DNA from: Bradyrhizobium septentrionale
GTDB lineage: Bacteria; Pseudomonadota; Alphaproteobacteria; Rhizobiales; Xanthobacteraceae
Assembly (NCBI RefSeq): GCF_011516645.4
Contig: NZ_CP088285.1
Coordinates: 2,498,501-2,562,500 of the forward strand
Direction: 5' to 3'
Length of the DNA: 64,000 bases
Shown: positions 1-64,000 of the stretch, one piece after another
Layout: every line of letters starts with the position of its first letter
Numbering within the stretch: the first letter of the stretch is position 1
The notes under the pieces: model-generated
Seen by the model: only the letters and a program-made list of their open reading frames with translations
The model's database searches: none
What the model was told of the DNA's origin: nothing
Made by a program: the position numbers and the translations under genes

Positions 1-69
1 GCCGTCGGTGCCCATCGGATTGTCGGCGCTGATCTCGGCTGGCGGCGCATCGTGCGGAAACGGACCCAT
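1..69 (-). CDS. hppD: 4-hydroxyphenylpyruvate dioxygenase, N-terminal fragment (cut by window start)
   Basis: Only the first 23 codons are inside the window. They read MGPFPHDAPPAEISADNP and so on, which I recognise as the N-terminus of alphaproteobacterial 4-hydroxyphenylpyruvate dioxygenase; the Fe(II)-binding domains lie outside. The enzyme converts 4-hydroxyphenylpyruvate to homogentisate, the substrate of hmgA at 2.8-4.1 kb. A purine-rich AGGGAG lies just upstream of the ATG. The gene is divergent from an Lrp-type regulator, a common arrangement for hppD. Identification rests on a short remembered N-terminus plus context. Confidence 0.7.
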   Translation of the reverse strand, partial: MGPFPHDAPPAEISADNPMGTDG

Positions 70-129
70 GACGGTAACTCCCTGATTTGTCTGGGGATCA
101 GTTTCCGTCACTTGCCGCGCAACGTGCGT

Positions 130-150
130 GCAAAATGGACCCTGTTTTGC
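130..150. promoter_or_regulatory. Candidate Lrp-type operator between hppD and its regulator
   Basis: A perfect dyad GCAAAA-N9-TTTTGC lies in the roughly 100-bp divergent region between hppD and the Lrp-family gene. Position and symmetry suit an autoregulatory operator. Binding is inferred. Confidence 0.45.
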
Positions 151-177
151 TAATATCGCGCACGATCCGTGCATGAA

Positions 178-669
178 ATGGACATTTTACGCATGCCAGA
201 AGTCGACGCCTTCGACCTCAAAATGCTCGCCGCGCTGCAGGATGACGGCCGGCTGACCAACCAGCAGCTGGCCGACCTGGTCGGACTCTCGGCCTCGCAA
301 TGCTCGCGGCGCCGGATGCGGCTGGAGGAGGAGAAGGTGATCGCCGGCTACCATGCCGACCTCGCCGGCGAGGCGCTCGGCTTCGGCCTGATCGCCTTCA
401 TCCACATCACGCTCGCGACCCATTCGCCCGACAATGCCAAGCGGTTTCGCGAGCTGGTCAACCGCGTCGACGACATCCAGGAGGCCTATGCGCTGACCGG
501 CGATGCCGACTACGTGCTCAAGGTGATGCTGCGCGACCTGAAGAGCCTGTCCGATATCGTCAACAACGTGCTGATGCCACATCAGAGCGTCGCGCATGTG
601 CGCTCCTCGATCGTGCTCGACCGGTTGAAGGAGAGCACCAAGCTGCCGCTTAAGTCGCTACAGACGTGA
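178..669 (+). CDS. Lrp/AsnC family transcriptional regulator
   Basis: The N-terminus is an AsnC-type winged helix (FDLKMLAALQDDGRLTNQQL followed by ADLVGLSASQCSRRRMRLE), and the C-terminal half is a RAM ligand-binding domain (AYALTGDADYVLKVMLRDL). About 163 aa, normal for the family. GTG 169, ATG 178 and ATG 193 are all possible starts and none has a strong ribosome site. Divergent orientation to hppD suggests control of tyrosine/phenylalanine catabolism in response to an aromatic amino acid or ketoacid; the ligand is inferred. Confidence 0.88.
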   Translation: MDILRMPEVDAFDLKMLAALQDDGRLTNQQLADLVGLSASQCSRRRMRLEEEKVIAGYHADLAGEALGFGLIAFIHITLATHSPDNAKRFRELVNRVDDIQEAYALTGDADYVLKVMLRDLKSLSDIVNNVLMPHQSVAHVRSSIVLDRLKESTKLPLKSLQT

Positions 670-763
670 TGGCACAAATCGAGGGAAATACGCCGTTCGC
701 TTCGGTGGCGCGACTTGCGATCATCTGTGCGAATTGGTTCGATGCCGCGGCATCGGCAGTGGG

Positions 764-890
764 CTCCCTCTCCCCTTGTGGGAGAGGGTTGGGGTGAGGG
801 GTTCTCTCCGCGAAGCATCCTCTGTCGAGAGACCGCAACCCCTCACCCGGATCGCATCTTGCGATCCGACCTCTCCCACAAGGGGAGAGG
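764..890. repeat. Dispersed palindromic element, family A
   Basis: Two inverted copies of a CTCTCCCxxxAGGGGAGAG-type arm flank a centre with GATCGCATCTTGCGATCC symmetry. The same family recurs near 1.26, 17.1, 29.4, 33.4 and 38.8 kb. Confidence 0.85.
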
Positions 891-930
891 TGCGGCGGTG
901 TGCGCGGCATCCAAGAAGCTGAGGAAAGCC

Positions 931-1242
931 ATGGCGCTGCAGCTGCGACCGAACTGCGAATATTGCGACAAGGACCTGCCGCCGAGCGCTGTGGACGCGC
1001 GGATCTGCTCCTATGAATGCACGTTCTGTGCAGACTGCGCCGAGACCAGGCTCGGCAATGTCTGCCCGAACTGCGGCGGCGGCTTCGCGCCGCGGCCGAT
1101 CCGCCCCGCCAAGCCGTGGCGGCCAGGCGTTTGCACGGTGAACCAGCCACCGTCGGACAAGCGGGTGCATCTGAAATACAGCCTCGACGATGTCGCGGCG
1201 AATACGGCACGGCTGAAGGATATCAGGCCAGAGGAGCGGTGA
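931..1242 (+). CDS. DUF1272 domain-containing protein
   Basis: A 103-aa protein with eight cysteines in zinc-ribbon-like pairs: CEYC near the start, CSYECTFCADC in the middle and CPNC after it. This matches the DUF1272 family of small cysteine-rich bacterial proteins. The start at 931 is preceded by GAGGAAA at good spacing. Function is unknown; zinc binding is inferred from the cysteine pattern. It stands alone between two palindromic repeats. Confidence 0.85.
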   Translation: MALQLRPNCEYCDKDLPPSAVDARICSYECTFCADCAETRLGNVCPNCGGGFAPRPIRPAKPWRPGVCTVNQPPSDKRVHLKYSLDDVAANTARLKDIRPEER

Positions 1243-1260
1243 GGCTGCCCTGCTCTCGGG

Positions 1261-1382
1261 CTCCTTCCACCTGAAAGGGGGAAGGTGGGATGGGGGTCAG
1301 CCGCGGGCGCTGGCGTTCGTCGAGAGAAAAGATCCTCACCCGGTTTGCTGCGCAAACCGACCTCCCCTTTTCAAGGGGAGGT
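1261..1382. repeat. Dispersed palindromic element, family A variant
   Basis: CTCCTTCCACCTGAAAGGGG and CCTCCCCTTTTCAAGGGGAGG arms surround a GGTTTGCTGCGCAAACC hairpin. It lies just downstream of fahA and DUF1272. Confidence 0.75.
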
Positions 1383-1401
1383 GAAGAAGTGCCCGCGCGA
1401 A

Positions 1402-2685
1402 TTACTCCGCCGCAACGATCGTGCCCTCGACCTCGCCAAAGCCGACGCGATAGCCGTCGCCCTGACACCAGCCGCGCATCACGAGCGAATCTCCATCTTC
1501 GATGAACGTGCGCGTCACGCCGCTGGCAAGCTCGACCGGCTCGGTGCCGTTCCAGCTGATTTCCAAGAGGCTGCCGCGCTGGTGCTTTTCGGGGCCGGAG
1601 ATCGTGCCGCTGCCTAGGAGATCGCCGACATTCATCGCGCAGCCGCTCGAGGCGTGATGCACCAGCTGCTGCACCGACGACCAGTACATGTATTTGAAGT
1701 TGGTGCTGCAGATCGTCTTCGCCTCGTTCATCGCGCCGGCGCGCAGCGCGACGTCGAGCTGCAGATCATAATTGTTCGGCTGTGCCTGCTTCAGATAGGC
1801 GAGCGGCTCCGGCTGCTGCGCCGGGCCCCGCATCCGGAACGGCTCCAGCGCCTCGCGCGTCACCACCCACGGGCTGATCGAAGTCGCGAATGCCTTGGCC
1901 TGGAACGGCCCGAGCGGCACATACTCCCATTGCTGGATGTCGCGCGCACTCCAGTCGTTGAGGATGACGAAGCCGAAGATCATCTCCTCGGCCTGCTTCT
2001 CGGTGAGCATCTCGCCCATCGGCGATGCCTGGCCGACCACCACGCCCATCTCCAGCTCGAAATCGAGCCGCTTGCAGGCGCCGAAGCTCGGCACCTCCGC
2101 GGTCGGCGGCTTCAGCTGGCCGCGAGGGCGCCGGACCTTGGTGCCACTCACCACCACCGTCGAGGCGCGGCCGTTATAGCCGATCGGCATGTGCAGCCAG
2201 TTCGGCTGCAGCGCATTGTCCTTGCCGCGGAACATGACGCCGACATTGGTGGCGTGCTCCTTCGACGAATAGAAATCGGTGTAGCCCGAAACGGCAAACG
2301 GCATGTACAGCCTGACGTCAGCCATCGGCACCAGCGCTCGCGCGCGCAATTCCCTGTTATCGCGCAGCTCCGGATGATCCGAGCGCAACAGCTCGCTGAT
2401 CCGCGCCCGCGTCGCCGACCACACCTTTGGCCCCAGCGCCATGAAGGCGTTGAGCGAGGGCTGCGAGAACACGCCGAGTGGCCCGACATCGAGCCGCGAG
2501 TCCTGCTCGAGCTCCCAGAGGTCGAGCACGAAGTCGCCGATCGCAACGCCAATGCGCGGCGCGAGGCCATCCTTCGACGAGAACACGCCGTAAGGCAGGT
2601 TCTGGATCGGGAAGTCCGAGGTCGGCGCGACGTCGATGAAGGAGCGGAGTTTTGGGTCGTTGGGGTGGGGCACTGATTTCTCCAA
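1402..2685 (-). CDS. fahA: Fumarylacetoacetase
   Basis: 427 aa, the usual length. It has a short N-terminal SH3-like domain (NLPYGVFS) and a C-terminal FAH catalytic fold with the conserved DWSARDIQQWEYVPLGPF stretch and a GSGTISGPE motif. It hydrolyses fumarylacetoacetate to fumarate and acetoacetate, the last step of tyrosine breakdown. It lies 98 bp downstream of hmgA in the same direction, separated by a palindromic element, so it is probably co-transcribed with it. A maleylacetoacetate isomerase gene is not visible in this window. Confidence 0.95.
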   Translation of the reverse strand: MEKSVPHPNDPKLRSFIDVAPTSDFPIQNLPYGVFSSKDGLAPRIGVAIGDFVLDLWELEQDSRLDVGPLGVFSQPSLNAFMALGPKVWSATRARISELLRSDHPELRDNRELRARALVPMADVRLYMPFAVSGYTDFYSSKEHATNVGVMFRGKDNALQPNWLHMPIGYNGRASTVVVSGTKVRRPRGQLKPPTAEVPSFGACKRLDFELEMGVVVGQASPMGEMLTEKQAEEMIFGFVILNDWSARDIQQWEYVPLGPFQAKAFATSISPWVVTREALEPFRMRGPAQQPEPLAYLKQAQPNNYDLQLDVALRAGAMNEAKTICSTNFKYMYWSSVQQLVHHASSGCAMNVGDLLGSGTISGPEKHQRGSLLEISWNGTEPVELASGVTRTFIEDGDSLVMRGWCQGDGYRVGFGEVEGTIVAAE

Positions 2686-2694
2686 TCAGAAAGT

Positions 2695-2770
2695 CGTCAT
2701 GCCCGGGCTTGACCCGGGCATCCATCTTCCGAAAGTGCGATGGATCGCCGGGTCAAGCCCGGCGATGACG
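2695..2770. repeat. Dispersed palindromic element, family F, between hmgA and fahA
   Basis: GCCCGGGCTTGACCCGGGC and GCCGGGTCAAGCCCGGC form two hairpins that are also inverted copies of each other around an ATGGAT-type core. Confidence 0.85.
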
Positions 2771-2783
2771 AGTGACACAAGTT

Positions 2784-4130
2784 CTACGGCTTGTTCGGGT
2801 CGAACTTCTTCTCCAACCCCTTCCAGCAATCCGAGTAATCATCCTGCAGCGTCGACGACGTCGCGGCATGCTGCGTCACGCGCTGCGGGAACCGGGTCTC
2901 GAACATGAAGGCCATCGTGCCGGTCAGCTTCACCGGCTTCAGCTCGCCATTGCTGGCGTGCTCGAACGCCTCCCGATCGGGACCGTGCGGCAGCATCATG
3001 TTGTGCAGCGAGATGCCGCCCGGCACGAACCCTTGCGGCTTGGCGTCGTAGACGCCGTAGATCAGGCCCATGAACTCGGACATGATGTTCATGTGGTACC
3101 ACGGCGGGCGGAAGGTGTTGTCGGCCACCATCCAGCGCTCCGGGAAGATCACGAAGTCGATATTCGCGGTGCCGGCGGTCTCCGACGGCGAGGTCAGCAC
3201 CGTGAAGATCGACGGGTCGGGATGATCGAACGCGATCGCGCCGACCGGCGAGAAGGTGCGCAGATCGTATTTGTAGGGCGCGTAATTGCCGTGCCAGGCG
3301 ACCACGTCGATCGGCGAATGGGCGAGCTGCGTCTTGAACAGCGCGCCGCCCCACTTCACGTAGAGCTCGGTCGGCGTGTCATGGTCCTCGTAAGCAGCCA
3401 CCGGCGTCAGGAAGTCGCGCGAATTGGCCAGGCAGTTGGCGCCGATCGGGCCGCGCTCCGGCAGCGTGAACGCACCGCCGTAATTCTCGCAGAGATAGCC
3501 GCGCGCCGGACCATTGGGAATCTCGACGCGGAATTTGACGCCGCGCGGGATCACCACGATCTCGCCCGGCTCGGCATCGATGCGGCCGAACTCGGTGACC
3601 AGACGCAGATTGCCCTGCTGCAGCACGAACATCATCTCGCCATCGGCATTGTAGAAATGCTGATCGACCATCGATTTGGTGATGAGATAGATGTGCGCCG
3701 CCATGCCGGCCTGGGTGTTGGCATCACCCGCCGTGGTCATGGTCTGCACGCCCTGCAGGAAGGTCATGTCCTGCTTCGGGATCGGCGCCGGGTCCCAGCG
3801 CAGTTGCGCGATCGGCATGTCGTATTCATGACAGGGCGCGGTGCGCCACAGCCCGGCGTCGGCCTTGGCGAAGCGGCCGGAATGCCGCACCGACGGGCGG
3901 ATGCGATACAGCCAGGAGCGCTCATTGGTGCCGCGCGGCGCCGTGAACGGCGAACCCGAGAGCTGCTCGGCATAGAGCCCGTAGGCGCAGCGCTGCGGCG
4001 AGTTGCGCCCCATCGGCAGCGCGCCGGGCAATGCCTCGGTTTCAAAACTGTTGCCGAAGCCGGACATGTAGCCCGGCGTCACTTGCCCCGAGCTGCGAAC
4101 GATCTGATCAGGCGAGGTGTTGATGTTCAT
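2784..4130 (-). CDS. hmgA: Homogentisate 1,2-dioxygenase
   Basis: 448 aa from the ATG at 4130, which has a strong AGGAGGAGG site; an in-frame start 10 codons upstream overlaps the previous gene and is less likely. The iron-ligand region is intact: YHMNIMSE supplies the His and Glu spaced as in the known enzyme, and [10 protein letters not shown] the third ligand. It opens homogentisate to maleylacetoacetate. Only 2 bp separate it from the metallo-beta-lactamase-fold gene upstream, so the two are translationally close-coupled. Tyrosine catabolic operon. Confidence 0.96.
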
Positions 4131-4132
4131 TT

Positions 4133-5089
4133 CTATCCTCCTCCTTGCAGGGCGGCCCACATTTCCTGGTCGCGTTTGTCGGTCCAGATCACGGGATCGT
4201 CGATCCCGGATGCCTCGTCATAGGCGCGCGACACGTTGAACGGCAGGCAGTGCTCGTAGATCGCAAACTTCGAGAATTTCGGATCCATCACCTCGCGCGT
4301 CGCGGCCATCGATTCCTTTAAGCTGCGGCCCTTGGCGACCGAGCTTTCTGCGGCGCCATACAGCGTGGTGACGAAATCGCGGGTCATCGCGATCGCATCG
4401 CGTCCGGTCTCCAGGCCCTTCAGCGCATCGCCGCGGCCCGGCGCGATCGCCTTCGGATTGAAGGCGCGGATCTCGTTCAAGGTCATCGGCCATTCGCGCA
4501 GATGCGCATCGCCGCAATAGCAGGCCGAGTGATATTCGATCAGGTCGCCGGAGAACATCACCTCGGCGTCCGGCACCCAGGCGACGATGTCGCCGGAGGT
4601 GTGGCCGGCACCGAGCTGCATCAGCCGCACCTCGCGCTTGCCGAGATAGATCGACATCTCGCCTTCGAAGGTCAACGTCGGCCAAGTCAGGCCGGGAATG
4701 CTCGCGGCATCCTGGAACAGACGGGGAAAACGGCCATATTCGGAATCCCAGTCCTGCTGGCCGCGCTCCTGGATCAGCCGGTAGGTCTCCTGCGAGGCCA
4801 CGATGCCCTGCGCGTGATAGGCCGACGCGCCGAGCACGCGCACCGCGTGATAGTGCGACAGCACGACATATTTGATCGGCTTGTCGGTAACGGTCTTGAC
4901 CCGCTCGATCACCTTGTTCGCCATCGCAGGCGTTGCCTGCGCGTCGAACACCAGGCAGCCGTCCTCGCCGACGATGACGGCGGTGTTCGGATCGCCCTCG
5001 GCGGTGAAGGCGTAGAGATCGGTGCCGATCTCGGAGAAGGTGACCTTCTTCTCCGCGAGATCCGTGGTCGATGCAAAACCTTTGGCCAT
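4133..5089 (-). CDS. Metallo-beta-lactamase-fold protein with degenerate metal site
   Basis: 318 aa with the MBL fold: [18 protein letters not shown], a histidine at GAGHTSGD and an aspartate at FSGDLIEY. The canonical HxHxDH is reduced to HxHxVR, so the Asp and third His of the zinc-2 site are replaced. Acidic and His positions elsewhere are kept, so loss of activity is not certain. It sits between the DUF2783 gene and hmgA in the homogentisate operon. A role in the ring-cleavage pathway is suggested only by context. Confidence 0.85.
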
Positions 5090-5116
5090 CAGTTCAATCC
5101 TGTCCGTTTGATCAGT

Positions 5117-5344
5117 CTATTGTTGTTGCTGTTGTTGCTGCTGGCTCGCGTCCAGCATCCGCCGCTTCGCCAGCGTGATCGCTTCATGCAGCACGTCGAG
5201 ATCGCCGATATGGTTGGCGAGCACCAAAACCAGCGCGGCATCGAGATCAGCGCTCTGCGCCTCGGTGAGGCCGCGATGCGCCTCGACGATGGCGCGAAAG
5301 GCGTCATCGGGCTTTGCGAAGTTCGAACTGGTCGACAGCGCCAT
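5117..5344 (-). CDS. DUF2783 family protein with C-terminal polyglutamine tail
   Basis: 75 aa, helical and acidic (DDAFRAIVEAHRGLTEAQSA), matching DUF2783-type small proteins that travel with FAD-dependent aromatic monooxygenases. The last eight residues are all glutamine, encoded by a CAG/CAA run ending directly at the TAG. Its start is 9 bp from the stop of the monooxygenase gene upstream, so the two are co-transcribed. It may assist or regulate the monooxygenase; the function is unknown. Confidence 0.75.
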   Translation of the reverse strand: MALSTSSNFAKPDDAFRAIVEAHRGLTEAQSADLDAALVLVLANHIGDLDVLHEAITLAKRRMLDASQQQQQQQQ

Positions 5345-5353
5345 GACCGCTCC

Positions 5354-6997
5354 TCAGTTCAGGCCGGCGGCGCGCGCCAGCGCCGCATCGAGCGCGGGCC
5401 GCGCCGCGTTGCGGAAGCGCGCCGCGACGTAGCCGTCCGGCCGCAGCAGATAGGCGGTGCCGGGCTCGGCATCGTAGCGCTTGCCGGCAAGGCCCTGCGT
5501 GTCGACCAACCCGCCCTCGCCGCCGACCCGGATGCTCCCGACGCCATCGGGAACATCGGCAGCCGCGCCAATGCCAAACTCCAGCAGCGTGAAACGCGTT
5601 CCCTGCTTGATGAAAACGTCGGTCAGATAGGTGGAACCGCCGCCTTGCTCGGTCACTGGGGCATCCAGCATCGAGGCGCCCGGCCGCGGACCACCGCGCC
5701 AGCTGTCGCGATCGCCGCTCGACAGCGGCGTGTCATAGACCGACGGCACCGACAGCCGGCCGCCATTGACCATGCGCTTGCCGAACTCGGTATCCTCTGC
5801 GAGCGACAGCACCGCCTGGCGCAGCCGCGCCTCCTGCTTCGTCGCCGGCGCCATGAAATCGGTAGAGCGGGTGGACTCGCGGATGTTCTCATCCGCCGCT
5901 GCGCTGCGCTCGATATGATAGCTCTCCAGCAAGCCTTCCGGCGACAGCCGGCGCAGCACGCGGTCGAGCTTCCACGCCAGATTCTCGGCATCCTCGAGCC
6001 CGGAATTGGCGCCGCGCGCGCCGAACGGCGAGACTTGATGCGCGGAATCGCCGGCGAAGATCACCCGCCCGTGGATGAATTTTGCCATCCGGCGACACTG
6101 GAACTTGTAGAGCGAGATCCATTCGAACTCGAACTTGTCATGCCCGAGCATGCGCTCGATCCGCGGCCGCACATTCTCCGGCTGCCTCTCGGCGACCGGA
6201 TCGGCATCCGGATTGAGCTGCAGATCGATCCGCCAGATGTCGTCGGGCTGCTTGTGCAGCAGCGCCGAACGTCCGGCATGGAACGGCGGATCGAACCAGA
6301 ACCAGCGCTCGGTCGGGAACGCCGCGGTCATCTTGACGTCGGCGATCAGGAACTGGTCCTCGAACACCTGCCCCGCGAAATCCGCGCCGACCATCTGGCG
6401 CAGCGAGGAACGGGCGCCGTCGCAGGCGACGACGAAAGAGGTATGCACCTGGTATGAGCCTTCAGGAGTGGCGACGGTCAGCGCGACGCCATCATTGCGG
6501 CTCTCCAGCGCGATCACCTTGTTGCGCCAGCGCAGATCGATCCCGGGCAGCTGCTCGACGCGATCGACCAGATAGGCCTCGGCATAGAACTGCTGCAGGT
6601 TGATGAAGGCGGGCCGCTTGTGACCCTCCTCGGGCAGTAGGTTGAATTGATAAAGCTGCGAGGCGCCGTGAAAGATCTTGCCGACGCTCCACACCACGCC
6701 CTTCGCGACCATGCGGTCGCCGACGCCGAGACGGTCCCAGAACTCCAATGAACGTTTCGAGAAGCAGATCGCGCGCGAGCCTTCGCCGATCCGGTCGGCA
6801 TCGTCGAGCAGCACCACGCGCTGTCCGCGCTGCGCGAGGTCGATCGCAAGCGACAGCCCCACCGGCCCGGCACCGACCACGACGACCGGATGCTCCGCCA
6901 TGTTGGCGCCCGAGCGCTCCTGGTCGGGGTGGCGGTGATAGCCGAACTGGGTTTTGGCCTGTGCCGTATTCGCGTTTGCCGCATTGGCTTGTGCCAT
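5354..6997 (-). CDS. FAD-dependent aromatic hydroxylase (MhpA/PHBH type)
   Basis: 547 aa. Near residue 35 is the FAD Rossmann motif VVVVGAGPVGLSLAIDLA, with DGARSS in the middle and the GDSAHQVSPFGARGANSG motif binding the FAD ribityl chain. A thioredoxin-like C-terminal region follows, as in phenol/3-(3-hydroxyphenyl)propionate hydroxylases. It hydroxylates an aromatic ring using NAD(P)H and oxygen. First gene of the leftward cluster that ends in hmgA and fahA, so a substrate feeding into homogentisate is likely but not shown. ATG at 6997 is chosen; an internal Met near residue 33 (MAEHPVVVVG) is an alternative. Confidence 0.9.
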   Translation of the reverse strand: MAQANAANANTAQAKTQFGYHRHPDQERSGANMAEHPVVVVGAGPVGLSLAIDLAQRGQRVVLLDDADRIGEGSRAICFSKRSLEFWDRLGVGDRMVAKGVVWSVGKIFHGASQLYQFNLLPEEGHKRPAFINLQQFYAEAYLVDRVEQLPGIDLRWRNKVIALESRNDGVALTVATPEGSYQVHTSFVVACDGARSSLRQMVGADFAGQVFEDQFLIADVKMTAAFPTERWFWFDPPFHAGRSALLHKQPDDIWRIDLQLNPDADPVAERQPENVRPRIERMLGHDKFEFEWISLYKFQCRRMAKFIHGRVIFAGDSAHQVSPFGARGANSGLEDAENLAWKLDRVLRRLSPEGLLESYHIERSAAADENIRESTRSTDFMAPATKQEARLRQAVLSLAEDTEFGKRMVNGGRLSVPSVYDTPLSSGDRDSWRGGPRPGASMLDAPVTEQGGGSTYLTDVFIKQGTRFTLLEFGIGAAADVPDGVGSIRVGGEGGLVDTQGLAGKRYDAEPGTAYLLRPDGYVAARFRNAARPALDAALARAAGLN

Positions 6998-7165
6998 CGT
7001 ATGACCCTGGATGTTCCCTTGCGCCGCGGCCCTTGGCTGCGGTTCTGTGTGACCGGCTTGCGACCAGGACCTTGCGGGTCGGCCGCGACCTTGCTAAATT
7101 AGTCTCACTTGCAACTATCTTAAACCCCCAGTCGGGGCCGCCGTCAACTCAAATTGGAGAGATTT
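6998..7165. promoter_or_regulatory. Divergent promoter region, monooxygenase operon / MarR gene
   Basis: This 168-bp gap is markedly AT-richer between 7091 and 7125 and holds a TTGCAA core at 7109-7114 in imperfect symmetric context. It is the natural place for an operator of the MarR regulator. No full consensus is recognised. Confidence 0.4.
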
Positions 7166-7726
7166 TTGGCCAGGACCTCTGCAAGCCAGCCTCCAGCGCG
7201 GCCGCGCAGCGCCGTGGAGGCGGACGTGCGTGACAATGCCGCGCCAGGAAAGAAGCGCCTCGACCTGTTCCACTTCATGCCGTTTCGCCTCAACCGGCTG
7301 GCGGCCGAGGTGAGCTCGGCGCTATCGAGCGAATATCAGGCGCGCTACGGCCTCGACATTCCGGAATGGCGGGTGCTCGCCACGCTGGGCTTCCGCAGCG
7401 ATCCCTGCAGCGCGCAATACATCGCGCACTGCACCCGCACGCATAAATCCACCATCAGCCGCGCGGTATCGGCGCTGATGGAGCGCGAGATCGTCGAGCG
7501 CGTCGAGAACGCCGACGACCGCCGCGAATTCCGCCTGCAGCTGACGAAGAAGGGCCAGGCGCTGTACGAAGAATTGATCCCGCGCCTGCTGCGTAAGGAG
7601 CAGGAGATCATCTCCTGCCTGTCCGCGCAGGAACGCCGTGATCTCGGACGCCTGCTCGGCAAGATCGAGACCAGCCTCGAACTGGTGCAAACCAGCGAAG
7701 AGGCCGACGCGAAGGATGCGTATTAG
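7166..7726 (+). CDS. MarR family transcriptional regulator
   Basis: About 186 aa. The winged helix spans the middle (IPEWRVLATLGF, CTRTHKSTISRAVSALMERE, VENADDRREFRLQLTKKG). The TTG at 7166 is preferred because GGAGAG lies 5 bp upstream; a TTG at 7154 is also in frame. It has an N-terminal extension of about 30 residues beyond the typical MarR core. Divergent orientation to the aromatic monooxygenase operon suggests it represses that operon until an aromatic ligand binds. Confidence 0.88.
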   Translation: MARTSASQPPARPRSAVEADVRDNAAPGKKRLDLFHFMPFRLNRLAAEVSSALSSEYQARYGLDIPEWRVLATLGFRSDPCSAQYIAHCTRTHKSTISRAVSALMEREIVERVENADDRREFRLQLTKKGQALYEELIPRLLRKEQEIISCLSAQERRDLGRLLGKIETSLELVQTSEEADAKDAY

Positions 7727-7741
7727 GCCACGCACTCCGCT

Positions 7742-7866
7742 GTCGTCCTGGCGAAAACCAGGACCCATACTCCGCGGCCGGTGTTGTGAAGGCGAATCGT
7801 CGTTCCAGCGAAGCGCAACGAGCGACATTTGTGGTAATGGGTCTCGGCTTTCGCCAGGACGACGCT
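7742..7866. repeat. Dispersed palindromic element, family C (uninterrupted copy)
   Basis: The arms GTCGTCCTGGCGAAAACCAG and its inverted partner near 7845-7866 enclose about 80 bp. The same arms occur at 43.02 and 44.51 kb, where the element is split by an insertion sequence. Confidence 0.85.
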
Positions 7867-7910
7867 GGGGGTTGGCTTCGCGCCCCGCCCTACGCAGCTC
7901 TATCTCCCCG

Positions 7911-8010
7911 TCATTCCGGGGCGTGCGAAGCACGAACCCGGAATCCATTCATCCGCAAGTAAGTGGCTCAATGGATTCCGGGCTCTCGCTTCGCGAGCCC
8001 CGGAATGACG
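7911..8010. repeat. Dispersed palindromic element, family D
   Basis: CCGTCATTCCGGGGC and its inverted partner GCCCCGGAATGACG lie at the ends, with internal ATGGATTCCGGG symmetry. Located between the convergent MarR and dehydrogenase genes. Confidence 0.85.
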
Positions 8011-8020
8011 ACGGAGGGAA

Positions 8021-8902
8021 TTACGCCCCGCCGATATGCTTCGCAATCACCGGGAAGTAATTGTCCTTCGATCCCTTGTCGATCGCCTCCTGCAACACCG
8101 TGCCAATCAGCTCCGCGCCGCGGATCTTGATGCCGGCATCGGCCGCGAGCTCCAGTGCGTAGGACAAATCCTTCAGTGCATATTCAGTCGAGAACGCGCG
8201 CTCCGGAAACACGCCTGGCACGATCGCCTTCATGCCGTGGTTACGCAGCGCAAAGCTGTCGGCCGAGCCCTTCGACAGGGTATCGAGCAAAAGCTTCGGA
8301 TCGACGCCATTGTGCTTCGCCACCGCGACGGCCTCGGACAGCGCGTTCACGGTCTCGAACAGCACCATGTTGTTGAGGATTTTTGTCACCTGCCCGGCAC
8401 CGACGTCGCCGCAATGGGTGACGTCGGTGGCAAAGCAGCGGATCAACGGCTCGATCGCGGCATAGAGCGCGGGCTCCGCGCCGACCATCACGCTGAGCGT
8501 GCCGTCCTGCGCTGCCTGCCGGGTGCGCGCGATCGGCGCGTCCGCCCAGGCCGCGCCTTTGGCCTGCAACTGCCCGGCGAAATCGCGGGTCTGGCTGACC
8601 GACGACGTGCCGAGATCGACCACCACCTGGCCGCTCCTCGCATGCTTCAAGACGCCGTCGCCCTCGAACACCGCGCGCACATGCTTGGCGCTCGGCAGGC
8701 AGAGGAACAGCACGTCGCTCTGCCTGACGACATCGGCGACCGTCTCAGCCACCTCGGCGCCGTCGGCGCGCAAGCGCTGCAGCGGTTCGGCCGACAGGTC
8801 GAACACCACGACGCGCTTGCCGCTCTTCCTGACCAGGTTGCGGCAAATCGGCTCACCCATCACGCCGAGGCCGATGAACCCGAGAGTTTTGGTGTCAGTC
8901 AT
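8021..8902 (-). CDS. NAD(P)-dependent beta-hydroxyacid dehydrogenase
   Basis: 293 aa, full length for the 3-hydroxyisobutyrate dehydrogenase / tartronate semialdehyde reductase family. N-terminal Rossmann motif FIGLGVMGEPICRNLVR; catalytic lysine in GAGQVTKILNNM. The substrate-binding stretch reads DAPIARTRQAAQDGTLSVMV, where many members have DAPVSGG, so the substrate is probably not the classical one. It oxidises or reduces a small beta-hydroxyacid; substrate unknown. The next gene leftward-transcribed upstream is a lactonase-like hydrolase about 60 bp away, so a shared pathway is plausible. Confidence 0.9.
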   Translation of the reverse strand: MTDTKTLGFIGLGVMGEPICRNLVRKSGKRVVVFDLSAEPLQRLRADGAEVAETVADVVRQSDVLFLCLPSAKHVRAVFEGDGVLKHARSGQVVVDLGTSSVSQTRDFAGQLQAKGAAWADAPIARTRQAAQDGTLSVMVGAEPALYAAIEPLIRCFATDVTHCGDVGAGQVTKILNNMVLFETVNALSEAVAVAKHNGVDPKLLLDTLSKGSADSFALRNHGMKAIVPGVFPERAFSTEYALKDLSYALELAADAGIKIRGAELIGTVLQEAIDKGSKDNYFPVIAKHIGGA

Positions 8903-8964
8903 ACCGTTTCTTCTTTTTGACGTTTCTTGAGGTGCTGTGGACGCGCCTCGCCGAACCGGCGAGG

Positions 8965-9771
8965 CTATTTCGCGAACGATCGCGACGGCGCCAGATGCAG
9001 CGCGAACGCATCGACCTTGTCGCTGGCGCGCGGATAGATCTCGCTGACGATCGGATCGTGGCCGGGGATGAAGCGGTCCGGATGCCCGGCGAGCCGCTCG
9101 ACGGTCTCCCAGCCCTGCGCCATGTCGCCGACATTGTAGACGATCGGGAACGGGCTGCGCTTGTGCAGGTTGGCATAGTAATGCGCGGCGTCGGATGCCA
9201 GCACGACCGGACCGCGCGCGGTCTCGACCCGCACCACCTGCAGGCCGTCGGAATGGCCGCCGACCCGATGCACGGTGACGCCGGGCGCGATTTCGCCGTC
9301 GCCGGAATGGAAGGTGACGCGCTCGCCATAGACGTGACGCACCATCTGCGTGACGTGTTCAATGGAGAACGGATGGCGCAGCATGCCGTTGCACATGCAG
9401 CGGCCGGTCGCGTAGCTCATCTCGCGTTCCTGCAGATGGAATCTGGCGTTCGGGAAGCGGTCGAGATTGCCGGCGTGGTCATAATGCAGATGGGTGACGA
9501 TGACGTCGCGGATCGCATCCGCGCTGACGCCGAAGCCGGCCAGCGCATCAACCGGATTGAGCGTCAGCTTGCGGGCGCGCGCCTTGGCCTCCTCGGCATT
9601 GAAGCCGGTATCGACCAGAATGTCGCGTCCGTGGCCGCGGACCAGCCAGACGAAATAATCGAGATCCTGCGCGGTGGTGTCGTGCGGATCGGGCACCAGG
9701 AAGTTGAGGTGGGGCGTGCGCGGCGACATCGTCGCATAGCGCAGGGCGTAGATTTCGTAGGCGTTTCCCAT
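8965..9771 (-). CDS. N-acyl homoserine lactonase-like MBL-fold hydrolase
   Basis: 268 aa. The metal motif THLHYDHAGN is intact, with a further His in RVGGHSDGLQ, Asp in LASDAAHYY and His in IPGHDP. Spacing and overall pattern match the AttM/AiiA-type lactonase group. These enzymes open lactone rings, including acyl-homoserine lactone signals, but the group also has other lactone substrates. Transcribed just upstream of the hydroxyacid dehydrogenase, which would fit opening of a lactone followed by oxidation of the hydroxyacid. Confidence 0.85.
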   Translation of the reverse strand: MGNAYEIYALRYATMSPRTPHLNFLVPDPHDTTAQDLDYFVWLVRGHGRDILVDTGFNAEEAKARARKLTLNPVDALAGFGVSADAIRDVIVTHLHYDHAGNLDRFPNARFHLQEREMSYATGRCMCNGMLRHPFSIEHVTQMVRHVYGERVTFHSGDGEIAPGVTVHRVGGHSDGLQVVRVETARGPVVLASDAAHYYANLHKRSPFPIVYNVGDMAQGWETVERLAGHPDRFIPGHDPIVSEIYPRASDKVDAFALHLAPSRSFAK

Positions 9772-10086
9772 CGGTTTCGCTCTTGTTTGCGTGGCTTGTT
9801 TTGCTTTGAAGGCTTGTTATGCACGGCTTGCCGTCCCGGACACAAAGCCATCGCACCGCGCAAAGGTCAAACCGCGCGAAGTGCGACGAGCGCACAAAAG
9901 GGGGCGAGCGCCTCTGTGAGTGCAATCACATTATCCGGTCGCAGGAACCCGCACCATGCCACGACGGCGATGGCGGCCATGATCGCGGCTGTTGCACTGC
10001 GGCCTCGCCACCACTGCCGCGATTAGCGATGGCGCCGCAAGCCGTTGACGGGGGTTTGGCCGTGGTTTGATAATGGGTTTTCGCCC
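9772..10086. other. Intergenic region without recognised gene
   Basis: No supportable gene. Open frames here lack ribosome sites and familiar motifs. It presumably holds the promoter of the lactonase gene. Confidence 0.5.
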
Positions 10087-10213
10087 AAGCGTTTTCGAGC
10101 GAAGCCTGTCCCGCACTTGATGCGGGATGGCCACCGCTTCGCGTCAAGAAAACGCGTCAAAACAAGAATCTAGAGCCCCGTTCCGATTTCCATCGGAACG
10201 GAAATGGCTCTAG
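10087..10213. repeat. Dispersed palindromic elements: GCGTTTTCGAGCGAAG type plus CTAGAGCC hairpin
   Basis: Two adjoining elements. The first (10087-10163) has AAGCGTTTTCGAGCGAAG opposed to AAGAAAACGCGTC. The second (10170-10213) has CTAGAGCC and GGCTCTAG arms with internal CGTTCCGAT/ATCGGAACG. Related sequence lies at 18.40-18.45 kb. Confidence 0.8.
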
Positions 10214-10286
10214 AGTAAGGTCCCCGAGGCGCAGGCTCGAAGCGGCGCCATTTCATTGGAAGCCGCGATCTGGATTTGCCGCGATT

Positions 10287-11867
10287 ATGAAAATCCGCCT
10301 TGCCTTGCTCGCCACGCTGATCTTTTCAATCGCGTCGCCGACCCTGTCCTTCGCCGCCGGCGACCGCTTCGCGCTGGTGATCGGCAACGCAAAATATCCC
10401 GACGCCGACGCGCCGCTGAAGGAACCGATCAACGACGCGCGTGACGTCGCCGACGAGCTCAAGCGCGACGGCTTCACCGTCGAGGTCGGCGAGAACCTGA
10501 CCGGCGACGGCATGCGCCGCGCCTTCGAAAGGCTCTACGGCAGGATCAAGCCGGGCTCGGTCGCCCTGGTCTTCTTCTCGGGCTACGGCATCCAGTCGAA
10601 CCGGCAGAGCTACATGATCCCGGTCGATGCCCAGATCTGGGCCGAGGCCGACGTCCGCCGCGACGGTTTCAGCCTCGAGACCGTGCTCGGCGAGATCAAC
10701 AGCCGCGGCGCCGGGGTGAAGATCGCCCTGGTCGACGCCTCGAGGCGCAACCCGTTCGAGCGCCGTTTCCGCAGCTTCTCGGCGGGGCTCGCCCCGGTGA
10801 TCGCGCCCAACGGTACGCTGGTGATGTATTCGGCGGCACTGTCGTCCGTCATCTCGGACAATGGCAACGACCACAGCCTGTTCGTGCGGGAACTCCTGAA
10901 GGAGATCCGCACCCCCGACCTGATGGCGGAGGAAACGCTGAACCGCACCCGCGTCGGCGTCACCCGGGCCTCGCGCCAGGAACAGGTGCCGTGGATCTCC
11001 TCGTCGCTGGCCGAGGACTTCTCGTTCATTCCAGGCGGCGCAGCCATTCCAGGCGGCGCAGCCAGTCCAGGCGGCGCGGCGGGGCCGTCGACCGCTGCAC
11101 CGGCTCCCGCGCCTGCCGCATCGCCGTCGCCCGAGGTGGCAGCCGCACCACCGGTTTCACCTCCGCCGGCGCCGCCCGCGGCAACGCCGACGCCACCAGC
11201 GGCGACCGCGCCGACGCCGGCACCAGCGCCGCCAAAGGCGCCCGTCGCCACCGCGCCGACCTCGACGCCGCCCCCGCCAAAGGCGCCCGAGATCGCCCTG
11301 CCGCCGCCTGCGCCTCCCCCGCCGGTGGTGATCCAGCCGACGCCGGCGCCAAGCAGTTCGCCTGTGCTTGCCGACGATCCGACGATCAAGAGCCTGAGCG
11401 AAAAGCTGGACAAGAACCCTGATGATGCGGCGGCGCTGTACCGCCGCGGCCAGGTCTATGCCAGCAAGGGTGCCTACGACCTCGCGGTGAAGGATTTCAC
11501 CAATTCGCTGCGGCTGAACCCGAAGGACGTCGAGGCCTATAACAACCGCTGCTGGGTCCGCACCGTGATCGGCGACCTGCAGGCGGCGCTGAAGGACTGC
11601 AACGAGGCGCTGCGGCTGCGTCCGAATTTCGTCGATGCGCTCGACAGCCGCGGGCTGATGAACCTGAAGGGCGGGCAGAACAAGAACGCGATCGCCGATT
11701 TCGACGCCGCGCTGAAGATCAACCCGCGGCTGACCTCGTCGCTGTACGGGCGCGGCCTTGCCAAGAAGCGCAACGGATCGGTCGCGGAAGGCGATCTCGA
11801 CATCGCCAACGCCAAGGCGATGGATCCGAATATCGTCAAGGAATTCGCCGACTACGGCGTGCAATGA
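10287..11867 (+). CDS. Caspase-fold (peptidase C14-like) protein with TPR repeats; dyad replaced by Tyr/Ser
   Basis: 526 aa. A signal peptide (residues 1-24, ending SFAA) precedes a caspase-like p20 domain (RFALVIGNAKYPDA to about residue 240). A Pro/Ala-rich linker (about 250-370) follows, then three to four TPRs (NPDDAAALYRRGQVYASKGA and after). The catalytic His loop, normally SGHG, reads FFSGYG, and the catalytic Cys loop, normally DACR, reads VDASRRNPF. Both dyad residues are therefore missing and the protein is probably not a cysteine peptidase. Likely a periplasmic binding or scaffold protein. A paralogue lies at 29.6-30.5 kb. A short in-frame repeat (PGGAA units) lies at 11028-11080. 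Confidence 0.88.
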   Translation: MKIRLALLATLIFSIASPTLSFAAGDRFALVIGNAKYPDADAPLKEPINDARDVADELKRDGFTVEVGENLTGDGMRRAFERLYGRIKPGSVALVFFSGYGIQSNRQSYMIPVDAQIWAEADVRRDGFSLETVLGEINSRGAGVKIALVDASRRNPFERRFRSFSAGLAPVIAPNGTLVMYSAALSSVISDNGNDHSLFVRELLKEIRTPDLMAEETLNRTRVGVTRASRQEQVPWISSSLAEDFSFIPGGAAIPGGAASPGGAAGPSTAAPAPAPAASPSPEVAAAPPVSPPPAPPAATPTPPAATAPTPAPAPPKAPVATAPTSTPPPPKAPEIALPPPAPPPPVVIQPTPAPSSSPVLADDPTIKSLSEKLDKNPDDAAALYRRGQVYASKGAYDLAVKDFTNSLRLNPKDVEAYNNRCWVRTVIGDLQAALKDCNEALRLRPNFVDALDSRGLMNLKGGQNKNAIADFDAALKINPRLTSSLYGRGLAKKRNGSVAEGDLDIANAKAMDPNIVKEFADYGVQ

Positions 11868-12009
11868 CCCATCGAACGAGGCCTGCCCGCCGCTCGAACC
11901 GCTGATGGAATTGCGCGACTAATCAGAGGGTGCGTGCCGGCTGCCGCTGCCGGCAATCAATCTGAATAATTACCTGGAACCGCGCCAGCTCGCGCAGGAG
12001 GGGACCGAG

Positions 12010-12663
12010 ATGTTCAAACCGTCGGCAAAGGCCGCGATCTTTTCAATCATGACCGCCGGCGCCGTGCTGTCGTTCGGCATGACCGCCGTCCGCGCCGGTG
12101 ACAACGTCACCGAGGACCAGATCATCAAGGCGCTGACGCCCGAGAAGAAGTCGCTGACCCGCGGCCTGTCGGCCGGCCCGCAGACCACCTCGCCCGAGCT
12201 GAACGCCGACCAGGCCAAATTCGTGCAGAGCGTCCGCGGCCGCGCCACCCGCTCGCTGTCCTCGGCCGAACGCGAGGAAATCGCGACCATCGTCCAGGAC
12301 AAGCCCAAGATCGATCTCGAGATCAACTTCGATTACAACTCCGCCGACATCAGCGCCAAGTCGCTGGCGTCGGTGCAGGCGCTTGGCCGCGCCCTGACCA
12401 ATCAGGATCTGAAGGGCTCGACCTTCGTGGTCGCCGGCCACACTGACGCCGCCGGCGGCGAGGAGTACAATCAGGGCCTCTCGGAGCGCCGCGCCGACGC
12501 CATCAAGCGCTATCTCGTCGACAAATACGGCATCAACGGCACCGATCTCGTCACCGTCGGCTATGGCAAGAGCAAGCTGAAGGACCCGGGCCACCCGATG
12601 GCCGACGTCAACCGGCGCGTGCAGGTCGTGAACATGGAAAACAAGGCCACCGCCTCCAAGTGA
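12010..12663 (+). CDS. OmpA family peptidoglycan-associated protein
   Basis: 217 aa. A signal peptide ends around AVRAGD, followed by an unstructured stretch. The OmpA C-terminal domain (about residues 95-215) has the peptidoglycan-binding residues in VAGHTDAAGGEEYNQGLSER and NRRVQVVN at the end. It anchors the outer envelope to peptidoglycan. GGAGGGGACCGAG precedes the start. Monocistronic, followed by a probable terminator. Confidence 0.92.
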   Translation: MFKPSAKAAIFSIMTAGAVLSFGMTAVRAGDNVTEDQIIKALTPEKKSLTRGLSAGPQTTSPELNADQAKFVQSVRGRATRSLSSAEREEIATIVQDKPKIDLEINFDYNSADISAKSLASVQALGRALTNQDLKGSTFVVAGHTDAAGGEEYNQGLSERRADAIKRYLVDKYGINGTDLVTVGYGKSKLKDPGHPMADVNRRVQVVNMENKATASK

Positions 12664-12716
12664 CCTCCAAGCGATCTGGAAGCGATGGGCGTGGCGGACC
12701 GCCTTTTTGAGGTTAC

Positions 12717-12757
12717 AATGCGTCCCGCACCCCGGCGGGGCGCATTTGCTTTTGGGT
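12717..12757 (+). terminator. Rho-independent terminator after the OmpA gene
   Basis: AATGCGTCCCG pairs with CGGGGCGCATT (one G-T pair), followed by TTGCTTTT. Confidence 0.65.
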
Positions 12758-12901
12758 CAATGCTTTGGACCAAGGTCCAAAGCGGCCCACACGTGACCCG
12801 CCTCACATGACGTCAGGGCATGATCCCCAACAATGGACACCGGCCTTTCGCATGCTCAGACAATATGATGGCGGGCGGGATGAGACTTCGACGAGCGCCC
12901 A

Positions 12902-12946
12902 TGGCGCGACACGTTCTGGCGCGACAAGTTCTGGCGCGACAAGTTC
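12902..12946 (+). repeat. Three tandem 15-bp repeats upstream of the RND operon
   Basis: Three contiguous copies of TGGCGCGACA(A/C)GTTC end 13-16 bp before the adaptor start, so they sit in the promoter or leader of the efflux operon. Confidence 0.85.
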
Positions 12947-12961
12947 TGGATTGATCCGGTG

Positions 12962-13879
12962 ATGAATTTTTCCCAGTACCTCAAGCCTGCGCTCGGCACG
13001 CTGTTTGTCATCATCCTCGCTGTCGCCTATTACGCCTTCGAGCACCGCTCCCATCCGGAGGAGAAGGAGACGCCGGGCCAGGCGCTGGTGGTGGTGACGA
13101 AGTCGACCAATGCCTGCTTCTCCGACATGGTCCGCGTGACCGGCTTCATCGTGCCGCGCCGCGAGGCGCAGGTGAATGTCGACCAGGACGGCTCCAAGGT
13201 CACCGACGTGCTGGTCCGCGAGGGCGACACCGTGACCGAGAACCAGGAACTGGCGCGGCTGACCCCGCCGCCGCAGCAGGCCGCCCAGGGCAATGCCAAG
13301 CCGATCGTGCTGCGCGCTCCGGCGGCCGGCCTCGTCACCGAGGTGCGCACCGCACCGGGCGCGCCGGCCTCGCCGCAGGCGCCGCCGATGTTCAGGATAT
13401 CGATCAACAACGAGATCGAGCTCGACGCCGAGGTGCCGGGCTTCCAGCTGCTGAAGCTCAACCCCGGCGCCAATGTCCGGATCAGCCGCGACGATGCGCC
13501 CGACATGGTCGGCAAGGTCCGCCTGATCTCGCCGCAGATCGACCGCGCCACCCAGCTCGGGCATGTCCGCATCACCATCAACAACAATCCGACGCTGAAG
13601 GTCGGCATGTTCGCGCGCGCCAATATCGACGCCAAGCGCTCCTGCGGCGTCGCGGTGCCGCGCACCGCGATCGACCGCCTGACCTTGCAGGTCGTCAAGG
13701 GCAACACGGTCGAGACCCGCAGGGTGCGCGTCGGGCTGACCTCCGACACCTCGACCGAAATCCTTGAAGGCCTCGACGTCGGCGAAATCGTCGTGGCCGA
13801 TGCTGGCACCTCGCTGCATGACGGCGACCAGATCAAGACCATGTTCGCCGACGAACTCGATCGCACTCGGACACGGTAA
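12962..13879 (+). CDS. RND efflux periplasmic adaptor subunit (HlyD/MFP family)
   Basis: About 305 aa. An N-terminal membrane anchor (LGTLFVIILAVAYYAF) is followed by a lipoyl/barrel-sandwich region (VDQDGSKVTDVLVREGDTVT) and beta-barrel and membrane-proximal domains (VGLTSDTSTEILEGLDVGEI). It bridges the inner-membrane pump to an outer-membrane channel. The ATG at 12962 follows an in-frame GTG at 12959. It is followed 12 bp later by the RND permease. No outer-membrane factor gene is adjacent. A soluble paralogue lies at 28.4-29.3 kb. Confidence 0.92.
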   Translation: MNFSQYLKPALGTLFVIILAVAYYAFEHRSHPEEKETPGQALVVVTKSTNACFSDMVRVTGFIVPRREAQVNVDQDGSKVTDVLVREGDTVTENQELARLTPPPQQAAQGNAKPIVLRAPAAGLVTEVRTAPGAPASPQAPPMFRISINNEIELDAEVPGFQLLKLNPGANVRISRDDAPDMVGKVRLISPQIDRATQLGHVRITINNNPTLKVGMFARANIDAKRSCGVAVPRTAIDRLTLQVVKGNTVETRRVRVGLTSDTSTEILEGLDVGEIVVADAGTSLHDGDQIKTMFADELDRTRTR

Positions 13880-13891
13880 TCGGGCACGCTA

Positions 13892-16800
13892 ATGGCTTTG
13901 AACATCTCGGCATGGTCGATCCGGAACCCGCTTCCCTCGATCGTCTTCTCGATCATCCTGCTCGTGCTGGGCTATGTCTCCTTCACCAAGCTCGCGGTGA
14001 CGCGGCTGCCGAGCGCCGACATTCCGGTGATCTCGGTCGCGGTCTCGCAATTCGGCGCCGCGCCGTCCGAACTTGAGTCGCAGGTCACCAAGACGATCGA
14101 AGACGGCGTCTCCGGCGTCGAGGGCGTGCGCCATATCTCGTCCTCGATCACCGACGGCCTGTCGGTGACCACGATCCAGTTCGCGCTGGAGACCAACACC
14201 GACCGCGCGCTCAACGACGTCAAGGACGCCGTGACGCGGGTCCGCGCCAACCTGCCGCAGAACGTCACCGAGCCCTTGATCCAGCGCGTCGACGTCATCG
14301 GCCTGCCGATCGTGACTTATGCCGCGATCTCGCCCGGCAAGACGCCGGAGCAGCTCTCCTATTTCGTCGACGACGTGGTCAAGCGCGCGCTGCAGGGCGT
14401 TCGCGGCGTCGCCCAAGTCGAGCGCATCGGCGGTGTCGAGCGCGAGATCCTGGTCTCGCTCGATCCGGACAAGCTGCAGGCGGTGGGGCTCACCGCGGTC
14501 AATGTCAGCCAGATCCTGCGCGGCACCAATGTCGACGTCGCCGGTGGCCGCGCCGAGATCGGCAAGAACGACCAGGCGATCCGGACGCTGGCCGGCGCCA
14601 AGACGCTGAACGAGCTTGCCGGCACGATGATTCCGCTGTTCGGCGGCGGCGAAATCCGGCTCGACGACCTCGGCACCGTCACCGACACCATCGCCGACCG
14701 GCGCACTTTCGCCCGCTTCAACGGCGAACCGGTGGTCGCGCTCGGCATCAAGCGCTCCAAGGGCGCCAGCGACGTGGTGGTCGCGGCCGCGGTGCAGAAG
14801 CGGATCGACGCGCTCAAGGTGGCCTATCCCGACGTCGACCTCAAGCTGATCGACACCTCGGTCGAGTTCACCAAGGGCAATTACGAAGCCGCGATCTCGA
14901 CCCTGTTCGAGGGCGCGATCCTCGCCGTCATCATCGTGCTGCTGTTCCTGCGCGATATCAGGGCCACCATCATCGCGGCGGTCTCGCTGCCGCTGTCGAT
15001 CTTCCCGGCATTCTGGGCGATGGACCTGCTCGGCTTCTCGCTCAACCTGGTCTCTTTCCTCGCCATCACGCTGTCGACCGGTATTCTGGTCGACGACGCC
15101 ATCGTCGAGATCGAGAACATCGTCCGCCACATGCGGATGGGCAAGTCGCCCTATCGTGCCGCGCTTGAAGCGGCCGACGAGATCGGCCTTGCGGTGATCG
15201 CGATCTCGCTCACCATCATCGCGATCTTCGCGCCGGCGAGCTTCATGTCGGGGATCGCCGGACAGTTCTTCAAGCAGTTCGGCATCACCGTGTCGGTGCA
15301 GGTGTTCTTCTCGCTGCTCGCCGCGCGCTTCGTGACGCCGGTGCTGGCCGCCTATTTTCTCAAGCACCACGACCACGACGACCCGCCGCCCGGCCCCATC
15401 CTGCGCGGCTATCACAGCCTCGTCGCCTGGTCGGTGAAGCACCATTACGTCACCGTGCTGATCGGCTTTGCGGTCTTTGCCGCGTCGATCTGGAGCATCA
15501 CGCTGCTGCCGCAGGGCTTCCTGCCCGCGCAGGACACCGCGCGCTCGCTGCTCGCGATGGAGCTGCCGCCCGGCTCGCAGCTCGCCTACACCGAGAAGGT
15601 GACCGAGGAAATCGTGGCTCGCTTGCGCAAGCGGCCCGAGGTGAGAAGCATCTTCGTCGACGGCGGCCGCGTGCCGCCGGGCACGCAAGAAGTGCGCCGC
15701 GCCGCGCTGATCATCAACTACACGCCGAAGGCCGACCGCAAGATCACCCAGCGCGAGCTCGAGCTATCGATCGGCAAGGAGCTCGAGAACGTTCCCGATA
15801 TCAGATTCTGGTTCCTCGACGAGAACGGCCTGCGCGCCATCTCGCTCGTCGTCACCGGCACCGACAGCAACATCGTCAACAACGTCGCGAGCGAACTGGC
15901 GACGCAGATGAAGCGGATCCCGATCATCGCCAACGTGATCTCGGAGACCGCACTCGACCGGCCCGAGTTGCGCATCCGTCCGCGCGCCGAGCTCGCGGCG
16001 CGGCTCGGCGTCTCGACCGAGAGCCTGTCGCAGACCATCCGCGTCGCCACCATCGGCGACGTCGGCCCGGCGCTGGCCAAGTTCGACGCCGGCGACCGCC
16101 AGGTGCCGATCCGCGTCCAGCTCGAGGACAATGCGCGCAGCGACCTGCAGATGCTCGAGCAGTTGCGCGTGCCGCTCGGCCAGCGTGGCGAACGCGGCGG
16201 CGTGCCGCTGTCCGTGGTCGCCGACATCCAGCTCGATCAGGGCCCGACCAGCATCAACCGCTACGACCGCGAGCGGCAGGCCACCGTCGCCGCCGATCTG
16301 GTCGGCAATGCCGCGCTCGGCGACGCCACCAAGCTGATCTACGACCTGCCGGTCATGAAGAGCCTGCCCAAGGGCGTGAAGGTCAGCCCGTCCGGCGACG
16401 CCGAGAGCCTCGCCGAACTGTCCGACGGCTTCGCCACCGCGATCACCGCCGGCCTGATGATGGTCTATGCCGTGCTGGTGCTGCTGTTCGGCACCTTCCT
16501 GCAGCCGATCACCATCCTGTTCTCGCTGCCGCTCTCGATCGGCGGTGCGATCGGCGCGCTGCTCTTGACCGGCAAGCAGCTCACCACACCGGTGTGGATC
16601 GGCATCCTGATGCTAATGGGCATCGTCACCAAGAACGCCATCATGCTGGTGGAGTTCGCGGTGGAGGCGATCCGCGACGGCAAGGCGCGCGAAGACGCCA
16701 TGATCGACGCCGGCATGAAGCGCGCCCGCCCGATCGTGATGACCACGATCGCGATGGCCGCCGGCATGATGCCGTCGGCCCTTGCGTTCGGCGCCGGCGG

Positions 16801-17044
16801 CGAATTCCGCTCGCCGATGGCGCTCGCGGTGATCGGCGGCCTGATCTTCTCGACCGTGCTGTCGCTGGTGTTCGTGCCGGCGATGTTCATGGTGATGGAC
16901 GATATCGGCAGCCTGATCTGGCGCTTCGGCAAGCGGCTCGTCGTCTCGCACGCCGACCACGAGCTGACCCCGAGCGAGCACCCGGCCGACGAGGCCAAGA
17001 AGCCGCCCGGCCCGCCGAGCATGATCTCACCTGCCGCGGAGTGA
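13892..17044 (+). CDS. RND efflux transporter permease (AcrB/HAE-1 family)
   Basis: 1050 aa, normal for the family. Two sets of six membrane helices alternate with two large periplasmic loops. The first helix is in NPLPSIVFSIILLVLGYVSF. The proton-relay region in TM4 reads LSTGILVDDAIVEIENI with the paired Asp residues. It is a proton-driven exporter of drugs or other amphiphiles; substrate unknown. Operon with the adaptor immediately upstream. The C-terminus ends in a hydrophilic tail (EHPADEAKKPPGPPSM). Confidence 0.95.
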   Translation: MALNISAWSIRNPLPSIVFSIILLVLGYVSFTKLAVTRLPSADIPVISVAVSQFGAAPSELESQVTKTIEDGVSGVEGVRHISSSITDGLSVTTIQFALETNTDRALNDVKDAVTRVRANLPQNVTEPLIQRVDVIGLPIVTYAAISPGKTPEQLSYFVDDVVKRALQGVRGVAQVERIGGVEREILVSLDPDKLQAVGLTAVNVSQILRGTNVDVAGGRAEIGKNDQAIRTLAGAKTLNELAGTMIPLFGGGEIRLDDLGTVTDTIADRRTFARFNGEPVVALGIKRSKGASDVVVAAAVQKRIDALKVAYPDVDLKLIDTSVEFTKGNYEAAISTLFEGAILAVIIVLLFLRDIRATIIAAVSLPLSIFPAFWAMDLLGFSLNLVSFLAITLSTGILVDDAIVEIENIVRHMRMGKSPYRAALEAADEIGLAVIAISLTIIAIFAPASFMSGIAGQFFKQFGITVSVQVFFSLLAARFVTPVLAAYFLKHHDHDDPPPGPILRGYHSLVAWSVKHHYVTVLIGFAVFAASIWSITLLPQGFLPAQDTARSLLAMELPPGSQLAYTEKVTEEIVARLRKRPEVRSIFVDGGRVPPGTQEVRRAALIINYTPKADRKITQRELELSIGKELENVPDIRFWFLDENGLRAISLVVTGTDSNIVNNVASELATQMKRIPIIANVISETALDRPELRIRPRAELAARLGVSTESLSQTIRVATIGDVGPALAKFDAGDRQVPIRVQLEDNARSDLQMLEQLRVPLGQRGERGGVPLSVVADIQLDQGPTSINRYDRERQATVAADLVGNAALGDATKLIYDLPVMKSLPKGVKVSPSGDAESLAELSDGFATAITAGLMMVYAVLVLLFGTFLQPITILFSLPLSIGGAIGALLLTGKQLTTPVWIGILMLMGIVTKNAIMLVEFAVEAIRDGKAREDAMIDAGMKRARPIVMTTIAMAAGMMPSALAFGAGGEFRSPMALAVIGGLIFSTVLSLVFVPAMFMVMDDIGSLIWRFGKRLVVSHADHELTPSEHPADEAKKPPGPPSMISPAAE

Positions 17045-17110
17045 GCCGAGATCGCGCCTCGCTGGTGGTGGGGCTAGAGCCAGATCACGAACCGAGCATC
17101 GGACTCCGCT

Positions 17111-17257
17111 TCACCTCGCCCCGCGTGCGGGGAGAGGTCGAAACTCAAGCGCAGCTTGAGTTTCGGGTGACGGGGACTCACCGCGCACTCCCCTGCATTG
17201 AATTTGAGGAGGCAGCCCCTCACCCCAACCCTCTCCCCGTAAGAACGGGGCGAGAGA
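17111..17257. repeat. Dispersed palindromic element, family A
   Basis: CCTCGCCCCGCGTGCGGGGAG opposed to CCCTCTCCCCGTAAGAACGG, with an internal AAACTCAAGCGCAGCTTGAG hairpin. Confidence 0.8.
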
Positions 17258-17307
17258 GCGCAGCGCCGTCATGGCTGCTGTTCGAGATAATCACGTCAAG
17301 CCCGAAA

Positions 17308-17406
17308 GCATGATCCGGAAAAGTGCGAAGCGGTTTTCCGAAAAGATCATGCTCAAACAAAGAGCTAAAGCGCGATGACGATTCAACCCAATCTCATCGC
17401 GGTCTA
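17308..17406. repeat. Dispersed AGCATGATC hairpin (family E) plus adjoining repeat that supplies a stop codon
   Basis: AGCATGATCCGGAAAA is opposed to TTTTCCGAAAAGATCATGCT (17308-17353). The following CGCGATGACGATTCAACCCA segment ends in a CTAG that forms the TAG stop of the flavoprotein gene. A related hairpin lies at 50.73-50.77 kb. Confidence 0.75.
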
Positions 17407-18039
17407 GTAAAGTCTCGTGCGATAGGCTTCTTCCATCGCCTTCTCGGCGACATCGACCTCGACGGCGGCGGTCTGCTCGGCGATGATCCGGCCCAGCGTC
17501 GGGAAACTGTGGCGCTCGACCTGCGTGGCGGGATTCCAGAGCTTTGAGCGCATCAGCGCCTTGCCGCAATGGAAGTAGGTCTCATCGACATGCACCTTCA
17601 CGCCGATGATCGGCGTGACGTTCTGCACCGTGAGCGGGGTCAGCAGATCCGGCTCCTGCGAGATCTCCGCCCGCCCGTTGACGCGCAACGTCTCGTTGAT
17701 GCCGGGCACCAGGAAGATCAGCCCGACCCCGGGCGAGGCCAGGATATTGCCGAACGTATCGACCCGGTTGTTGCCGCGCCGGTCCGGGATCAGCAGCGTC
17801 TTGTTGTCGATCACGGAGACGAAGCCCGGCGCATCACCGCGCGGACTGGCGTCGGCATGGCCCTTGCCGTCGCTGGTGGCGATGATGAGGAACGGCGACA
17901 GTGCGATGAAATCGCGGCAGAACTTGTCGAGATGATTGAGGACCTTCTTCTCCGCGAGCGGGCTCACTTGCCCGAAATGCGCGCGCAGATCCTCCTGCGA
18001 CTTGACCGGCGGCTTGCCGTCCGTGTTCTGGCTGTCCAT
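17404..18039 (-). CDS. Pyridoxamine 5'-phosphate oxidase-like flavoprotein (MSMEG_1061-type)
   Basis: 211 aa. FMN split-barrel fold with FLIIATSDGKGHADASPRGD near residue 50, LLIPDRRGNNRVDTFGN near 90 and a Cys/His-containing stretch VDETYFHCGKALMRSKLW near 155. This resembles FMN-dependent PPOX-type proteins of the MSMEG_1061 group rather than true PdxH. It probably binds FMN or F420-like cofactors; substrate unknown. Monocistronic. Its stop codon lies in a dispersed repeat. Confidence 0.85.
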   Translation of the reverse strand: MDSQNTDGKPPVKSQEDLRAHFGQVSPLAEKKVLNHLDKFCRDFIALSPFLIIATSDGKGHADASPRGDAPGFVSVIDNKTLLIPDRRGNNRVDTFGNILASPGVGLIFLVPGINETLRVNGRAEISQEPDLLTPLTVQNVTPIIGVKVHVDETYFHCGKALMRSKLWNPATQVERHSFPTLGRIIAEQTAAVEVDVAEKAMEEAYRTRLY

Positions 18040-18187
18040 GACCGACTCCCTTTGGTCGGTCTATACCACGTCGATGCCTGAATTGATGCCCGCTGCGGCG
18101 CATGCGGGCTTCAGCCGCAGTGCTTTTCTCGACGATTCTACCGCTCTGCAGAGCGATGACGCGGTCGCGCCGACGGCGAGGAACGCA

Positions 18188-18225
18188 AAACCCCTGCGGT
18201 CAACGGGAATAGACCGCAGGGGTTT
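18188..18225 (-). terminator. Perfect 14-bp hairpin with A/T flanks, candidate terminator
   Basis: AAACCCCTGCGGTC and GACCGCAGGGGTTT form a perfect stem with a 10-nt loop. It lies about 220 bp downstream of the leftward Crp/Fnr gene. The rest of 18040-18447 has no recognisable gene. Confidence 0.6.
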
Positions 18226-18398
18226 GCTGGTGGATGGCGTGAGGCCAGCAAGGCTGGGTGTCACCCCAAGAACCGGCTGCAATGAAAGCGACTCCGGCCT
18301 GTTCCCGCAAGCAAGTCTTTTGGGCAGGAGAAGCAGCGCGCGCGAGACATTCGCGGCCCTCGCGCGCGCGTTGCAGGCAATTCGCTTAGCTTCTCGTT

Positions 18399-18451
18399 TG
18401 ACGCGTTTTCTTTACGCGAACCGGTATCCACTTCGCTCGAAAACGCTCTAG
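18399..18451. repeat. Dispersed palindromic element overlapping the Crp/Fnr stop codon
   Basis: GACGCGTTTTCTTTACGCG opposed to TCGCTCGAAAACGCTCTAG. The terminal CTAG provides the TAG stop of the gene to its right. Confidence 0.8.
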
Positions 18452-19122
18452 TCGTTGCGCGCGACCGCCGTCAGCTTGGTCATGTTGTGCAGCATGATGC
18501 GGCCGCGCTGCAGGTCGACGATGCCGTCCCTGCGCCAGGTCTGCAGCTGCCGGTTGACGCTTTCGCGCGCGGCGCCGACGAAGATGCCGAGCTGTTCCTG
18601 CGAGATGTGCACCTCGGAGCCGAAATCCTCGGCCAGTGCGCACAGCCGGCGTGCGAGGCGGACCGGCAACGGCTGCAGCACGGATTCTTCCATCCGCTCG
18701 CTCTGCCAGCGGATGCGCTGGCACAACAATTCGATCAGCCTGACCGCGACCTTCGGTTCACGCTCGAGGAAGCTGAGGAAATCCTCCCGCCGAAGCACGA
18801 ACAATTCGCTGGCTTCGCCCGCGGTCGCGTCCGCGGTGCGATCCTGACCGTCGAGGACGGCGACTTCGCCGAACAGATCGCCGGATCCCATGAAGTTCAG
18901 CGTGAGCCGGCTGCCGTCGGAGGCCCCGGTCTCGATCCGGATCTGGCCGCGGCGGACCCCAAACAGGGCGTCGCCGGGATCGCCTTTCTGGAACAACACC
19001 TCGCCGGCCGAGAGCTGCTGGGTGTGGCAGAGGCCCGAAAGCCGCTGCAACTCGTCCGCACCGAGATCGGCGAACATCGGGTTCATCTTCAGAATGACCG
19101 CAAATTCGGCCTGTTTGTTCAT
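18448..19122 (-). CDS. Crp/Fnr family transcriptional regulator
   Basis: 224 aa from the ATG at 19122 (GGAAGG upstream); a 31-codon extension upstream is possible but lacks similarity. N-terminal cyclic-nucleotide-binding-like jelly roll (GEVLFQKGDPGDALFGVRRG, MGSGDLFGEVAVLDGQDRTA); C-terminal winged helix with VHISQEQLGIFVGAARESVN. The GEVA-LDGxxRTA pocket resembles cAMP-type sensors rather than Fe-S FNR, which needs N-terminal cysteines absent here. Effector and targets unknown. It may relate to the cyclase at 21.5 kb, but this is inference. Confidence 0.9.
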   Translation of the reverse strand: MNKQAEFAVILKMNPMFADLGADELQRLSGLCHTQQLSAGEVLFQKGDPGDALFGVRRGQIRIETGASDGSRLTLNFMGSGDLFGEVAVLDGQDRTADATAGEASELFVLRREDFLSFLEREPKVAVRLIELLCQRIRWQSERMEESVLQPLPVRLARRLCALAEDFGSEVHISQEQLGIFVGAARESVNRQLQTWRRDGIVDLQRGRIMLHNMTKLTAVARND

Positions 19123-19333
19123 TGTACTGCCTTCCAAATCGATCCAAGCAGTCCCCGACGCTCGGTTAGCAAAAATCACCCTCATGGGAGTGTGTGAGAG
19201 GTCACATAAGTTCATGCTGGTAACGGATTATTTTTCGCCTCATTGGAGCGAGGTCCCGTTTGCGGGATAATCTCGTGCGATCGGCCGTGTTTTTCTGCGG
19301 CGGAACCCCGCTTGCCCGGCCTGGAACGACGAC

Positions 19334-21409
19334 ATGAGAGCACTGAGATTTGCCGGGGCCGCCATTGCTGCCGTGATTGTGATCATCGCGCTGGTGGCGG
19401 CGGTCGGGATTCCGACCTCCTACCTCACCTCCGGTATCACCGAGCGGGTCGAGCGTGAGACCGGCTACAAGCTCGCGATCAATGGCGGCGCCAAGATTGG
19501 CCTCTGGCCGACCGTCAATGTGACGCTGAACGACGTCGTGTTGCAGGACCCGCGGGAGCGCGAGGTCAACAACCGGTTCGCTGCCGCCAGTGTCGAAGCC
19601 GAGATGACGCTGTCGAGCCTGTGGTCGGGCCGGCCCGATATCACCGACCTCATCATCGTCAAGCCTGTGATCAACCTGCCGCTGCAGCGCGAGCGCACCC
19701 GCGACCACAATCCGCCGGCGAAGTCTGCCGCGTCCGACAATGGCGGCATCACGATCCGGCATGTCAGCGTCAGCGGCGGCACCATCGTGTTTTCCAATGT
19801 GCGCGATCGGGTCGAGAACCGGATCGAGACGCTCAACGCCGACGCGACCATCGCCGCCGACCGCAAGATCGTGGTCACGGGTGACGCGCGCGCAAGCGAC
19901 AAGCCGCTGAAGTTCGAGATCCGCGCGACCAAACCGCAAGCGCCGCTGGAGCGTCAGAGCGTGCCGGCCGAGTTCAACATCGATGCGCCGGGCCTGTTGC
20001 CCGCGGCGATCAAGGCGAATGCCGAGTTGAGGTTGAACGGCACGGTCGTGATGTTCAACGGCGTGTCCGGCACGCTCGGTGACGGCGGCTTCACCGGCTG
20101 GGCCTCGGTCGACTTCGCCAGCAACAAGCCGCTGGTGAAGCTCGATCTCGACTTCCAGCGCATTGCGATCGCGATGACGCCGAGCCAGTCCGGCACAACG
20201 CAGCCCTTGGGCACGAACAGCTGGAGCAACGCCTCGATCGACCTTGGCGGGCTCAACTATGTCGACGCGCAGGCGCGCATCTCGGCGGCCGAGCTCGTGA
20301 TCGGCGACGGCCGCTTCGCGTCGGCAGCGATCGATGCCTCGGTCGACAGCGGCGTGCTCAAGGGGCGGCTCACCAATCTCGGCGCCTATGAGGGCACCGC
20401 CAATGGCGATCTCACGATCGACGCGAGGGGCGCGGCTCCAACCTACGCGCTGCGGCTCGACCTTGCCGGGGTGCGCGCGCTGCCGGTGCTGAAGAGCCTC
20501 GCCGAGTTCGACAAGCTCGACGGACGCATGCAGGCCAAGATCGCGCTCACCTCGCAGGGCGGAAGCGAGCGCGCCATCGTCGGCAATCTCGGCGGCACCG
20601 CCTTCGTCGTGTTCCAGGACGGCAAGATCATCGGCCTCAACATCGCGCAGATGATCCGCAGCCTCACCACCAGCACCTTGTCGGGCTGGCAGGAAAGTGA
20701 GGAGCTTTCGACCGATCTCAGCCAGCTCTCGGCGTCGTTCAAGATCGACAAGGGCCAGGCCGTCACCACCGATCTCAATCTGATCGGCCCGCTGGTGAAG
20801 ATGAGCGGGGTCGGCACCGTCGACCTCAACACCAGGCAGATCGGGTTTCGCGTCGAGCCGCAGCTCGTGATGACCACCGAAGGCCAGGGCCGCGCCGGCA
20901 ATCCGGTCGGCCTCGGCATTCCCGTGATGGTCGAGGGCCCCTGGGTCAGCCCGCGGATCTATCCGGAGATGCAGGGCATCCTCGACAATCCCGAGGCCGC
21001 CTATGCCAAGCTGAAGGAAATGGGCAAGGGCCTGTTCGGCGCGAATGGCCAAGGTCTGACCCAAGGTCTGAACCAAGGCCTCAGCGGGCTGAGCAATCTG
21101 CTCAACGGCGCGCAGGGCGGCGGAACCGGCGCAAAGCCCGGCACCGGCCAGCCTCCAGGGGGCGGCGGCCAGAGCAACCCGCTCGGCGGACAGCTTGGCG
21201 AGACCATCGGCAACCTGCTGCAGCAGGGCCTCTCCACCATGAACCAGGGCAACGCGTCCCGCCCGAGCCGCAACCTGGCCCCATCAGCGCCCGACGCGCC
21301 GCCGGCCGCCGACCAACCCCCGCCGCCCAATCCCCCGCCGGGCACGACCGCCGAGCAGCACGACAATCCGGCGATGAACGACGTGCTGCGCCAGCTGTTC
21401 AATCGCTGA
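19334..21409 (+). CDS. AsmA family protein
   Basis: 691 aa. An N-terminal membrane anchor (FAGAAIAAVIVIIALVAAVG) precedes an AsmA-type repeated beta-sheet region (LAINGGAKIGLWPTVNVTLN; VDLNTRQIGFRVEPQLVM). The C-terminal 90 residues are low complexity, rich in Gly, Gln and Pro (GLTQGLNQGLSGLSNLL and a PPPPNPPPG tail). Such proteins sit in the inner membrane facing the periplasm and are implicated in lipid transport to the outer membrane. Monocistronic. Confidence 0.9.
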   Translation: MRALRFAGAAIAAVIVIIALVAAVGIPTSYLTSGITERVERETGYKLAINGGAKIGLWPTVNVTLNDVVLQDPREREVNNRFAAASVEAEMTLSSLWSGRPDITDLIIVKPVINLPLQRERTRDHNPPAKSAASDNGGITIRHVSVSGGTIVFSNVRDRVENRIETLNADATIAADRKIVVTGDARASDKPLKFEIRATKPQAPLERQSVPAEFNIDAPGLLPAAIKANAELRLNGTVVMFNGVSGTLGDGGFTGWASVDFASNKPLVKLDLDFQRIAIAMTPSQSGTTQPLGTNSWSNASIDLGGLNYVDAQARISAAELVIGDGRFASAAIDASVDSGVLKGRLTNLGAYEGTANGDLTIDARGAAPTYALRLDLAGVRALPVLKSLAEFDKLDGRMQAKIALTSQGGSERAIVGNLGGTAFVVFQDGKIIGLNIAQMIRSLTTSTLSGWQESEELSTDLSQLSASFKIDKGQAVTTDLNLIGPLVKMSGVGTVDLNTRQIGFRVEPQLVMTTEGQGRAGNPVGLGIPVMVEGPWVSPRIYPEMQGILDNPEAAYAKLKEMGKGLFGANGQGLTQGLNQGLSGLSNLLNGAQGGGTGAKPGTGQPPGGGGQSNPLGGQLGETIGNLLQQGLSTMNQGNASRPSRNLAPSAPDAPPAADQPPPPNPPPGTTAEQHDNPAMNDVLRQLFNR

Positions 21410-21542
21410 TTATTCCCGGATATCCCCCGCCAATATCCGGGGCTAACCATGCGACGGGAGGCTCCGCCCTGCCCCGCCGATCCGTGCTAAACAGCGCCGG
21501 ATGATGCGGCGCACCCGATTGCGAGGGGGCGGACGAGACTGG

Positions 21543-23978
21543 ATGAACGGGGTGACGGACAACGGCAAGATCTGGTTCCTGCGCGGCGGCCTGTTCGCCA
21601 AATACGTCCTCGCGCTGGTCGGGCTTGTCGTATTCGTGCTGGCGGTCAACGGCGCGCTGGAGACCTGGATCAGCTACCGCGGCATCAGGAGCACGCTGAC
21701 CGACGCGATGAGCGAGAAGGCGGACGCCACCGCCAAGCGCATCGAGCAGGCGATCTCCGACCTCGAGCGGCAGATCTCCTGGGTGACCCGCGCCTCCTCC
21801 AACACCATCGAGCTGCGCCGCGCCGATTATGCCCAGCTGCTCGGCCAGGTGCCGGCGGTGAGCCAGCTCATGCTGATCAACGGCCAGGGCCGCGAGCTGC
21901 TGCGGCTGTCGCGCCAGACCGTCACGCTGAACTCCAACGCCGACTTGTCCCGCGACCCCCGTTTCATCGAGGCAGTGAGCCGCGGCACCGCCTACGCGCC
22001 GGCCACTTTCCGCGACGGGCGGCCCTTTATGTCGATCGGCGAGCAGCATTCCGGCTTCAATGCCGGCGTCACCGTGGCCGAGATCGACCTGCGCTTCCTC
22101 AGCGACTATTTCGGCGATTCCCAGGTCGGCCGTCTCGCCTTCGCCTATGTCGTCGACGCCAAGGGGCGCGTGCTGGCGAGTTCGTCGAAGGGCCCCGAAG
22201 TCGGCAGGGATCTCGCCGCGCTGCCACAGGTCGCAGCAGTGCTGTCGCCCCCCGGCAAGCGGCTCGCCTCCGGTACCGATATCAACGGCGCCGCGGTGCT
22301 GACGACAGCGAGCGCGGCACCGAATCTCGGCTGGCACGTGTTTGTCGAGCAGCCGACGTCGCAGGCGCTCTCCCCGATCCGCGACCAGCTGGTGCGCATC
22401 GCGCTGCTGATCGCGCTCGGCCTCCTGGTCGCAATCATCGCCGGCACGATTTTGGCGCGCCGCATGCTGGTGCCGATCACAGCGCTGCGCACCGGCGCCC
22501 GGCGGCTCGGCGCCGGCGACTTCGGCCATCGCATCGAGGTCAAGACCGCGGACGAGCTGGAAGAGCTTGCCGGGCAATTCAACAGCATGGCCTCGCAGCT
22601 TGCGGAAACCTATTCCGACCTCGAATGGAAGGTGAAGGAGCGCACGCGGGATCTCGCGCAATCGATCAACGAGCTGAAGGTGCTGGAGGAGGTCGGCCGC
22701 GCAGTGGCGTCCTCGCTCGATCTCAACGCCGTGCTGCCGACGGTCGCCGCCCGCGCACTCGAGATCACCCATGCCGACGCCGTGCTGATCTATGGCTATG
22801 ACGCGGCACACCGCAGCTTCAACCTGACGCAATCGATCGGCATCGATGCTGAAGCGGAGGGCCGTCATCGCGCGATCGATGCGGCGAACAGCCCGCTTAC
22901 TGATGCCGCGGCCAATGGCGAGCCGCTGGCCTTCCCCGATCTCGCAGGCGAGGGCGATCATCCGTTGCGCGATGTCGTGGTCGGCGCCGGCTTCCACTCC
23001 GTGCTGGTGGTGCCGCTGGTCGACCAGCAGGGCGTGCTCGGTTCGCTGGTGGTGCTGCGCAAGGCGGCGGGCGACTTCCCCGTGAGCCTGATCGGCCTGA
23101 TGAAGACTTTTGCGCACCAGGCGGTGCTGGCGATGCGCAACGCGCGGCTGTTCACTGAAGTGGACCAGAAGAGCCACGCGCTGGAACAGGCCCATTCCAC
23201 CGTGCGCGAGCAGGCCGACAAGCTCCGCGAGCAGACCGAGGAGCTCAAGGACTGGAACAAGTCGCTGGAGGCCCGCGTCGAGACCCAGCTTTCCGAGATC
23301 GAGCGCATCCGCAAGCTCGAGCGCTTCCTGGCGCCGCAGGTGGCGCAGTTGATCGCCTCCTCCGACAGTCCCGAGGGGCTGCTCGCCAGCCACCGCCGCG
23401 AGGTCACCGTGGTGTTCTGCGATCTGCGCGGCTTCACCGCCTTTACCGAGGCGACCGAGCCGGAAGAGGCGATGAACGTGCTGCGCGAATATCACGCGGC
23501 GCTCGGCACGTTGATCTTCAAGTATGAGGGCACGCTCGACAAATATGCCGGCGACAGCGTGATGATCCTGTTCAACGCGCCGATCCTGCTCGCAGACCAC
23601 ACGCTGCGCGCGGTGAAGATGGCGCTCGAGATGCGCGACACCATCGGCCCCTTGACCGAGCGCTGGCGCAACCGCGGGCATAGCCTGGGGTTCGGCATCG
23701 GCATCGCCGTCGGCTACGCCACGCTCGGCCAGGTCGGCTTCGAGCAGCGGCTGGAATATGCCGCGATCGGCAGCGTCACCAACCTCGCCTCCCGCCTGTG
23801 CGGCGATGCCAAGGCCGGCCAGATCGTGGTGAGCCGCCGCGTCTACGGCATCGTCGAGCCCCATGTCGAGGGCCGCGCCATCGACGACCTCGTGCTGAAG
23901 GGATTCAATCACCCGATCCTCGCCGCGGAGATTCTGAGCTGGAAGGGTGAGCCGAGCGCGGAGGCGGCGGCGGAGTAG
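21543..23978 (+). CDS. Class III adenylate/guanylate cyclase with periplasmic sensor, HAMP and GAF domains
   Basis: About 811 aa. Domains in order: TM1 (residues 15-35), a Cache-like extracytoplasmic sensor, TM2 with a HAMP linker (ARRMLVPITALRTGARRLGA), a GAF domain (VGRAVASSLDLNAVLPTVAA on), a coiled coil, and a cyclase domain (VVFCDLRGFTAFTEATEPEE; DKYAGDSVMILF). Both metal-binding Asp are present (FCDLRG and YAGDS). The position that often carries Asp for adenine recognition reads AIGSVTNLASRL, so the purine preference is uncertain. The start at 21543 is preferred; an in-frame start 14 codons upstream is possible. Confidence 0.9.
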   Translation: MNGVTDNGKIWFLRGGLFAKYVLALVGLVVFVLAVNGALETWISYRGIRSTLTDAMSEKADATAKRIEQAISDLERQISWVTRASSNTIELRRADYAQLLGQVPAVSQLMLINGQGRELLRLSRQTVTLNSNADLSRDPRFIEAVSRGTAYAPATFRDGRPFMSIGEQHSGFNAGVTVAEIDLRFLSDYFGDSQVGRLAFAYVVDAKGRVLASSSKGPEVGRDLAALPQVAAVLSPPGKRLASGTDINGAAVLTTASAAPNLGWHVFVEQPTSQALSPIRDQLVRIALLIALGLLVAIIAGTILARRMLVPITALRTGARRLGAGDFGHRIEVKTADELEELAGQFNSMASQLAETYSDLEWKVKERTRDLAQSINELKVLEEVGRAVASSLDLNAVLPTVAARALEITHADAVLIYGYDAAHRSFNLTQSIGIDAEAEGRHRAIDAANSPLTDAAANGEPLAFPDLAGEGDHPLRDVVVGAGFHSVLVVPLVDQQGVLGSLVVLRKAAGDFPVSLIGLMKTFAHQAVLAMRNARLFTEVDQKSHALEQAHSTVREQADKLREQTEELKDWNKSLEARVETQLSEIERIRKLERFLAPQVAQLIASSDSPEGLLASHRREVTVVFCDLRGFTAFTEATEPEEAMNVLREYHAALGTLIFKYEGTLDKYAGDSVMILFNAPILLADHTLRAVKMALEMRDTIGPLTERWRNRGHSLGFGIGIAVGYATLGQVGFEQRLEYAAIGSVTNLASRLCGDAKAGQIVVSRRVYGIVEPHVEGRAIDDLVLKGFNHPILAAEILSWKGEPSAEAAAE

Positions 23979-24020
23979 CCGGCGCGCACATCACTCCTCA
24001 CCGGACGCATCCACCCAATC

Positions 24021-24125
24021 CCGTCATCCTGAGGAGCCGCGAAGCGGCGTCTCGAAGGATGCACGGCCCCGCTCGTGCCCGTCGACCCTTCGAGACGCCT
24101 GCTGCGCAGGCTCATCAGGGTGACG
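24021..24125. repeat. Dispersed palindromic element, family B
   Basis: CCGTCATCCTGAGGAGCCGC with a GTCTCGAAGGATGCACGGCC segment and the inverted TTCGAGACGC partner. Same family near 35.75 and 36.31 kb. Confidence 0.85.
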
Positions 24126-24175
24126 GCTCAACAGCAGCGATCATCCATCGGCGGGAACCCGCTACCGCCGGAACC

Positions 24176-24203
24176 TTGCATTCGCGGGGAAAGTGTGTAT
24201 ATT
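24176..24203 (+). promoter_or_regulatory. Sigma-70-type promoter of the cold-shock gene
   Basis: TTGCAT (24176-24181), a 16-bp spacer and TATATT (24198-24203). It implies a leader of about 125 nt, as is usual for cspA-type mRNAs, which fold to sense temperature. Confidence 0.7.
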
Positions 24204-24334
24204 CGTCCCATTCGATTAGCCGTTGTGCCTTGTTGAATGGTCAGAACGGCCCTCCTCCAAAGACATCGCCAGTTGAATGGATGTGACGCGCAGTATTGCG
24301 CAAAAACGCGCTTACGCGCTTTGGAGAAGAGAAG

Positions 24335-24544
24335 ATGGCGACAGGTACTGTGAAGTGGTTCAACGGCCAGAAGGGCTTTGGTTTCATCGAGCCGAGCGAC
24401 GGCAGCAAGGATGTGTTCGTTCACATCAGCGCGGTCGAGCGTGCCGGTCTGACTGGCCTCGCTGAAGGACAGAAGGTCTCGTTCGAGCTGAAGACCGACA
24501 AGATGCGCGGCAAGACCAGCGCCGAGAATCTTCAGATCGTCTGA
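24335..24544 (+). CDS. Cold-shock protein, CspA family
   Basis: 69 aa single cold-shock domain with both RNA-binding motifs: [17 protein letters not shown] (RNP1) and [13 protein letters not shown] (RNP2). It binds single-stranded RNA or DNA and acts as an RNA chaperone. The start at 24335 follows GGAGAAGAGAAG. A long leader with a good sigma-70 promoter precedes it. Multiple paralogues are normal in this group, so I give no numbered gene symbol. Confidence 0.96.
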
Positions 24545-24559
24545 GATTCCTGCTTGGGC

Positions 24560-24625
24560 ATGATTTTGGCGGAAAGCGCGACGCGCTTTTCGCTCGCGAC
24601 AAACGCTAGCGTTTGCGCGGAGATT
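24560..24625. repeat. Dispersed hairpin-rich element downstream of the cold-shock gene
   Basis: GGAAAGCGCGACGCGCTTTTCG and ACAAACGCTAGCGTTTGCGCGG form two hairpins. They may also act as the cspA terminator. Confidence 0.6.
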
Positions 24626-24823
24626 ATGCCGGTTCGTCATTCCACGGATGTACTGGGATGACGTTGCTGCCCGCTCGATCCACCCGGATTGGGCGGGTTT
24701 TAGCATGTGCTGTTGCGCGTGATCCCTGAGAACGCTGCGTCGCGCCGTTTGGCGAGACGGCTGCGCCGCGGGACACAGACGCGACGCGCTTGCGCGGGGG
24801 ATCATGCCCTTGAGAGGATGCCG

Positions 24824-25069
24824 ATGAACGCCAGGAAGCCCGCTCCATCGCCCGCAAGCCTTGCAAGAGCCGACCGCCAGCGGATGGCGGCCGAGGAAGG
24901 CGCCCGCGCCATCGCCGAGGTCGAGCGCGACGCGGCCGCGATCCGCAAGAACATGGAGCGGCTGCGCGCGCTGCGCGAAGCGCGCGAGGCCCAGGCCGCC
25001 GCCGAGGCCGAACTGGCGCCAGCCCCCATCGCCAAGAAGAAGGCGCGCGTGAAACGCATCGTGCGCTGA
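24824..25069 (+). CDS. Small Ala/Arg/Glu-rich coiled-coil protein, hypothetical
   Basis: 81 aa: MNARKPAPSPASLARADRQR, then an uninterrupted charged helix (AEEGARAIAEVERDAAAIRK and on) and a basic tail (KKKARVKRIVR). GAGAGG lies upstream of the ATG at 24824. A coiled coil and nucleic-acid contact through the tail are predicted from composition only. Function not recognised. Confidence 0.65.
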   Translation: MNARKPAPSPASLARADRQRMAAEEGARAIAEVERDAAAIRKNMERLRALREAREAQAAAEAELAPAPIAKKKARVKRIVR

Positions 25070-25096
25070 CGCTGCGCTGTGGCCGCGCTCCCTCCT

Positions 25097-25247
25097 CGTC
25101 GTCCCGGGCAAGCGAAGCGCGACCCGGGACCCATAAACACCGATCTTCGGATTGAACGTGGCTGCGGCCCCAACTCAACGCCACCGCAAGCAGCGGTGGT
25201 AATGGGTCCCGGCCCCCGGGCGCAATTGCGCACTAGGCCGGGACGAC
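25097..25247. repeat. Dispersed palindromic element, family G
   Basis: GTCGTCCCGGGCAAGCGAAG and the inverted GGCCGGGACGAC, with GACCCGGGACCCAT against ATGGGTCCCGG inside. A shorter relative lies at 40.68-40.80 kb. Confidence 0.8.
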
Positions 25248-25342
25248 ACCGAATGTGTGGCCGCGTTCCTGATTCAATTTTCAAACAGCGTGAGGATATG
25301 CGCTCGCAATCTCGCGGCGCATTGCGCCCGAGTCATGCGATC

Positions 25343-25590
25343 AACCCACCCTCATTCGTAAGGAGAGGGCGCAGGGAAGGCCGGGCGCCGATTGCACCCG
25401 CGGGTCCCGTGCAACAAAAAGCACGGGAGGTAGGACCACAGGTGAAACCGGAACATCCGGCCTTCCCTGCGCAATGGGTTACGGCTTACTTCGTGCTCTT
25501 CCCGGTGAGACCGGGCTTTCTTGTCACCGTCTTCAACGAAACGCGTTCGCGTTTCGGAGAGGAGGCACCTGCCACTGGGGCGCCAGAACC
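25343..25590 (+). ncRNA. Highly structured intergenic element, candidate RNA
   Basis: Four nested or serial hairpins without a credible gene. A perfect 16-bp pair (25369-25384 with 25457-25472) encloses TCCCGTGC-AACAAAAA-GCACGGGA (25405-25428). CCCGGT-GAG-ACCGGG followed by CTTTCTT is at 25501-25522, and CGAAACGCG-TT-CGCGTTTCG at 25537-25556. From memory, similar sequence is multicopy in Bradyrhizobium genomes; this was not checked. Strand is a guess from the terminator-like hairpin. Confidence 0.45.
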
Positions 25591-25799
25591 ACACGACTTC
25601 ACCGTCCGCCGGCTAACGCGCTTCGTCTCGCGCGCCGCCAGCGTCCATCGCATCCCGCCGCACGTTCGTGACGATCGCGATACGCCCCTCTTGCCGGGCG
25701 GGACGGGGGAAGTTGTAGCGGTGAGTTGGGGGAGGCGTCAAGGAGAATTCCGGAAATCAGAACTCATATTTGGAGAATGGCTCCGGCGCACTTCATCGC

Positions 25800-26470
25800 T
25801 CATTGATGCGGATCGACAATCGCCCTGCGAACGTCCTGATCAACTGGACCATGGATCCGTTGGAAATGTCTGGAGTTCCAGTTTTTTTTACTAACCCAAG
25901 CAAACCGCTGATCTCGAACAACCGTCCATAAGCCCCCCACGCCGGACAAATCATCTATCATTATCTCGCCGTCCGGCAGAGCAACCGTGCGGTGAAACCT
26001 CAGCGAATGATCGGCCGCAGTGTATTGACCAAAACCTAGATGCTCTCGTTGCGCGACGAGCCTACCGTCAACCTCCACAGCTTGAACGCCGTTACGCTGG
26101 CGGCGTGTCGCTGTACTTGCCGCGATAATTCCAATCTCGGTCTCAGGAACGTTGAAGCCTTCGTCGAGAGCTCGGCACGTGACGAGCACATCAATCTTTC
26201 CGTGGCGATAAGAGGACAGGACTTCTGCACGGTCGCGGAGCGTCATCTTTGAATGATAGACGCCCGCCAACACGTTTGCCGCCGAAAGGACTTCCTGAAT
26301 GACGCCGCATGCTTCGATATCTTCATGGAAGACGATTGTGCGAGCGCCCTTGTGAGCACCTATGATTCTAAGCGCTAGACGGATGCGGTTGACGCTCAGA
26401 TTCATCAACCGAGTTCGACGGAGAAGGAGAGCAACAGTCTTTTCGTCGTCAGCTCCGTTACGGCTAACTC
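25800..26470 (-). pseudogene. Superfamily 2 helicase, C-terminal fragment
   Basis: An open stretch entering at a TAA near 26472 reads as the second RecA-like domain of a DEAD/DEAH helicase: TIVFHEDIEACGVIQEVL (motif IV region), GVYHSKMTLRDRAEVLSSYR and VLVTCRALDEGFNVPETEIG (motif V), then STATRRQR. Motif VI (QRxGRxxR), expected directly after, is absent; unrelated residues follow. The whole N-terminal ATPase domain is also missing. It is therefore a decayed remnant. Codon use and base composition are more AT-rich than the flanks. It lies just downstream of a truncated methyltransferase, so both are probably remains of one defence or phage-derived locus. Confidence 0.7.
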
Positions 26471-26488
26471 CTTAAAGGACTCATTCAC

Positions 26489-27004
26489 TCACGTATGGTG
26501 GATGTCGCGTACAGAACATCCTAAGGCGGATAGCCGCTCTCGCGTGACATTGACCCACTGAGCAGGGCTCGGCAACCGAGCCGGGTTATGGCAGATGACA
26601 TGCTGGCAAAGATGAAGATTTGCAGCACGCTTGAACGCCAAAAGGGCCTCCAAACCAAGCGTAGACATGACTGGCACGCCCGGCTCCCACGAATTCCCGA
26701 TCTCAATTACTATCGAGCCGTCGTCCGCTAGCATCTCCGACAACTGAGGCGCCAATCCCTTCAACCATTTTAGATACGTATCGCCGGTCTCATTCCCGTA
26801 TTTTTTTTTGTACACGAGCGGAAAAGGCGGCGATGTGAAGATCAGATTCACTTTGCCGCGCACAGAATCTAGCGCTGCGCCGGCAAGCGCATCTTCGATC
26901 CGCCCGACGAGCATCCTGCCGTGCGAAGTTCGATAGACTACATCTACCTTTTTTGCCTTCGCTCGGGGTGCCTGACGACGTTCGTTCTTTGCCCGCATCT
27001 TCAT
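26489..27004 (-). pseudogene. Truncated DNA methyltransferase (motif IV TSPPF)
   Basis: 171 aa: VDVVYRTSHGRMLVGRIEDA, then LIFTSPPFPLVYKKKYGNE (catalytic motif IV of N4-cytosine/N6-adenine methyltransferases), DTYLKWLKGLAPQLSEML and HVICHNPARLPSPAQWVNVT. In this arrangement the target-recognition domain and the FxGxG AdoMet motif should follow, but the frame ends a dozen residues later. The protein is about half the expected length and cannot bind AdoMet normally. Probably the surviving half of a restriction-modification or orphan methylation gene. Confidence 0.75.
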
Positions 27005-27431
27005 AAAAAATGACGCCCCTCAATTGCAGTTTGCAGCAACATTCCTCAACATCTCAAGCGTGCATTTGCACTACGACGTTAGACAGATGTCTAATAGGAA
27101 GGATATTTCCGGGTCATATCGACCTGATCGGGCCAAACTAGCCGGTGCGGGAGACGAGGATGTCTGATTCGAAGCAGGGCGTCACGATTGGCGCAGTTTT
27201 GGACGGCCAAACTGGTTACCGTTGCGCCGGTCGACAAAGCTTGCGAGCCCGCTTCCTTCATCGCAGCCATTTTTAGTAGTTGAATCTGCGGAGCGCCCCA
27301 TCACCATCCAGTGAATCCCACTCCCTCCGTGATCACGATCACGACCCTCCCGCCCGTCCCAGGAATAACCCATCCCCCGCGTCGTTCGCGTCATGACGCG
27401 ACGCGCGGTCGCGTAAACAAGAACAAGCAGG
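27005..27431. other. Intergenic region upstream of the methyltransferase remnant
   Basis: It holds a perfect 16-bp dyad at 27079-27094. A 38-codon frame (27160-27276, starting MSDSKQGVTIGAVLDGQTGY) might be another eroded gene start; I cannot support it as a gene. The AT-rich composition matches the remnants to its left. Confidence 0.4.
27079..27094. promoter_or_regulatory. Perfect dyad upstream of the methyltransferase remnant
   Basis: TTAGACA-GA-TGTCTAA, about 75 bp upstream of the methyltransferase start. Operator-like; no matching regulator is visible. Confidence 0.4.
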
Positions 27432-28400
27432 ATGGGTTTGATGACGGGTTTGAACGGGACGCCTGAGGCGGCGTCGGTGGTGGCACTGCACTGCTCGCTG
27501 GGGTCGGGACGGCAATGGACGAAGCTGGCGGCCGCGCTCGGCGGCTACCGGTTCATGGCCCCGGATATTTCCGGCTATGGCGTTGCTGCCATTGGGCGCG
27601 ACTGGCCGCGGACGCTGGATGGCGAGATCGCGCTGCTCGAGCCCTGGCTCGCAAAGGCCGAGGGGCCGATCCATCTGATCGGGCATTCCTTTGGCGGGGC
27701 GATCGCGTTTCGGCTGGCGACCGCGTCGGCTTACGCGCAGCGCATCTGCAGCCTGACGCTGATCGAGCCGGTGCTTCCCACGCTGTTGCGTGACGGGTCA
27801 TCACGCAACAGCTCGTCGTTTGAACCGCTTCGCCCTTTCCCGGATCACACGCTGCTCGACTCGCCCGCCGATGCGCGGCTCTACGATCGCTTCGCGCGCA
27901 CGGCGCAGATCGTGTCGCAGGATGTTTTCGACGGCGCCGTGATGGAGGCGGTCGAGGCGTTCACCGCGTTCTGGGCCGGCTCCGGCCCGCGCGAGCAGTT
28001 CTCGCCCAGCGGGCGGCTGCGGATGATCGAGCAGGCCGACAAGCTGCCCTACGATTTCAACGCCGCGCTCGATCTGGACGGGGTGGCGGCCGCCGCCCGC
28101 GGCTTGAGGGTGCCGACGCTGCTGCTGTCGGGCGGGCTGTCGCCCCATGTGACGCAGCGCATTGTCGCCAAGCTCGCCCTGCTGATTGATGGCGCCGAGC
28201 TGCGGCATCTGCCGGCCGCCGGCCACATGCTGCCGGTGACGCATGCCGAGCGGGTCAACCCGGAGATCCTGCGCCACATCTGGCGCGCCGAGGAGCTGGC
28301 GAAGCTGGGGCTGGCGGATGCGGGCGCGGCCGACGCAGCGCAGCCGGCTGGCCCGGCCAGGCCGCATCTGGTATTCAGGAGGCCCTCATTGTGGAAGTAG
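27432..28400 (+). CDS. Alpha/beta hydrolase
   Basis: 322 aa. The nucleophile elbow is LIGHSFGGAIAFRL, the oxyanion loop VALHCSLGSGRQW and the catalytic His in LPAAGHMLPVTHAE. Substrate unknown; the family includes esterases, lactonases and haloperoxidase-like enzymes. The first Met is at 27432, with an in-frame Met four codons later. Only 7 bp separate its stop from the following adaptor gene, which suggests co-transcription. Confidence 0.88.
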   Translation: MGLMTGLNGTPEAASVVALHCSLGSGRQWTKLAAALGGYRFMAPDISGYGVAAIGRDWPRTLDGEIALLEPWLAKAEGPIHLIGHSFGGAIAFRLATASAYAQRICSLTLIEPVLPTLLRDGSSRNSSSFEPLRPFPDHTLLDSPADARLYDRFARTAQIVSQDVFDGAVMEAVEAFTAFWAGSGPREQFSPSGRLRMIEQADKLPYDFNAALDLDGVAAAARGLRVPTLLLSGGLSPHVTQRIVAKLALLIDGAELRHLPAAGHMLPVTHAERVNPEILRHIWRAEELAKLGLADAGAADAAQPAGPARPHLVFRRPSLWK

Positions 28401-28407
28401 TCCGCCG

Positions 28408-29286
28408 ATGATTTTGCCTCGCATGCGCGCCTCTGCGCTGACCGCCGCCGCGCTGTTGCTGCTCACCGCCGCGCCCGCGTCCGCCGCGGGCGAGACGGAC
28501 GCTGTGCCGAAGGGCGCGGCGGTGACGGTGCTGAAGGCCTCAAAATTCTGCTTCGGCAATATCGTCGAGGTGTCCGGCATCGTGCTGCCGCGCGACGAGC
28601 AGCAGATCCGGCCCGAACGGTTCGGGCTGAAGGTGGCGGACGTGAATGCCGATCCCGGCGACACCGTCACCGCCGGCCAGGTGCTGGCGAAGCTGACCGA
28701 CGGCACCAACTCGACCAATATCACCGCGCCGGTGGCGGGCACGATCTCGGCGTCGTCGGCGATCGTCGGCGCGCCGGCCTCCGGCAAGGACGCGCTGTTC
28801 TCGATCATCGCCAAGAGCGAGTACGACCTGGTCGGCATGGTGCCGACCCGCGACATCGCCAAGCTGAAGACCGAGCAGACCGCGCGGCTGAAGATCATCG
28901 GCGCCGGCGAGGTCGACGGCAAGGTGCGGCGGATCGCGCCGACCATCGAGCCGAACAGCCAGCTCGGCCAGGTGTTCATCGCCATCAGCGCCAACAAGCG
29001 GCTGCTGGTGAATTCGAGCGGGCGGGCGCAGATCAAGACCGGGCAGAGCTGCGGCGTCGCGGTGCCGCTGACCGCGATCCTGTATTCCACCGCCGGCACC
29101 GTGGTGCAGGTGATCCGCGGCGGCCGGGTCGAGACGCGGCGGGTGGAGACCGGCTTGATGTCGGCCGGCCAGGTCGAGATCCGCGACGGCATCCAGGAAG
29201 GCGACATCGTGGTCGCCCGCGCCGGCGCACTGCTGCGCGAAGGCGATCCGGTGCGGCCGGTGGGCGCGAGCGCGGACGCGAAGTAG
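28408..29286 (+). CDS. HlyD/MFP-type efflux adaptor homologue without an adjacent pump
   Basis: 292 aa. A signal peptide (SALTAAALLLLTAAPASAAG) replaces the membrane anchor of the paralogue at 12.96 kb. Barrel-sandwich halves (FGLKVADVNADPGDTVTAGQ; ITAPVAGTISASSAIVGAPA) and a beta-barrel/MP region (VETGLMSAGQVEIRDGIQEG) follow. No RND or ABC permease follows; the next gene is convergent. It may serve a distant pump, possibly the one at 13.9 kb. Confidence 0.85.
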   Translation: MILPRMRASALTAAALLLLTAAPASAAGETDAVPKGAAVTVLKASKFCFGNIVEVSGIVLPRDEQQIRPERFGLKVADVNADPGDTVTAGQVLAKLTDGTNSTNITAPVAGTISASSAIVGAPASGKDALFSIIAKSEYDLVGMVPTRDIAKLKTEQTARLKIIGAGEVDGKVRRIAPTIEPNSQLGQVFIAISANKRLLVNSSGRAQIKTGQSCGVAVPLTAILYSTAGTVVQVIRGGRVETRRVETGLMSAGQVEIRDGIQEGDIVVARAGALLREGDPVRPVGASADAK

Positions 29287-29377
29287 TGCGAAGAGTGCTC
29301 GCGCAGTTTGAGCAGCGATACAGTCGTCAGCGTCGCGCGGCGGCTCCGCGATACGTCTCGCAGCAGAGCAAGCGGCA

Positions 29378-29553
29378 CCCCTCTCCCTAACCCTCTCCCA
29401 CAAGGGGAGAGGGAACCGTTCCGCTGGTGGCTTCCTTACGCGATCAAGAAACCGAGACAGATGAGCGATGAGCCGCCGCGCGATGTGAGGTGAGCACGCA
29501 TGTCAGGCTCCCTCCCCCCTTGTGGGGGAGGGTTGGGGAGAGGGGTTCTCTCC
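29378..29553. repeat. Dispersed palindromic element, family A
   Basis: CCCTCTCCCACAAGGGGAGAGG and the inverted CTCCCTCCCCCTTGTGGGGG arm flank about 90 bp. Confidence 0.8.
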
Positions 29554-29618
29554 ACATACGCCGCTCGCAATTTTGGGAATGAATGCACGAGCCACGCCCG
29601 CGCAGGACAGGCCGGGGC

Positions 29619-30470
29619 TCAGCCGCCGAGCTTGATGTCTTCCAAGAGCGAGGACGACACGCTCGGCACCTGCTCGCCTTCGCTGGCGCGCGAGATCGCG
29701 ACGCGGGTCTTGTTGAAGGCGGTTTCGGCGCCGGCCTGGGCGTTGAGGTTGTTGATCAGCTCGGAGACCAGCACGCTGTTCGGCGCCCTGGAATCGTCGG
29801 CGACCTTGCCCGGCGTCGCCGAGGTCAGCACCAGCGTGTTCTCCGGCGGCGAGATCGGCGCGAGGCCGTGCGAGAAGGCGCGGAAGCGGCGCTCATAGGG
29901 ATTGCGGCGCGAGGCATCGAGCACCACGAGCTTGGCTTTGGCACCGCGCTCCTTCATCGCATCGAGCACGGACTCGACGCTGACGCCGGTGCGCTTGACG
30001 TCGGCTTCCTTCCAGATCGTGGCGTCGACCGGGATCATGTAACTTTCACGACCCACCTGCACGCCGTAGCCGCCGAAGAACAGCATCACGACGGTGTCGG
30101 GACGGATCTTGGCCTTCATGCGCTCGACCGCGCGAACCATGTCGTCGCGGGTCGCGTCCTCGACCACGTCGACGTCAAAACCCTCGCGGCGCAGCGCCGA
30201 CGACAGCGTGCGGGCATCGTTGATCGGCTGGGCCAGCGGGGCCGCAGCGTCCGGGTAATGGCCGTTGCCGATGATCAGCGCGAGGCGGGAGGTGCCGGCC
30301 GGGATGCTGCCGGTGGTGTCGGTGGCGACAGCCCCGACGGTCCCTTTGGCGATATCCATCGTCCGCTTGTTGAGCGCGGCATGGGCGCCGATCGCCAGCG
30401 ACACCGTGCCGGCCACCGCCACAGCGAAGGCAATGGTGCGACGGGAAATATGAGGCTGCCTAAGGTTCAT
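29619..30470 (-). CDS. Caspase-fold protein, second paralogue with Tyr/Ser in place of the His/Cys dyad
   Basis: 283 aa from the ATG at 30470 (AGGAACGCT upstream). A signal peptide or anchor (RTIAFAVAVAGTVSLAIGAH) precedes a p20-like domain (RLALIIGNGHYPDAAAPLAQ). The dyad loops read LFFGGYGVQ and VLDASRRNPYERRFR, matching the protein at 10.3 kb at both altered positions. It has no TPR or Pro-rich extension. Probably periplasmic and non-peptidolytic. Partners are unknown. Confidence 0.87.
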   Translation of the reverse strand: MNLRQPHISRRTIAFAVAVAGTVSLAIGAHAALNKRTMDIAKGTVGAVATDTTGSIPAGTSRLALIIGNGHYPDAAAPLAQPINDARTLSSALRREGFDVDVVEDATRDDMVRAVERMKAKIRPDTVVMLFFGGYGVQVGRESYMIPVDATIWKEADVKRTGVSVESVLDAMKERGAKAKLVVLDASRRNPYERRFRAFSHGLAPISPPENTLVLTSATPGKVADDSRAPNSVLVSELINNLNAQAGAETAFNKTRVAISRASEGEQVPSVSSSLLEDIKLGG

Positions 30471-30829
30471 AGCGTTCCTAGTCCCAATCTTTATCCCGAT
30501 CATGCTCACACGAGATCGCGCCAGTTAGTCGCGTCAGAGACATTCAGGTTTAATGGGGTTGAAGCCTGTGTGCCGTCGATTGAGCTCAATTTGCGGCGCT
30601 GCAACAAACATTCCATTAACCCGACCGGGCGGCCGGAGCAACCCGGTTTGCCGCATGCTGCCGCCCGGCAGAGGCCATTGACGCCGTTAAGATCCCGTTA
30701 CGTGACTTCGATCACATTTGTATTTTGTAAGGATTCATGTAGCTTTCCAACGACTTGCCGGAATCCGGGGCGGGGCGCGGGAAACACTGCCTGATGGCAG
30801 CGTTAACCGGTTCCAACAGAAAGAGTTTC
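30471..30829. other. Divergent intergenic region, no gene recognised
   Basis: No motif-bearing frame. AT-richer near 30700-30745, likely promoter for one or both flanking genes. Confidence 0.45.
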
Positions 30830-32560
30830 ATGGGCTTTCACGAGATCGCAGGCGCCGTGTGCCGGTCGCTGACCGCAGCCAAGGACGGCCCGTCGCTGTA
30901 CGACGTCTGCGACCCCGTGCTGCAGTCCTATCGCGGCGGCGATGCCCATCTCGGGAAGTTTTACCGGACCGCGCTCGGCAATCCGCCGCTGCGCGCGCTG
31001 CTCCGCCGCACCGGCCTGCCCGCGCTGAAGGACCCCGCGCGGCTTGCCAGCCTGCGCGCCGCGCTGATTGAGGCGCGCGATGCCGAGGCGCCGGACTGGG
31101 CCGCGATCGGCGCGCCCGTCGCGGCACTGATGGACGATATCGGCGTCCGCCACCCGGCCCCGCCGGCCGCGCCGGCGCCGGGGCGCGTGCCCGGGATGGC
31201 CGAGATCGACCGCGTGATCCGCCTGACCGGCGCGCATCTCGTACGCTCGTTCCGCAGGAACGGCGGCTTCATCCCGACCTATGCCGCCTTCAATTTGATC
31301 GGCGACCCCGACGTCGGCGGCCGCGAGATGCTGATGGCGCTGACCGGGCTGAACGCGCGCGGCTACAAGAACTCGACCCTGCTGTTCAGCCTGGCGCGGA
31401 TCTTCATCGCCCATTCGCCGGCGCGCATGCTGATCAACCCGGCCTGGCGCGGGATCGCCGAGCCGATGTGGGAGCCGGTGCAGATCCGCCACCGCTCGGC
31501 CTATTACGACGCGTTCTTCACCGAGGCGCTGCTCGGCTTTGTCGAGACCGGGCTGGCGTCGCCGGATGAGACCAGCGCGGCGCGGCGCGCGATCTCTGAC
31601 ATGGTCGAGTTCTGCCTGAAGACCAGCGCCGAGGAGGTGCCGTCGCATGACGGCTCCGTCGTGAAAGTCATCACCGCGCTGGCGCCGGGGCGGCATCCGC
31701 GCTTCTCGCGCTTCTTCGCCCAGATCAAGCAGGACCTCGGCTTCGGCATCTATGTGCCCGACTGCGACACCACGGCCTGCTCGTTCTCTGCCGCGACCCA
31801 GGCCGGCTCCGACGATCCGATCCTCGCCCAGCCGCTGCTCGACTTCTACCGCGGCTACCAGGTGCGCGCGGGCGCCAACGAGCCGCGCGTCACCGTGCCG
31901 CTCAACGACAACATCGACTATGAGGGCGGCGTCGTCACCTGGATCGACAATCTCGCGGGCGACCGCCCCTACGGCAACGACCTCGATCCGACGCTGAACC
32001 TCGACATCCTCGAGGTCTCGTTCCGCAACCTCACCCGCTGGAAGATCATCGAGACGCCGCAGCGGCTGGAGACGGTGCATCGCATCATCGCCTTCCAGAA
32101 GAGGTTGGTCGAAAGCGGCGCGTTCAAGAATCCGCGCTCGCACATCTATTATCTGCCGGAGCTCTATTCGGCCTATTTCGGCCGCTGCTACGCCGCCTTC
32201 GTCGCGCTGCCGCTGGCGGCGCAACGGATCATCGATCCCGGCAACGTGTTCGCGCTGATCCGCGCCCGCGTGCTCGGCTACGTCACGAACGAGCTAATCG
32301 CCCACGAAATGAACCCGTTCGACGCAGCGCTGGCGCTGATGGCACTGGCGCATCTTGGCGCCGCGGTCTCGACCTTCACGCCGGCGCTGCACTGCATCGT
32401 GCAGGGCCTCGGCGAGGGCGGCCGCAAGGGGCCTTACAAGGCCTATGAATGGAATAAGATGAAAACCCCGACCCGCATCCTGGTCGGCGGGCCCGAGGTG
32501 ACGTCGGCCTTCGTGCTGATGGGTCTCGCGCTGGCGAAGAAGCGGATGACGCGAAGTTGA
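30830..32560 (+). CDS. Uncharacterised 576-aa protein with a DxDTT-like motif
   Basis: Not recognised as a named family. It is soluble, mostly helical by composition, with no signal peptide or membrane segment. Around residue 311 it has YVPDCDTTACSFSAATQ. The DCDTT core resembles the DxDD/DxDTT acid motif of class II terpene cyclase-like alpha-toroid proteins, but I see no QW repeats and the resemblance may be accidental. Other features are FIPTYAAFNLIGDPDVGG and NDNIDYEGGVVTWIDNLA. It stands alone between the caspase-like gene and a thermonuclease-like gene. The start is chosen at MGFHEIAG; an upstream Met at 30794 is possible. Confidence 0.7.
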   Translation: MGFHEIAGAVCRSLTAAKDGPSLYDVCDPVLQSYRGGDAHLGKFYRTALGNPPLRALLRRTGLPALKDPARLASLRAALIEARDAEAPDWAAIGAPVAALMDDIGVRHPAPPAAPAPGRVPGMAEIDRVIRLTGAHLVRSFRRNGGFIPTYAAFNLIGDPDVGGREMLMALTGLNARGYKNSTLLFSLARIFIAHSPARMLINPAWRGIAEPMWEPVQIRHRSAYYDAFFTEALLGFVETGLASPDETSAARRAISDMVEFCLKTSAEEVPSHDGSVVKVITALAPGRHPRFSRFFAQIKQDLGFGIYVPDCDTTACSFSAATQAGSDDPILAQPLLDFYRGYQVRAGANEPRVTVPLNDNIDYEGGVVTWIDNLAGDRPYGNDLDPTLNLDILEVSFRNLTRWKIIETPQRLETVHRIIAFQKRLVESGAFKNPRSHIYYLPELYSAYFGRCYAAFVALPLAAQRIIDPGNVFALIRARVLGYVTNELIAHEMNPFDAALALMALAHLGAAVSTFTPALHCIVQGLGEGGRKGPYKAYEWNKMKTPTRILVGGPEVTSAFVLMGLALAKKRMTRS

Positions 32561-32670
32561 AACTGGCGGAAACACTCCGGCACTGGCACGGTTGCCCAAT
32601 TGCCCGCACAATCCTTGTGCACCGACGTCGAGACGCTCAAGCCCTTTGAACGACAAGAATCTGGCCGGGA

Positions 32671-33402
32671 ATGCCGATGTTCAAGACGCTGCTCACTGCT
32701 GGCCTGCTGCTCGCGCTGCCGACCCTGGCTGTCGCCGCCGACATCACCGGCGTGCCGAAGATCCGCGACGGCGACCAGATCCAGATCGGCAGCGCCCGCA
32801 TCCGGCTCGGCGGTGTCGACGCGCCATCGACCGACCAGCTCTGCCTCAACACCAAGGGCGAACGCTGGACCTGCGGCGTCGCCGCGCGCGACGAGCTGAT
32901 CAAGCATGCCGGCAACAAGAGCTGGACCTGCCATCCCCGGTCGGTCGATCGCCGCGGCCGCACTATCGCGCGCTGCGAGGTCGACGGCGAGGACATCCAG
33001 AAATGGCTGGTCAGCAATGGCTGGGCGCTGGCCTACACCCGCGCCTCGCATGATTACGAAGCGGACGAGAAGGCGGCGCGCGAGGCCAAGGCCGGGATGT
33101 GGCAGGGCGCGTTCATCGCGCCGTGGGACTGGCGCGTGCGCAACAAGAAGACCAATGTGCTCGGGGCGGTGAAGCCGCCGGACGGAGCCAGCTCGATCCT
33201 GCTCGCCTCGGCCTCCGGCCCCGTCGCGCCCTCGCCCGACTGCACCATCAAGGGCAACGTCAATCGCTCCGGCGAATGCATCTTTCACCAGCCGACCAGC
33301 CGCTGGTACGCCAAGATCGAGATGAAGATCAGCAAGGGTACGCGCTGGTTCTGCTCGGTCGAGGAAGCCGAGGCCGCCGGCTGCCGCGAGACGCGGCGCT
33401 AG
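32671..33402 (+). CDS. Secreted thermonuclease (SNase)-like protein with altered active site
   Basis: 243 aa. A signal peptide (LLTAGLLLALPTLAVAAD) precedes an SNase OB-fold: IRDGDQIQIGSARIRLGGVD, then DRRGRTIARCEVDG with the second catalytic Arg. The conserved DAPE reads DAPS, so the catalytic Glu is missing, while both Arg positions remain. A C-terminal domain of about 70 residues has Cys-rich INxxGxCIYH-like sequence (CTIKGNVNRSGECIFHQP). Likely periplasmic. Activity is doubtful; nucleic-acid binding may persist. Confidence 0.82.
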   Translation: MPMFKTLLTAGLLLALPTLAVAADITGVPKIRDGDQIQIGSARIRLGGVDAPSTDQLCLNTKGERWTCGVAARDELIKHAGNKSWTCHPRSVDRRGRTIARCEVDGEDIQKWLVSNGWALAYTRASHDYEADEKAAREAKAGMWQGAFIAPWDWRVRNKKTNVLGAVKPPDGASSILLASASGPVAPSPDCTIKGNVNRSGECIFHQPTSRWYAKIEMKISKGTRWFCSVEEAEAAGCRETRR

Positions 33403-33440
33403 TCAGAGGTGAGATTGAATCGTTCCGCACCGTCAGTGCA

Positions 33441-33563
33441 CCCCTCTCCCGCTTGCGGGGGAGGGTCGGGGTGGGGGCTCTCTCCACGAGTCATATTGCG
33501 GAAATAGCCCCCACCCGGATCGCATCTTCGATGCAATCCGACCTCCCCCGCAAGCGGGAGAGG
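33441..33563. repeat. Dispersed palindromic element, family A
   Basis: CCCCTCTCCCGCTTGCGGGG with an inverted CCCCCGCAAGCGGGAGAGG arm. Directly followed by the ribosome site of the next gene. Confidence 0.85.
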
Positions 33564-33576
33564 TAAGGAGGCCGCT

Positions 33577-34407
33577 GTGACCGATCTCGAGATCAATCCG
33601 TCCGTGGCGCGCCGGCGCAAACGCCTGCGCTATCTGCAGCTGTTTCTGTGCGCCCTCGTCATCTACCTGATCGCGGCCTATGTGCTGCTGCCCGCACTGT
33701 GGACGCATTACGAACACCAGAAGGGCCTTGCCAATCTGCCGATGGTGACGCGCACCGCGCAGGGCATTCCCGGCGATCCGATGAATGTCGGGCTGATCGG
33801 CGACACCAGGGACGTGGTCTGCGCGATGCACGAGGCCGGCTGGTATCCCGCCGATCCGGTCACGCTGAAATCCTCGATCGAAATCGTAGGCTCCGTGCTG
33901 CTCGATCGTCCCTACAAGGATGCGCCGGTGAGCAACCTGTTCTATCTCGATCGCCGTGAAGACCTTGCCTTCGAGAAACCGGTTGGAACGAGCGCGGATC
34001 GCCGCAACCATGTCCGCTTCTGGAAGGTGCTTGATCAGGGCGAGGAGAAGCGTCCGGTGTGGCTTGGCGCTGCGACGCTCGACCGCGGCGTCGGCGTCAG
34101 CCACTACACCGGCGCGGTGACCCATCATATCGCCGCCGATCTCGACGCCGAACGTGCGCTGCTCGCCACCGATCTCGAGTCCGCCGGCGTGGTCACCGCG
34201 AAATATCAGGTGACCGGCATCGGCCCGACCCTCGCCGGCCGCAACGGCGGCGGCGACCTCTATTACACCGACGGCGAAATCTGGGTGCTGCGGCTGGTCG
34301 AGGCCTGTCGCAAGAACCACGGCACGGTCGCGCAGATCCCAAGCCCCGCCGCGACGGAGTTCAAGGACCAGGTCTGGCGCGCGGTGGTCAAAGCGATCGG
34401 TAAATGA
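33577..34407 (+). CDS. LssY C-terminal domain protein, membrane anchored
   Basis: 276 aa, GTG start with AAGGAGG upstream. One N-terminal membrane helix (LQLFLCALVIYLIAAYVLLP) precedes an LssY-C-like domain (DPMNVGLIGDTRDVVCAMHE, AGWYPADPVT, HHIAADLDAERALLATDL). In other proteins this domain is fused to a PAP2 phosphatase; here it stands alone. Function unknown, probably periplasmic face of the inner membrane. Confidence 0.82.
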   Translation: MTDLEINPSVARRRKRLRYLQLFLCALVIYLIAAYVLLPALWTHYEHQKGLANLPMVTRTAQGIPGDPMNVGLIGDTRDVVCAMHEAGWYPADPVTLKSSIEIVGSVLLDRPYKDAPVSNLFYLDRREDLAFEKPVGTSADRRNHVRFWKVLDQGEEKRPVWLGAATLDRGVGVSHYTGAVTHHIAADLDAERALLATDLESAGVVTAKYQVTGIGPTLAGRNGGGDLYYTDGEIWVLRLVEACRKNHGTVAQIPSPAATEFKDQVWRAVVKAIGK

Positions 34408-34540
34408 GGGCTGTGTCCCGCGGTTTTGGAAACGCTGGATTGCTTTGTCCGGCTCGCAATCGCAGCCGCGATGGAATATCCTCGGCACTTGACCCCTCAC
34501 ACGCATGATTTGCGTTGCTTTACCCATAAGGAACAGGACG

Positions 34541-35725
34541 ATGACCGTTCGCGCGGGCCGGGAATTTCTGGCCATCCCCGGGCCCACCACGATGCCTGAT
34601 CAGGTGCTGCAGGCGATGCATCGCCCGGCGCTCGATATCTACTCCGCCGAGATGGTCGAACTGACCGAGAGCCTTCTGCGCGATCTCTCAAAACTGTTCG
34701 CCACCATGGGCAAATCCTACATCTACATCGCCAATGGCCACGGCGCCTGGGAGGCGACGCTCTCCAACGTGCTGTCGCGCGGCGACAAGGTGTTGGTGCT
34801 GGAGAGCGGGCGCTTTGCGATCGGCTGGGGCCAGGCGGCGGCCGCGATGGGCGCCGAGGTCGAGGTGCTGAAGGGTGACTGGCGCCGCGCGATCCGTCCG
34901 GCCGAGGTCGAGGAGCGGCTGCGCCGCGACAAGGAGCACAACATCAAGGCAATCCTCGCCGTGCAGGTCGACACCGCGTCGGGCGCCTATAACGACATCG
35001 AGGCGATCGGCAGGGCGATCAAGGCCGCCGGCCATCCCGCGCTGTTCATGGTCGACACAGTCGCCTCGCTCGGCTGCATGCCGTTCGAGATGGACAAATG
35101 GTATGTCGACGTCGCGATGTCCGGCTCGCAGAAGGGCCTGATGACGCCGCCCGGCCTCGGCTTCGTCGCCGCCAATGACCGCGCCTGGGACGCACACAAG
35201 AAGGCCGATCTGCGCACGCCCTATTGGGACTGGACCGAGCGCGAAGGCTCGGAGCACTACCGCAAATATGCCGGCACCGCGCCGGTGCATCTGTTGTTCG
35301 CACTGCGCGAGGCGATCAACATGCTGCATGCCGAAGGCCTGGAGAATGCCTTCGAACGGCACCGGCTGCTCGGCGAAGCCGTGCGCCGCGCGGTTGCCAC
35401 CTGGGCCGAAGGCCAGGTGCTCGGCTTCAACATCACTGAAGCCGCCGAGCGTTCCAACACGGTGACGACCGTGACCGTGAAGGGCGCCGATCCCGCCGCG
35501 ATCCAGCGCTACGCCAAGGAGAAATGCGGCGTGGTGCTCGGCACCGGCATCGGCGATTTGCAGGGTCAGGCCTTCCGCATCGCGCATATGGGCCACGTCA
35601 ACGCGCCGATGATCCTCGGCACGCTCGGCGTCGTCGAGGTCGCGCTCACCGCGCTGAATATTCCACACGGCAAGGCCGGTGCCGACGCCGCGATCCAGTG
35701 GCTCGGCGAGAACGTGAAGGCGTAG
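34541..35725 (+). CDS. Class V aminotransferase (serine/alanine-glyoxylate aminotransferase type)
   Basis: 394 aa from the ATG at 34541 (AAGGAACAGGACG upstream). PLP lysine in SGSQKGLMTPPG, preceded by the cofactor Asp in MVDTVASLGCMPFEM. N-terminal FLAIPGPTTMPDQVLQAMHR is typical of serine-glyoxylate aminotransferases. It transfers an amino group between serine or alanine and glyoxylate. Monocistronic here, with no other serine-cycle genes nearby, so the exact amino donor is not fixed. Confidence 0.92.
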   Translation: MTVRAGREFLAIPGPTTMPDQVLQAMHRPALDIYSAEMVELTESLLRDLSKLFATMGKSYIYIANGHGAWEATLSNVLSRGDKVLVLESGRFAIGWGQAAAAMGAEVEVLKGDWRRAIRPAEVEERLRRDKEHNIKAILAVQVDTASGAYNDIEAIGRAIKAAGHPALFMVDTVASLGCMPFEMDKWYVDVAMSGSQKGLMTPPGLGFVAANDRAWDAHKKADLRTPYWDWTEREGSEHYRKYAGTAPVHLLFALREAINMLHAEGLENAFERHRLLGEAVRRAVATWAEGQVLGFNITEAAERSNTVTTVTVKGADPAAIQRYAKEKCGVVLGTGIGDLQGQAFRIAHMGHVNAPMILGTLGVVEVALTALNIPHGKAGADAAIQWLGENVKA

Positions 35726-35748
35726 GAGCAGAAAGCCGCGGCTTGAAG

Positions 35749-35920
35749 CCCGTCATCCTGAGGAGCCGCGTTTTTGCGCGGCGTCTCGAAGGATCGACGG
35801 CCCCGCAGTGGCCGCGAGAACTCTGGACGCGGAAATAGTCGGGCCGTGCATCCTTCGAGACGCGCGCAATAGCGCGCTCCTCCAGCGACAAAGGCGAAGC
35901 CTTTGCGCGGGGATGACGGG
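35749..35920. repeat. Dispersed palindromic element, family B
   Basis: CCCGTCATCCTGAGGAGCCG, GGGCCGTGCATCCTTCGAGA and a GGCGAAGCCTTTGCGCGGGG tail with inverted arms. Nearly the same 170-bp unit occurs 560 bp to the right. Confidence 0.88.
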
Positions 35921-36015
35921 TCGAGGTGTTCGCGGGATGATGGAGTAGCATTGCTCATTGACCGTGGCCACATTCACGCCATTCTTGATCCACGCGCAAG
36001 GGCAGGATCATCGCC

Positions 36016-36324
36016 ATGAGCATCTACGTCTACATGCTTCGCTGTGCCGACGAGTCCTTCTACGTCGGCAGTGCCACGGGCGACGATCTTGCGCCATGCA
36101 TCGATCAGCATAATGCGGGTACCTTCCCCGGCTACACTCTGAACCGTCGACCAGTGGTCCTCGTCTGGTCAGAGTATTTCGAGCGCATCACCGATGGCAT
36201 CGCCGCGGAACGGCAGATCAAGGGCTGGAGCCGGGCGAAGAAGGAAGCGCTGATTCAGTCGGATTGGGGCACGATCAGCCGACTGGCTCATCGACGCAGA
36301 GTAACCCCTTCCCCGTCATCCTGA
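36016..36324 (+). CDS. GIY-YIG nuclease-like protein lacking the conserved arginine
   Basis: 102 aa single-domain GIY-YIG protein: YVYMLRCADESFYVGSATG, then DLAPCIDQHNAGTFPGYTLN and AERQIKGWSRAKKEALIQ. The usual DLxxRxxxHN arginine, a catalytic residue, is replaced (DLAPCIDQHN); the Glu in AERQIK is kept. The last ten or so codons run into a dispersed repeat, whose CCTGAGG supplies the stop. UPF0213-like; cleavage activity is doubtful. Confidence 0.85.
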   Translation: MSIYVYMLRCADESFYVGSATGDDLAPCIDQHNAGTFPGYTLNRRPVVLVWSEYFERITDGIAAERQIKGWSRAKKEALIQSDWGTISRLAHRRRVTPSPSS

Positions 36325-36483
36325 GGAGGCGGCGAAGCCGCCGTCTCGAAGGATCGACGGCCGAGCCCCCGCCGCGAGAGAATCGGAGTACGCCGAGATA
36401 TCCGGGCCGTGCATCCTTCGAGACGCGCGCAAGAGCGCGCTCCTCCAGCGACAAAGGCGAAGCCTTTGCGCGGGGATGACGGG
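36313..36483. repeat. Dispersed palindromic element, family B, overlapping the GIY-YIG gene end
   Basis: Same architecture and near-identical right half as the copy at 35749-35920. Confidence 0.88.
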
Positions 36484-36625
36484 AGAGTGGTGGGGGATAC
36501 GCAACGAACAGGAGCCACGACTTTATTACGGGGCACGAACACTATTCGCCGTCATCATTTTCAGCTTTACTGCCGGCAACAGCCGGGCACGGATCCCTGC
36601 GAGACAACAAAATGGAGGGGATCGC

Positions 36626-37687
36626 TTGGCATCGGTGGAGTTGCGCGGCCTGGTCAAGCGGTTTGGATCGTTTGTCGCAGTTGATGATGTCTCGCTGACG
36701 ATCGATCACGGCCAGCTGGTCTGCCTGCTCGGGCCGTCCGGCTGCGGCAAGACCACGACGCTGCGGCTGATCGCCGGCTTCCTCGAACCATCCGACGGCG
36801 AAATCCGCGTCGGCGATCGCGTGGTGTCGTCGAAAGCGCGCACGCTGCCGCCCGAGCAGCGCAACATGTCGATGATCTTCCAGAGCTACGCGCTGTGGCC
36901 GCATATGACGGTGGCCGAGAACATCGTCTACGGCCTGCGCCTACGCAAAATGGATCGCGACACCATCGCGAAAAAACTCGGCGCGATCCTGGCGACGACC
37001 AAGCTGGAACCGCTGGCGCAGCGCTATCCGGGCGAGTTGTCCGGCGGCCAGCAGCAGCGCGTCGCGCTGGCGCGGGCGCTGATCGTCGGCCCCGAGACGC
37101 TGCTGCTCGACGAGCCACTGTCCAACCTCGACGCCAATCTGCGCGAGGAGATGCGGTTCGAAATCCGCCGCTTGCACGACGAATATCGCTACACCACGGT
37201 CTACGTCACCCACGATCAATCCGAGGCGATGACGACAGCCGATCTGATCGCGGTGATGAACGCCGGCAAGATCGACCAGCTCGGCGCGCCTGAGGACATC
37301 TATGCGCGGCCGGAATCCGAATTCGTCGCGCGCTTCATCGGCGCTGCCAATGTCATCAAAGGCACCGCGCGCGATGCGACCCACGTGGAATTCGCCGGCG
37401 CGACGCTCGAGGTGGTCGGCGCGAAACTGACAGCCGGCCAGAGCGCGCCGGTCGCGATCCGCCAGCACGAGATCCAGCTCTCGACGCACGCGCCGGCCGC
37501 AACGCAGAACACGCTCAAGGCCATCGTGACGCGGCAGGTCTATCTCGGCATGAACCGCGACTACATGGTGGAAACCTCCGACGGCACCTCGCTGCGCGTG
37601 ACCACGCCAGCGGAAACCGCGGTCGAGAAAGGCAGCGAGGTCTGGCTGACACTGCCGCCCGAGCGCTGCCGCGCGCTCAGCCGTTAA
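36626..37687 (+). CDS. ABC transporter ATP-binding protein (iron/putrescine/sulfate-type importer)
   Basis: 353 aa from TTG at 36626 (GGAGGGG 6-8 bp upstream). Walker A GPSGCGKT, Q-loop FQSYALWPHM, signature LSGGQQQR, Walker B LLLDEPLSNLD and H-loop VTHDQ are all intact. The C-terminal TOBE domain spans about residues 245-350. It overlaps the following gene by one base at TAATG. It energises import of the ligand bound by the periplasmic protein encoded next. Confidence 0.93.
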   Translation: MASVELRGLVKRFGSFVAVDDVSLTIDHGQLVCLLGPSGCGKTTTLRLIAGFLEPSDGEIRVGDRVVSSKARTLPPEQRNMSMIFQSYALWPHMTVAENIVYGLRLRKMDRDTIAKKLGAILATTKLEPLAQRYPGELSGGQQQRVALARALIVGPETLLLDEPLSNLDANLREEMRFEIRRLHDEYRYTTVYVTHDQSEAMTTADLIAVMNAGKIDQLGAPEDIYARPESEFVARFIGAANVIKGTARDATHVEFAGATLEVVGAKLTAGQSAPVAIRQHEIQLSTHAPAATQNTLKAIVTRQVYLGMNRDYMVETSDGTSLRVTTPAETAVEKGSEVWLTLPPERCRALSR

Positions 37688-37710
37688 TGAACAAGAAACG
37701 GAGGGACGCG

Positions 37711-38775
37711 ATGCGGAAACCAATTTCCAGACGCGATGTCCTGAAAGGCTCTGCGGCGCTTGCAGCCGGCACGGTGTTCGCATCGCCCGCGCGCGCCGCA
37801 GCGCCCGAGTCGACAGCGATCACGCCCGGCCTCGTCGCCGCCGCGAAGAAGGACGGCACGCTGGTGTTCTATTCGTCGATGGACCTGCCGGTCGGCGAGA
37901 AGCTCGGCAAGGCGTTCGAGGCCGCGTATCCCGGCATCGCGGTGCAGATCGAGCGCTCCGGCTCGGAGCGGCTGTTCCAGCGCGTCGCGCAGGAATTCGA
38001 CGCCAACATCCATGCCGCCGACGTCGTTAACAGCGCCGATGCCTCGCACTTTATCCCATGGAAAAAGAGCGGCTGGCTGATGCCGTTCGTGCCCGAGGAC
38101 GTCGCGAAGTATTTTCCCGACAATTATCGCGATCCGGACGGGATGGCCGTGACCACGCGGCTGTGGCTGTCGTCGATCGCCTACAACACCAATTTGGTGA
38201 AGGCCGAGGACGCGCCGAAAAGCTTTACCGATTTGCTCGACGCGAAATGGGCGGGCAAGATGGTGAAGGGCCATCCGGCCTATAGCGGGACCATCATGAC
38301 CACGACGTTCCAGATCGTCCGCGAGCTCGGCTGGCCGTATCTGGAGAAGCTCGCCAAGCAGCGCGTGATGCAGGTGCAGTCCTCGACCGACCCGCCGAAG
38401 AAGCTCTCGCTCGGCGAACGCGCCGTGATGGCCGACGGCAATGAATATGGCATCGTGCTGTTGAAGGAGGCCGGACAGCTGGTCGAGCCGGTCTATCCGA
38501 CCGAGGGCACGCCGACGATCTCGGGACCGACAGGCATCTTCGCCGGCGCGCCGCATCCGAACGCCGCAAAGCTGTTCCAGGCCTGGCTGCACACCCGCGA
38601 GACCCAGCAATTCTTCGTCGACTTCACCGGACAATATTCGCTGCACGCCCAGGTGCAGCCGAAGGCCGGCCGGCGCAGGCTCGCCGACATCAAGCTGATG
38701 AAGGAGGATCCGGCGGGGGTGGAGGCGATGACCGAAGAGATCAAGACGCGCTATGCGCAGTTGTTTCGGGTGTGA
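37711..38775 (+). CDS. ABC transporter substrate-binding protein (ferric iron type)
   Basis: 354 aa from the ATG at 37711, which has ACGGAGGGACGCG upstream; an overlapping ATG at 37687 is the alternative. Tat-type signal (ISRRDVLKGSAALAAGTVFA), then an extracellular solute-binding fold (GTLVFYSSMDLPVGEKLGKA, SLGERAVMADGNEYGIVLLK). Pattern fits the Fe(3+)-binding FbpA/AfuA group, but tyrosine ligands cannot be confirmed by eye. Part of an importer with the flanking ATPase and permease. Confidence 0.9.
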   Translation: MRKPISRRDVLKGSAALAAGTVFASPARAAAPESTAITPGLVAAAKKDGTLVFYSSMDLPVGEKLGKAFEAAYPGIAVQIERSGSERLFQRVAQEFDANIHAADVVNSADASHFIPWKKSGWLMPFVPEDVAKYFPDNYRDPDGMAVTTRLWLSSIAYNTNLVKAEDAPKSFTDLLDAKWAGKMVKGHPAYSGTIMTTTFQIVRELGWPYLEKLAKQRVMQVQSSTDPPKKLSLGERAVMADGNEYGIVLLKEAGQLVEPVYPTEGTPTISGPTGIFAGAPHPNAAKLFQAWLHTRETQQFFVDFTGQYSLHAQVQPKAGRRRLADIKLMKEDPAGVEAMTEEIKTRYAQLFRV

Positions 38776-38804
38776 GGATGCGAGCCGCGGCGCATGCTTC
38801 CCTG

Positions 38805-38937
38805 CCTCGCCCCGCTTGCGGGGAGAGGCCGCCGCGCATCGCAAGATGCGCGGCGGGTGAGGGGGCCCTCCACGTACCGTGCTCGCTGAAGCAGCCCCTC
38901 ACCCCAACCCTCTCCCCGCAAGAGCGGGGCGAGGGAG
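38805..38937. repeat. Dispersed palindromic element, family A, inside the ABC importer operon
   Basis: CCTCGCCCCGCTTGCGGGGAG and inverted CCCTCTCCCCGCAAGAGCGG, with an internal GCCGCGCATC/GATGCGCGGC hairpin. It separates binding-protein and permease genes. Confidence 0.85.
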
Positions 38938-38962
38938 CTGAGAAAGTTCACCGCGGGTCAAC

Positions 38963-40672
38963 ATGACGACAACCACAACCACCTCCCCAGCCCCCCGCGC
39001 CCGCATCGACTGGACGCGTCCGGTGCTCTGGCTGTTCGCGGCGGTGCTCATCCTGCTGATCCTGCTGCCGCTGTCATGGCTTGCGGTGTTTGCCTTCACC
39101 GACAAGAACCGCCATCCGACGCTGCAGAACTTCGTCACGCTGTTCAGCAATCCCGACTTCCTCGATCCGCTGCTGACGACTGCGATCATCGCGACCACGT
39201 CGGCGGTGATCTGCTGCATCGTCGCGGCGCCGCTGAGCTGGCTGGTGTCGCGCACCGACATGCCGGGCCGGCAGACCATCCGCGCGCTGGTGACGGCGTC
39301 GTTCGTGACGCCGCCGTTCCTCGGCGCGGTCGCCTGGGAATTGCTGGCAGCGCCGAATTCGGGGCTGTTGAACCAGCTCTACCGGCTGTTCGCGGGCGAG
39401 GACGCGGACGCGCTGTTCAACATCTATTCGATGACCGGGATCATCTTCGTGATCTCCTGCTACACCTTCCCGTTCGTGTTCGTGCTGGTGGCGAATGCGC
39501 TCGACACCATGCCGGGCGAGCTGGAGGACGCCTCCGCGATCCTCGGCGGCAATGCCTGGACCACGGCGCGGCGGGTGACGATTCCGCTCGCCATGCCCGC
39601 GCTGGTGGCGGGCGCCCTGATCGCCTTCCTGCAGGCGATGACGCTGTTCGGCTCGCCGGCGATCCTGGCGCTCCCGGCCGGTTTCCACACCATGACGACC
39701 AAGATCTGGAGCCTGTTCCAGTATCCGCCAAAACTCGAGCTGGCGGCCGCCGCCGCGGTGCCGCTGCTGGTGCTGACCATCCTGCTGCTGCAGGGCCAGA
39801 AGGCGCTGCTCGGCAGGCGCGGCTATTCGGTGATCGGCGGCAAATATGGCGCGCCGCGCCGCGTGGAGCTGAAAGGATGGCGCTGGGCCGCGCTCGGCTT
39901 CTGCCTCCTGGTGCTGCTCAACCCGGTGTTCCTGCCCTACTTCGCGCTGCTCAACGCCGCGTTCTCGCCGAATGCGACCACGCTGGTGACGCCGTCGACG
40001 CTGACGCTGCACAACATCGTCTTCGTGTTCACGGAGCTGTCGTCGACGCAACTGGCGCTGAAGAACACCGTGATCCTGGGCGCCGCGACCGCGACCATCG
40101 GCACCATCCTGGCGCTGGTCATCGCCTATGTGACGACGCGAAAGGTGATCGCGGGCCATCGCGTGCTCGGCTTCCTTGCCACCGCGCCGGTCGCCGTGCT
40201 CGGCGTCGGCCTGTTCCTGAGCTACACGCGGCCACCCTTCGTGCTCTACGGCACGCTGTGGATCCTGCTGCTGGCGTTCCTCACCATCAATTTGCCCTCG
40301 GCCTATCAGCAATTGCAGGCGGCGTTCGCGACCATCCATCCTGAGCTCGAGGAGGCAAGCCGCATCCTCGGCGCGACGCGGCTGCAGGCGCTGCGCCAGA
40401 TCACCGCGCCGCTGCTGCGCACCGGCGTGATCGCGACCTGGTGCTTCATCTTCATCGGCGTGATGCGGGAACTGTCGGCCGCGATCGTGCTGTTCACCTC
40501 GCAGACCAAGGTGCTGTCGGTCCTGATCTACGATCTCAACGAAGGCGGCGACCTCGCCGCGATCGCGGTGCTCGGCATCGCGATGTTGGTGATTACATTT
40601 GCCGTGGTGCTGGCGGTGAACCAGATCCCGATGTCCGGCGGCAATTCGGGCGCGAAGCTGAGGAACGGGTAA
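38963..40672 (+). CDS. ABC transporter permease, fused two-domain (FbpB/AfuB type)
   Basis: 569 aa with about twelve membrane helices and two BPD_transp_1 modules. The ATPase-coupling EAA loops are LEDASAILGGNAWTTARRVT and LEEASRILGATRLQALRQIT. The fused double-permease layout is typical of ferric-iron importers. The Thr-rich N-terminus (MTTTTTTSPAP) may be partly untranslated. Completes the importer; 187 bp with a repeat separate it from the binding-protein gene. Confidence 0.92.
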   Translation: MTTTTTTSPAPRARIDWTRPVLWLFAAVLILLILLPLSWLAVFAFTDKNRHPTLQNFVTLFSNPDFLDPLLTTAIIATTSAVICCIVAAPLSWLVSRTDMPGRQTIRALVTASFVTPPFLGAVAWELLAAPNSGLLNQLYRLFAGEDADALFNIYSMTGIIFVISCYTFPFVFVLVANALDTMPGELEDASAILGGNAWTTARRVTIPLAMPALVAGALIAFLQAMTLFGSPAILALPAGFHTMTTKIWSLFQYPPKLELAAAAAVPLLVLTILLLQGQKALLGRRGYSVIGGKYGAPRRVELKGWRWAALGFCLLVLLNPVFLPYFALLNAAFSPNATTLVTPSTLTLHNIVFVFTELSSTQLALKNTVILGAATATIGTILALVIAYVTTRKVIAGHRVLGFLATAPVAVLGVGLFLSYTRPPFVLYGTLWILLLAFLTINLPSAYQQLQAAFATIHPELEEASRILGATRLQALRQITAPLLRTGVIATWCFIFIGVMRELSAAIVLFTSQTKVLSVLIYDLNEGGDLAAIAVLGIAMLVITFAVVLAVNQIPMSGGNSGAKLRNG

Positions 40673-40680
40673 TTCGATCT

Positions 40681-40797
40681 CGTGTCCGGGACGCGCTGCA
40701 GCGTGACAACGCTGCTGCGCAGAGCCGGGACCCGGCAAACATGGGCCCCGGCTCAGCAGTGCATCGCTGCGCGCTGCACTGCGTCCGGGGCACGGAC
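40681..40797. repeat. Dispersed palindromic element, family G variant
   Basis: CGTGTCCGGGACGCGCTGCAG and the inverted CTGCACTGCGTCCGGGGCACG, with a CCGGGACCCGG/GGGCCCCGG centre. Confidence 0.8.
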
Positions 40798-40887
40798 ATG
40801 TGAGCATGGTGCACCTCACGGACCTGTCGATCTGGCAATCGCCACATTCATCCCGATATAAGGCGGAACCCCGCATATGAGGATCGT

Positions 40888-42996
40888 GTGACCAAATCCA
40901 CCACCAAGAATTCACCCCCTGTCGCGCCGCGCCGGCCGCATTCCTTCACCACCCACGGCATCACGGTGACGGACGACTATGCCTGGATCAAGGATCCGAA
41001 CTGGCAGGAGGTGCTGCGCGATCCCTCGATCCTCGACCCCGATATCCGGACCTATCTCGAAGCCGAGAACGGCTACACCGAGAGCCTGCTCGGCCATACC
41101 GACGGCTTGCAGAAGCAGCTCGTCAAGGAGATGCGCGGGCGGATCAAGGAAGACGATTCCAGCGTGCCGTCGCCGGACGGCCCGTTCGCCTATTTCCGCA
41201 AGTTCCGCGAGGGCGGTCAGCACGAGCTGTTCTGCCGCACGCCGCGCGACGGCGGCGACGCGCATGTCGTGCTCGATGGCGATGCGCTGGCGAAGGACCA
41301 CAAATATTTCAAGTTCGGCGGCAGCCGGCACTCCAACGATCACCGGCTGCACGCCTGGAGCGCCGACACCAAGGGCTCCGAATACTTTTCCATTCGGGTG
41401 CGCGGCTGGGCCGATGGCGGCGATCTCGAGGATATCGTCGAGGAAACCGATGGTGGCGTGGTCTGGGCCGCGGATTCCAAGAGCTTCTTCTACGTCAAGC
41501 TCGACGACAATCACCGCCCGATGCAGGTGTGGCGGCACAAGCTCGGCACCAAACAGGCCGACGACATCCTGATCTATGAGGAGCAGGATCCCGGCTGGTT
41601 CACCCATCTGCACGAGAGCGCCAGCGGCCGTTTCTGCGTGATCGCGGGCGGCGACCACGAAACCTCCGAGCAGCGGCTGATCGATATCGCCAATCCCGAC
41701 GCCCCGCCGCGGCTCGTCGCGGCGCGCGAGGAAGGCGTGCAATATTCGATCGCCGACCGCGGCGACGAACTCTTCATCCTGACCAATGCCGACGACGCCA
41801 TCGACTTCAAGGTCGTCACCGCGCCGCTGGCGGCGCCGGAGCGCACCAACTGGCACGACCTGATCCCGTATCGCGAGGGCGTCTATGTGCTCGACGTCGA
41901 GCTCTATGCCGGCCACATGGTGCGGCTGGAGCGCGCCAACGCGCTGCCGGCGATCATCATCCGCGACCTCAAGACGGGCGAGGAGCACGCGATCGCGTTC
42001 GACGAGGCGGCCTATTCGCTCGACACCATGGGCGGCTACGAGTTCGAGACCACCAATCTACGTTTTGCCTATTCGTCGATGACGACGCCGTCGGAAGTCT
42101 ATGACTATGACATGGCGACGCGGACGCGGGTGCTGCGCAAGCGGCAGGAGATCCCATCCGGCCACAACCCGGCCGACTACGTCACCACGCGCATCATGGC
42201 GACCTCGCATGACGGCGCGCAGGTGCCGGTCTCGATCCTGCATCGCAAGGACTTTGCCCGCGACGGCAACGCGCCGCTGCTGCTCTATGGCTACGGCTCC
42301 TACGGTATGGCGATGCCGGCGTCGTTTGCGGCGAACCGGCTCTCGCTGGTCGACCGCGGTTTCGTCTATGCGATCGCGCATATCCGCGGCGGCGCCGACA
42401 AGGGCTGGGGCTGGTATCTCGACGGCAAGCGCGAAAAGAAGACCAATACGTTCGACGATTTCGCCGCCGCCGGCCGCGCGCTGTGTGATGCGAAATATAC
42501 GAGCGCCAAGCGCATCGTCGGTCATGGCGGCTCGGCGGGCGGCATGCTGATGGGTGCGGTGGCGAACCGCTCCGGCGAGCTGTTCGCCGGCATCGTCGGC
42601 GAGGTGCCGTTCGTCGACGTGCTCAACACCATGCTCGACGACACCTTGCCGCTGACGCCGCCGGAATGGCCGGAATGGGGTAACCCGATCGAGAGCGAGA
42701 AGGATTTTCGTACCATCCTGTCCTATTCGCCCTACGACAATGTCGCGGCGAAGGACTATCCCGCGATCCTTGCGATGGGCGGGCTCACCGATCCGCGCGT
42801 CACCTATTGGGAGCCGGCGAAATGGATCGCACGGCTGCGCGCCACCATGCGCGGCGGCGGCCCAGTGCTGTTGCGCACCAACATGGGCGCCGGCCACGGC
42901 GGCGCATCCGGCCGCTTCAACCGCCTCGACGAGGTCGCGATCGTCTACGCGTTCGCGCTGTGGGCGGTCGGGATGGCGGACAAGGCGGAGGTGTAG
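40888..42996 (+). CDS. S9 family serine peptidase (oligopeptidase B / prolyl oligopeptidase)
   Basis: 702 aa, GTG start with GAGGATC upstream. N-terminal beta-propeller; C-terminal alpha/beta-hydrolase domain with the nucleophile in GHGGSAGGMLMGAVAN, Asp in GGLTDPRVTYWEPAKW and His in MGAGHGGASGR. The DPRVxYWEPAKW pattern fits oligopeptidase B (protease II), which cuts short peptides after basic residues. No signal peptide, so cytoplasmic. Confidence 0.93.
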   Translation: MTKSTTKNSPPVAPRRPHSFTTHGITVTDDYAWIKDPNWQEVLRDPSILDPDIRTYLEAENGYTESLLGHTDGLQKQLVKEMRGRIKEDDSSVPSPDGPFAYFRKFREGGQHELFCRTPRDGGDAHVVLDGDALAKDHKYFKFGGSRHSNDHRLHAWSADTKGSEYFSIRVRGWADGGDLEDIVEETDGGVVWAADSKSFFYVKLDDNHRPMQVWRHKLGTKQADDILIYEEQDPGWFTHLHESASGRFCVIAGGDHETSEQRLIDIANPDAPPRLVAAREEGVQYSIADRGDELFILTNADDAIDFKVVTAPLAAPERTNWHDLIPYREGVYVLDVELYAGHMVRLERANALPAIIIRDLKTGEEHAIAFDEAAYSLDTMGGYEFETTNLRFAYSSMTTPSEVYDYDMATRTRVLRKRQEIPSGHNPADYVTTRIMATSHDGAQVPVSILHRKDFARDGNAPLLLYGYGSYGMAMPASFAANRLSLVDRGFVYAIAHIRGGADKGWGWYLDGKREKKTNTFDDFAAAGRALCDAKYTSAKRIVGHGGSAGGMLMGAVANRSGELFAGIVGEVPFVDVLNTMLDDTLPLTPPEWPEWGNPIESEKDFRTILSYSPYDNVAAKDYPAILAMGGLTDPRVTYWEPAKWIARLRATMRGGGPVLLRTNMGAGHGGASGRFNRLDEVAIVYAFALWAVGMADKAEV

Positions 42997-43023
42997 GACA
43001 TCGTAGCCCGGATACCTCCCCAT

Positions 43024-43051
43024 CGTCGTCCTGGCGAAAGCCAGGACCCAT
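43024..43051. repeat. Left arm of a family C palindromic element, split by the insertion sequence
   Basis: CGTCGTCCTGGCGAAAGCCA and GGACCCAT. The inverted right arm is at 44501-44527, so the two arms are now about 1.45 kb apart instead of about 80 bp. Confidence 0.9.
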
Positions 43052-43066
43052 ATGTGGACGGCCCCC

Positions 43067-43306
43067 GTGGCACAAGAGCTGTTTGGTGAGATCGGATCGC
43101 TTGCATCCATATGTCCGGCCTTTTGAGTGCGATCGAATGGATCGCTGGCCAAGATGGTTTGCGCGATGCGAGTTCCAAACAACCACGCGACCTGTTGGCG
43201 GCCGATGGGTCCTGCGGACTGTCTCGCATCGTTGCTCGATCGATCGCTCCATCTGCTCTTGCAGCTCCGGTCGGTCGGCGAGCGAGCCCGCCGGCTGGCC
43301 AATCTA
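43067..43306 (-). ncRNA. Candidate bridge RNA / seekRNA of the insertion sequence
   Basis: This 240-bp non-coding segment lies 3' of the transposase, where IS1111-type elements are known to encode the guide RNA. GATGCGAG (43165-43172) pairs with CTCGCATC (43223-43230). The 50-nt loop contains ATGGGTCCTG (43205-43214), the exact complement of left flank 43042-43051. It also contains CAACCACGCGACC (43180-43192), matching right flank 44419-44431 at 10 of 13 positions with all three differences tolerated as G-U pairs. A second region (43107-43114, CCATATGT) repeats the left element-target junction. Transcription and strand are inferred. Confidence 0.6.
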
Positions 43307-44344
43307 TTAGGCGGCGGCTGTCATGGGATTCATCCGTGCCGCCTCGTAACTCTCGCCCGTCGCCATCAGCTTCCAGGCGATGCGGGCCACTTTGTTGGCG
43401 AGCGCCACGGCCGCAAGCTTCGGCGGCTTGCGCTTGATCAGCGCCAGCAGCCAGCGCGAGTGATGACCGCGTCCCCGCCTCGCCTGCTGGATCACCGCTG
43501 TGGCCCCGACCACCAGCAGACGGCGCAGGTCCTCATCGCCCGCCCGCGTGATCTTGCCAAGCCTGGTCTTGCCAGCGGTGGAGTGGTCCTTGGGTGTCAA
43601 TCCCAGCCAGGCCGCAAAATGACGACCAGAACGGAACGCGCGCGGATCAGGTGTCTTCATCACCAGCGCGGTTGCAACGATCGGACCGACCGAGGGGATC
43701 TGAGCCAAGCGCCGGCCCGTGGCATCGGCGCGGTGCCAGGCCATCAGCTTGGCCTCAATCGCCTCCAACTCACCCTCGAGCCTGATGCGCTCCCGGCCCA
43801 GCACCACAAACAGCTCGCGCGCCAGAACGGGAAGCGTCTCGTCCTGCGCGATCCGCGCCAGCAGTGGTTCGATCGCGTCCAATCCCTTGGGTGCGATCAG
43901 GCCATACTCCGCCGCATGGCCGCGTATCGTATTGGTCAGCTGGGTGCGCCGGACGATCAATCCGTCGCGGACACCCATCAGCATCAGCGCAGCCTGCTGC
44001 TCGGCCGTCTTCACCGGCACGAAGCGCATGCTCGGCCGGCTCATCGCTTCACACAGACCTTCTGCATCCCGCCCGTCATTCTTGTTCCGCATCACGTAGG
44101 GCTTAACCAATTGCGGTGCCATCAGCTTCACCTCGTGACCGAGCTTGGAAAGCTCCCGCGCCCAATGTTGCGAAGCCCCGCATGCCTCCATCCCGATCAC
44201 GGTCGGCGGCAATTTGGCGAAGAACTCCAGCACCTGTTTGCGCGACAGCTTCTTGCGCAGCGCCACCTGCTCCCTCGCATCAACCCCATGCAACACAAAA
44301 ATATACTTCGACGTATCAATCCCAATGCGGATAATCTGGTTCAC
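43307..44344 (-). CDS. IS110 family transposase (DEDD)
   Basis: 345 aa from the GTG at 44344 (GGGAGCC upstream); longer upstream starts run into the element end. N-terminal DEDD RuvC-like domain: IRIGIDTSKY, VIGMEACG and KNDGRDAEGL carry the acidic residues. C-terminal transposase_20 domain: LAQIPSVGPIVATALV and FAAWLGLTPKDHSTAGKTRL with the region of the catalytic Ser. Intact and full length, so the element may be active. It would recombine donor and target under guidance of the element's own RNA. Confidence 0.93.
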   Translation of the reverse strand: MNQIIRIGIDTSKYIFVLHGVDAREQVALRKKLSRKQVLEFFAKLPPTVIGMEACGASQHWARELSKLGHEVKLMAPQLVKPYVMRNKNDGRDAEGLCEAMSRPSMRFVPVKTAEQQAALMLMGVRDGLIVRRTQLTNTIRGHAAEYGLIAPKGLDAIEPLLARIAQDETLPVLARELFVVLGRERIRLEGELEAIEAKLMAWHRADATGRRLAQIPSVGPIVATALVMKTPDPRAFRSGRHFAAWLGLTPKDHSTAGKTRLGKITRAGDEDLRRLLVVGATAVIQQARRGRGHHSRWLLALIKRKPPKLAAVALANKVARIAWKLMATGESYEAARMNPMTAAA

Positions 44345-44500
44345 GGACGGCTCCCATGTATGAGATCTAGACAACCTCATTCTGGCACACTGATGCCGTA
44401 GGGGGCCGTCCACACCATCAACCGCGTGATCTATCGAGCAAAGAGGTAGCAGTACCACGGTGCGGAACAGCCGGCCTTCGCCAAACTCCTCCCTGTGGTC

Positions 44501-44527
44501 ATGGGTCCTGGCTTTCGCCAGGACGAC
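44501..44527. repeat. Right arm of the split family C palindromic element
   Basis: ATGGGTCCTGGCTTTCGCCA then GGACGAC, the inverse of the arm at 43024-43051. Confidence 0.9.
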
Positions 44528-44545
44528 GGCGGAGAGTGAGGCGTG

Positions 44546-45259
44546 TCACCGCCCCTTGGCCGTCCGCCACGCCGCAAAATCCTTCAGCGTCTGCTCGTCG
44601 GTCGCGGGATAGAGGCCGAAGATGCCGCGGCCGTTCTGAACCTGCTCGGTGACGAAATCCTCGAACGCGGTCATCTCGAAGGTCTCATTGGCGATCTCGT
44701 CGGCGAGATGAGCGGGGATGACGATGACGCCGTCGCTGTCGCCGAGGACCACGTCGCCGGGAAACACCGGCGCGTCGCTGCAGCCGATCGGAACGTCGAT
44801 CGCCTGATGCAGCGTCAGATTGGTCGGCGCGCTCGGGCGGTGATGGAAGGCCGGGAAGCCGAGCCGCGCGATCTCGGCAGAATCGCGAAAACCGCCATCG
44901 GTGACGACACCGGCGCAGCCGCGCTTCATCAGCCGTGTCACCAGGATGGCGCCGGCCGAGGCCGCGCGCGCGTCCTTGCGGCTGTCCATGACCAGCACGC
45001 TGCCGGCCGGGCAGTCCTCGATCGCCTTGCGCTGCGGATGCGCGCGATCGCGGAACACCTCGATCGTGTTGAGGTCCTCGCGCGCCGGCATGTAGCGCAG
45101 CGTGAAGGCCTCGCCAACCATGGTCGGCTGATCGGGGCTCAGGGGGTGAACGTCCTGGATCATCTGGATGCGGAAGCCGCGCTTGAACAGTGCGGTTGCA
45201 ACCGTTGCGGTGGAGACGGTCTTCAGCTTGTTGCGGGTGGCGTCGCTGAGTTTTGACAT
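44546..45259 (-). CDS. RraA family protein (dimethylmenaquinone methyltransferase-like fold; aldolase-like)
   Basis: 237 aa. The RraA/HMG-aldolase fold signature is present: GAILVTRLMKRGCAGVVTDG then GFRD with the Arg and Asp of the divalent-metal aldolase site, and DVVLGDSDGVIVIPAHLADE. In family members with these residues the activity is a retro-aldol or decarboxylase reaction on 4-hydroxy-2-oxo acids. The neighbouring, same-strand IlvD/Edd sugar-acid dehydratase produces 2-oxo-3-deoxy acids, so a joint sugar-acid pathway is plausible. Confidence 0.88.
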   Translation of the reverse strand: MSKLSDATRNKLKTVSTATVATALFKRGFRIQMIQDVHPLSPDQPTMVGEAFTLRYMPAREDLNTIEVFRDRAHPQRKAIEDCPAGSVLVMDSRKDARAASAGAILVTRLMKRGCAGVVTDGGFRDSAEIARLGFPAFHHRPSAPTNLTLHQAIDVPIGCSDAPVFPGDVVLGDSDGVIVIPAHLADEIANETFEMTAFEDFVTEQVQNGRGIFGLYPATDEQTLKDFAAWRTAKGR

Positions 45260-45288
45260 CGGTGCGTTGCTTTCTCATGGTCGCGACA

Positions 45289-45350
45289 GCGAGCGAACCC
45301 GGAATCTCGAGGTTCCGGGTTCGCTGCTGCGCAGCGCCCCGGAACGACGG
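45289..45350. repeat. Dispersed palindromic element, family D relative
   Basis: GCGAACCCGGAATCTCGAGG TTCCGGGTTCGC forms a long hairpin, followed by GCTGCGCAGC and CCCCGGAACGACGG. Confidence 0.75.
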
Positions 45351-47090
45351 TCAGTAAATCGAAGGCTCTCCCACCGGCTTGCCAAAACCGGTCTCCAGGA
45401 AATCGAAGTCGCAGCCCTCATTGGCCTGCTTGATGTGTTTCGAGAACATCCAGCCATAGCCGCGCTCGAAGCGCTTTTCGGGCTGCTTCCATTCGGCGCG
45501 GCGCCTGGCCAGCTCCGCCTCCGGCACGTCGAGATTGATGGTGCGCGCGGCGACGTCGAGGGTGATGCGGTCGCCGTTCCTGACCAGCGCCAGCGGACCG
45601 CCGATATAGGATTCCGGCGAGACATGCAGGATGCAGGCGCCGTAGCTGGTGCCGCTCATCCGCGCGTCGGACAGCCGCACCATGTCGCGCACGCCCTGCT
45701 TCACGAGCTTGGTCGGGATCGGCAGCATGCCCCATTCCGGCATGCCCGGCCCGCCCTGCGGCCCGGCATTGCGCAGGATCAGCACGTGATCGGCCGTGAC
45801 ATCGAGATCGGGATCGTCGACCGCCTTCTTCATCGACGGATAATCGTCGAACACCAGCGCCGGCCCGGTGTGCTTGAGGAAGCGTGGATCGCAGGCAGAA
45901 GGCTTGATGACGCAGCCGTCGGGCGCGAGATTGCCTTTCAACACCGCAAGCGCGCCCTCCTTGTAGATCGGATTGTCGACGGTGCGGATGACGTCGTCAA
46001 TATGGACTTCGGCGCCTGCGATGTTCTCGCCCAACGTCTTGCCTGACACGGTCACGCAATCGAGATGCAGATGCTGCTTGATCCGGTTCATCAGGCCGGG
46101 AAGCCCGCCGGCATAGAAGAAATCCTCCATCAGATAGTGGTCGCCGCTCGGCCGCACATTGGCGATCACGGGCACCTTGCGGCTCGCCGTCTCGAAATCA
46201 TCGAGCGAGATATCCTGGCCGGCCCGGCGCGCCTGCGCAATGAGGTGAATAATGGCGTTGGTCGAGCAGCCCATCGCCATCGCGACCGTGATCGCGTTCT
46301 CGAACGCTCGTCGGCTCTGGATCTTCTGCGGCGTGAGATCCTCCCATACCATCTCGACGATGCGGCGGCCGGCCTCCGAGCTCATGCGGATGTGGTTGGC
46401 GTCGGCCGCGGGGATCGACGAGGCCCCCGGCAAGGTCATGCCGATCGCTTCCGCGATCGCGGTCATCGTCGAAGCCGTGCCCATCGTCATGCAGGTGCCA
46501 TAGCTGCGGGCGATGCCGGCCTCCATGTCGACCCAATCCTTGTCGGAAATCTTGCCGGCGCGGCGCTCGTCCCAGTATTTCCAGGCGTCCGAGCCGGAGC
46601 CCAGCGTGCGGCCTTTCCAGTTGCCGCGCAGCATCGGCCCCGCTGGCAGATAGATCGCCGGCAGATTCATGCTGGTGGCGCCGAGCAGGAGCCCTGGCGT
46701 GGTCTTGTCGCAGCCGCCCATCAAGACCACGCCGTCGACCGGATGGCCGCGCAACAGCTCCTCGGCATCCATCGCCAGCATGTTGCGGTAGAGCATTGTG
46801 GTCGGCTTCAGCAGCGATTCCGACAACGACAGCGCCGGCAGCTCGAGCGGAAAGCCGCCGGCCATCAGCACGCCGCGCTTGACGTCGTCGACCCGGCTCT
46901 TGAAGTGCATGTGGCAGGGCTGCGCGTCCGACCAGGTGTTGATGATCGCGATCACCGGCCGGTCGCGCCACTCCTCCGGCGCGTAGCCCATCTGCATCGC
47001 GCGCGAGCGATGGCCGAAGGCTCTGAGATCGTCGGGCGCAAACCAGCGCGCGCTGCGCAATTGATCGGGGGTCTTGTTCTTCTTCGTCAT
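45351..47090 (-). CDS. IlvD/Edd family dehydratase (L-arabonate/sugar-acid dehydratase type)
   Basis: 579 aa from the ATG at 47090; a 44-codon upstream extension is encoded by 15-bp tandem repeats and is not credible. Fe-S ligand regions: SDAQPCHMHF, LMGGCDKTTPGLLLG and SYGTCMTMGTASTM. GSGSDAWKYWDERRAGKI and the C-terminal GYGWMFSKHIKQANEGCDFD fit pentonate/sugar-acid dehydratases rather than true IlvD. It removes water from an aldonic acid. Likely operon with the RraA-like gene downstream. Confidence 0.9.
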   Translation of the reverse strand: MTKKNKTPDQLRSARWFAPDDLRAFGHRSRAMQMGYAPEEWRDRPVIAIINTWSDAQPCHMHFKSRVDDVKRGVLMAGGFPLELPALSLSESLLKPTTMLYRNMLAMDAEELLRGHPVDGVVLMGGCDKTTPGLLLGATSMNLPAIYLPAGPMLRGNWKGRTLGSGSDAWKYWDERRAGKISDKDWVDMEAGIARSYGTCMTMGTASTMTAIAEAIGMTLPGASSIPAADANHIRMSSEAGRRIVEMVWEDLTPQKIQSRRAFENAITVAMAMGCSTNAIIHLIAQARRAGQDISLDDFETASRKVPVIANVRPSGDHYLMEDFFYAGGLPGLMNRIKQHLHLDCVTVSGKTLGENIAGAEVHIDDVIRTVDNPIYKEGALAVLKGNLAPDGCVIKPSACDPRFLKHTGPALVFDDYPSMKKAVDDPDLDVTADHVLILRNAGPQGGPGMPEWGMLPIPTKLVKQGVRDMVRLSDARMSGTSYGACILHVSPESYIGGPLALVRNGDRITLDVAARTINLDVPEAELARRRAEWKQPEKRFERGYGWMFSKHIKQANEGCDFDFLETGFGKPVGEPSIY

Positions 47091-47108
47091 CTTCGGTGCG
47101 CCATGTGC

Positions 47109-47153
47109 TCGATATTGCGTGCTTCGATATTGCGTGTCTCGAGATTGCCTGCA
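47109..47153 (-). repeat. Three tandem 15-bp repeats upstream of the dehydratase gene
   Basis: Three contiguous copies of TCGA(T/G)ATTGC(G/C)TGNN starting at 47109, 47124 and 47139, 20-60 bp upstream of the start. Confidence 0.8.
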
Positions 47154-47310
47154 CGCGCGTCGTCTCAGCGCATGCCCTGCGCAACGCATATACTCGATTT
47201 CGGGACCTGTCGCCCCGCGCAAGGCGCAGACGTGCCGTTCGCCGCCGGTGTGCCGGGCGTGCTCCGCACAAACTCCGCAATCTGGAAATCAGCGCGGAAT
47301 GCAGCCTTTG

Positions 47311-47952
47311 CTAGCTCTGGCGCTGCGCCGTCATCACGATGCGGACGAGATCGGCGGCGTTGCGCGCGCCGAGCTTCTTCATGATGTTTGCGCGGTGATC
47401 CTCGATCGTGCGCGGGCTGATGCCGAGATGACGCCCGGCCTCCTTGTTGGAGGCGCCCGCGGTGAATTGCTCGAGCACCTCGCGCTCGCGGCGGGTCAGC
47501 GGCTCGCGCCCCGGGAAGTGCAGTGCGGCGATGCGCGACGCCGAGGCCTCGGCCTGGCGCCGCGTGTAGGCGTCGATCGCTTCATTGAGACGGCTGACGA
47601 TCTCGTTGCCGCGGAACGGCTTCTCGATGAAATCGAGCGCGCCGTTCTTGATGGCGCTGACCGCCATCTGGATGTCGCCCTGACCGGAGATCATGAAGAT
47701 CGGCGCCGGATAATCCTCGCCGTGAAGCTCGCGCAGGATATCGAGGCCGGATTTGCCTGGAATATGCACGTCGAGCAGGATGCAGGCCGGCGTCCTGCTG
47801 CGCGCCACCGAGAGCAGCGCCGCACCATCCGCAAAGCAGATCACCTTGTAACCAGCGGTCGACAGGACCACGGAAAGCGTCTCGCGGACGGCGGGCTCGT
47901 CGTCGACCACGAAAATTTCCCCGCGAGGAGCGCCATTCTCAACCATTTGCAT
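47311..47952 (-). CDS. FixJ-type response regulator (REC + LuxR helix-turn-helix)
   Basis: 213 aa. Receiver domain: VVDDEP acidic pair, phospho-Asp in CILLDVHIPG, Ser in FMISGQG and Lys in FIEKPF. A linker leads to a LuxR-type HTH (LTRREREVLEQFTAGASNKE, ISPRTIEDHRANIMKKLG). No sensor kinase is adjacent. The upstream region shares a dyad motif with chemotaxis and flagellin promoters. The HTH is close to that of the LuxR protein at 58.0 kb. Confidence 0.93.
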   Translation of the reverse strand: MQMVENGAPRGEIFVVDDEPAVRETLSVVLSTAGYKVICFADGAALLSVARSRTPACILLDVHIPGKSGLDILRELHGEDYPAPIFMISGQGDIQMAVSAIKNGALDFIEKPFRGNEIVSRLNEAIDAYTRRQAEASASRIAALHFPGREPLTRREREVLEQFTAGASNKEAGRHLGISPRTIEDHRANIMKKLGARNAADLVRIVMTAQRQS

Positions 47953-48021
47953 CGTCCATCAGTGGTGAAGCGTGCTGACCCGACCGCACAAGAAGTAACT
48001 CGACCATCTCGATCAATGGAC

Positions 48022-48050
48022 CCGTATTTGTACGGGACGTCCGCTTAACG
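48022..48050 (+). promoter_or_regulatory. CCGTA-N4-TACGG-N9-TTAACG box, copy 1
   Basis: A perfect dyad (extended CCCGTA/TACGGG) plus TTAACG. It faces the small gene at 48101 and lies 70 bp upstream of the divergent FixJ-type regulator. Confidence 0.65.
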
Positions 48051-48100
48051 CACAAGTAGCACCGCGTTCCCTAAAACCGGGGACGGTGGAGAAAACATGC

Positions 48101-48409
48101 ATGGTAAATGCAGCGGCGGACGGCGTTGCAGGGCGTTTGGACGAGGGCAACGATCCCTGCAACCTGATCGTGACGGACCTCGTCGCGCTGATCGGCCATC
48201 TCCGGGCGAGCCTGCGACTGATCGAAGCGGCGATTGCGCGCGAGGCATTGCTGGCCGAGCAGGACGCCGCCGCCAACATCGCCGTGCTTGACGACGTCAC
48301 CCCACGCTACGAGGCCGCATCCACGGCCCTGAGAGCCTGCGACGCCGGCCTCGGCATGGCACTCGATCGGATGCGCTATTCTGAGGCACCGGCGCGCCTT
48401 CTGAATTGA
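48101..48409 (+). CDS. Hypothetical protein, 102 aa
   Basis: MVNAAADGVAGRLDEGNDPC, then a helical region NLIVTDLVALIGHLRASLRL IEAAIAREALL and an acidic C-terminal half. Soluble and probably all-alpha. An in-frame GTG lies five codons upstream. Not recognised. It shares the divergent promoter with the FixJ-type regulator and carries the CCGTA-N4-TACGG box, so it may belong to the chemotaxis regulon. Confidence 0.6.
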   Translation: MVNAAADGVAGRLDEGNDPCNLIVTDLVALIGHLRASLRLIEAAIAREALLAEQDAAANIAVLDDVTPRYEAASTALRACDAGLGMALDRMRYSEAPARLLN

Positions 48410-48575
48410 CCCGCAGGGCCGGCAGCCCCCGGGTTTGGCGCCATCATGCAGATCGTCCGACGACGCCCCAACACGCGCCAACCCTTGGGACGACCATCCG
48501 TTCCACGCATTCGGATTGACGGCAGGCCGTGCCCGCCTGGCCGGGTCGGGCCAATTCAGATCAGGTCAAGTCAGG

Positions 48576-48893
48576 TCAGGCTCTGGCCCGCTCTTCGTCG
48601 GCGGTCGCCCGGCGCTTGCTCGGCTTGCCCTTGAGGAAGCTGATGTCCATTTCGGTGCCGTTGACGCGGACCAGCTCGCAACGGCGGTAGGCAAGCCCGG
48701 TCGAGGACAATAGCAGGAAGAACTCCTTCAGGTTGAGCCCCTGAATGGAACCCTCGACCGTCAGCGACGCATCATTATCGGAGATGGCGTTGAGCTGGCA
48801 GTCGCGCCGCCAGGTGCCGTCGATGGCCATGATGCAGACATCGACGCCCCGGCTGAACGTGACCCGCTCAACGGATTTGCCGTCTTCAGTCAT
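48576..48893 (-). CDS. PilZ domain-like protein of the chemotaxis cluster
   Basis: 105 aa: ERVTFSRGVDVCIMAIDGTW, then DNDASLTVEGSIQGLNLKEF FLLLSSTG, the layout of a PilZ barrel. The Arg-rich c-di-GMP motif is short and the DxSxxG motif reads DNDASLTVEG, so c-di-GMP binding is uncertain. Basic tail KGKPSKRRATADEERARA. Its start is 3 bp from the cheR stop, so it is the last gene of the che operon. Short CAGGTCA-type repeats lie just after the stop. Confidence 0.75.
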   Translation of the reverse strand: MTEDGKSVERVTFSRGVDVCIMAIDGTWRRDCQLNAISDNDASLTVEGSIQGLNLKEFFLLLSSTGLAYRRCELVRVNGTEMDISFLKGKPSKRRATADEERARA

Positions 48894-48896
48894 CGC

Positions 48897-49754
48897 TCAA
48901 TATCCGGCCGCCATGGCGGCCCTCGGCATGGCGAGCGCCGGCCGTACCCCGCTCGGCCGGTACAGGCCGCGGCGTTCGGGAATCGGCTTGAACGTGTCGG
49001 TCAGACCGACCACGGTCTCGGCGGCGCCCAGCACCAGGAAGCCGTCGGTCTCCATCGAGCGGGCGAGACGGTTGAAGATGTTGATCTTGGTGTCCTGATC
49101 GAAATAGATTAGCACGTTGCGGCAGAACACCACATCGAAAGCGCCGAGCGCGGAGAAATCGTGCAGCAGATTGAGCTGACGGTGCTGCACCATCGAGCGC
49201 AACTCGGGATTGATCTGCCAGAGTTCACCCGACTGCTTGAAGTACTTGACCAGCATCTGGATCGGCAGCCCGCGCTGCACCTCGAACTGGCTGTAGATGC
49301 CGGCCTTCGCCTTCTCCAGCACCTCCTGCGACAGATCGGTCGCGATGATCTCGACCCGCCATCCCGCAAGCGCCGCGCCCATTTCCTTCAGGCTCATCGC
49401 CAGCGAATAGGGCTCTTGCCCGGTCGAGCCGGCGGCGCACCAGATCCGGACGCTGCGGCGCGCGGCACGCGCCTTCAGCACCTCCGGCATGATGGTATCG
49501 CGGAAATGCTCGAACGGCACCTTGTCACGGAAGAAGAAGGTCTCGTTGGTGGTCATGGCCTCGACCACCTGAACGGTGTGCGTGGACGAGCCGGCCCTGA
49601 TCTTCGCCACCAGGTCGGGGATGCCGGACAGGCCGCTTTTGCGCGCCAGCGGCAACAGGCGGCTCTCGATCAGATACTGCTTGTCCGCAGACAGATCGAG
49701 GCCGGAATGGTCCTTCAGGAGTTTACGCAGATACTCGTAGTCGGGGGGCGTCAC
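48897..49754 (-). CDS. cheR: Chemotaxis protein methyltransferase CheR
   Basis: 285 aa, GTG start with GAGG upstream. N-terminal helical domain (DYEYLRKLLKDHSGLDLSAD), then an AdoMet domain with VRIWCAAGSTGQEPYSLAMS and NLLHDFSALGAFDVVFCRNV LIYFD. It methylates glutamates of chemoreceptors. It follows cheY by 36 bp. A cheB methylesterase, often found between these genes, is absent from the cluster. Confidence 0.95.
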   Translation of the reverse strand: MTPPDYEYLRKLLKDHSGLDLSADKQYLIESRLLPLARKSGLSGIPDLVAKIRAGSSTHTVQVVEAMTTNETFFFRDKVPFEHFRDTIMPEVLKARAARRSVRIWCAAGSTGQEPYSLAMSLKEMGAALAGWRVEIIATDLSQEVLEKAKAGIYSQFEVQRGLPIQMLVKYFKQSGELWQINPELRSMVQHRQLNLLHDFSALGAFDVVFCRNVLIYFDQDTKINIFNRLARSMETDGFLVLGAAETVVGLTDTFKPIPERRGLYRPSGVRPALAMPRAAMAAGY

Positions 49755-49790
49755 GGGAGCCTCGCAAGGACAAAAGGGTGAAACTGGCTA

Positions 49791-50180
49791 TCAGGCTTCG
49801 GCCGACGCATCGAGCGCCAGCAGGCCCACTTCCTGGAATTTCGCGATCACGATGTCCTTGTCGAATGGCTTCATGATGTACTCGTTGGCGCCGGCATGCA
49901 GCGCCCGCGAGATGTGGTCTATGCCGTTCTCGGTGGTGCAGAACACGACCTTGGGCTGATCGCCGCCGGGCATGCGGCGAAGCTGCACGAGGAATTCGAA
50001 ACCGTCCATGACCGGCATATTCCAGTCGAGCAGCACCGCGTCGGGCAGCGCCCGCTTGCAGGCTTCGAGCGCCACCGCGCCGTCCTCGGCCTCGATGACG
50101 GTGAACTGCATTCCTTCGAGGATGCGGCGCGCGATCTTTCGCACCACACCGGAATCGTCGACGACGAGACATGTCTTCAT
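49791..50180 (-). CDS. cheY: CheY-type single-domain response regulator
   Basis: 129 aa from the ATG at 50180 (GGAGGCCAACAC upstream). Receiver fold with VVDDSG, phospho-Asp in VLLDWNMPVMDG, Thr in FCTTENG and Lys in IMKPFDK. It carries the chemotaxis signal from CheA to the flagellar motor. Placed between cheW and cheR in the leftward che operon. Confidence 0.93.
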   Translation of the reverse strand: MKTCLVVDDSGVVRKIARRILEGMQFTVIEAEDGAVALEACKRALPDAVLLDWNMPVMDGFEFLVQLRRMPGGDQPKVVFCTTENGIDHISRALHAGANEYIMKPFDKDIVIAKFQEVGLLALDASAEA

Positions 50181-50223
50181 GTGTTGGCCTCCTTGTAGAA
50201 TCCGCCGTCTACGCGACGGAGCG

Positions 50224-50697
50224 TTACGCTGCAGCAGCTGTCTTGGGCACCAGTTCGAGCACACGATCGATATCGAGGACGACCATGAGCTGGCCGTCGA
50301 GGCGGTAGACGCCGCCGGCGAGCTTGGCCATGCGGGGATCGAGGTTGACCGGGTTGTCCTGGCGGCTGTCGTCGGGCAGCCGCAGCACTTCGCCGATCTG
50401 GTCGATCAGGAGACCATAGGATTCGCCGCGCTGGTCGACCCCGACCGCCATCGGCGGCTGGCCGTCAGCGGCCTTCGGCAGCCCGAGCCGGGCGCGCATG
50501 TCGACCACGGTGACGATGCGGCCGCGCAGGTTGAGCACGCCGGCGATCTCGGCCGACGACAAGGGAACGCGCGTCAGCCGCTCCGGCATGAACACGTCCT
50601 GCACCCGCGAGATCGGCAGCCCGAACAGCTGCCCGCCGATCACGGCGGTGACGTATTCGGCCATCGCGCCTTCGCTGGTCTCGGTCTTGCTGGTCAT
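50224..50697 (-). CDS. cheW: Chemotaxis coupling protein CheW
   Basis: 157 aa CheW-like SH3 pair: VIGGQLFGLPISRVQDVFMP, GVLNLRGRIVTVVDMRARLG and GLLIDQIGEVLRLPD. It couples receptors to CheA. A palindromic hairpin separates it from cheA; cheY follows 43 bp downstream. Confidence 0.95.
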   Translation of the reverse strand: MTSKTETSEGAMAEYVTAVIGGQLFGLPISRVQDVFMPERLTRVPLSSAEIAGVLNLRGRIVTVVDMRARLGLPKAADGQPPMAVGVDQRGESYGLLIDQIGEVLRLPDDSRQDNPVNLDPRMAKLAGGVYRLDGQLMVVLDIDRVLELVPKTAAAA

Positions 50698-50727
50698 CGA
50701 TCCTGTTTCCTTCGAGTCCTTTGTTTG

Positions 50728-50777
50728 AGCATGATCCGATCGGAAAACCGGTTCCCACTTTTCCGGATCATGCTCTA
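50728..50777. repeat. Dispersed AGCATGATC hairpin (family E) between cheA and cheW
   Basis: AGCATGATCCGATCGGAAAA opposed to TTTTCCGGATCATGCT. The following CTAG provides the TAG stop of cheA. Confidence 0.85.
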
Positions 50778-53507
50778 GGCCGCCCGACGCAGCTCGGCGG
50801 TCTGTTCTTTCAGCGCCGCGATCAGTCCGGGACGGTCAAACTTGGCGACATAGTCGTGGAAGCCGGCCTGCCGGCCGCGCTCGATCGCCGCCGGCGACAC
50901 CATCGCCGACAGCGCGATGATCGGCAGCCCGATCAGATTGTGGTCCGAGCGGATGTTCTCGGCGAACTCGAAGCCGTTCATCTCGGGCATCTCGATGTCG
51001 GTCAGCACCACGTCGAAGGCCTGCCCGGAGCGCAGCGCGGCGAGCCCTTCCTGGGCGTTCGGCGCGGTCCGCACCTTGTAGCCGGCGGCCTTCAAGACCG
51101 GCGCCAGCATGTTGCGGAAGAACGCGCTGTCATCGACCAGCAGCACCGACTGCGCCGACGCCGACGGGCGCATCTCCTTGCGCGAGAACCAGTCGGCAAA
51201 CGCCATCGGCAGGAAGTGGCCGACGTCGATCACCTCGGTGGCCTGGCCCTTGATCACGGCCGAGCCCAGAATGCCGTCCTGCGAGCCTGCGACCTCGATG
51301 TTGAGCCGCTCCTCGACGATGTCGATGATCTCGTCGACCACGAGCCCCATCGAGCGGCCGTCGTCGGCGAACACCAGGATCGGCTGCGCGCCTTGTGTCT
51401 GCACCTCGACGCCGGCCATCTGCACCAGCGGCATCAGCTGCTCGCGGTACTGCACCATGTAGCGGCCGTTACTGAGCTCGATCTTGTCGGTTGCGATCTC
51501 TTCCAGCCGGGTGACGAGGCCGAGCGGCACCGCCTTGGGCTGGTTCGATCCGGCGCGGAACACCAGCAGCGAGGTCAGCTGCTCGCCGCTCGAGGCGTGG
51601 GCATTCGCATTGTCCTCGGCCATGTCATGGGCCGAGGAGCCGGAGGCGCCGAGCGCCTTGGCGATGCCGTTGGGATCGATGATCATGATCACGGCGCCAT
51701 CGCCCAGAATGGTGTTGCCGGAGAACATGTCGATGTGACGCAGCTTGGTGGACATCGGCTTGACCACGATCTCCTCGGTGTGGAACACGCCGTCGACCAC
51801 GATGCCAAAGGTCTGGCTGCCGACTTGCGTGACCACGATGAAGCCGTTCTCGGCGTCGGTGGTGGTCGCGCCGTCGTCGATCTTGAGCAGCTTCTTGAGA
51901 TGGATCAACGGCAGCAGCTTGTTGCGCAGCCGCAGGACCGCGGTGTCCTTGATCCGCTCGATGCGGTGCTCGGAGTTGGCGCGGGCCCGTACCAGCTCAA
52001 CGACCGAGAGCTGCGGAATGGCAAAACGGTCGCCGCCGGCTTCAACGATCAAGGCGGAGACGATCGCCAGGGTCAGCGGGATCTTGATGGTGACGGAGGC
52101 GCCCTCGCCGGCCACGCTCTTGATGTCGATGGTGCCGCCGATCTGGTCGATGTTGGTGCGCACCACGTCCATGCCGACGCCGCGGCCGGATACCGAGGTC
52201 ACCTGCGCTGCGGTCGAGAAGCCCGGCGCGAAGATGAACTTGTGGGTCTGGGCTTCGGTCATCTTCTCCAGCTCAGCCTCGGTGACGAGGCCGTTCTGGA
52301 GCGCCTTGGCCTTGATCCGCTCGGTGTTGAGCCCGCGGCCATTGTCGGCGATGCAGATGATGATGTGGCCGCCCTCGTGATAGGCGGAGAGGCGAATGGT
52401 GCCCTGCTCGGGCTTGCCGGCCGCGACCCGCTCGGCGGTGGTCTCCAGGCCATGGTCGGCGGAGTTGCGCACCATGTGCGTCAGGGGATCCTTGATCAGG
52501 TCGAGCACCTGGCGGTCGAGCTCGGTGTCGGCGCCGTGCATTTCCAGTTCGATCTGCTTGGCGAGTTCGCCGGAGAGGTCGCGGACGATGCGGGGCAGCT
52601 TCTGCCAGGCATTGCCGATCGGCTGCATGCGCGTCTTCATGACGCCCTCCTGCAGCTCGGCGGTGACGTTGGAGAGCCGCTGCAGCGGCACCTTGAACTC
52701 GGTGTCCTCGTTGCGCCTTGAGATCTCGAGCAGCTGGTTGCGGGTCAGCACCAGCTCGGAGACCATGGTCATGAGGTGTTCGAGGGTGTCGACATTGACC
52801 CGGATCGACTGGTTGGCGATCTTGTCGCCTTCCTGGACATCCTCACCGGCGGCCTTGCGGGCCGGCTTCTTCGCGGGCTCGGCAGCTTCGGCAGCGGGAG
52901 CCACGGCCGCAGGCTTGGCAACGGCAGTGGGTGCGGCGACTTCGGTCGCGGTCTCGCGGAAGGCGCGCTCGAGCTCGTCGAGCGAGACCTCGCCCGGACG
53001 CAGCGGACGCTCCAGCGTCTGCACCACCAGCGTGCCTTCAGTCATCGCTTGGGTCATGTCAGCCTGCACGGACGGCGCTTCGACGACAGGCACGTCTTCT
53101 TCGGCCGTCTCACCAGCGGCCATTGCGGCCATGCCGCGCTCGACCATCGCTTCCAGCTGATCAATCAGACCGCGGTCGTTGCCTTCAGGCTCGGCCTCGG
53201 TGGCCTCGAGCCCTGCAAGGATCTCCTTGATGCGGTCGATCGAGGACAGGATCAGCGTCACGGCTTCCGCCTTCACCGGCATGCCGTCGCGGAATTTGCC
53301 CATCAGGGTCTCGCCGGCATGCGCCAGCGCTTCCAGCCGCGGCAGCCCGAGGAAGCCGCAGGTGCCCTTGATGGTGTGCACCAGGCGGAAAATGTTATCC
53401 AGGATCTTCGCGTTGTTCGGATCCTGCTCGAACTGCACCAGCTGGTTGTCGACCGTATCCAGGCTCTCGCTGCTCTCCGTCAGGAACTCGCGCAACAGAT
53501 CGTCCAT
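50775..53507 (-). CDS. cheA: Chemotaxis histidine kinase CheA fused to a receiver domain
   Basis: 910 aa. Hpt domain with phospho-His44 in RLVHTIKGTCGFLG; an Ala/Pro/Glu-rich linker (about 130-230); dimerisation and HATPase domains (LTHMVRNSADHGLE, IADNGRGLN, GRGVGMDVVRTNI); a CheW-like domain; a second CheW-like segment; and a C-terminal receiver (VLLVDDSAFFRNM, DVVLTDIEMPEMNG). Longer than E. coli CheA because of the extra CheW-like segment and receiver. It phosphorylates CheY in response to receptors. First gene of the che operon. Confidence 0.95.
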   Translation of the reverse strand: MDDLLREFLTESSESLDTVDNQLVQFEQDPNNAKILDNIFRLVHTIKGTCGFLGLPRLEALAHAGETLMGKFRDGMPVKAEAVTLILSSIDRIKEILAGLEATEAEPEGNDRGLIDQLEAMVERGMAAMAAGETAEEDVPVVEAPSVQADMTQAMTEGTLVVQTLERPLRPGEVSLDELERAFRETATEVAAPTAVAKPAAVAPAAEAAEPAKKPARKAAGEDVQEGDKIANQSIRVNVDTLEHLMTMVSELVLTRNQLLEISRRNEDTEFKVPLQRLSNVTAELQEGVMKTRMQPIGNAWQKLPRIVRDLSGELAKQIELEMHGADTELDRQVLDLIKDPLTHMVRNSADHGLETTAERVAAGKPEQGTIRLSAYHEGGHIIICIADNGRGLNTERIKAKALQNGLVTEAELEKMTEAQTHKFIFAPGFSTAAQVTSVSGRGVGMDVVRTNIDQIGGTIDIKSVAGEGASVTIKIPLTLAIVSALIVEAGGDRFAIPQLSVVELVRARANSEHRIERIKDTAVLRLRNKLLPLIHLKKLLKIDDGATTTDAENGFIVVTQVGSQTFGIVVDGVFHTEEIVVKPMSTKLRHIDMFSGNTILGDGAVIMIIDPNGIAKALGASGSSAHDMAEDNANAHASSGEQLTSLLVFRAGSNQPKAVPLGLVTRLEEIATDKIELSNGRYMVQYREQLMPLVQMAGVEVQTQGAQPILVFADDGRSMGLVVDEIIDIVEERLNIEVAGSQDGILGSAVIKGQATEVIDVGHFLPMAFADWFSRKEMRPSASAQSVLLVDDSAFFRNMLAPVLKAAGYKVRTAPNAQEGLAALRSGQAFDVVLTDIEMPEMNGFEFAENIRSDHNLIGLPIIALSAMVSPAAIERGRQAGFHDYVAKFDRPGLIAALKEQTAELRRAA

Positions 53508-53575
53508 GAATCGGTCCCCTCAAGGTGCTACAGAACGCTCGCCTCGCATCGATAACTTGGCCGGCTTCACGGCGA

Positions 53576-53604
53576 CGTTAATTTTGCCGTCCGTGCAACT
53601 ACGG
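53576..53604 (-). promoter_or_regulatory. CCGTA-N4-TACGG-N9-TTAACG box, cheA copy
   Basis: On the cheA strand it reads CCGTA-GTTG-CACGG (one mismatch), 9 bp, then TTAACG, ending 68 bp before the start. The dyad extends to CCGTCCGT/ACGGACGG. Nothing else in 53508-53840 looks coding. Confidence 0.65.
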
Positions 53605-53843
53605 ACGGTGAAGCTCTCAAGCCGTCGGACGAGCATCACGACATCACGGACAGTCTCACCAGGACAGGCCCTTACCACCCGGACGGGAAAGAGGCCGTTC
53701 CAACGGTCATCGCAATTTGAACCAAATGAGCGCGAAGGATCGATAAGCCCTGCGAAACATTCGCGGCCATGACGTCGGATCGCATCAGCGCGCGATCGCC
53801 CATTGGTTGAAACCGGCGGGGTGATCAACGCACGCAAAAGCAA

Positions 53844-53869
53844 AGGCGGCGGAGTTTCCTCCGCCGCCT
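53844..53869 (-). terminator. Rho-independent terminator of the flagellin gene
   Basis: AGGCGGCGGAG and CTCCGCCGCCT with a TTTC loop, followed on the flagellin strand by TTTGCTTTTGC. Confidence 0.85.
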
Positions 53870-53897
53870 CGCTATTTGATGTCTGTCGTGGCTACGC

Positions 53898-55499
53898 TTA
53901 GCGGAGCAGCTGCAGAACGCTCTGCTGCGACTGGTTGGCCAGCGCCAGCGCGGACACCGCGATCGACTGGCGGGTCGACAGCGCCTGGCTGTTGGCCGCT
54001 TCCTCGTTGGTGTCGGCCAGCGTCAGGTTGGACGAGCCGGTCTGCAGCACGTTGATCAGGTTCTTCGAGAAGTCCTGGCGGATCTGCACGATCGACAGGT
54101 TCGAACCGAGGGTCGAAGCCTGGGTGCGCAGCAGGCCGCTCGCCGAGTTGAGCGTCTTCAGCGTGGCGTTGGCCGAGGCGTTGTCGATGAAGTCGGTGCC
54201 GGCCACGAGCTTGGTAAGGTTGAGGCCGGAGGCATCGAAGGTCACGCCCTGGATCTTCAAGGTCGAGGAGCCCGTCTCGTTGAAGGTCAGCTTGAGCTGA
54301 TCGCCATTGAGCAGGTTGATGCCGTTGTACGACGCGTCCTGGGCCGTCGTGGTGATCTGATCCAGGATGTTGTTGTACTGGTTGACCAGGTTGGCGCGGT
54401 TCGCCAGCCCATTGGGATCCTGCACCGGGGCGCTGCCCGCCAGGCCGTTGAACAGCTTGCCGGAAGCGGCTGCCGTGCCACCGATCGTGCCGATGGTCGC
54501 GGACGCAGCATCGTTGGTGGTGCTGATGGTGAGCGCACCGCCCGCGCTGAGCGACGCCTGCAGGTTGTTGGCCGACAGTGCGGCGTTCAGGTCGTTGAGG
54601 GACTTCACCTTGCCCGTGCCGCTGCCGAAGGTGATGTTGGTGGCGGTGCCGTTGCCGGTCGCGCCGATCGTCAGCGTCAAACCATCCAGCGGTGAAGGCG
54701 TTGCCACGGTGCGTGCCGTGGTTCCGGCCGTAAGACCGAAGGCGGCCAGCCCCGAGCCGGAGATGTTGAGATCCTGGGCGGTGCCGGTGCTGATCTGGAG
54801 CGCACCACCAGCCGACACGGTGGAGGCGGTGGCCGCGCCGGTGATGCCGTCGATCGCCGTGAGCAGGTCGCCGACCGTCAGCGTGCTGCCCGTGCCGGTG
54901 CCGAGGGTCACGTTGCCGGCCGAATCGGTCGTCGAAGTGGTCTGCGAGGTCGAGAACGTGATCGACTTGCCGTTGACGTTGATCACACCGGTCGGGGTCG
55001 TCGCCAGGGTATCCGCGTTGGTCGCACTGACGAGCTTGGTGGCGGTCGTGATCGCCGCAGGCGTCGTGAGATTATTGTTGACGGCCGTACCAGCGAGGGT
55101 GGCATTGCTGTAGGTGGCGGTGCCCCGAATATCGTCGGTGGTCGCGCCGGTGACCACTGCGGTCGTCACCTGCGATTTCTGGGAATAGCCGACCGCGGCC
55201 TGCAGGGCCTGGTTGGCGACCGACTTGGCGCTGTCAACGAGCTTCTGCAGCGAGGTGATGCCGGTGTTGGCCGCCTGCAGCACCTGCACGCCGTTGCCGA
55301 TGCCGTCCAGCAGGTTGTTGATGTCGCTGGCGCGGTTGTCGAGCGACTGCGCCGTGAAGAAGTTGGTCGGATTGTCGAGCGCAGTGTTGACCTTCTTGCC
55401 GGTGGACAAGCGGTTCTGCGTGGTGGCGAGCAGGTCGGCCGTGGACTGCAGCGAAAGCAGATTTTGACGGACCGATGCCGAAAGAACGATGCCGGACAT
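53898..55499 (-). CDS. Flagellin
   Basis: 533 aa from the ATG at 55499 (AGAAGGG upstream). Conserved D0/D1 ends: N-terminal VRQNLLSLQSTADLLATTQN and LDNPTNFFTAQSLDNRASDI; C-terminal IRQDFSKNLINVLQTGSSNL and ALSTRQSIAVSALALANQSQ. The central variable domain is Thr/Ala/Gly rich with few charged residues. It forms the flagellar filament. Monocistronic with its own terminator; the promoter carries the shared che motif. I cannot say which flagellar system (thick or thin) it belongs to. Confidence 0.95.
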   Translation of the reverse strand: MSGIVLSASVRQNLLSLQSTADLLATTQNRLSTGKKVNTALDNPTNFFTAQSLDNRASDINNLLDGIGNGVQVLQAANTGITSLQKLVDSAKSVANQALQAAVGYSQKSQVTTAVVTGATTDDIRGTATYSNATLAGTAVNNNLTTPAAITTATKLVSATNADTLATTPTGVINVNGKSITFSTSQTTSTTDSAGNVTLGTGTGSTLTVGDLLTAIDGITGAATASTVSAGGALQISTGTAQDLNISGSGLAAFGLTAGTTARTVATPSPLDGLTLTIGATGNGTATNITFGSGTGKVKSLNDLNAALSANNLQASLSAGGALTISTTNDAASATIGTIGGTAAASGKLFNGLAGSAPVQDPNGLANRANLVNQYNNILDQITTTAQDASYNGINLLNGDQLKLTFNETGSSTLKIQGVTFDASGLNLTKLVAGTDFIDNASANATLKTLNSASGLLRTQASTLGSNLSIVQIRQDFSKNLINVLQTGSSNLTLADTNEEAANSQALSTRQSIAVSALALANQSQQSVLQLLR

Positions 55500-56048
55500 A
55501 CTGATACCCTTCTGGATGAACACGATTGACGCGACGCCGCAAGTTTCACACGGCGACCCGTGCCACACTGGTCTGTCCGCGCTACCCGTTCGTTAAAGGG
55601 CTGGTCCGTACAAATACCCAGAATGGCCTCGCGGGTGATTTACGGGCCGCCTGGCGCTGCCGCTGGATGACGCCGCGCAAGGCCGGCAACGCGCCGTTGT
55701 CGCGGCGGCGAATTCGTCTCGCATTTGCAGGACTTGCCGCATCCTGGCGCTGCCGACCAGACAGCCGGAATCACGGCTACGTCGACGCGCGGTCTGCACG
55801 GATCAGAGTTAATGGAAATCAATAAATGCGCGCCAAAGCCGCAACCTTTGGTCGCGCGATGCTTGTCGCTCGAATCCATCCCGATGGCCGCGCAGGCCGA
55901 TGCGGCGGACCGTCCGCCCCCTAGAGGGTATAGAGTTCGCACCACAACCCTTGTGCAATTGGACAGGCAAGCTATGTTCGCTTTCATTCCACACGCCAAG
56001 AGTAGGTGATGCGAGACCGTAGTGCTCCCGCCCTCGGCAGGAGCTCCA
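55500..56048. other. Intergenic region upstream of flagellin and Crp/Fnr genes
   Basis: It contains the che-type box at 55591-55619. A 95-codon frame at 55725-56009 has no recognisable feature. Nothing else is supported. Confidence 0.5.
55591..55619 (-). promoter_or_regulatory. CCGTA-N4-TACGG-N9-TTAACG box, flagellin copy
   Basis: On the flagellin strand: GGGTA-TTTG-TACGG (two mismatches in the left half), 9 bp, TTAACG. The dyad matches copy 1 at 12 of 14 positions. It ends 91 bp before the start. Confidence 0.6.
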
Positions 56049-56759
56049 ATGTCCGCGCTATCGCGCCCGCCCAATCGTCTGTTGCAAGCACTTCCCCCCA
56101 CGGAGTACGCGCAGCTCCATCCGCTTCTGGAAACCGTCGACCTGACCAAGGAAACGGTGCTCGCCGATGCCGGCACACCGGTGCAGCGGGTCTACTTTCC
56201 GCACGGCGGCGTGGTCTCGATGGTGGTCAATCTGTCCGACGGGCAATCGGTCGAGATTGCAACCATTGGTCGCGACGGAATCGTCGGTGCATCCGCCGCG
56301 CTGCATGAGCGGCCGCCGCTTGCCGACGCGATCGTCGTGGTGCCGGGCACGGCTTCGATGCTGCGGGCGGAGGAGTTCCGCGAGGCAGCAAATCGCAGCG
56401 CGGATTTCCGGACCCTGGTCGCGCTCTATGAGCAGGCGCTGATGGCGCAGACGCAGCAATCCGTCGCCTGCAACGTTTCGCATCCGGTGGAGGCACGGCT
56501 GTCACGATGGCTGCTGCGCGCGCGCGATCTGTGCGGCAGCGAAGCATTGCCGCTGACCCAGGAGATGCTGGCGCAGATGATCGGCGTCCGCCGCAACGCG
56601 GTTTCGATCGTCGCGCACGGGTTTCAGCAGGCCGGCATCCTCCGTTACAGCCGCGGTCATATCGAAATCACCGATATCGACGGTCTGCGGAAGGCGGCGT
56701 GTGAATGTTATGCGACCGTCAAGGCGCACGCCGAACAATTGATCGGGCCGGAAGATTGA
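56049..56759 (+). CDS. Crp/Fnr family transcriptional regulator, tandem copy 1
   Basis: 236 aa, ATG with AGGAGCTCC upstream. cNMP-like jelly roll (VLADAGTPVQRVYFPHGGVV, TIGRDGIVGASAAL), C-terminal Crp-type HTH (LPLTQEMLAQMIGVRRNAVS, RGHIEITDIDGLRKAACECY). The effector pocket is degenerate compared with CRP and there is no Fe-S cysteine cluster. It is a close relative of the next gene; the two probably arose by duplication. Confidence 0.9.
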   Translation: MSALSRPPNRLLQALPPTEYAQLHPLLETVDLTKETVLADAGTPVQRVYFPHGGVVSMVVNLSDGQSVEIATIGRDGIVGASAALHERPPLADAIVVVPGTASMLRAEEFREAANRSADFRTLVALYEQALMAQTQQSVACNVSHPVEARLSRWLLRARDLCGSEALPLTQEMLAQMIGVRRNAVSIVAHGFQQAGILRYSRGHIEITDIDGLRKAACECYATVKAHAEQLIGPED

Positions 56760-56811
56760 CCGGCGCCGGCCGGCCTGAGCACGCAAACCGCATCATGCGG
56801 CGATCGGTCTA

Positions 56812-56855
56812 TTCCTATTGGAACCAAGACGTGTTCCCATTGGAACCAACACGTG
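56812..56855 (+). promoter_or_regulatory. Two tandem 22-bp direct repeats, candidate operator
   Basis: Two contiguous units, each beginning TTCC(T/C)ATTGGAACCAA and ending ACGTG, differ at two positions. The 22-bp period is two helical turns. Each unit contains a TTCC-N4-GGAA dyad. Located about 85 bp before the second Crp/Fnr gene. Confidence 0.6.
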
Positions 56856-56939
56856 CCAGAATAGGTTGCAAGAACGTCCAGCTGCACGCGTCAGCCCTGG
56901 TGCCCAGAGACAAAGCTTGCCAGAAGGCAGGAGGTTGCT

Positions 56940-57659
56940 TTGGATACGGTTCCGCGATCGCCCAACGGATTCCTGTCGTCGCTCTCGGAGAGCGATTTTG
57001 AGCTGATCCGGCCGCATCTGCGGACGGTCGACCTCACCGCCGATTCGGTCCTGATCGAGACCGACGAGATGCTCAAGCGGACCTACATGCCGCACAAGGG
57101 CGTGATCTCGCTGGTGGTCAAGCTGGCAAGAGGCGAGCGCGTCCAGGTCGCGATGGTCGGCCGCGACAGCATCTATGGTGCTTTCGCCCCGCTCGTCGAA
57201 GGGCGGACGTTGAACAACGCGATGGTGCTGGTGCCGGGCATCGCCTCGACGATCGAGCTCGAGCCGTTGCGGGCAGCTGCCGGCCAGAGCCCGACGCTGC
57301 GCGCGATGTTGATCCGGCATGGGCTCGCCGTCTATGCCCAGATCCAGCAGACGGCGGGCTGCAACGCCGCCCACACCGTGGAGTCGCGGCTGGCACGATG
57401 CCTGCTGCAGACGCGCGATCTCTCCGGCAGCAACAAGATCGTCCTGACGCAGGAGGCGATGGCGCAGATGATCGGCGCACGCCGCAACAGCGTTTCGCTG
57501 GTTGCGCACACCCTGCAACAGGCGAACTTCATCCACTACAGCCGTGGTCACATCGAGATCACCAACGCGGATGGACTGATCAGGACCGCGTGCGAATGCT
57601 ACGCCACGGTCAAGGCGCAATATGCGCGGCTACTGAGTTGCCAGGAAACCAGCAACTGA
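56940..57659 (+). CDS. Crp/Fnr family transcriptional regulator, tandem copy 2
   Basis: 239 aa, TTG start with AGGAGG exactly placed. Same architecture as the upstream gene: VLIETDEMLKRTYMPHKGVI, VAMVGRDSIYGAFAPLVEGR, and HTH IVLTQEAMAQMIGARRNSVS. Separately promoted, preceded by 22-bp direct repeats. Effector unknown; probably redox, metabolite or no ligand. Confidence 0.9.
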   Translation: MDTVPRSPNGFLSSLSESDFELIRPHLRTVDLTADSVLIETDEMLKRTYMPHKGVISLVVKLARGERVQVAMVGRDSIYGAFAPLVEGRTLNNAMVLVPGIASTIELEPLRAAAGQSPTLRAMLIRHGLAVYAQIQQTAGCNAAHTVESRLARCLLQTRDLSGSNKIVLTQEAMAQMIGARRNSVSLVAHTLQQANFIHYSRGHIEITNADGLIRTACECYATVKAQYARLLSCQETSN

Positions 57660-57667
57660 GCGCCAAG

Positions 57668-57681
57668 CCGTACTTCTACGG
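57668..57681 (+). promoter_or_regulatory. CCGTA-N4-TACGG dyad, copy without a clear TTAACG
   Basis: A perfect dyad CCGTA-CTTC-TACGG, 64 bp before the small gene at 57746. At the TTAACG position the sequence reads TTCACC. Confidence 0.5.
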
Positions 57682-57745
57682 TTTACGATTTTCACCGTCG
57701 GATAACGCTGAATCCCCAGAATTGCGTGGACGCACGGGGGAGCTG

Positions 57746-57994
57746 ATGTTCACGTACCAGACGACCGATCGCAAGGAGGCCCGCCGCTTCCGCATGGCCC
57801 AGTTCAACGGCCGGCCCGCCACGGTCCGGTCCGCCGGCGCGACCGTGACGGGACGCGTGCGCGCGATTGTCGAAAGCAGGTCCGGCGCGACGGCAGCCTG
57901 GGTGGTCACGATCGTTCCGGACGAACCGAAGGCCGCTGCCCCGGCAGCCCGGCCCGCACCGCGCCTGTGCTTCGCCGCGGAAGACGATTTCTGA
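57746..57994 (+). CDS. Small hypothetical protein, 82 aa
   Basis: MFTYQTTDRKEARRFRMAQF, then VTGRVRAIVESRSGATAAWV VTIVPDEPK and an Ala/Pro-rich tail. A short beta-rich core is likely. GGGGGAG precedes the ATG. Convergent with the LuxR regulator. Not recognised. Confidence 0.6.
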   Translation: MFTYQTTDRKEARRFRMAQFNGRPATVRSAGATVTGRVRAIVESRSGATAAWVVTIVPDEPKAAAPAARPAPRLCFAAEDDF

Positions 57995-58010
57995 GAGCCG
58001 CCACCCCCGC

Positions 58011-58619
58011 TCAGGCGGAGTGCAGCAGAGCCTTGCGGACGAGATCGGCGGTGTTGCGCGCACCGAGTTTGCGCATGGCCTCGGCGCGATGGCTCTCGAA
58101 CGTGCGCGGGCTGATGTTCATCCGCAGCGCGCCCTGCTTGTTGGAGTAGCCGTCGCTGATCAGGCTGAGCACCTCACGCTCGCGCTTGGTCAACGGCTTG
58201 CGCCCGGCCTCCGGCGCGAAAATGATTTCGGGCGACCTTGAACCCGCCGGCTTGTCGTCCCCCGGCGGCTTGAGATCGGCGGCCGGTATCGCGTTCGGAT
58301 AGAGATCGGAAATCTGCTTCAGCATCGCGGACACCCGCTCGGTCTGCTCGAGCGCGTTCTCGATCACCTGGCGCAGATAGACGCCGTTGCCGGGGGCGTG
58401 CGCGAACTGATGGCTGTGCTGCTTGAGCTCATTCATATAGAGCAGCAGCGCCGTCACGGGTCCGTTGAACTGGCGGACGATCGCGGCGCCGGCGTCCGTG
58501 GCCACCTGCGCCCGCGGGGCGGCGGCCTCCGGAAGCTCGAGCGGCGGCGTTTCGAGCGATGCGGTTCCACCCACCCAGGTCGGAAGGCGCACCTCGGCCC
58601 GATTGTCATGCTGCGTCAT
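58011..58619 (-). CDS. LuxR family HTH transcriptional regulator with helical N-terminal domain
   Basis: 202 aa. N-terminal low-complexity start, then a helical segment (AIVRQFNGPVTALLLYMNEL, YLRQVIENALEQTERVSAML) that resembles a histidine-kinase dimerisation helix pair without the His. The C-terminal LuxR HTH reads LTKREREVLSLISDGYSNKQ and ISPRTFESHRAEAMRKLGAR. No receiver domain. The HTH is similar to the FixJ-type regulator at 47.3 kb. Its own promoter bears the CCGTA-N4-TACGG box, so it may be autoregulated. Confidence 0.88.
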   Translation of the reverse strand: MTQHDNRAEVRLPTWVGGTASLETPPLELPEAAAPRAQVATDAGAAIVRQFNGPVTALLLYMNELKQHSHQFAHAPGNGVYLRQVIENALEQTERVSAMLKQISDLYPNAIPAADLKPPGDDKPAGSRSPEIIFAPEAGRKPLTKREREVLSLISDGYSNKQGALRMNISPRTFESHRAEAMRKLGARNTADLVRKALLHSA

Positions 58620-59162
58620 AAGTATGGTTTACCAAAGGTGAACTTGTGGCCGCGTTAACGGGGGACTCCGTAAAACTACGGGTGACGCAACTGTGACCTC
58701 GGGCCCCGACCCGCCAAGCAGGCGCAGATTACCGCTGATTTGGCAACGAAAGTCGCATATTCGAGTCGAATGACAGTATTCTTACGGGAATACCGGGCCG
58801 GCTTCGTCCCGGCCGCTTCACGGTCAGGCGTTTACCTTCGGCGGTTCGGCCGCTCGCCTCTCAGCCCCGTTTTGGGTTGCACTGTCCAAGACCTGGGCCG
58901 CGGCTCGGCCTTCAGGACCGAAGGAACTTTTGCAGGAACCGTCCCGAAAGAACGAACCTGAACCACCAATACGCCATCCGCTGGGTCGACATCGATCATC
59001 CCTCTGGGGCATTGGAATGGCACCGGCATACAGCACGGCGGCGCCTATGCGTGTGAGGCAGTTCACATCGGCCCAACGCGACAGGTCAGGCGAATGTCAA
59101 TTTACAGCCGCGGCAGGCGCCGCGATGATCGCCGCCTCTCGAACAACAATGAGGGCGCGGCA
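58620..59162. other. Intergenic region between LuxR regulator and small secreted protein
   Basis: It holds the box at 58653-58681 and an imperfect CAGTA-TTCT-TACGG at 58774-58787. No supported gene. Confidence 0.5.
58653..58681 (-). promoter_or_regulatory. CCGTA-N4-TACGG-N9-TTAACG box, LuxR-gene copy
   Basis: On the gene's strand: CCGTA-GTTT-TACGG, 9 bp, TTAACG, a perfect match to the composite motif. It ends 33 bp before the start codon. Confidence 0.65.
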
Positions 59163-59585
59163 ATGCAGCGAGGGCGGAACGGATCCTGGATGACGATGGC
59201 GGCGCTGGCCGCAGCACTGCTGGTCGGCGCCACCGCGCAAGCCCAGACCCCGCCGACCAGCGATGCAGCGCCGACGGCGGACAACGCCGTCATGCTCACG
59301 ATCTTCTTCAAGCATGATCAGTCGCGCCCGCTCAGCGAGTTGAACGCGCAGCTGGAGCGGCAGGGCTTCTACAAGGCGTTTCCGCCCGAAGGTGTCGAGG
59401 TCGTCAGCTGGTACGTGATGATGGGTGTCGGCCAGGTGGTGACGCTGCGGCTGCCGGCATCGCGGTTGCGCGAGGTCAACCGCATCATCGAGAACAGCGC
59501 GTGGGGCGCCTATCACACCGAGTTCTACCCGACCTATGACTACAAGGCGATTGGGATCGGCAATCACGAAAAGGCAAAGCAGTAG
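59163..59585 (+). CDS. Secreted hypothetical protein, 140 aa
   Basis: A signal peptide (MTMAALAAALLVGATAQAQT) precedes a small globular domain: VMLTIFFKHDQSRPLSELNA, QLERQGFYKAFPPEGVEVVS, WYVMMGVGQVVTLRLPASRL and a C-terminal AYHTEFYPTYDYK. The alternating pattern suggests a ferredoxin-like alpha/beta fold. Not recognised. Probably periplasmic; monocistronic. Confidence 0.75.
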   Translation: MQRGRNGSWMTMAALAAALLVGATAQAQTPPTSDAAPTADNAVMLTIFFKHDQSRPLSELNAQLERQGFYKAFPPEGVEVVSWYVMMGVGQVVTLRLPASRLREVNRIIENSAWGAYHTEFYPTYDYKAIGIGNHEKAKQ

Positions 59586-59678
59586 CTGATGCATCGAGAC
59601 TCGAGCTGGAGCCGCGGTCGCGCGCCGGACTAGCCGGTTCTGCGTAAGACCGGCCTCGCGATTGGATCGATTCACCGC

Positions 59679-59861
59679 CTACGCGTGGGCCCGCGAGCGC
59701 TGGCTCAGCCGCTTTGCCAGGATCCGCAGATCTTCGCTGCGCCCGCTACAAAGCAGGCGGGTGAATTCGTCGGGATCGATAGAGGCAGGCGGAAGATCGG
59801 CGGGGTTGCGGGCGACGCGGCGCAGCCAGGTCAATCGGAAGAGACGCTTGAGCATCTTCAT
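59679..59861 (-). CDS. Small hypothetical protein, 60 aa
   Basis: MKMLKRLFRLTWLRRVARNP, then ADLPPASIDPDEFTRLLCSG RSEDLRILAKRLSQRSRAHA. Basic amphipathic N-terminus. Codon use looks normal but there is no strong ribosome site; about half as likely a real gene as not. Confidence 0.45.
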   Translation of the reverse strand: MKMLKRLFRLTWLRRVARNPADLPPASIDPDEFTRLLCSGRSEDLRILAKRLSQRSRAHA

Positions 59862-59957
59862 GGTTGTTAGCCCCGATGAGCGTCAGTGTTAAATCGCGGT
59901 CATGAAATTTGGTTCCGTCCCCTGTGGTCGCTCGGCGCAAAATTTGGTTCAACGCCA

Positions 59958-60959
59958 TCAGGCGAGCAGCGCCTTGCGCTTTTGCACGCGCGCAAAGGAT
60001 CGCTGCACCGCGGCTTGATCCAGCGCCCCGTCCTGCACCGCACGCGCGACCGCCGCGGCGATGCCGGCCATCTCCTGCTCCTGGTCGAACAGATTGTTGC
60101 CGATGCAGATCATATCCATGCCGGCGGCGATCGCCTGCAGGCTGGCCGCGCCGGTGCCCAGCGCCTTCTGTAGCCCTTGCATCTGCATGTCGTCGGTGAT
60201 CAGCAGCGTCTCCGGCAAGCGGCCGCGGAGCCGGCCGATCCCTCTCGATGACAACGTCATCGGATGCTGCGCGTCCCACTGCCGGACAATGGCGTGGCTG
60301 ACCAGCACCGCATCGCCGAAGGTGTGCGGCGCCAGCGCGTAGAACAGCTCCTCCTGCTCCGGCCGCAACGCATCGGAAATGTCCATGAACTCCATATGGG
60401 AATCGACGTGCGCGCCGCCGATGCCCGGATAATGCTTGAGGCAAAGCCCGACGCCTGCCTGCCGCGCCGCGGCGTCGACCAGGCCGGCATTGGCCTCGAC
60501 CTCGCCGATATCGGCCGAATAGGATCGCTTGACCCTGCCGATATTGGGATTGTCAGGGTTAAAGTCGACGTCGATGACAGGCGCGAAATTGAAGCGGATG
60601 CCGAGCCGGCGCAGCTCGCGATAGCTTGCCTGCAGGATGGCCTGCTTCTCGGGGGTGGCGAGCAGATTAAAGTCCTTCGCGCTCGGCAGCGGCTGAAAGC
60701 CAAGGCCATCCTTGAGCCGGCGCACCAGACCGCCCTCCTGGTCGATGAAGACCAGCGGCCGCGACGGCAGCGCCGCGATCTCGGCGCAGAGCGACTGCAC
60801 CTGTTCAGGCGACGCGATGTTGTTGTCGTATTGCCGGGTCTGGCAGGAATAATCGAACAGGATCACCCCGCCGAGCCCGAACCGCGCGGCAAATTCGCTC
60901 AGCCAGGGCGGGACGACCTTGCCGTAGAAGCCGAGGATGAAGAGTTCGCCGACGGACAT
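59958..60959 (-). CDS. Glycoside hydrolase family 3, beta-N-acetylhexosaminidase (NagZ-like)
   Basis: 333 aa. GH3 N-terminal TIM barrel: VFIDQEGGLVRRL, RFNFAPVIDVDFNPDNPNIG, CLKHYPGIGGAHVDSH with the KH and catalytic His-Asp loop, and the nucleophile Asp in LLITDDMQMQG. In NagZ it releases GlcNAc from muropeptides in peptidoglycan recycling. Relative to typical NagZ the KHFPG reads KHYPG. No signal peptide, so cytoplasmic. Divergent from the CoA ligase. Confidence 0.88.
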   Translation of the reverse strand: MSVGELFILGFYGKVVPPWLSEFAARFGLGGVILFDYSCQTRQYDNNIASPEQVQSLCAEIAALPSRPLVFIDQEGGLVRRLKDGLGFQPLPSAKDFNLLATPEKQAILQASYRELRRLGIRFNFAPVIDVDFNPDNPNIGRVKRSYSADIGEVEANAGLVDAAARQAGVGLCLKHYPGIGGAHVDSHMEFMDISDALRPEQEELFYALAPHTFGDAVLVSHAIVRQWDAQHPMTLSSRGIGRLRGRLPETLLITDDMQMQGLQKALGTGAASLQAIAAGMDMICIGNNLFDQEQEMAGIAAAVARAVQDGALDQAAVQRSFARVQKRKALLA

Positions 60960-61145
60960 CGCAGCTCTCTATCGGATGCGCACGGAATCAGCCTTGCACC
61001 CGACGGCATAGCACGCTGCGACGGCGGTAAGAATATGACGCAAGCCGTGGCTCGACTGCGTTCCCCGTGCCTGCGTCACCATGTTAAGACAGCGCCGCAC
61101 GCCATATGCGCGCACGCCATGACAAAGAAAATCCGGAAACCACCC

Positions 61146-63191
61146 ATGACCGCACCTTACGTCCCGCAAATGGCCCTTTATCGCCAATGGCTGAAGCAGA
61201 CGCGCGGCCTTGAATTTGCTGACTTCGAGGCGATGCGGCGCTGGTCGGTCACCGATATCGACGGATTCTGGCAGAGCGTCTGGGATTATTTCGATCTGCG
61301 CTCGCCGACGCCGCATTCGGCGGTGCTGGCCGAGCGCAAGATGCCGGGCGCGGTGTGGTTTCCCGGCGCTTCGGTGAATTATGCGCGCCAGGTCTTCCGT
61401 CATGTCGCGCCGGCGCATGCCGCGGGGCTGCCGGCCTTGATCGCGAGCGGCGAGGACGGCAAGCTCTCGGAGACGAGCTGGCCGGAGCTGCAGCGCAAAT
61501 CGGCCGCGCTGGCGCTGCATCTGAAGGCCAACGGCGTGCGCCGGGGCGATCGCGTCGCGGCCTATCTGCCGAACATCCCCGAGACCATCATCGCGTTTCT
61601 CGCGACCGCGAGCCTGGGTGCGATCTGGAGCGTCTGCGCGCCGGATATGGCGGCACCCGCGGTGATCGACCGCTTCAAGCAGATCGAGCCCAAGGTGCTG
61701 ATCGCCTGCGATGCCGTGACCTATGCCGGCCGCCGCCATGACCGGCAAGGTGTGATCGAGGAGCTGCGGCGCGCGCTGCCGACGGTGCAGCACGTCATCC
61801 TGCACAGCGAAGCCGCGCCAGCCGAGACGCGGCTGTCGTCCATCCTCGCGGGCGAGAGTGCGGAGATCGACGCCTTCGAGCCGGAATGGCTGCCGTTCGA
61901 TCACCCGCTCTGGATCGTCTATTCCTCAGGCACCACGGGATTGCCGAAGCCGATCCTGCACAGCCATGGCGGCATCATCGTGGTGGCGCTGCCGCTCTCG
62001 ACGCTGCACAACGACATCGGCTGCAGCTATCAGCCGAACTCGTTCGGCGAACGCTTTCATTGGTACTCGTCGACCGGCTGGATCATGTGGAATTGCCAGG
62101 CCAACGGCCTGCTCAACGGCACCACCTGCTGCATCTTCGACGGCAGTCCCGGCGGCAGCAAGGACAAGCCAGACTGGACCAGTCTGTGGCGCTTCGTCGC
62201 CGATGCCAAGGCGACCTTCTTCGGCGCGGGCGCGGCGTTCTTCGCCAATTGCACCAAGGCCGAGATCGATCTCACTGCTGTGGGCGATCTCTCGGACCTG
62301 CGCACGCTGGGCTCGACCGGCTCGCCGCTCAGCGCCGATACGCAAGCCTGGTTCAACGAGCGCTTCGCCGCGCTTTCGAAGCGCAACGGCAACGCCGCGC
62401 AGGCCGATATGTGGTGGGCCAATATTTCCGGCGGCACCGATTTCGCCGGCGCCTTCATCGGCGGCAATCGCGAACTGCCGCAGACGCCGGGCATCATGCA
62501 ATGCCGCCTGCTCGGCTGCGCGGTGGAGGCCTTCGACGAGCAGGGCCGCGCCGTGATCGACGAGGTCGGCGAGCTCGTCTGCACCGAGCCGTTGCCCTCG
62601 ATGCCGCTGCGGTTCTGGAACGATCCCGGCGACGCACGCTATCTTTCCAGTTACTTCGAAACCTATCCCGACAATTTCGACGGAAGCGGCCGCGGCCCGG
62701 TGTGGCGGCATGGCGACTGGCTCAAGATCAACCCCGACGGCTCCTGCGTGATCTACGGCCGTAGCGACGCCACCATCAACCGCCACGGCTTGCGGATGGG
62801 CACCAGCGAGCTCTATTCGGCGATCGAGGCGCTGCCCGAGGTGCTGGACTCGATGGTCGTCGACCTCGAATATCTCGGACGCGACAGCTACATGCCGCTG
62901 TTCGTGGTGCTGCGCGAGGGCGTTGCCCTCGATGCCGCGATGAAGGCAAAAATCAACAAGGCGGTCGAGGCCGGGCTGTCGCGCCGCTTCCTGCCGAACG
63001 ACATCTTCGTCGTGGCGGAAATTCCGCGCACGCTGTCCGGCAAGAAGCAGGAGCTGCCGGTCAAGAAGCTGTTGCTCGGCCATGCGGTCGAGAAGGTCAT
63101 CAACCGCGATGCGATGGCCAATCCCGGCTGCCTCGACTGGTATCTCGACTTTGCCAGGAGCTATCTGAGCAAGCAGGCCGGCGTGGCGTAG
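61146..63191 (+). CDS. Acetoacetate-CoA ligase
   Basis: 681 aa from the ATG at 61146; ATG 61119 is possible. ANL adenylating enzyme: P-loop VYSSGTTGLPKPILHSHGG, LGSTGSPL, RFWNDPGDARYLSSYF and YGRSDATINRHGLRMGTSEL, and the acyl-adenylating Lys in TLSGKKQELPVKKLLLG. N-terminal FDLRSPTPHSAVLAERKMPG and WMWNCQANGLLNGTTCCIFD fit acetoacetyl-CoA synthetase. It activates acetoacetate, which is also an end product of the fahA pathway at the other end of the window. Confidence 0.92.
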   Translation: MTAPYVPQMALYRQWLKQTRGLEFADFEAMRRWSVTDIDGFWQSVWDYFDLRSPTPHSAVLAERKMPGAVWFPGASVNYARQVFRHVAPAHAAGLPALIASGEDGKLSETSWPELQRKSAALALHLKANGVRRGDRVAAYLPNIPETIIAFLATASLGAIWSVCAPDMAAPAVIDRFKQIEPKVLIACDAVTYAGRRHDRQGVIEELRRALPTVQHVILHSEAAPAETRLSSILAGESAEIDAFEPEWLPFDHPLWIVYSSGTTGLPKPILHSHGGIIVVALPLSTLHNDIGCSYQPNSFGERFHWYSSTGWIMWNCQANGLLNGTTCCIFDGSPGGSKDKPDWTSLWRFVADAKATFFGAGAAFFANCTKAEIDLTAVGDLSDLRTLGSTGSPLSADTQAWFNERFAALSKRNGNAAQADMWWANISGGTDFAGAFIGGNRELPQTPGIMQCRLLGCAVEAFDEQGRAVIDEVGELVCTEPLPSMPLRFWNDPGDARYLSSYFETYPDNFDGSGRGPVWRHGDWLKINPDGSCVIYGRSDATINRHGLRMGTSELYSAIEALPEVLDSMVVDLEYLGRDSYMPLFVVLREGVALDAAMKAKINKAVEAGLSRRFLPNDIFVVAEIPRTLSGKKQELPVKKLLLGHAVEKVINRDAMANPGCLDWYLDFARSYLSKQAGVA

Positions 63192-63201
63192 GCGATTGCA
63201 G

Positions 63202-64000
63202 TCATCGCGGCCTGCCGCGCCAGGGCGGCGGCGAGAGGGCCGCGCGCAGATGCTCCACGAAGGCCTGCGTGCGCCGGGCCCGGCCACTGCGGCCGGGGTT
63301 GAGCAGTGCAACGATGTCGGCTGGCGGCAGACGGTGGTTCGGCAGGACACGCACCAGCCGGCCACAGGCGAGGTCCTCGGCGACATCCCATTCCGACCTG
63401 ACGATCAGGCCGTGGTCCGCCAGCGCCCAGGCCTTCACCACCTCGCCGTCATTGCTCGACAGCATCGGCTCGATCCGGATGACATCAGGCGCCGCCGCAG
63501 CACGCCGGCGCGAGAACCGCCAGAGCGTCACGTCCTCCTCGTTCTCGCGCAACGCGATGCAATCATGCCCACGCAGATCCTGCGGGCTCGCCGGCGTTCC
63601 GCGGCGCTTCAGATAGGCCGGCGAGGCGCAGAGATAGCGCTCGTTCGGCGCGAGACGCAGCAAACGCAGCGTGGAATCCGTCAAGGCGCCGATGTGGATC
63701 ATGACGTCCCACGCACCGGCGGCGCGTCCGGGCCGATCGGACAGTTCGAGCTCGACCGATACGTCGGGGTGGCGGGACCGGAAGGCGGCGACGGCCGGGG
63801 CAATGTAGCGACGCCCGAAGCCGAGCGGCGCAAGGATCTTCAGATGGCCCGAGATGGTTCCGCGACGCGTCTGCAGCGCTTCCGTCAACTCCGTCGCCTC
63901 GTCGAGCAGCGCGCCGCCGCGCAACACCAGGAGCTCGCCCTCATCGGTCAGCGTCAGCCGCCGGGCCGAACGGCTGACCAGTTGAACGCCCAAGCGCTGC
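63202..64000 (-). CDS. LysR family transcriptional regulator (5' end outside the window)
   Basis: 266 residues are visible; the frame runs open to the window edge. The end of the DNA-binding domain and linker helix (GVQLVSRSARRLTLTDEGEL) precede the effector domain (ISGHLKILAPLGFGRRYIAP, YLCASPAYLKRRGTPASPQD, SNDGEVVKAWALADHGLIVR). It resembles the CrgA/DmlR-like LysR group. Convergent with the acetoacetate-CoA ligase gene. Targets unknown; probably acts on a divergent gene beyond 64 kb. Confidence 0.9.
   Translation of the reverse strand, partial: QRLGVQLVSRSARRLTLTDEGELLVLRGGALLDEATELTEALQTRRGTISGHLKILAPLGFGRRYIAPAVAAFRSRHPDVSVELELSDRPGRAAGAWDVMIHIGALTDSTLRLLRLAPNERYLCASPAYLKRRGTPASPQDLRGHDCIALRENEEDVTLWRFSRRRAAAAPDVIRIEPMLSSNDGEVVKAWALADHGLIVRSEWDVAEDLACGRLVRVLPNHRLPPADIVALLNPGRSGRARRTQAFVEHLRAALSPPPWRGRPR

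Follow-up and report, generated by a model that had tools for sequence, protein, structure and literature searches.

In a window of 64,000 nucleotides of the Bradyrhizobium septentrionale genome (the whole stretch of DNA analysed, C2:2498501-2562500), a 1,370-bp IS1111-type element lay on the minus strand within a REP palindrome. Very probably, this REP-targeting element encodes a minus-strand seekRNA aimed at half-sites that lie 1–2 nt further apart, and the intervening bases are absent after insertion. The assignment of the predicted RNA as an IS1111-type seekRNA (bridge RNA) is secure at the level of sequence. Taken as a seekRNA alone, it is an ordinary, further member of an already known kind. 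The feature that would appear to be new relative to the known seekRNAs is the combination, in the REP-targeting group, of guides offset in register with a loss of bases.

The element and its REP target

Read on the minus strand, the element consisted of a left extension, an inverted repeat, the transposase gene, a non-coding region, a second inverted repeat and the extension ATA (Table 1), with ends drawn by the published convention of a 7-bp left and a 3-bp right extension. The subterminal inverted repeats were perfect over 13 bp, within the IS1111 range of 11–13 bp, and the 240 nt of non-coding DNA between the transposase stop codon and the right repeat corresponded to the long downstream region typical of IS1111. 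The 7-bp and 3-bp extensions were accompanied by no target duplication, as in IS1111 elements generally; the REP-targeting group had no duplication either, and 1–2 target bases were missing there. The left end read TG[A/T]TG in nearly all listed relatives (exceptions: L015, one base short, and L120, where it was missing). Membership of the IS110 (IS621-type) group, in which the RNA lies upstream of the transposase and long subterminal inverted repeats are lacking, was rejected, as neither feature was found here.

The transposase comprised 345 aa if the GTG start that we chose (VNQIIRIG...) is taken; the query for the domain and relative searches began two codons upstream of it. It was classed as a DEDD transposase at the level of its domains, PF01548 and PF02371. 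Its C-terminal sequence matched the PDB entries of ISCro4 (9t56) and IS621 (8wt6), and the C-terminus GLTPKDHSTA fitted the IS1111 motif GL-P----S(T)G, of which a 'TA' variant is mentioned for the family (PMC11187229). The closest named relatives came from Bradyrhizobium. Five of the 56 PF01548 matches in the 10.4-Mb genome had the score of this element, and these five copies had a 291-bp end region in common. Each measured 1,360 bp from outer end to outer end of the inverted repeats, with identical extensions. Twelve of the 56 matches to this IS110-type transposase domain had one identical best score. An Rfam scan of the window at the gathering threshold gave no match.

All five copies found in the genome carried the same guides and occupied the same REP palindrome; to their right the sequence read TGGGTCCTGGC[T/A]TTCGCCAGGAC. 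Copies with these guides at unrelated sites, named in the initial annotation as evidence against a guiding role, were thus not found. The palindrome pattern had 25 exact matches in the genome, 15 of them elsewhere and 10 at the five filled loci, each of which contributes two, the target plus its inverted partner. On the basis of its CGTC end, we consider the palindrome similar to the CGTC-tagged REPs described from Bradyrhizobium (PMC3733652). IS110-family elements are already known to target REPs (PMC1525189), and guides aimed at a REP explain the presence of the element's own copies in one REP family.

Table 1. Features of the element, its predicted RNA and its target (positions in the window)
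Feature	Position	Strand	Remarks
IS1111-type insertion sequence	43051..44420	-	perfect 13-bp subterminal inverted repeats; 5 genomic copies
Left 7-bp extension TGATGGT, TG core first	44414..44420	-	same in the 5 own copies
Left subterminal inverted repeat GTGGACGGCCCCC	44401..44413	-	
Transposase	43307..44344	-	PF02371 E 1e-22, PF01548 E 2.2e-10
Right subterminal inverted repeat GGGGGCCGTCCAC	43054..43066	-	
Right 3-bp extension ATA	43051..43053	-	relatives differ: ATC in L114, ACA in L122
SeekRNA/bridge-RNA region used in the structure model	43088..43266	-	31-sequence alignment; consensus fold with compensatory changes
Outer helix, 5' arm	43237..43245	-	helix 1, partner 43090-43099; 98.0% of cells paired
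Outer helix, 3' arm	43090..43099	-	helix 1
Target-hairpin stem, 5' arm GATGCGAG	43223..43230	-	helix 2
Target-hairpin stem, 3' arm CTCGCATC	43165..43172	-	helix 2
Top-strand guide: CAGGACC 43208-43214, core CA 43206-43207, +1 U 43205	43205..43214	-	guide-target co-variation
Bottom-strand guide: GUGGU 43182-43186, core UG 43180-43181	43180..43186	-	guide-target co-variation
Candidate right donor guide CCAUC	43153..43157	-	would pair with left-end GATGG; inferred, one compensatory event
Candidate left donor guide ACATATG(G)	43107..43114	-	same sequence as the right-end junction; function inferred
Target REP palindrome CGTCCTGGCGAAAGCCAGGACCCA, right target half	43027..43050	+	TG core 43049-43050
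Left target half GCGGT	44421..44425	-	
Partner REP of the same inverted pair	44501..44525 (C2:2543001-2543025)	-	beyond the left flank

The predicted RNA and its guides

The consensus fold was obtained from 31 of 32 extracted sequences (L119 was left out, and L131 was missed by the extraction). It consisted of an outer helix, a target hairpin and a second branched arm containing ACATATG, with 37 pairs and 97.0% of cells standard. Fifteen pairs were changed on both sides, against a shuffled mean of 6.9, and none of 500 shuffles reached this number. The stem of the target hairpin had been proposed before, and both of its strings were found at the positions given; six of its eight pairs were changed on both sides among the aligned sequences. 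It contained 56 double-change cells, compared with at most 12 in slid controls, a comparison that favours the fold since the structure was derived from the very alignment tested. Folding of the single sequence gave a modest signal (z -1.89 for the minus strand, -0.72 for the plus strand). The minus strand, which is that of the transposase, was chosen for the RNA because of synteny and co-variation and not on the fold z scores; this corrects the initial annotation.

In the hairpin the top-strand guide, made up of 7 nt, CA and 1 nt, precedes the bottom-strand guide, made up of 5 nt and UG, in the 5'-to-3' direction. The order of the guides had seemed swapped and had been suggested as a group difference, and it is indeed the published IS1111 order, in which the top-strand match lies 5' of the bottom-strand match (PMC11187229). 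Three relatives (L025, L118 and L119) had approximately 17–18 nt extra between the two guides compared with most others. The 10-nt complement of the flank was recovered, with CAGGACCCAT (43214 to 43205, minus strand) complementary to positions 43042-43051, the right flank in the orientation of the IS. Its last base pairs with element base 43051 in the filled site; in 102 of 103 distinct empty contexts it meets the REP's own A. The longer match on the other side was likewise present, GGTCGCGTGGTTG (43192 to 43180, minus strand) being identical to GATCACGCGGTTG at 10 of 13 positions with three wobble-compatible differences. The working guide would be shorter, approximately 5 nt (43182-43186) plus the TG core. 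A function of the 13-nt match over its full length was rejected, as its GGTCG part is paired scaffold (helix 4) that is kept in many relatives with other targets. Among the 13 flank bases, two (44419-44420) are already part of the element itself.

Potential donor-binding nucleotides occur in a multiloop in many IS1111 orthologues (PMC11208160), a position that fits the ACATATG arm here. The repeat of the element-target junction described for this arm was present at 43048-43055, one base off the earlier placement at 43049-43056. ACATATG occurred in 31/31 aligned rows, which proves little because the right end that it matches is also nearly constant. For the other donor half, one co-varying event was observed: elements of the ISRsp4 type combine the left end TGTTGAG with UCAUC in the RNA, a single compensatory event, and the A/T variation at the left end was uncompensated. 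The two segments may be donor guides.

An exact tandem array with a period of 348 bp was present on the S. fredii CCBAU 83666 plasmid NZ_CP023072.1 (~161232-163155; L204/L212), where the guide-RNA region was matched 6 times. The array extends between a TG within the transposase gene and the element's right end, and its junction CACATATGGAAGC is identical to 13 nt of the candidate donor guide in the RNA. It could be an assembly artefact or the result of self-directed recombination.

Co-variation of guides and targets among relatives

Guides and targets were compared in 17 of 29 genome-contig loci, the five own copies and 19 plasmid relatives, the latter fetched from 60 listed records among 1,555 matching. 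The remaining 12 contig loci had no paired subterminal inverted repeats of this type and were excluded from the guide counts; L031, L035 and L039, with no such pair, were used only in the first alignment. Plasmid relatives set aside were L115 and L128 (no repeat pair detected), L120 (left extension missing) and L124, which was compared separately. The extraction pattern did not capture two further relatives (L114 and L118), and a single fixed rule gave both guides for 35 rows. A 96% copy whose guides are altered, L214, was left unplaced. Collapsing identical guide pairs left 27 distinct pairs, own element included. The permutations omitted L015, with its left extension one base short, and L119, whose right flank matched its own guide at only 2/7 positions and counts against the pattern on that side.

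In the 27 pairs, the top guide formed 164 of 189 possible Watson-Crick pairs with its target (permuted mean 69.1, maximum 107) and the bottom guide 118 of 135 (mean 36.6, maximum 67). Counted over 18 distinct targets, the scores were 109/126 for the top guide (permuted maximum 73) and 82/90 for the bottom guide (maximum 49). None of 20,000 permutations reached any of the four scores. The co-variation test proposed in the initial annotation was thus strongly positive, and its reading of an IS1111-type RNA with guides matching both sides of the insertion site was upheld. When the 240-nt non-coding region was shuffled by mononucleotides 20,000 times, 77 of the shuffled sequences contained an exact match of at least 10 nt to the right flank. 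As judged from these sequence comparisons, the single 10-nt flank match is only moderately unlikely by chance, and the co-variation across relatives is decisive.

The relatives had a common scaffold with guides aimed at other sequences. Several of their targets lay in transposase genes of other elements, namely of the IS630 (L124, L127; intact homologue L198), IS6 (L129; L200) and IS3 (L132; L201) types. The target of L126 adjoined an annotated transposase gene (intact homologues L199, L202), and that of L028 lay upstream of one (L112). This bears on the idea that the RNA matches are incidental and that REP recognition by the transposase depends on protein-DNA contacts or on folding of the DNA into a hairpin. 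REPs can fold, and attC and REP targets have been described as potentially folded structures (PMC11187229), but relatives with the same scaffold occupy unrelated targets matched by their own guides, several of them inside or beside transposase genes of other elements, and we consider this explanation extremely improbable. Across 18 distinct targets of a single IS1111 lineage, the comparison yields a naturally occurring and statistically strong map of how guides pair with targets, including guide lengths, the TG core and the +1 position.

Two plasmid relatives differed at their junctions. In L116 (Microvirga sp. VF16), the top guide had CU in place of the terminal CA, and AG replaced TG at the right junction, with TG kept at the left; the element seems to have supplied the left core and the target the right one. 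L120 (Rhizobium sp. CB3171) was without the 7-bp left extension, and its left flank entered the inverted repeat as CCCCA-TG, where CCCCA is identical to its own bottom guide. A pattern search of 385 Alphaproteobacteria for the empty site of relative L032 gave 0 matches and was uninformative.

Target bases missing after insertion

Filled sites of the canonical relatives read LEFT:TG(A/T)TGG...ATA:TG-RIGHT (colons at the junctions). The intact homologous sites read LEFT-TG-RIGHT, with no loss, for five targets (L028 vs L111-L113; L124 vs L198; L126 vs L199 and L202; L129 vs L200; L132 vs L201 and L203); L111, L202, L200 and L203 had single-base differences at the edge. For the REP-targeting group, 112 fetched loci around five insertions were examined, and 25 REP sites passed a two-flank similarity filter; only sites above the score threshold were read. 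All 25 orthologous intact sites had 1–2 extra bases before TG, between the guided half-sites, which were absent from the filled copies. For the window copy the extra base was 1 nt (GCGGT-A-TGGG in 10/10 sites, 8 loci), and in most of the other 15 sites there were 2 nt. These read GTGGT-TA-TGGG for L009 (4/4); GTGGT-AC, GTGGT-AA and GTGGC-AA for L011 (one each); GGGGT-AA (3), GGGGC-AA (1) and the one-base-shorter GGGTAA (1) for L012, with a further GGGGTAA (1) whose left flank aligned only in part; and GTGGT-TA for L014 (2/2). Which bases count as lost depends on the 7+3 ends, which relatives retain. The own copy L013 lay outside the comparison.

Since the empty sites stem from other species or replicons and not from the ancestor of this genome, the insertions might have entered rare REP variants already without the 1–2 bases, which would read GGTTGGGTCC at these loci. 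Such a variant would be needed for each of five insertions, yet the base before TGGG was never T or G in 103 distinct empty REP contexts (102 A and 1 C, orthologous sites included), and GCGGTA-TGGG stood in 10/10 filtered orthologous sites of the window locus, which makes this origin very unlikely. Before the left-junction TG of the filled sites, the base was T, C or G, never A, in 15/15 insertions of the REP-targeting group (5 of them own copies).

Loss would also be unnecessary if the exchanged core in this group were the dinucleotide before TGGG (TA), with the 'TA' at the right end coming from the target and the left junction holding the donor core TG. The GTGGT-TA-TGGG targets of the L009 and L014 orthologues fit this scheme without loss if the circle had 8 bp between the repeats. 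However, the right end was still CACATA-TG where the targets read GGGGT-AA (L012 orthologues) or GTGGT-AC/AA (L011 orthologues), and the target of the window copy, GCGG-TA, would require an extra T at the left. Canonical relatives have the same ATA, yet no TA stands there in their intact target homologues. We regard a TA core as unlikely; it and the shorter-REP origin explain some loci, not all. Under base loss, the circle junction would have 10 bp between the repeats (ATATGATGGT).

The base after CA in the top guide (+1) formed a Watson-Crick pair with the last base of the left half in 13/19 non-REP relatives (5 of 50,000 permutations), a count that includes L023, although its right half is TGGGTCCCC. 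With wobble allowed, the pairing held in 14/19 (52 of 50,000 permutations). The +1 base therefore belongs to the target reading. Five non-REP relatives failed the rule even with wobble, among them L126, L129 and L132, which showed no loss; for L125, also one of the five, a right-flank search listed 15 of 32 records, none of which was fetched, thus giving no empty site. In the REP-targeting group the +1 base was U in 15/15 rows, and it can pair with the REP's A in place of the left half's final base. For L022, L024 and L036, a wobble pair between the U and the G at the end of the left half would also be available, and these three do not discriminate. The bottom guide of this group ends one or two bases further left than the reading of the top guide; at the sites with missing bases, the two guides are thus not in register.

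In ISRsp4-like elements, whose target is ACCA-TG-TG-GGCC (L198), the top guide lies on the second TG and the bottom guide on the first. With the same guides, two copies in S. fredii CCBAU 83666 were without one TG and two copies in NGR234 kept the 2 nt; the NGR234 copies had identical flanks over the bases compared and may not be independent insertions, and the intact target sequence is that of L198. The offset therefore permits loss and does not force it. L014 and L036, from the same B. liaoningense genome, had similar REP contexts, the bottom guides CGGGT and AGCGG, and left junctions ending in CCCTGGGGT and CCCTGGGG; a one-base shift of the left boundary may accompany the change of guide.

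For the REP-targeting insertions we propose that the top strand of the REP (A-TG-GGTCCTG) would pair with the top-strand guide, and the bottom strand opposite GTGGT/GCGGT with the bottom-strand guide, the TG core being the point at which the transposase would insert the element. Separate pairing of each strand with its own guide follows the published pairing scheme. If each DNA strand were registered by its own guide, the nick positions would follow each guide separately; with halves 1–2 nt apart, the nicks would be displaced, and strand exchange would leave target bases unpaired. These might be removed, or corrected to the element's version, as the junction resolves. That the two target strands are registered independently, so that guides for half-sites 1–2 nt apart would give insertion with deletion of the bases between, is, in our estimate, about as likely as not. 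Among the titles and abstract openings of the matches listed, no description of target-base loss by IS1111 or IS110 insertion was found, in a search outside which most subscription papers lie.

Relation to known elements and implications

The downstream region of IS1111 elements yields seekRNAs of 70–100 nt that co-purify with, and are required by, the transposase (PMC11187229). With the published IS1111 seekRNAs (ISEc11, ISKpn4, ISPst6, ISPa11; PMC11187229), the system described here has in common a DEDD transposase, subterminal inverted repeats, a 3' non-coding RNA, a top-strand guide preceding the bottom-strand guide, and overlapping target matches; the guide order is the reverse of that in the IS110-type ISEc21 (PMC11187229). 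In contrast to those seekRNAs, the guides of the REP-targeting group disagree on the base next to the core, and 1–2 target bases are missing, whereas no additional bases were generated in the ISEc11 assay (PMC11187229). As in the bridge RNA of IS621/IS110 (PMC11208160), there are two target guides for opposite strands, both with the core dinucleotide, and possible donor guides; unlike there, the RNA lies in the other end of the element, the guide order is reversed and the core is TG instead of CT.

A REP is also the target of ISPa11 (PMC11187229), in a different host group and with a different REP. All copies of ISPa11, ISPpu9, ISPpu10 and ISRm19 counted in a published table were REP-associated (PMC1525189); these have other hosts, and the accessible text of that paper never mentions Bradyrhizobium. 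The annotated ISRsp4 and ISShsp1 of rhizobial and sphingomonad plasmids have the same RNA scaffold, similar ends and a transposase ~65% identical; ISRsp4 is inserted in an IS630-type transposase gene, unlike the element here, which lies in a REP.

The comparison suggests a rule that is not stated in the accessible parts of PMC11187229 and PMC11208160: the two guides may be offset from one another, and bases that separate the half-sites can disappear. It is relevant to the mode of cutting of the top and bottom strands and to how RNA-guided insertion tools are designed. If true, insert-plus-delete junctions would be programmable through the guide offset, and the REP-targeting group of Bradyrhizobium would be a natural, fixed example.
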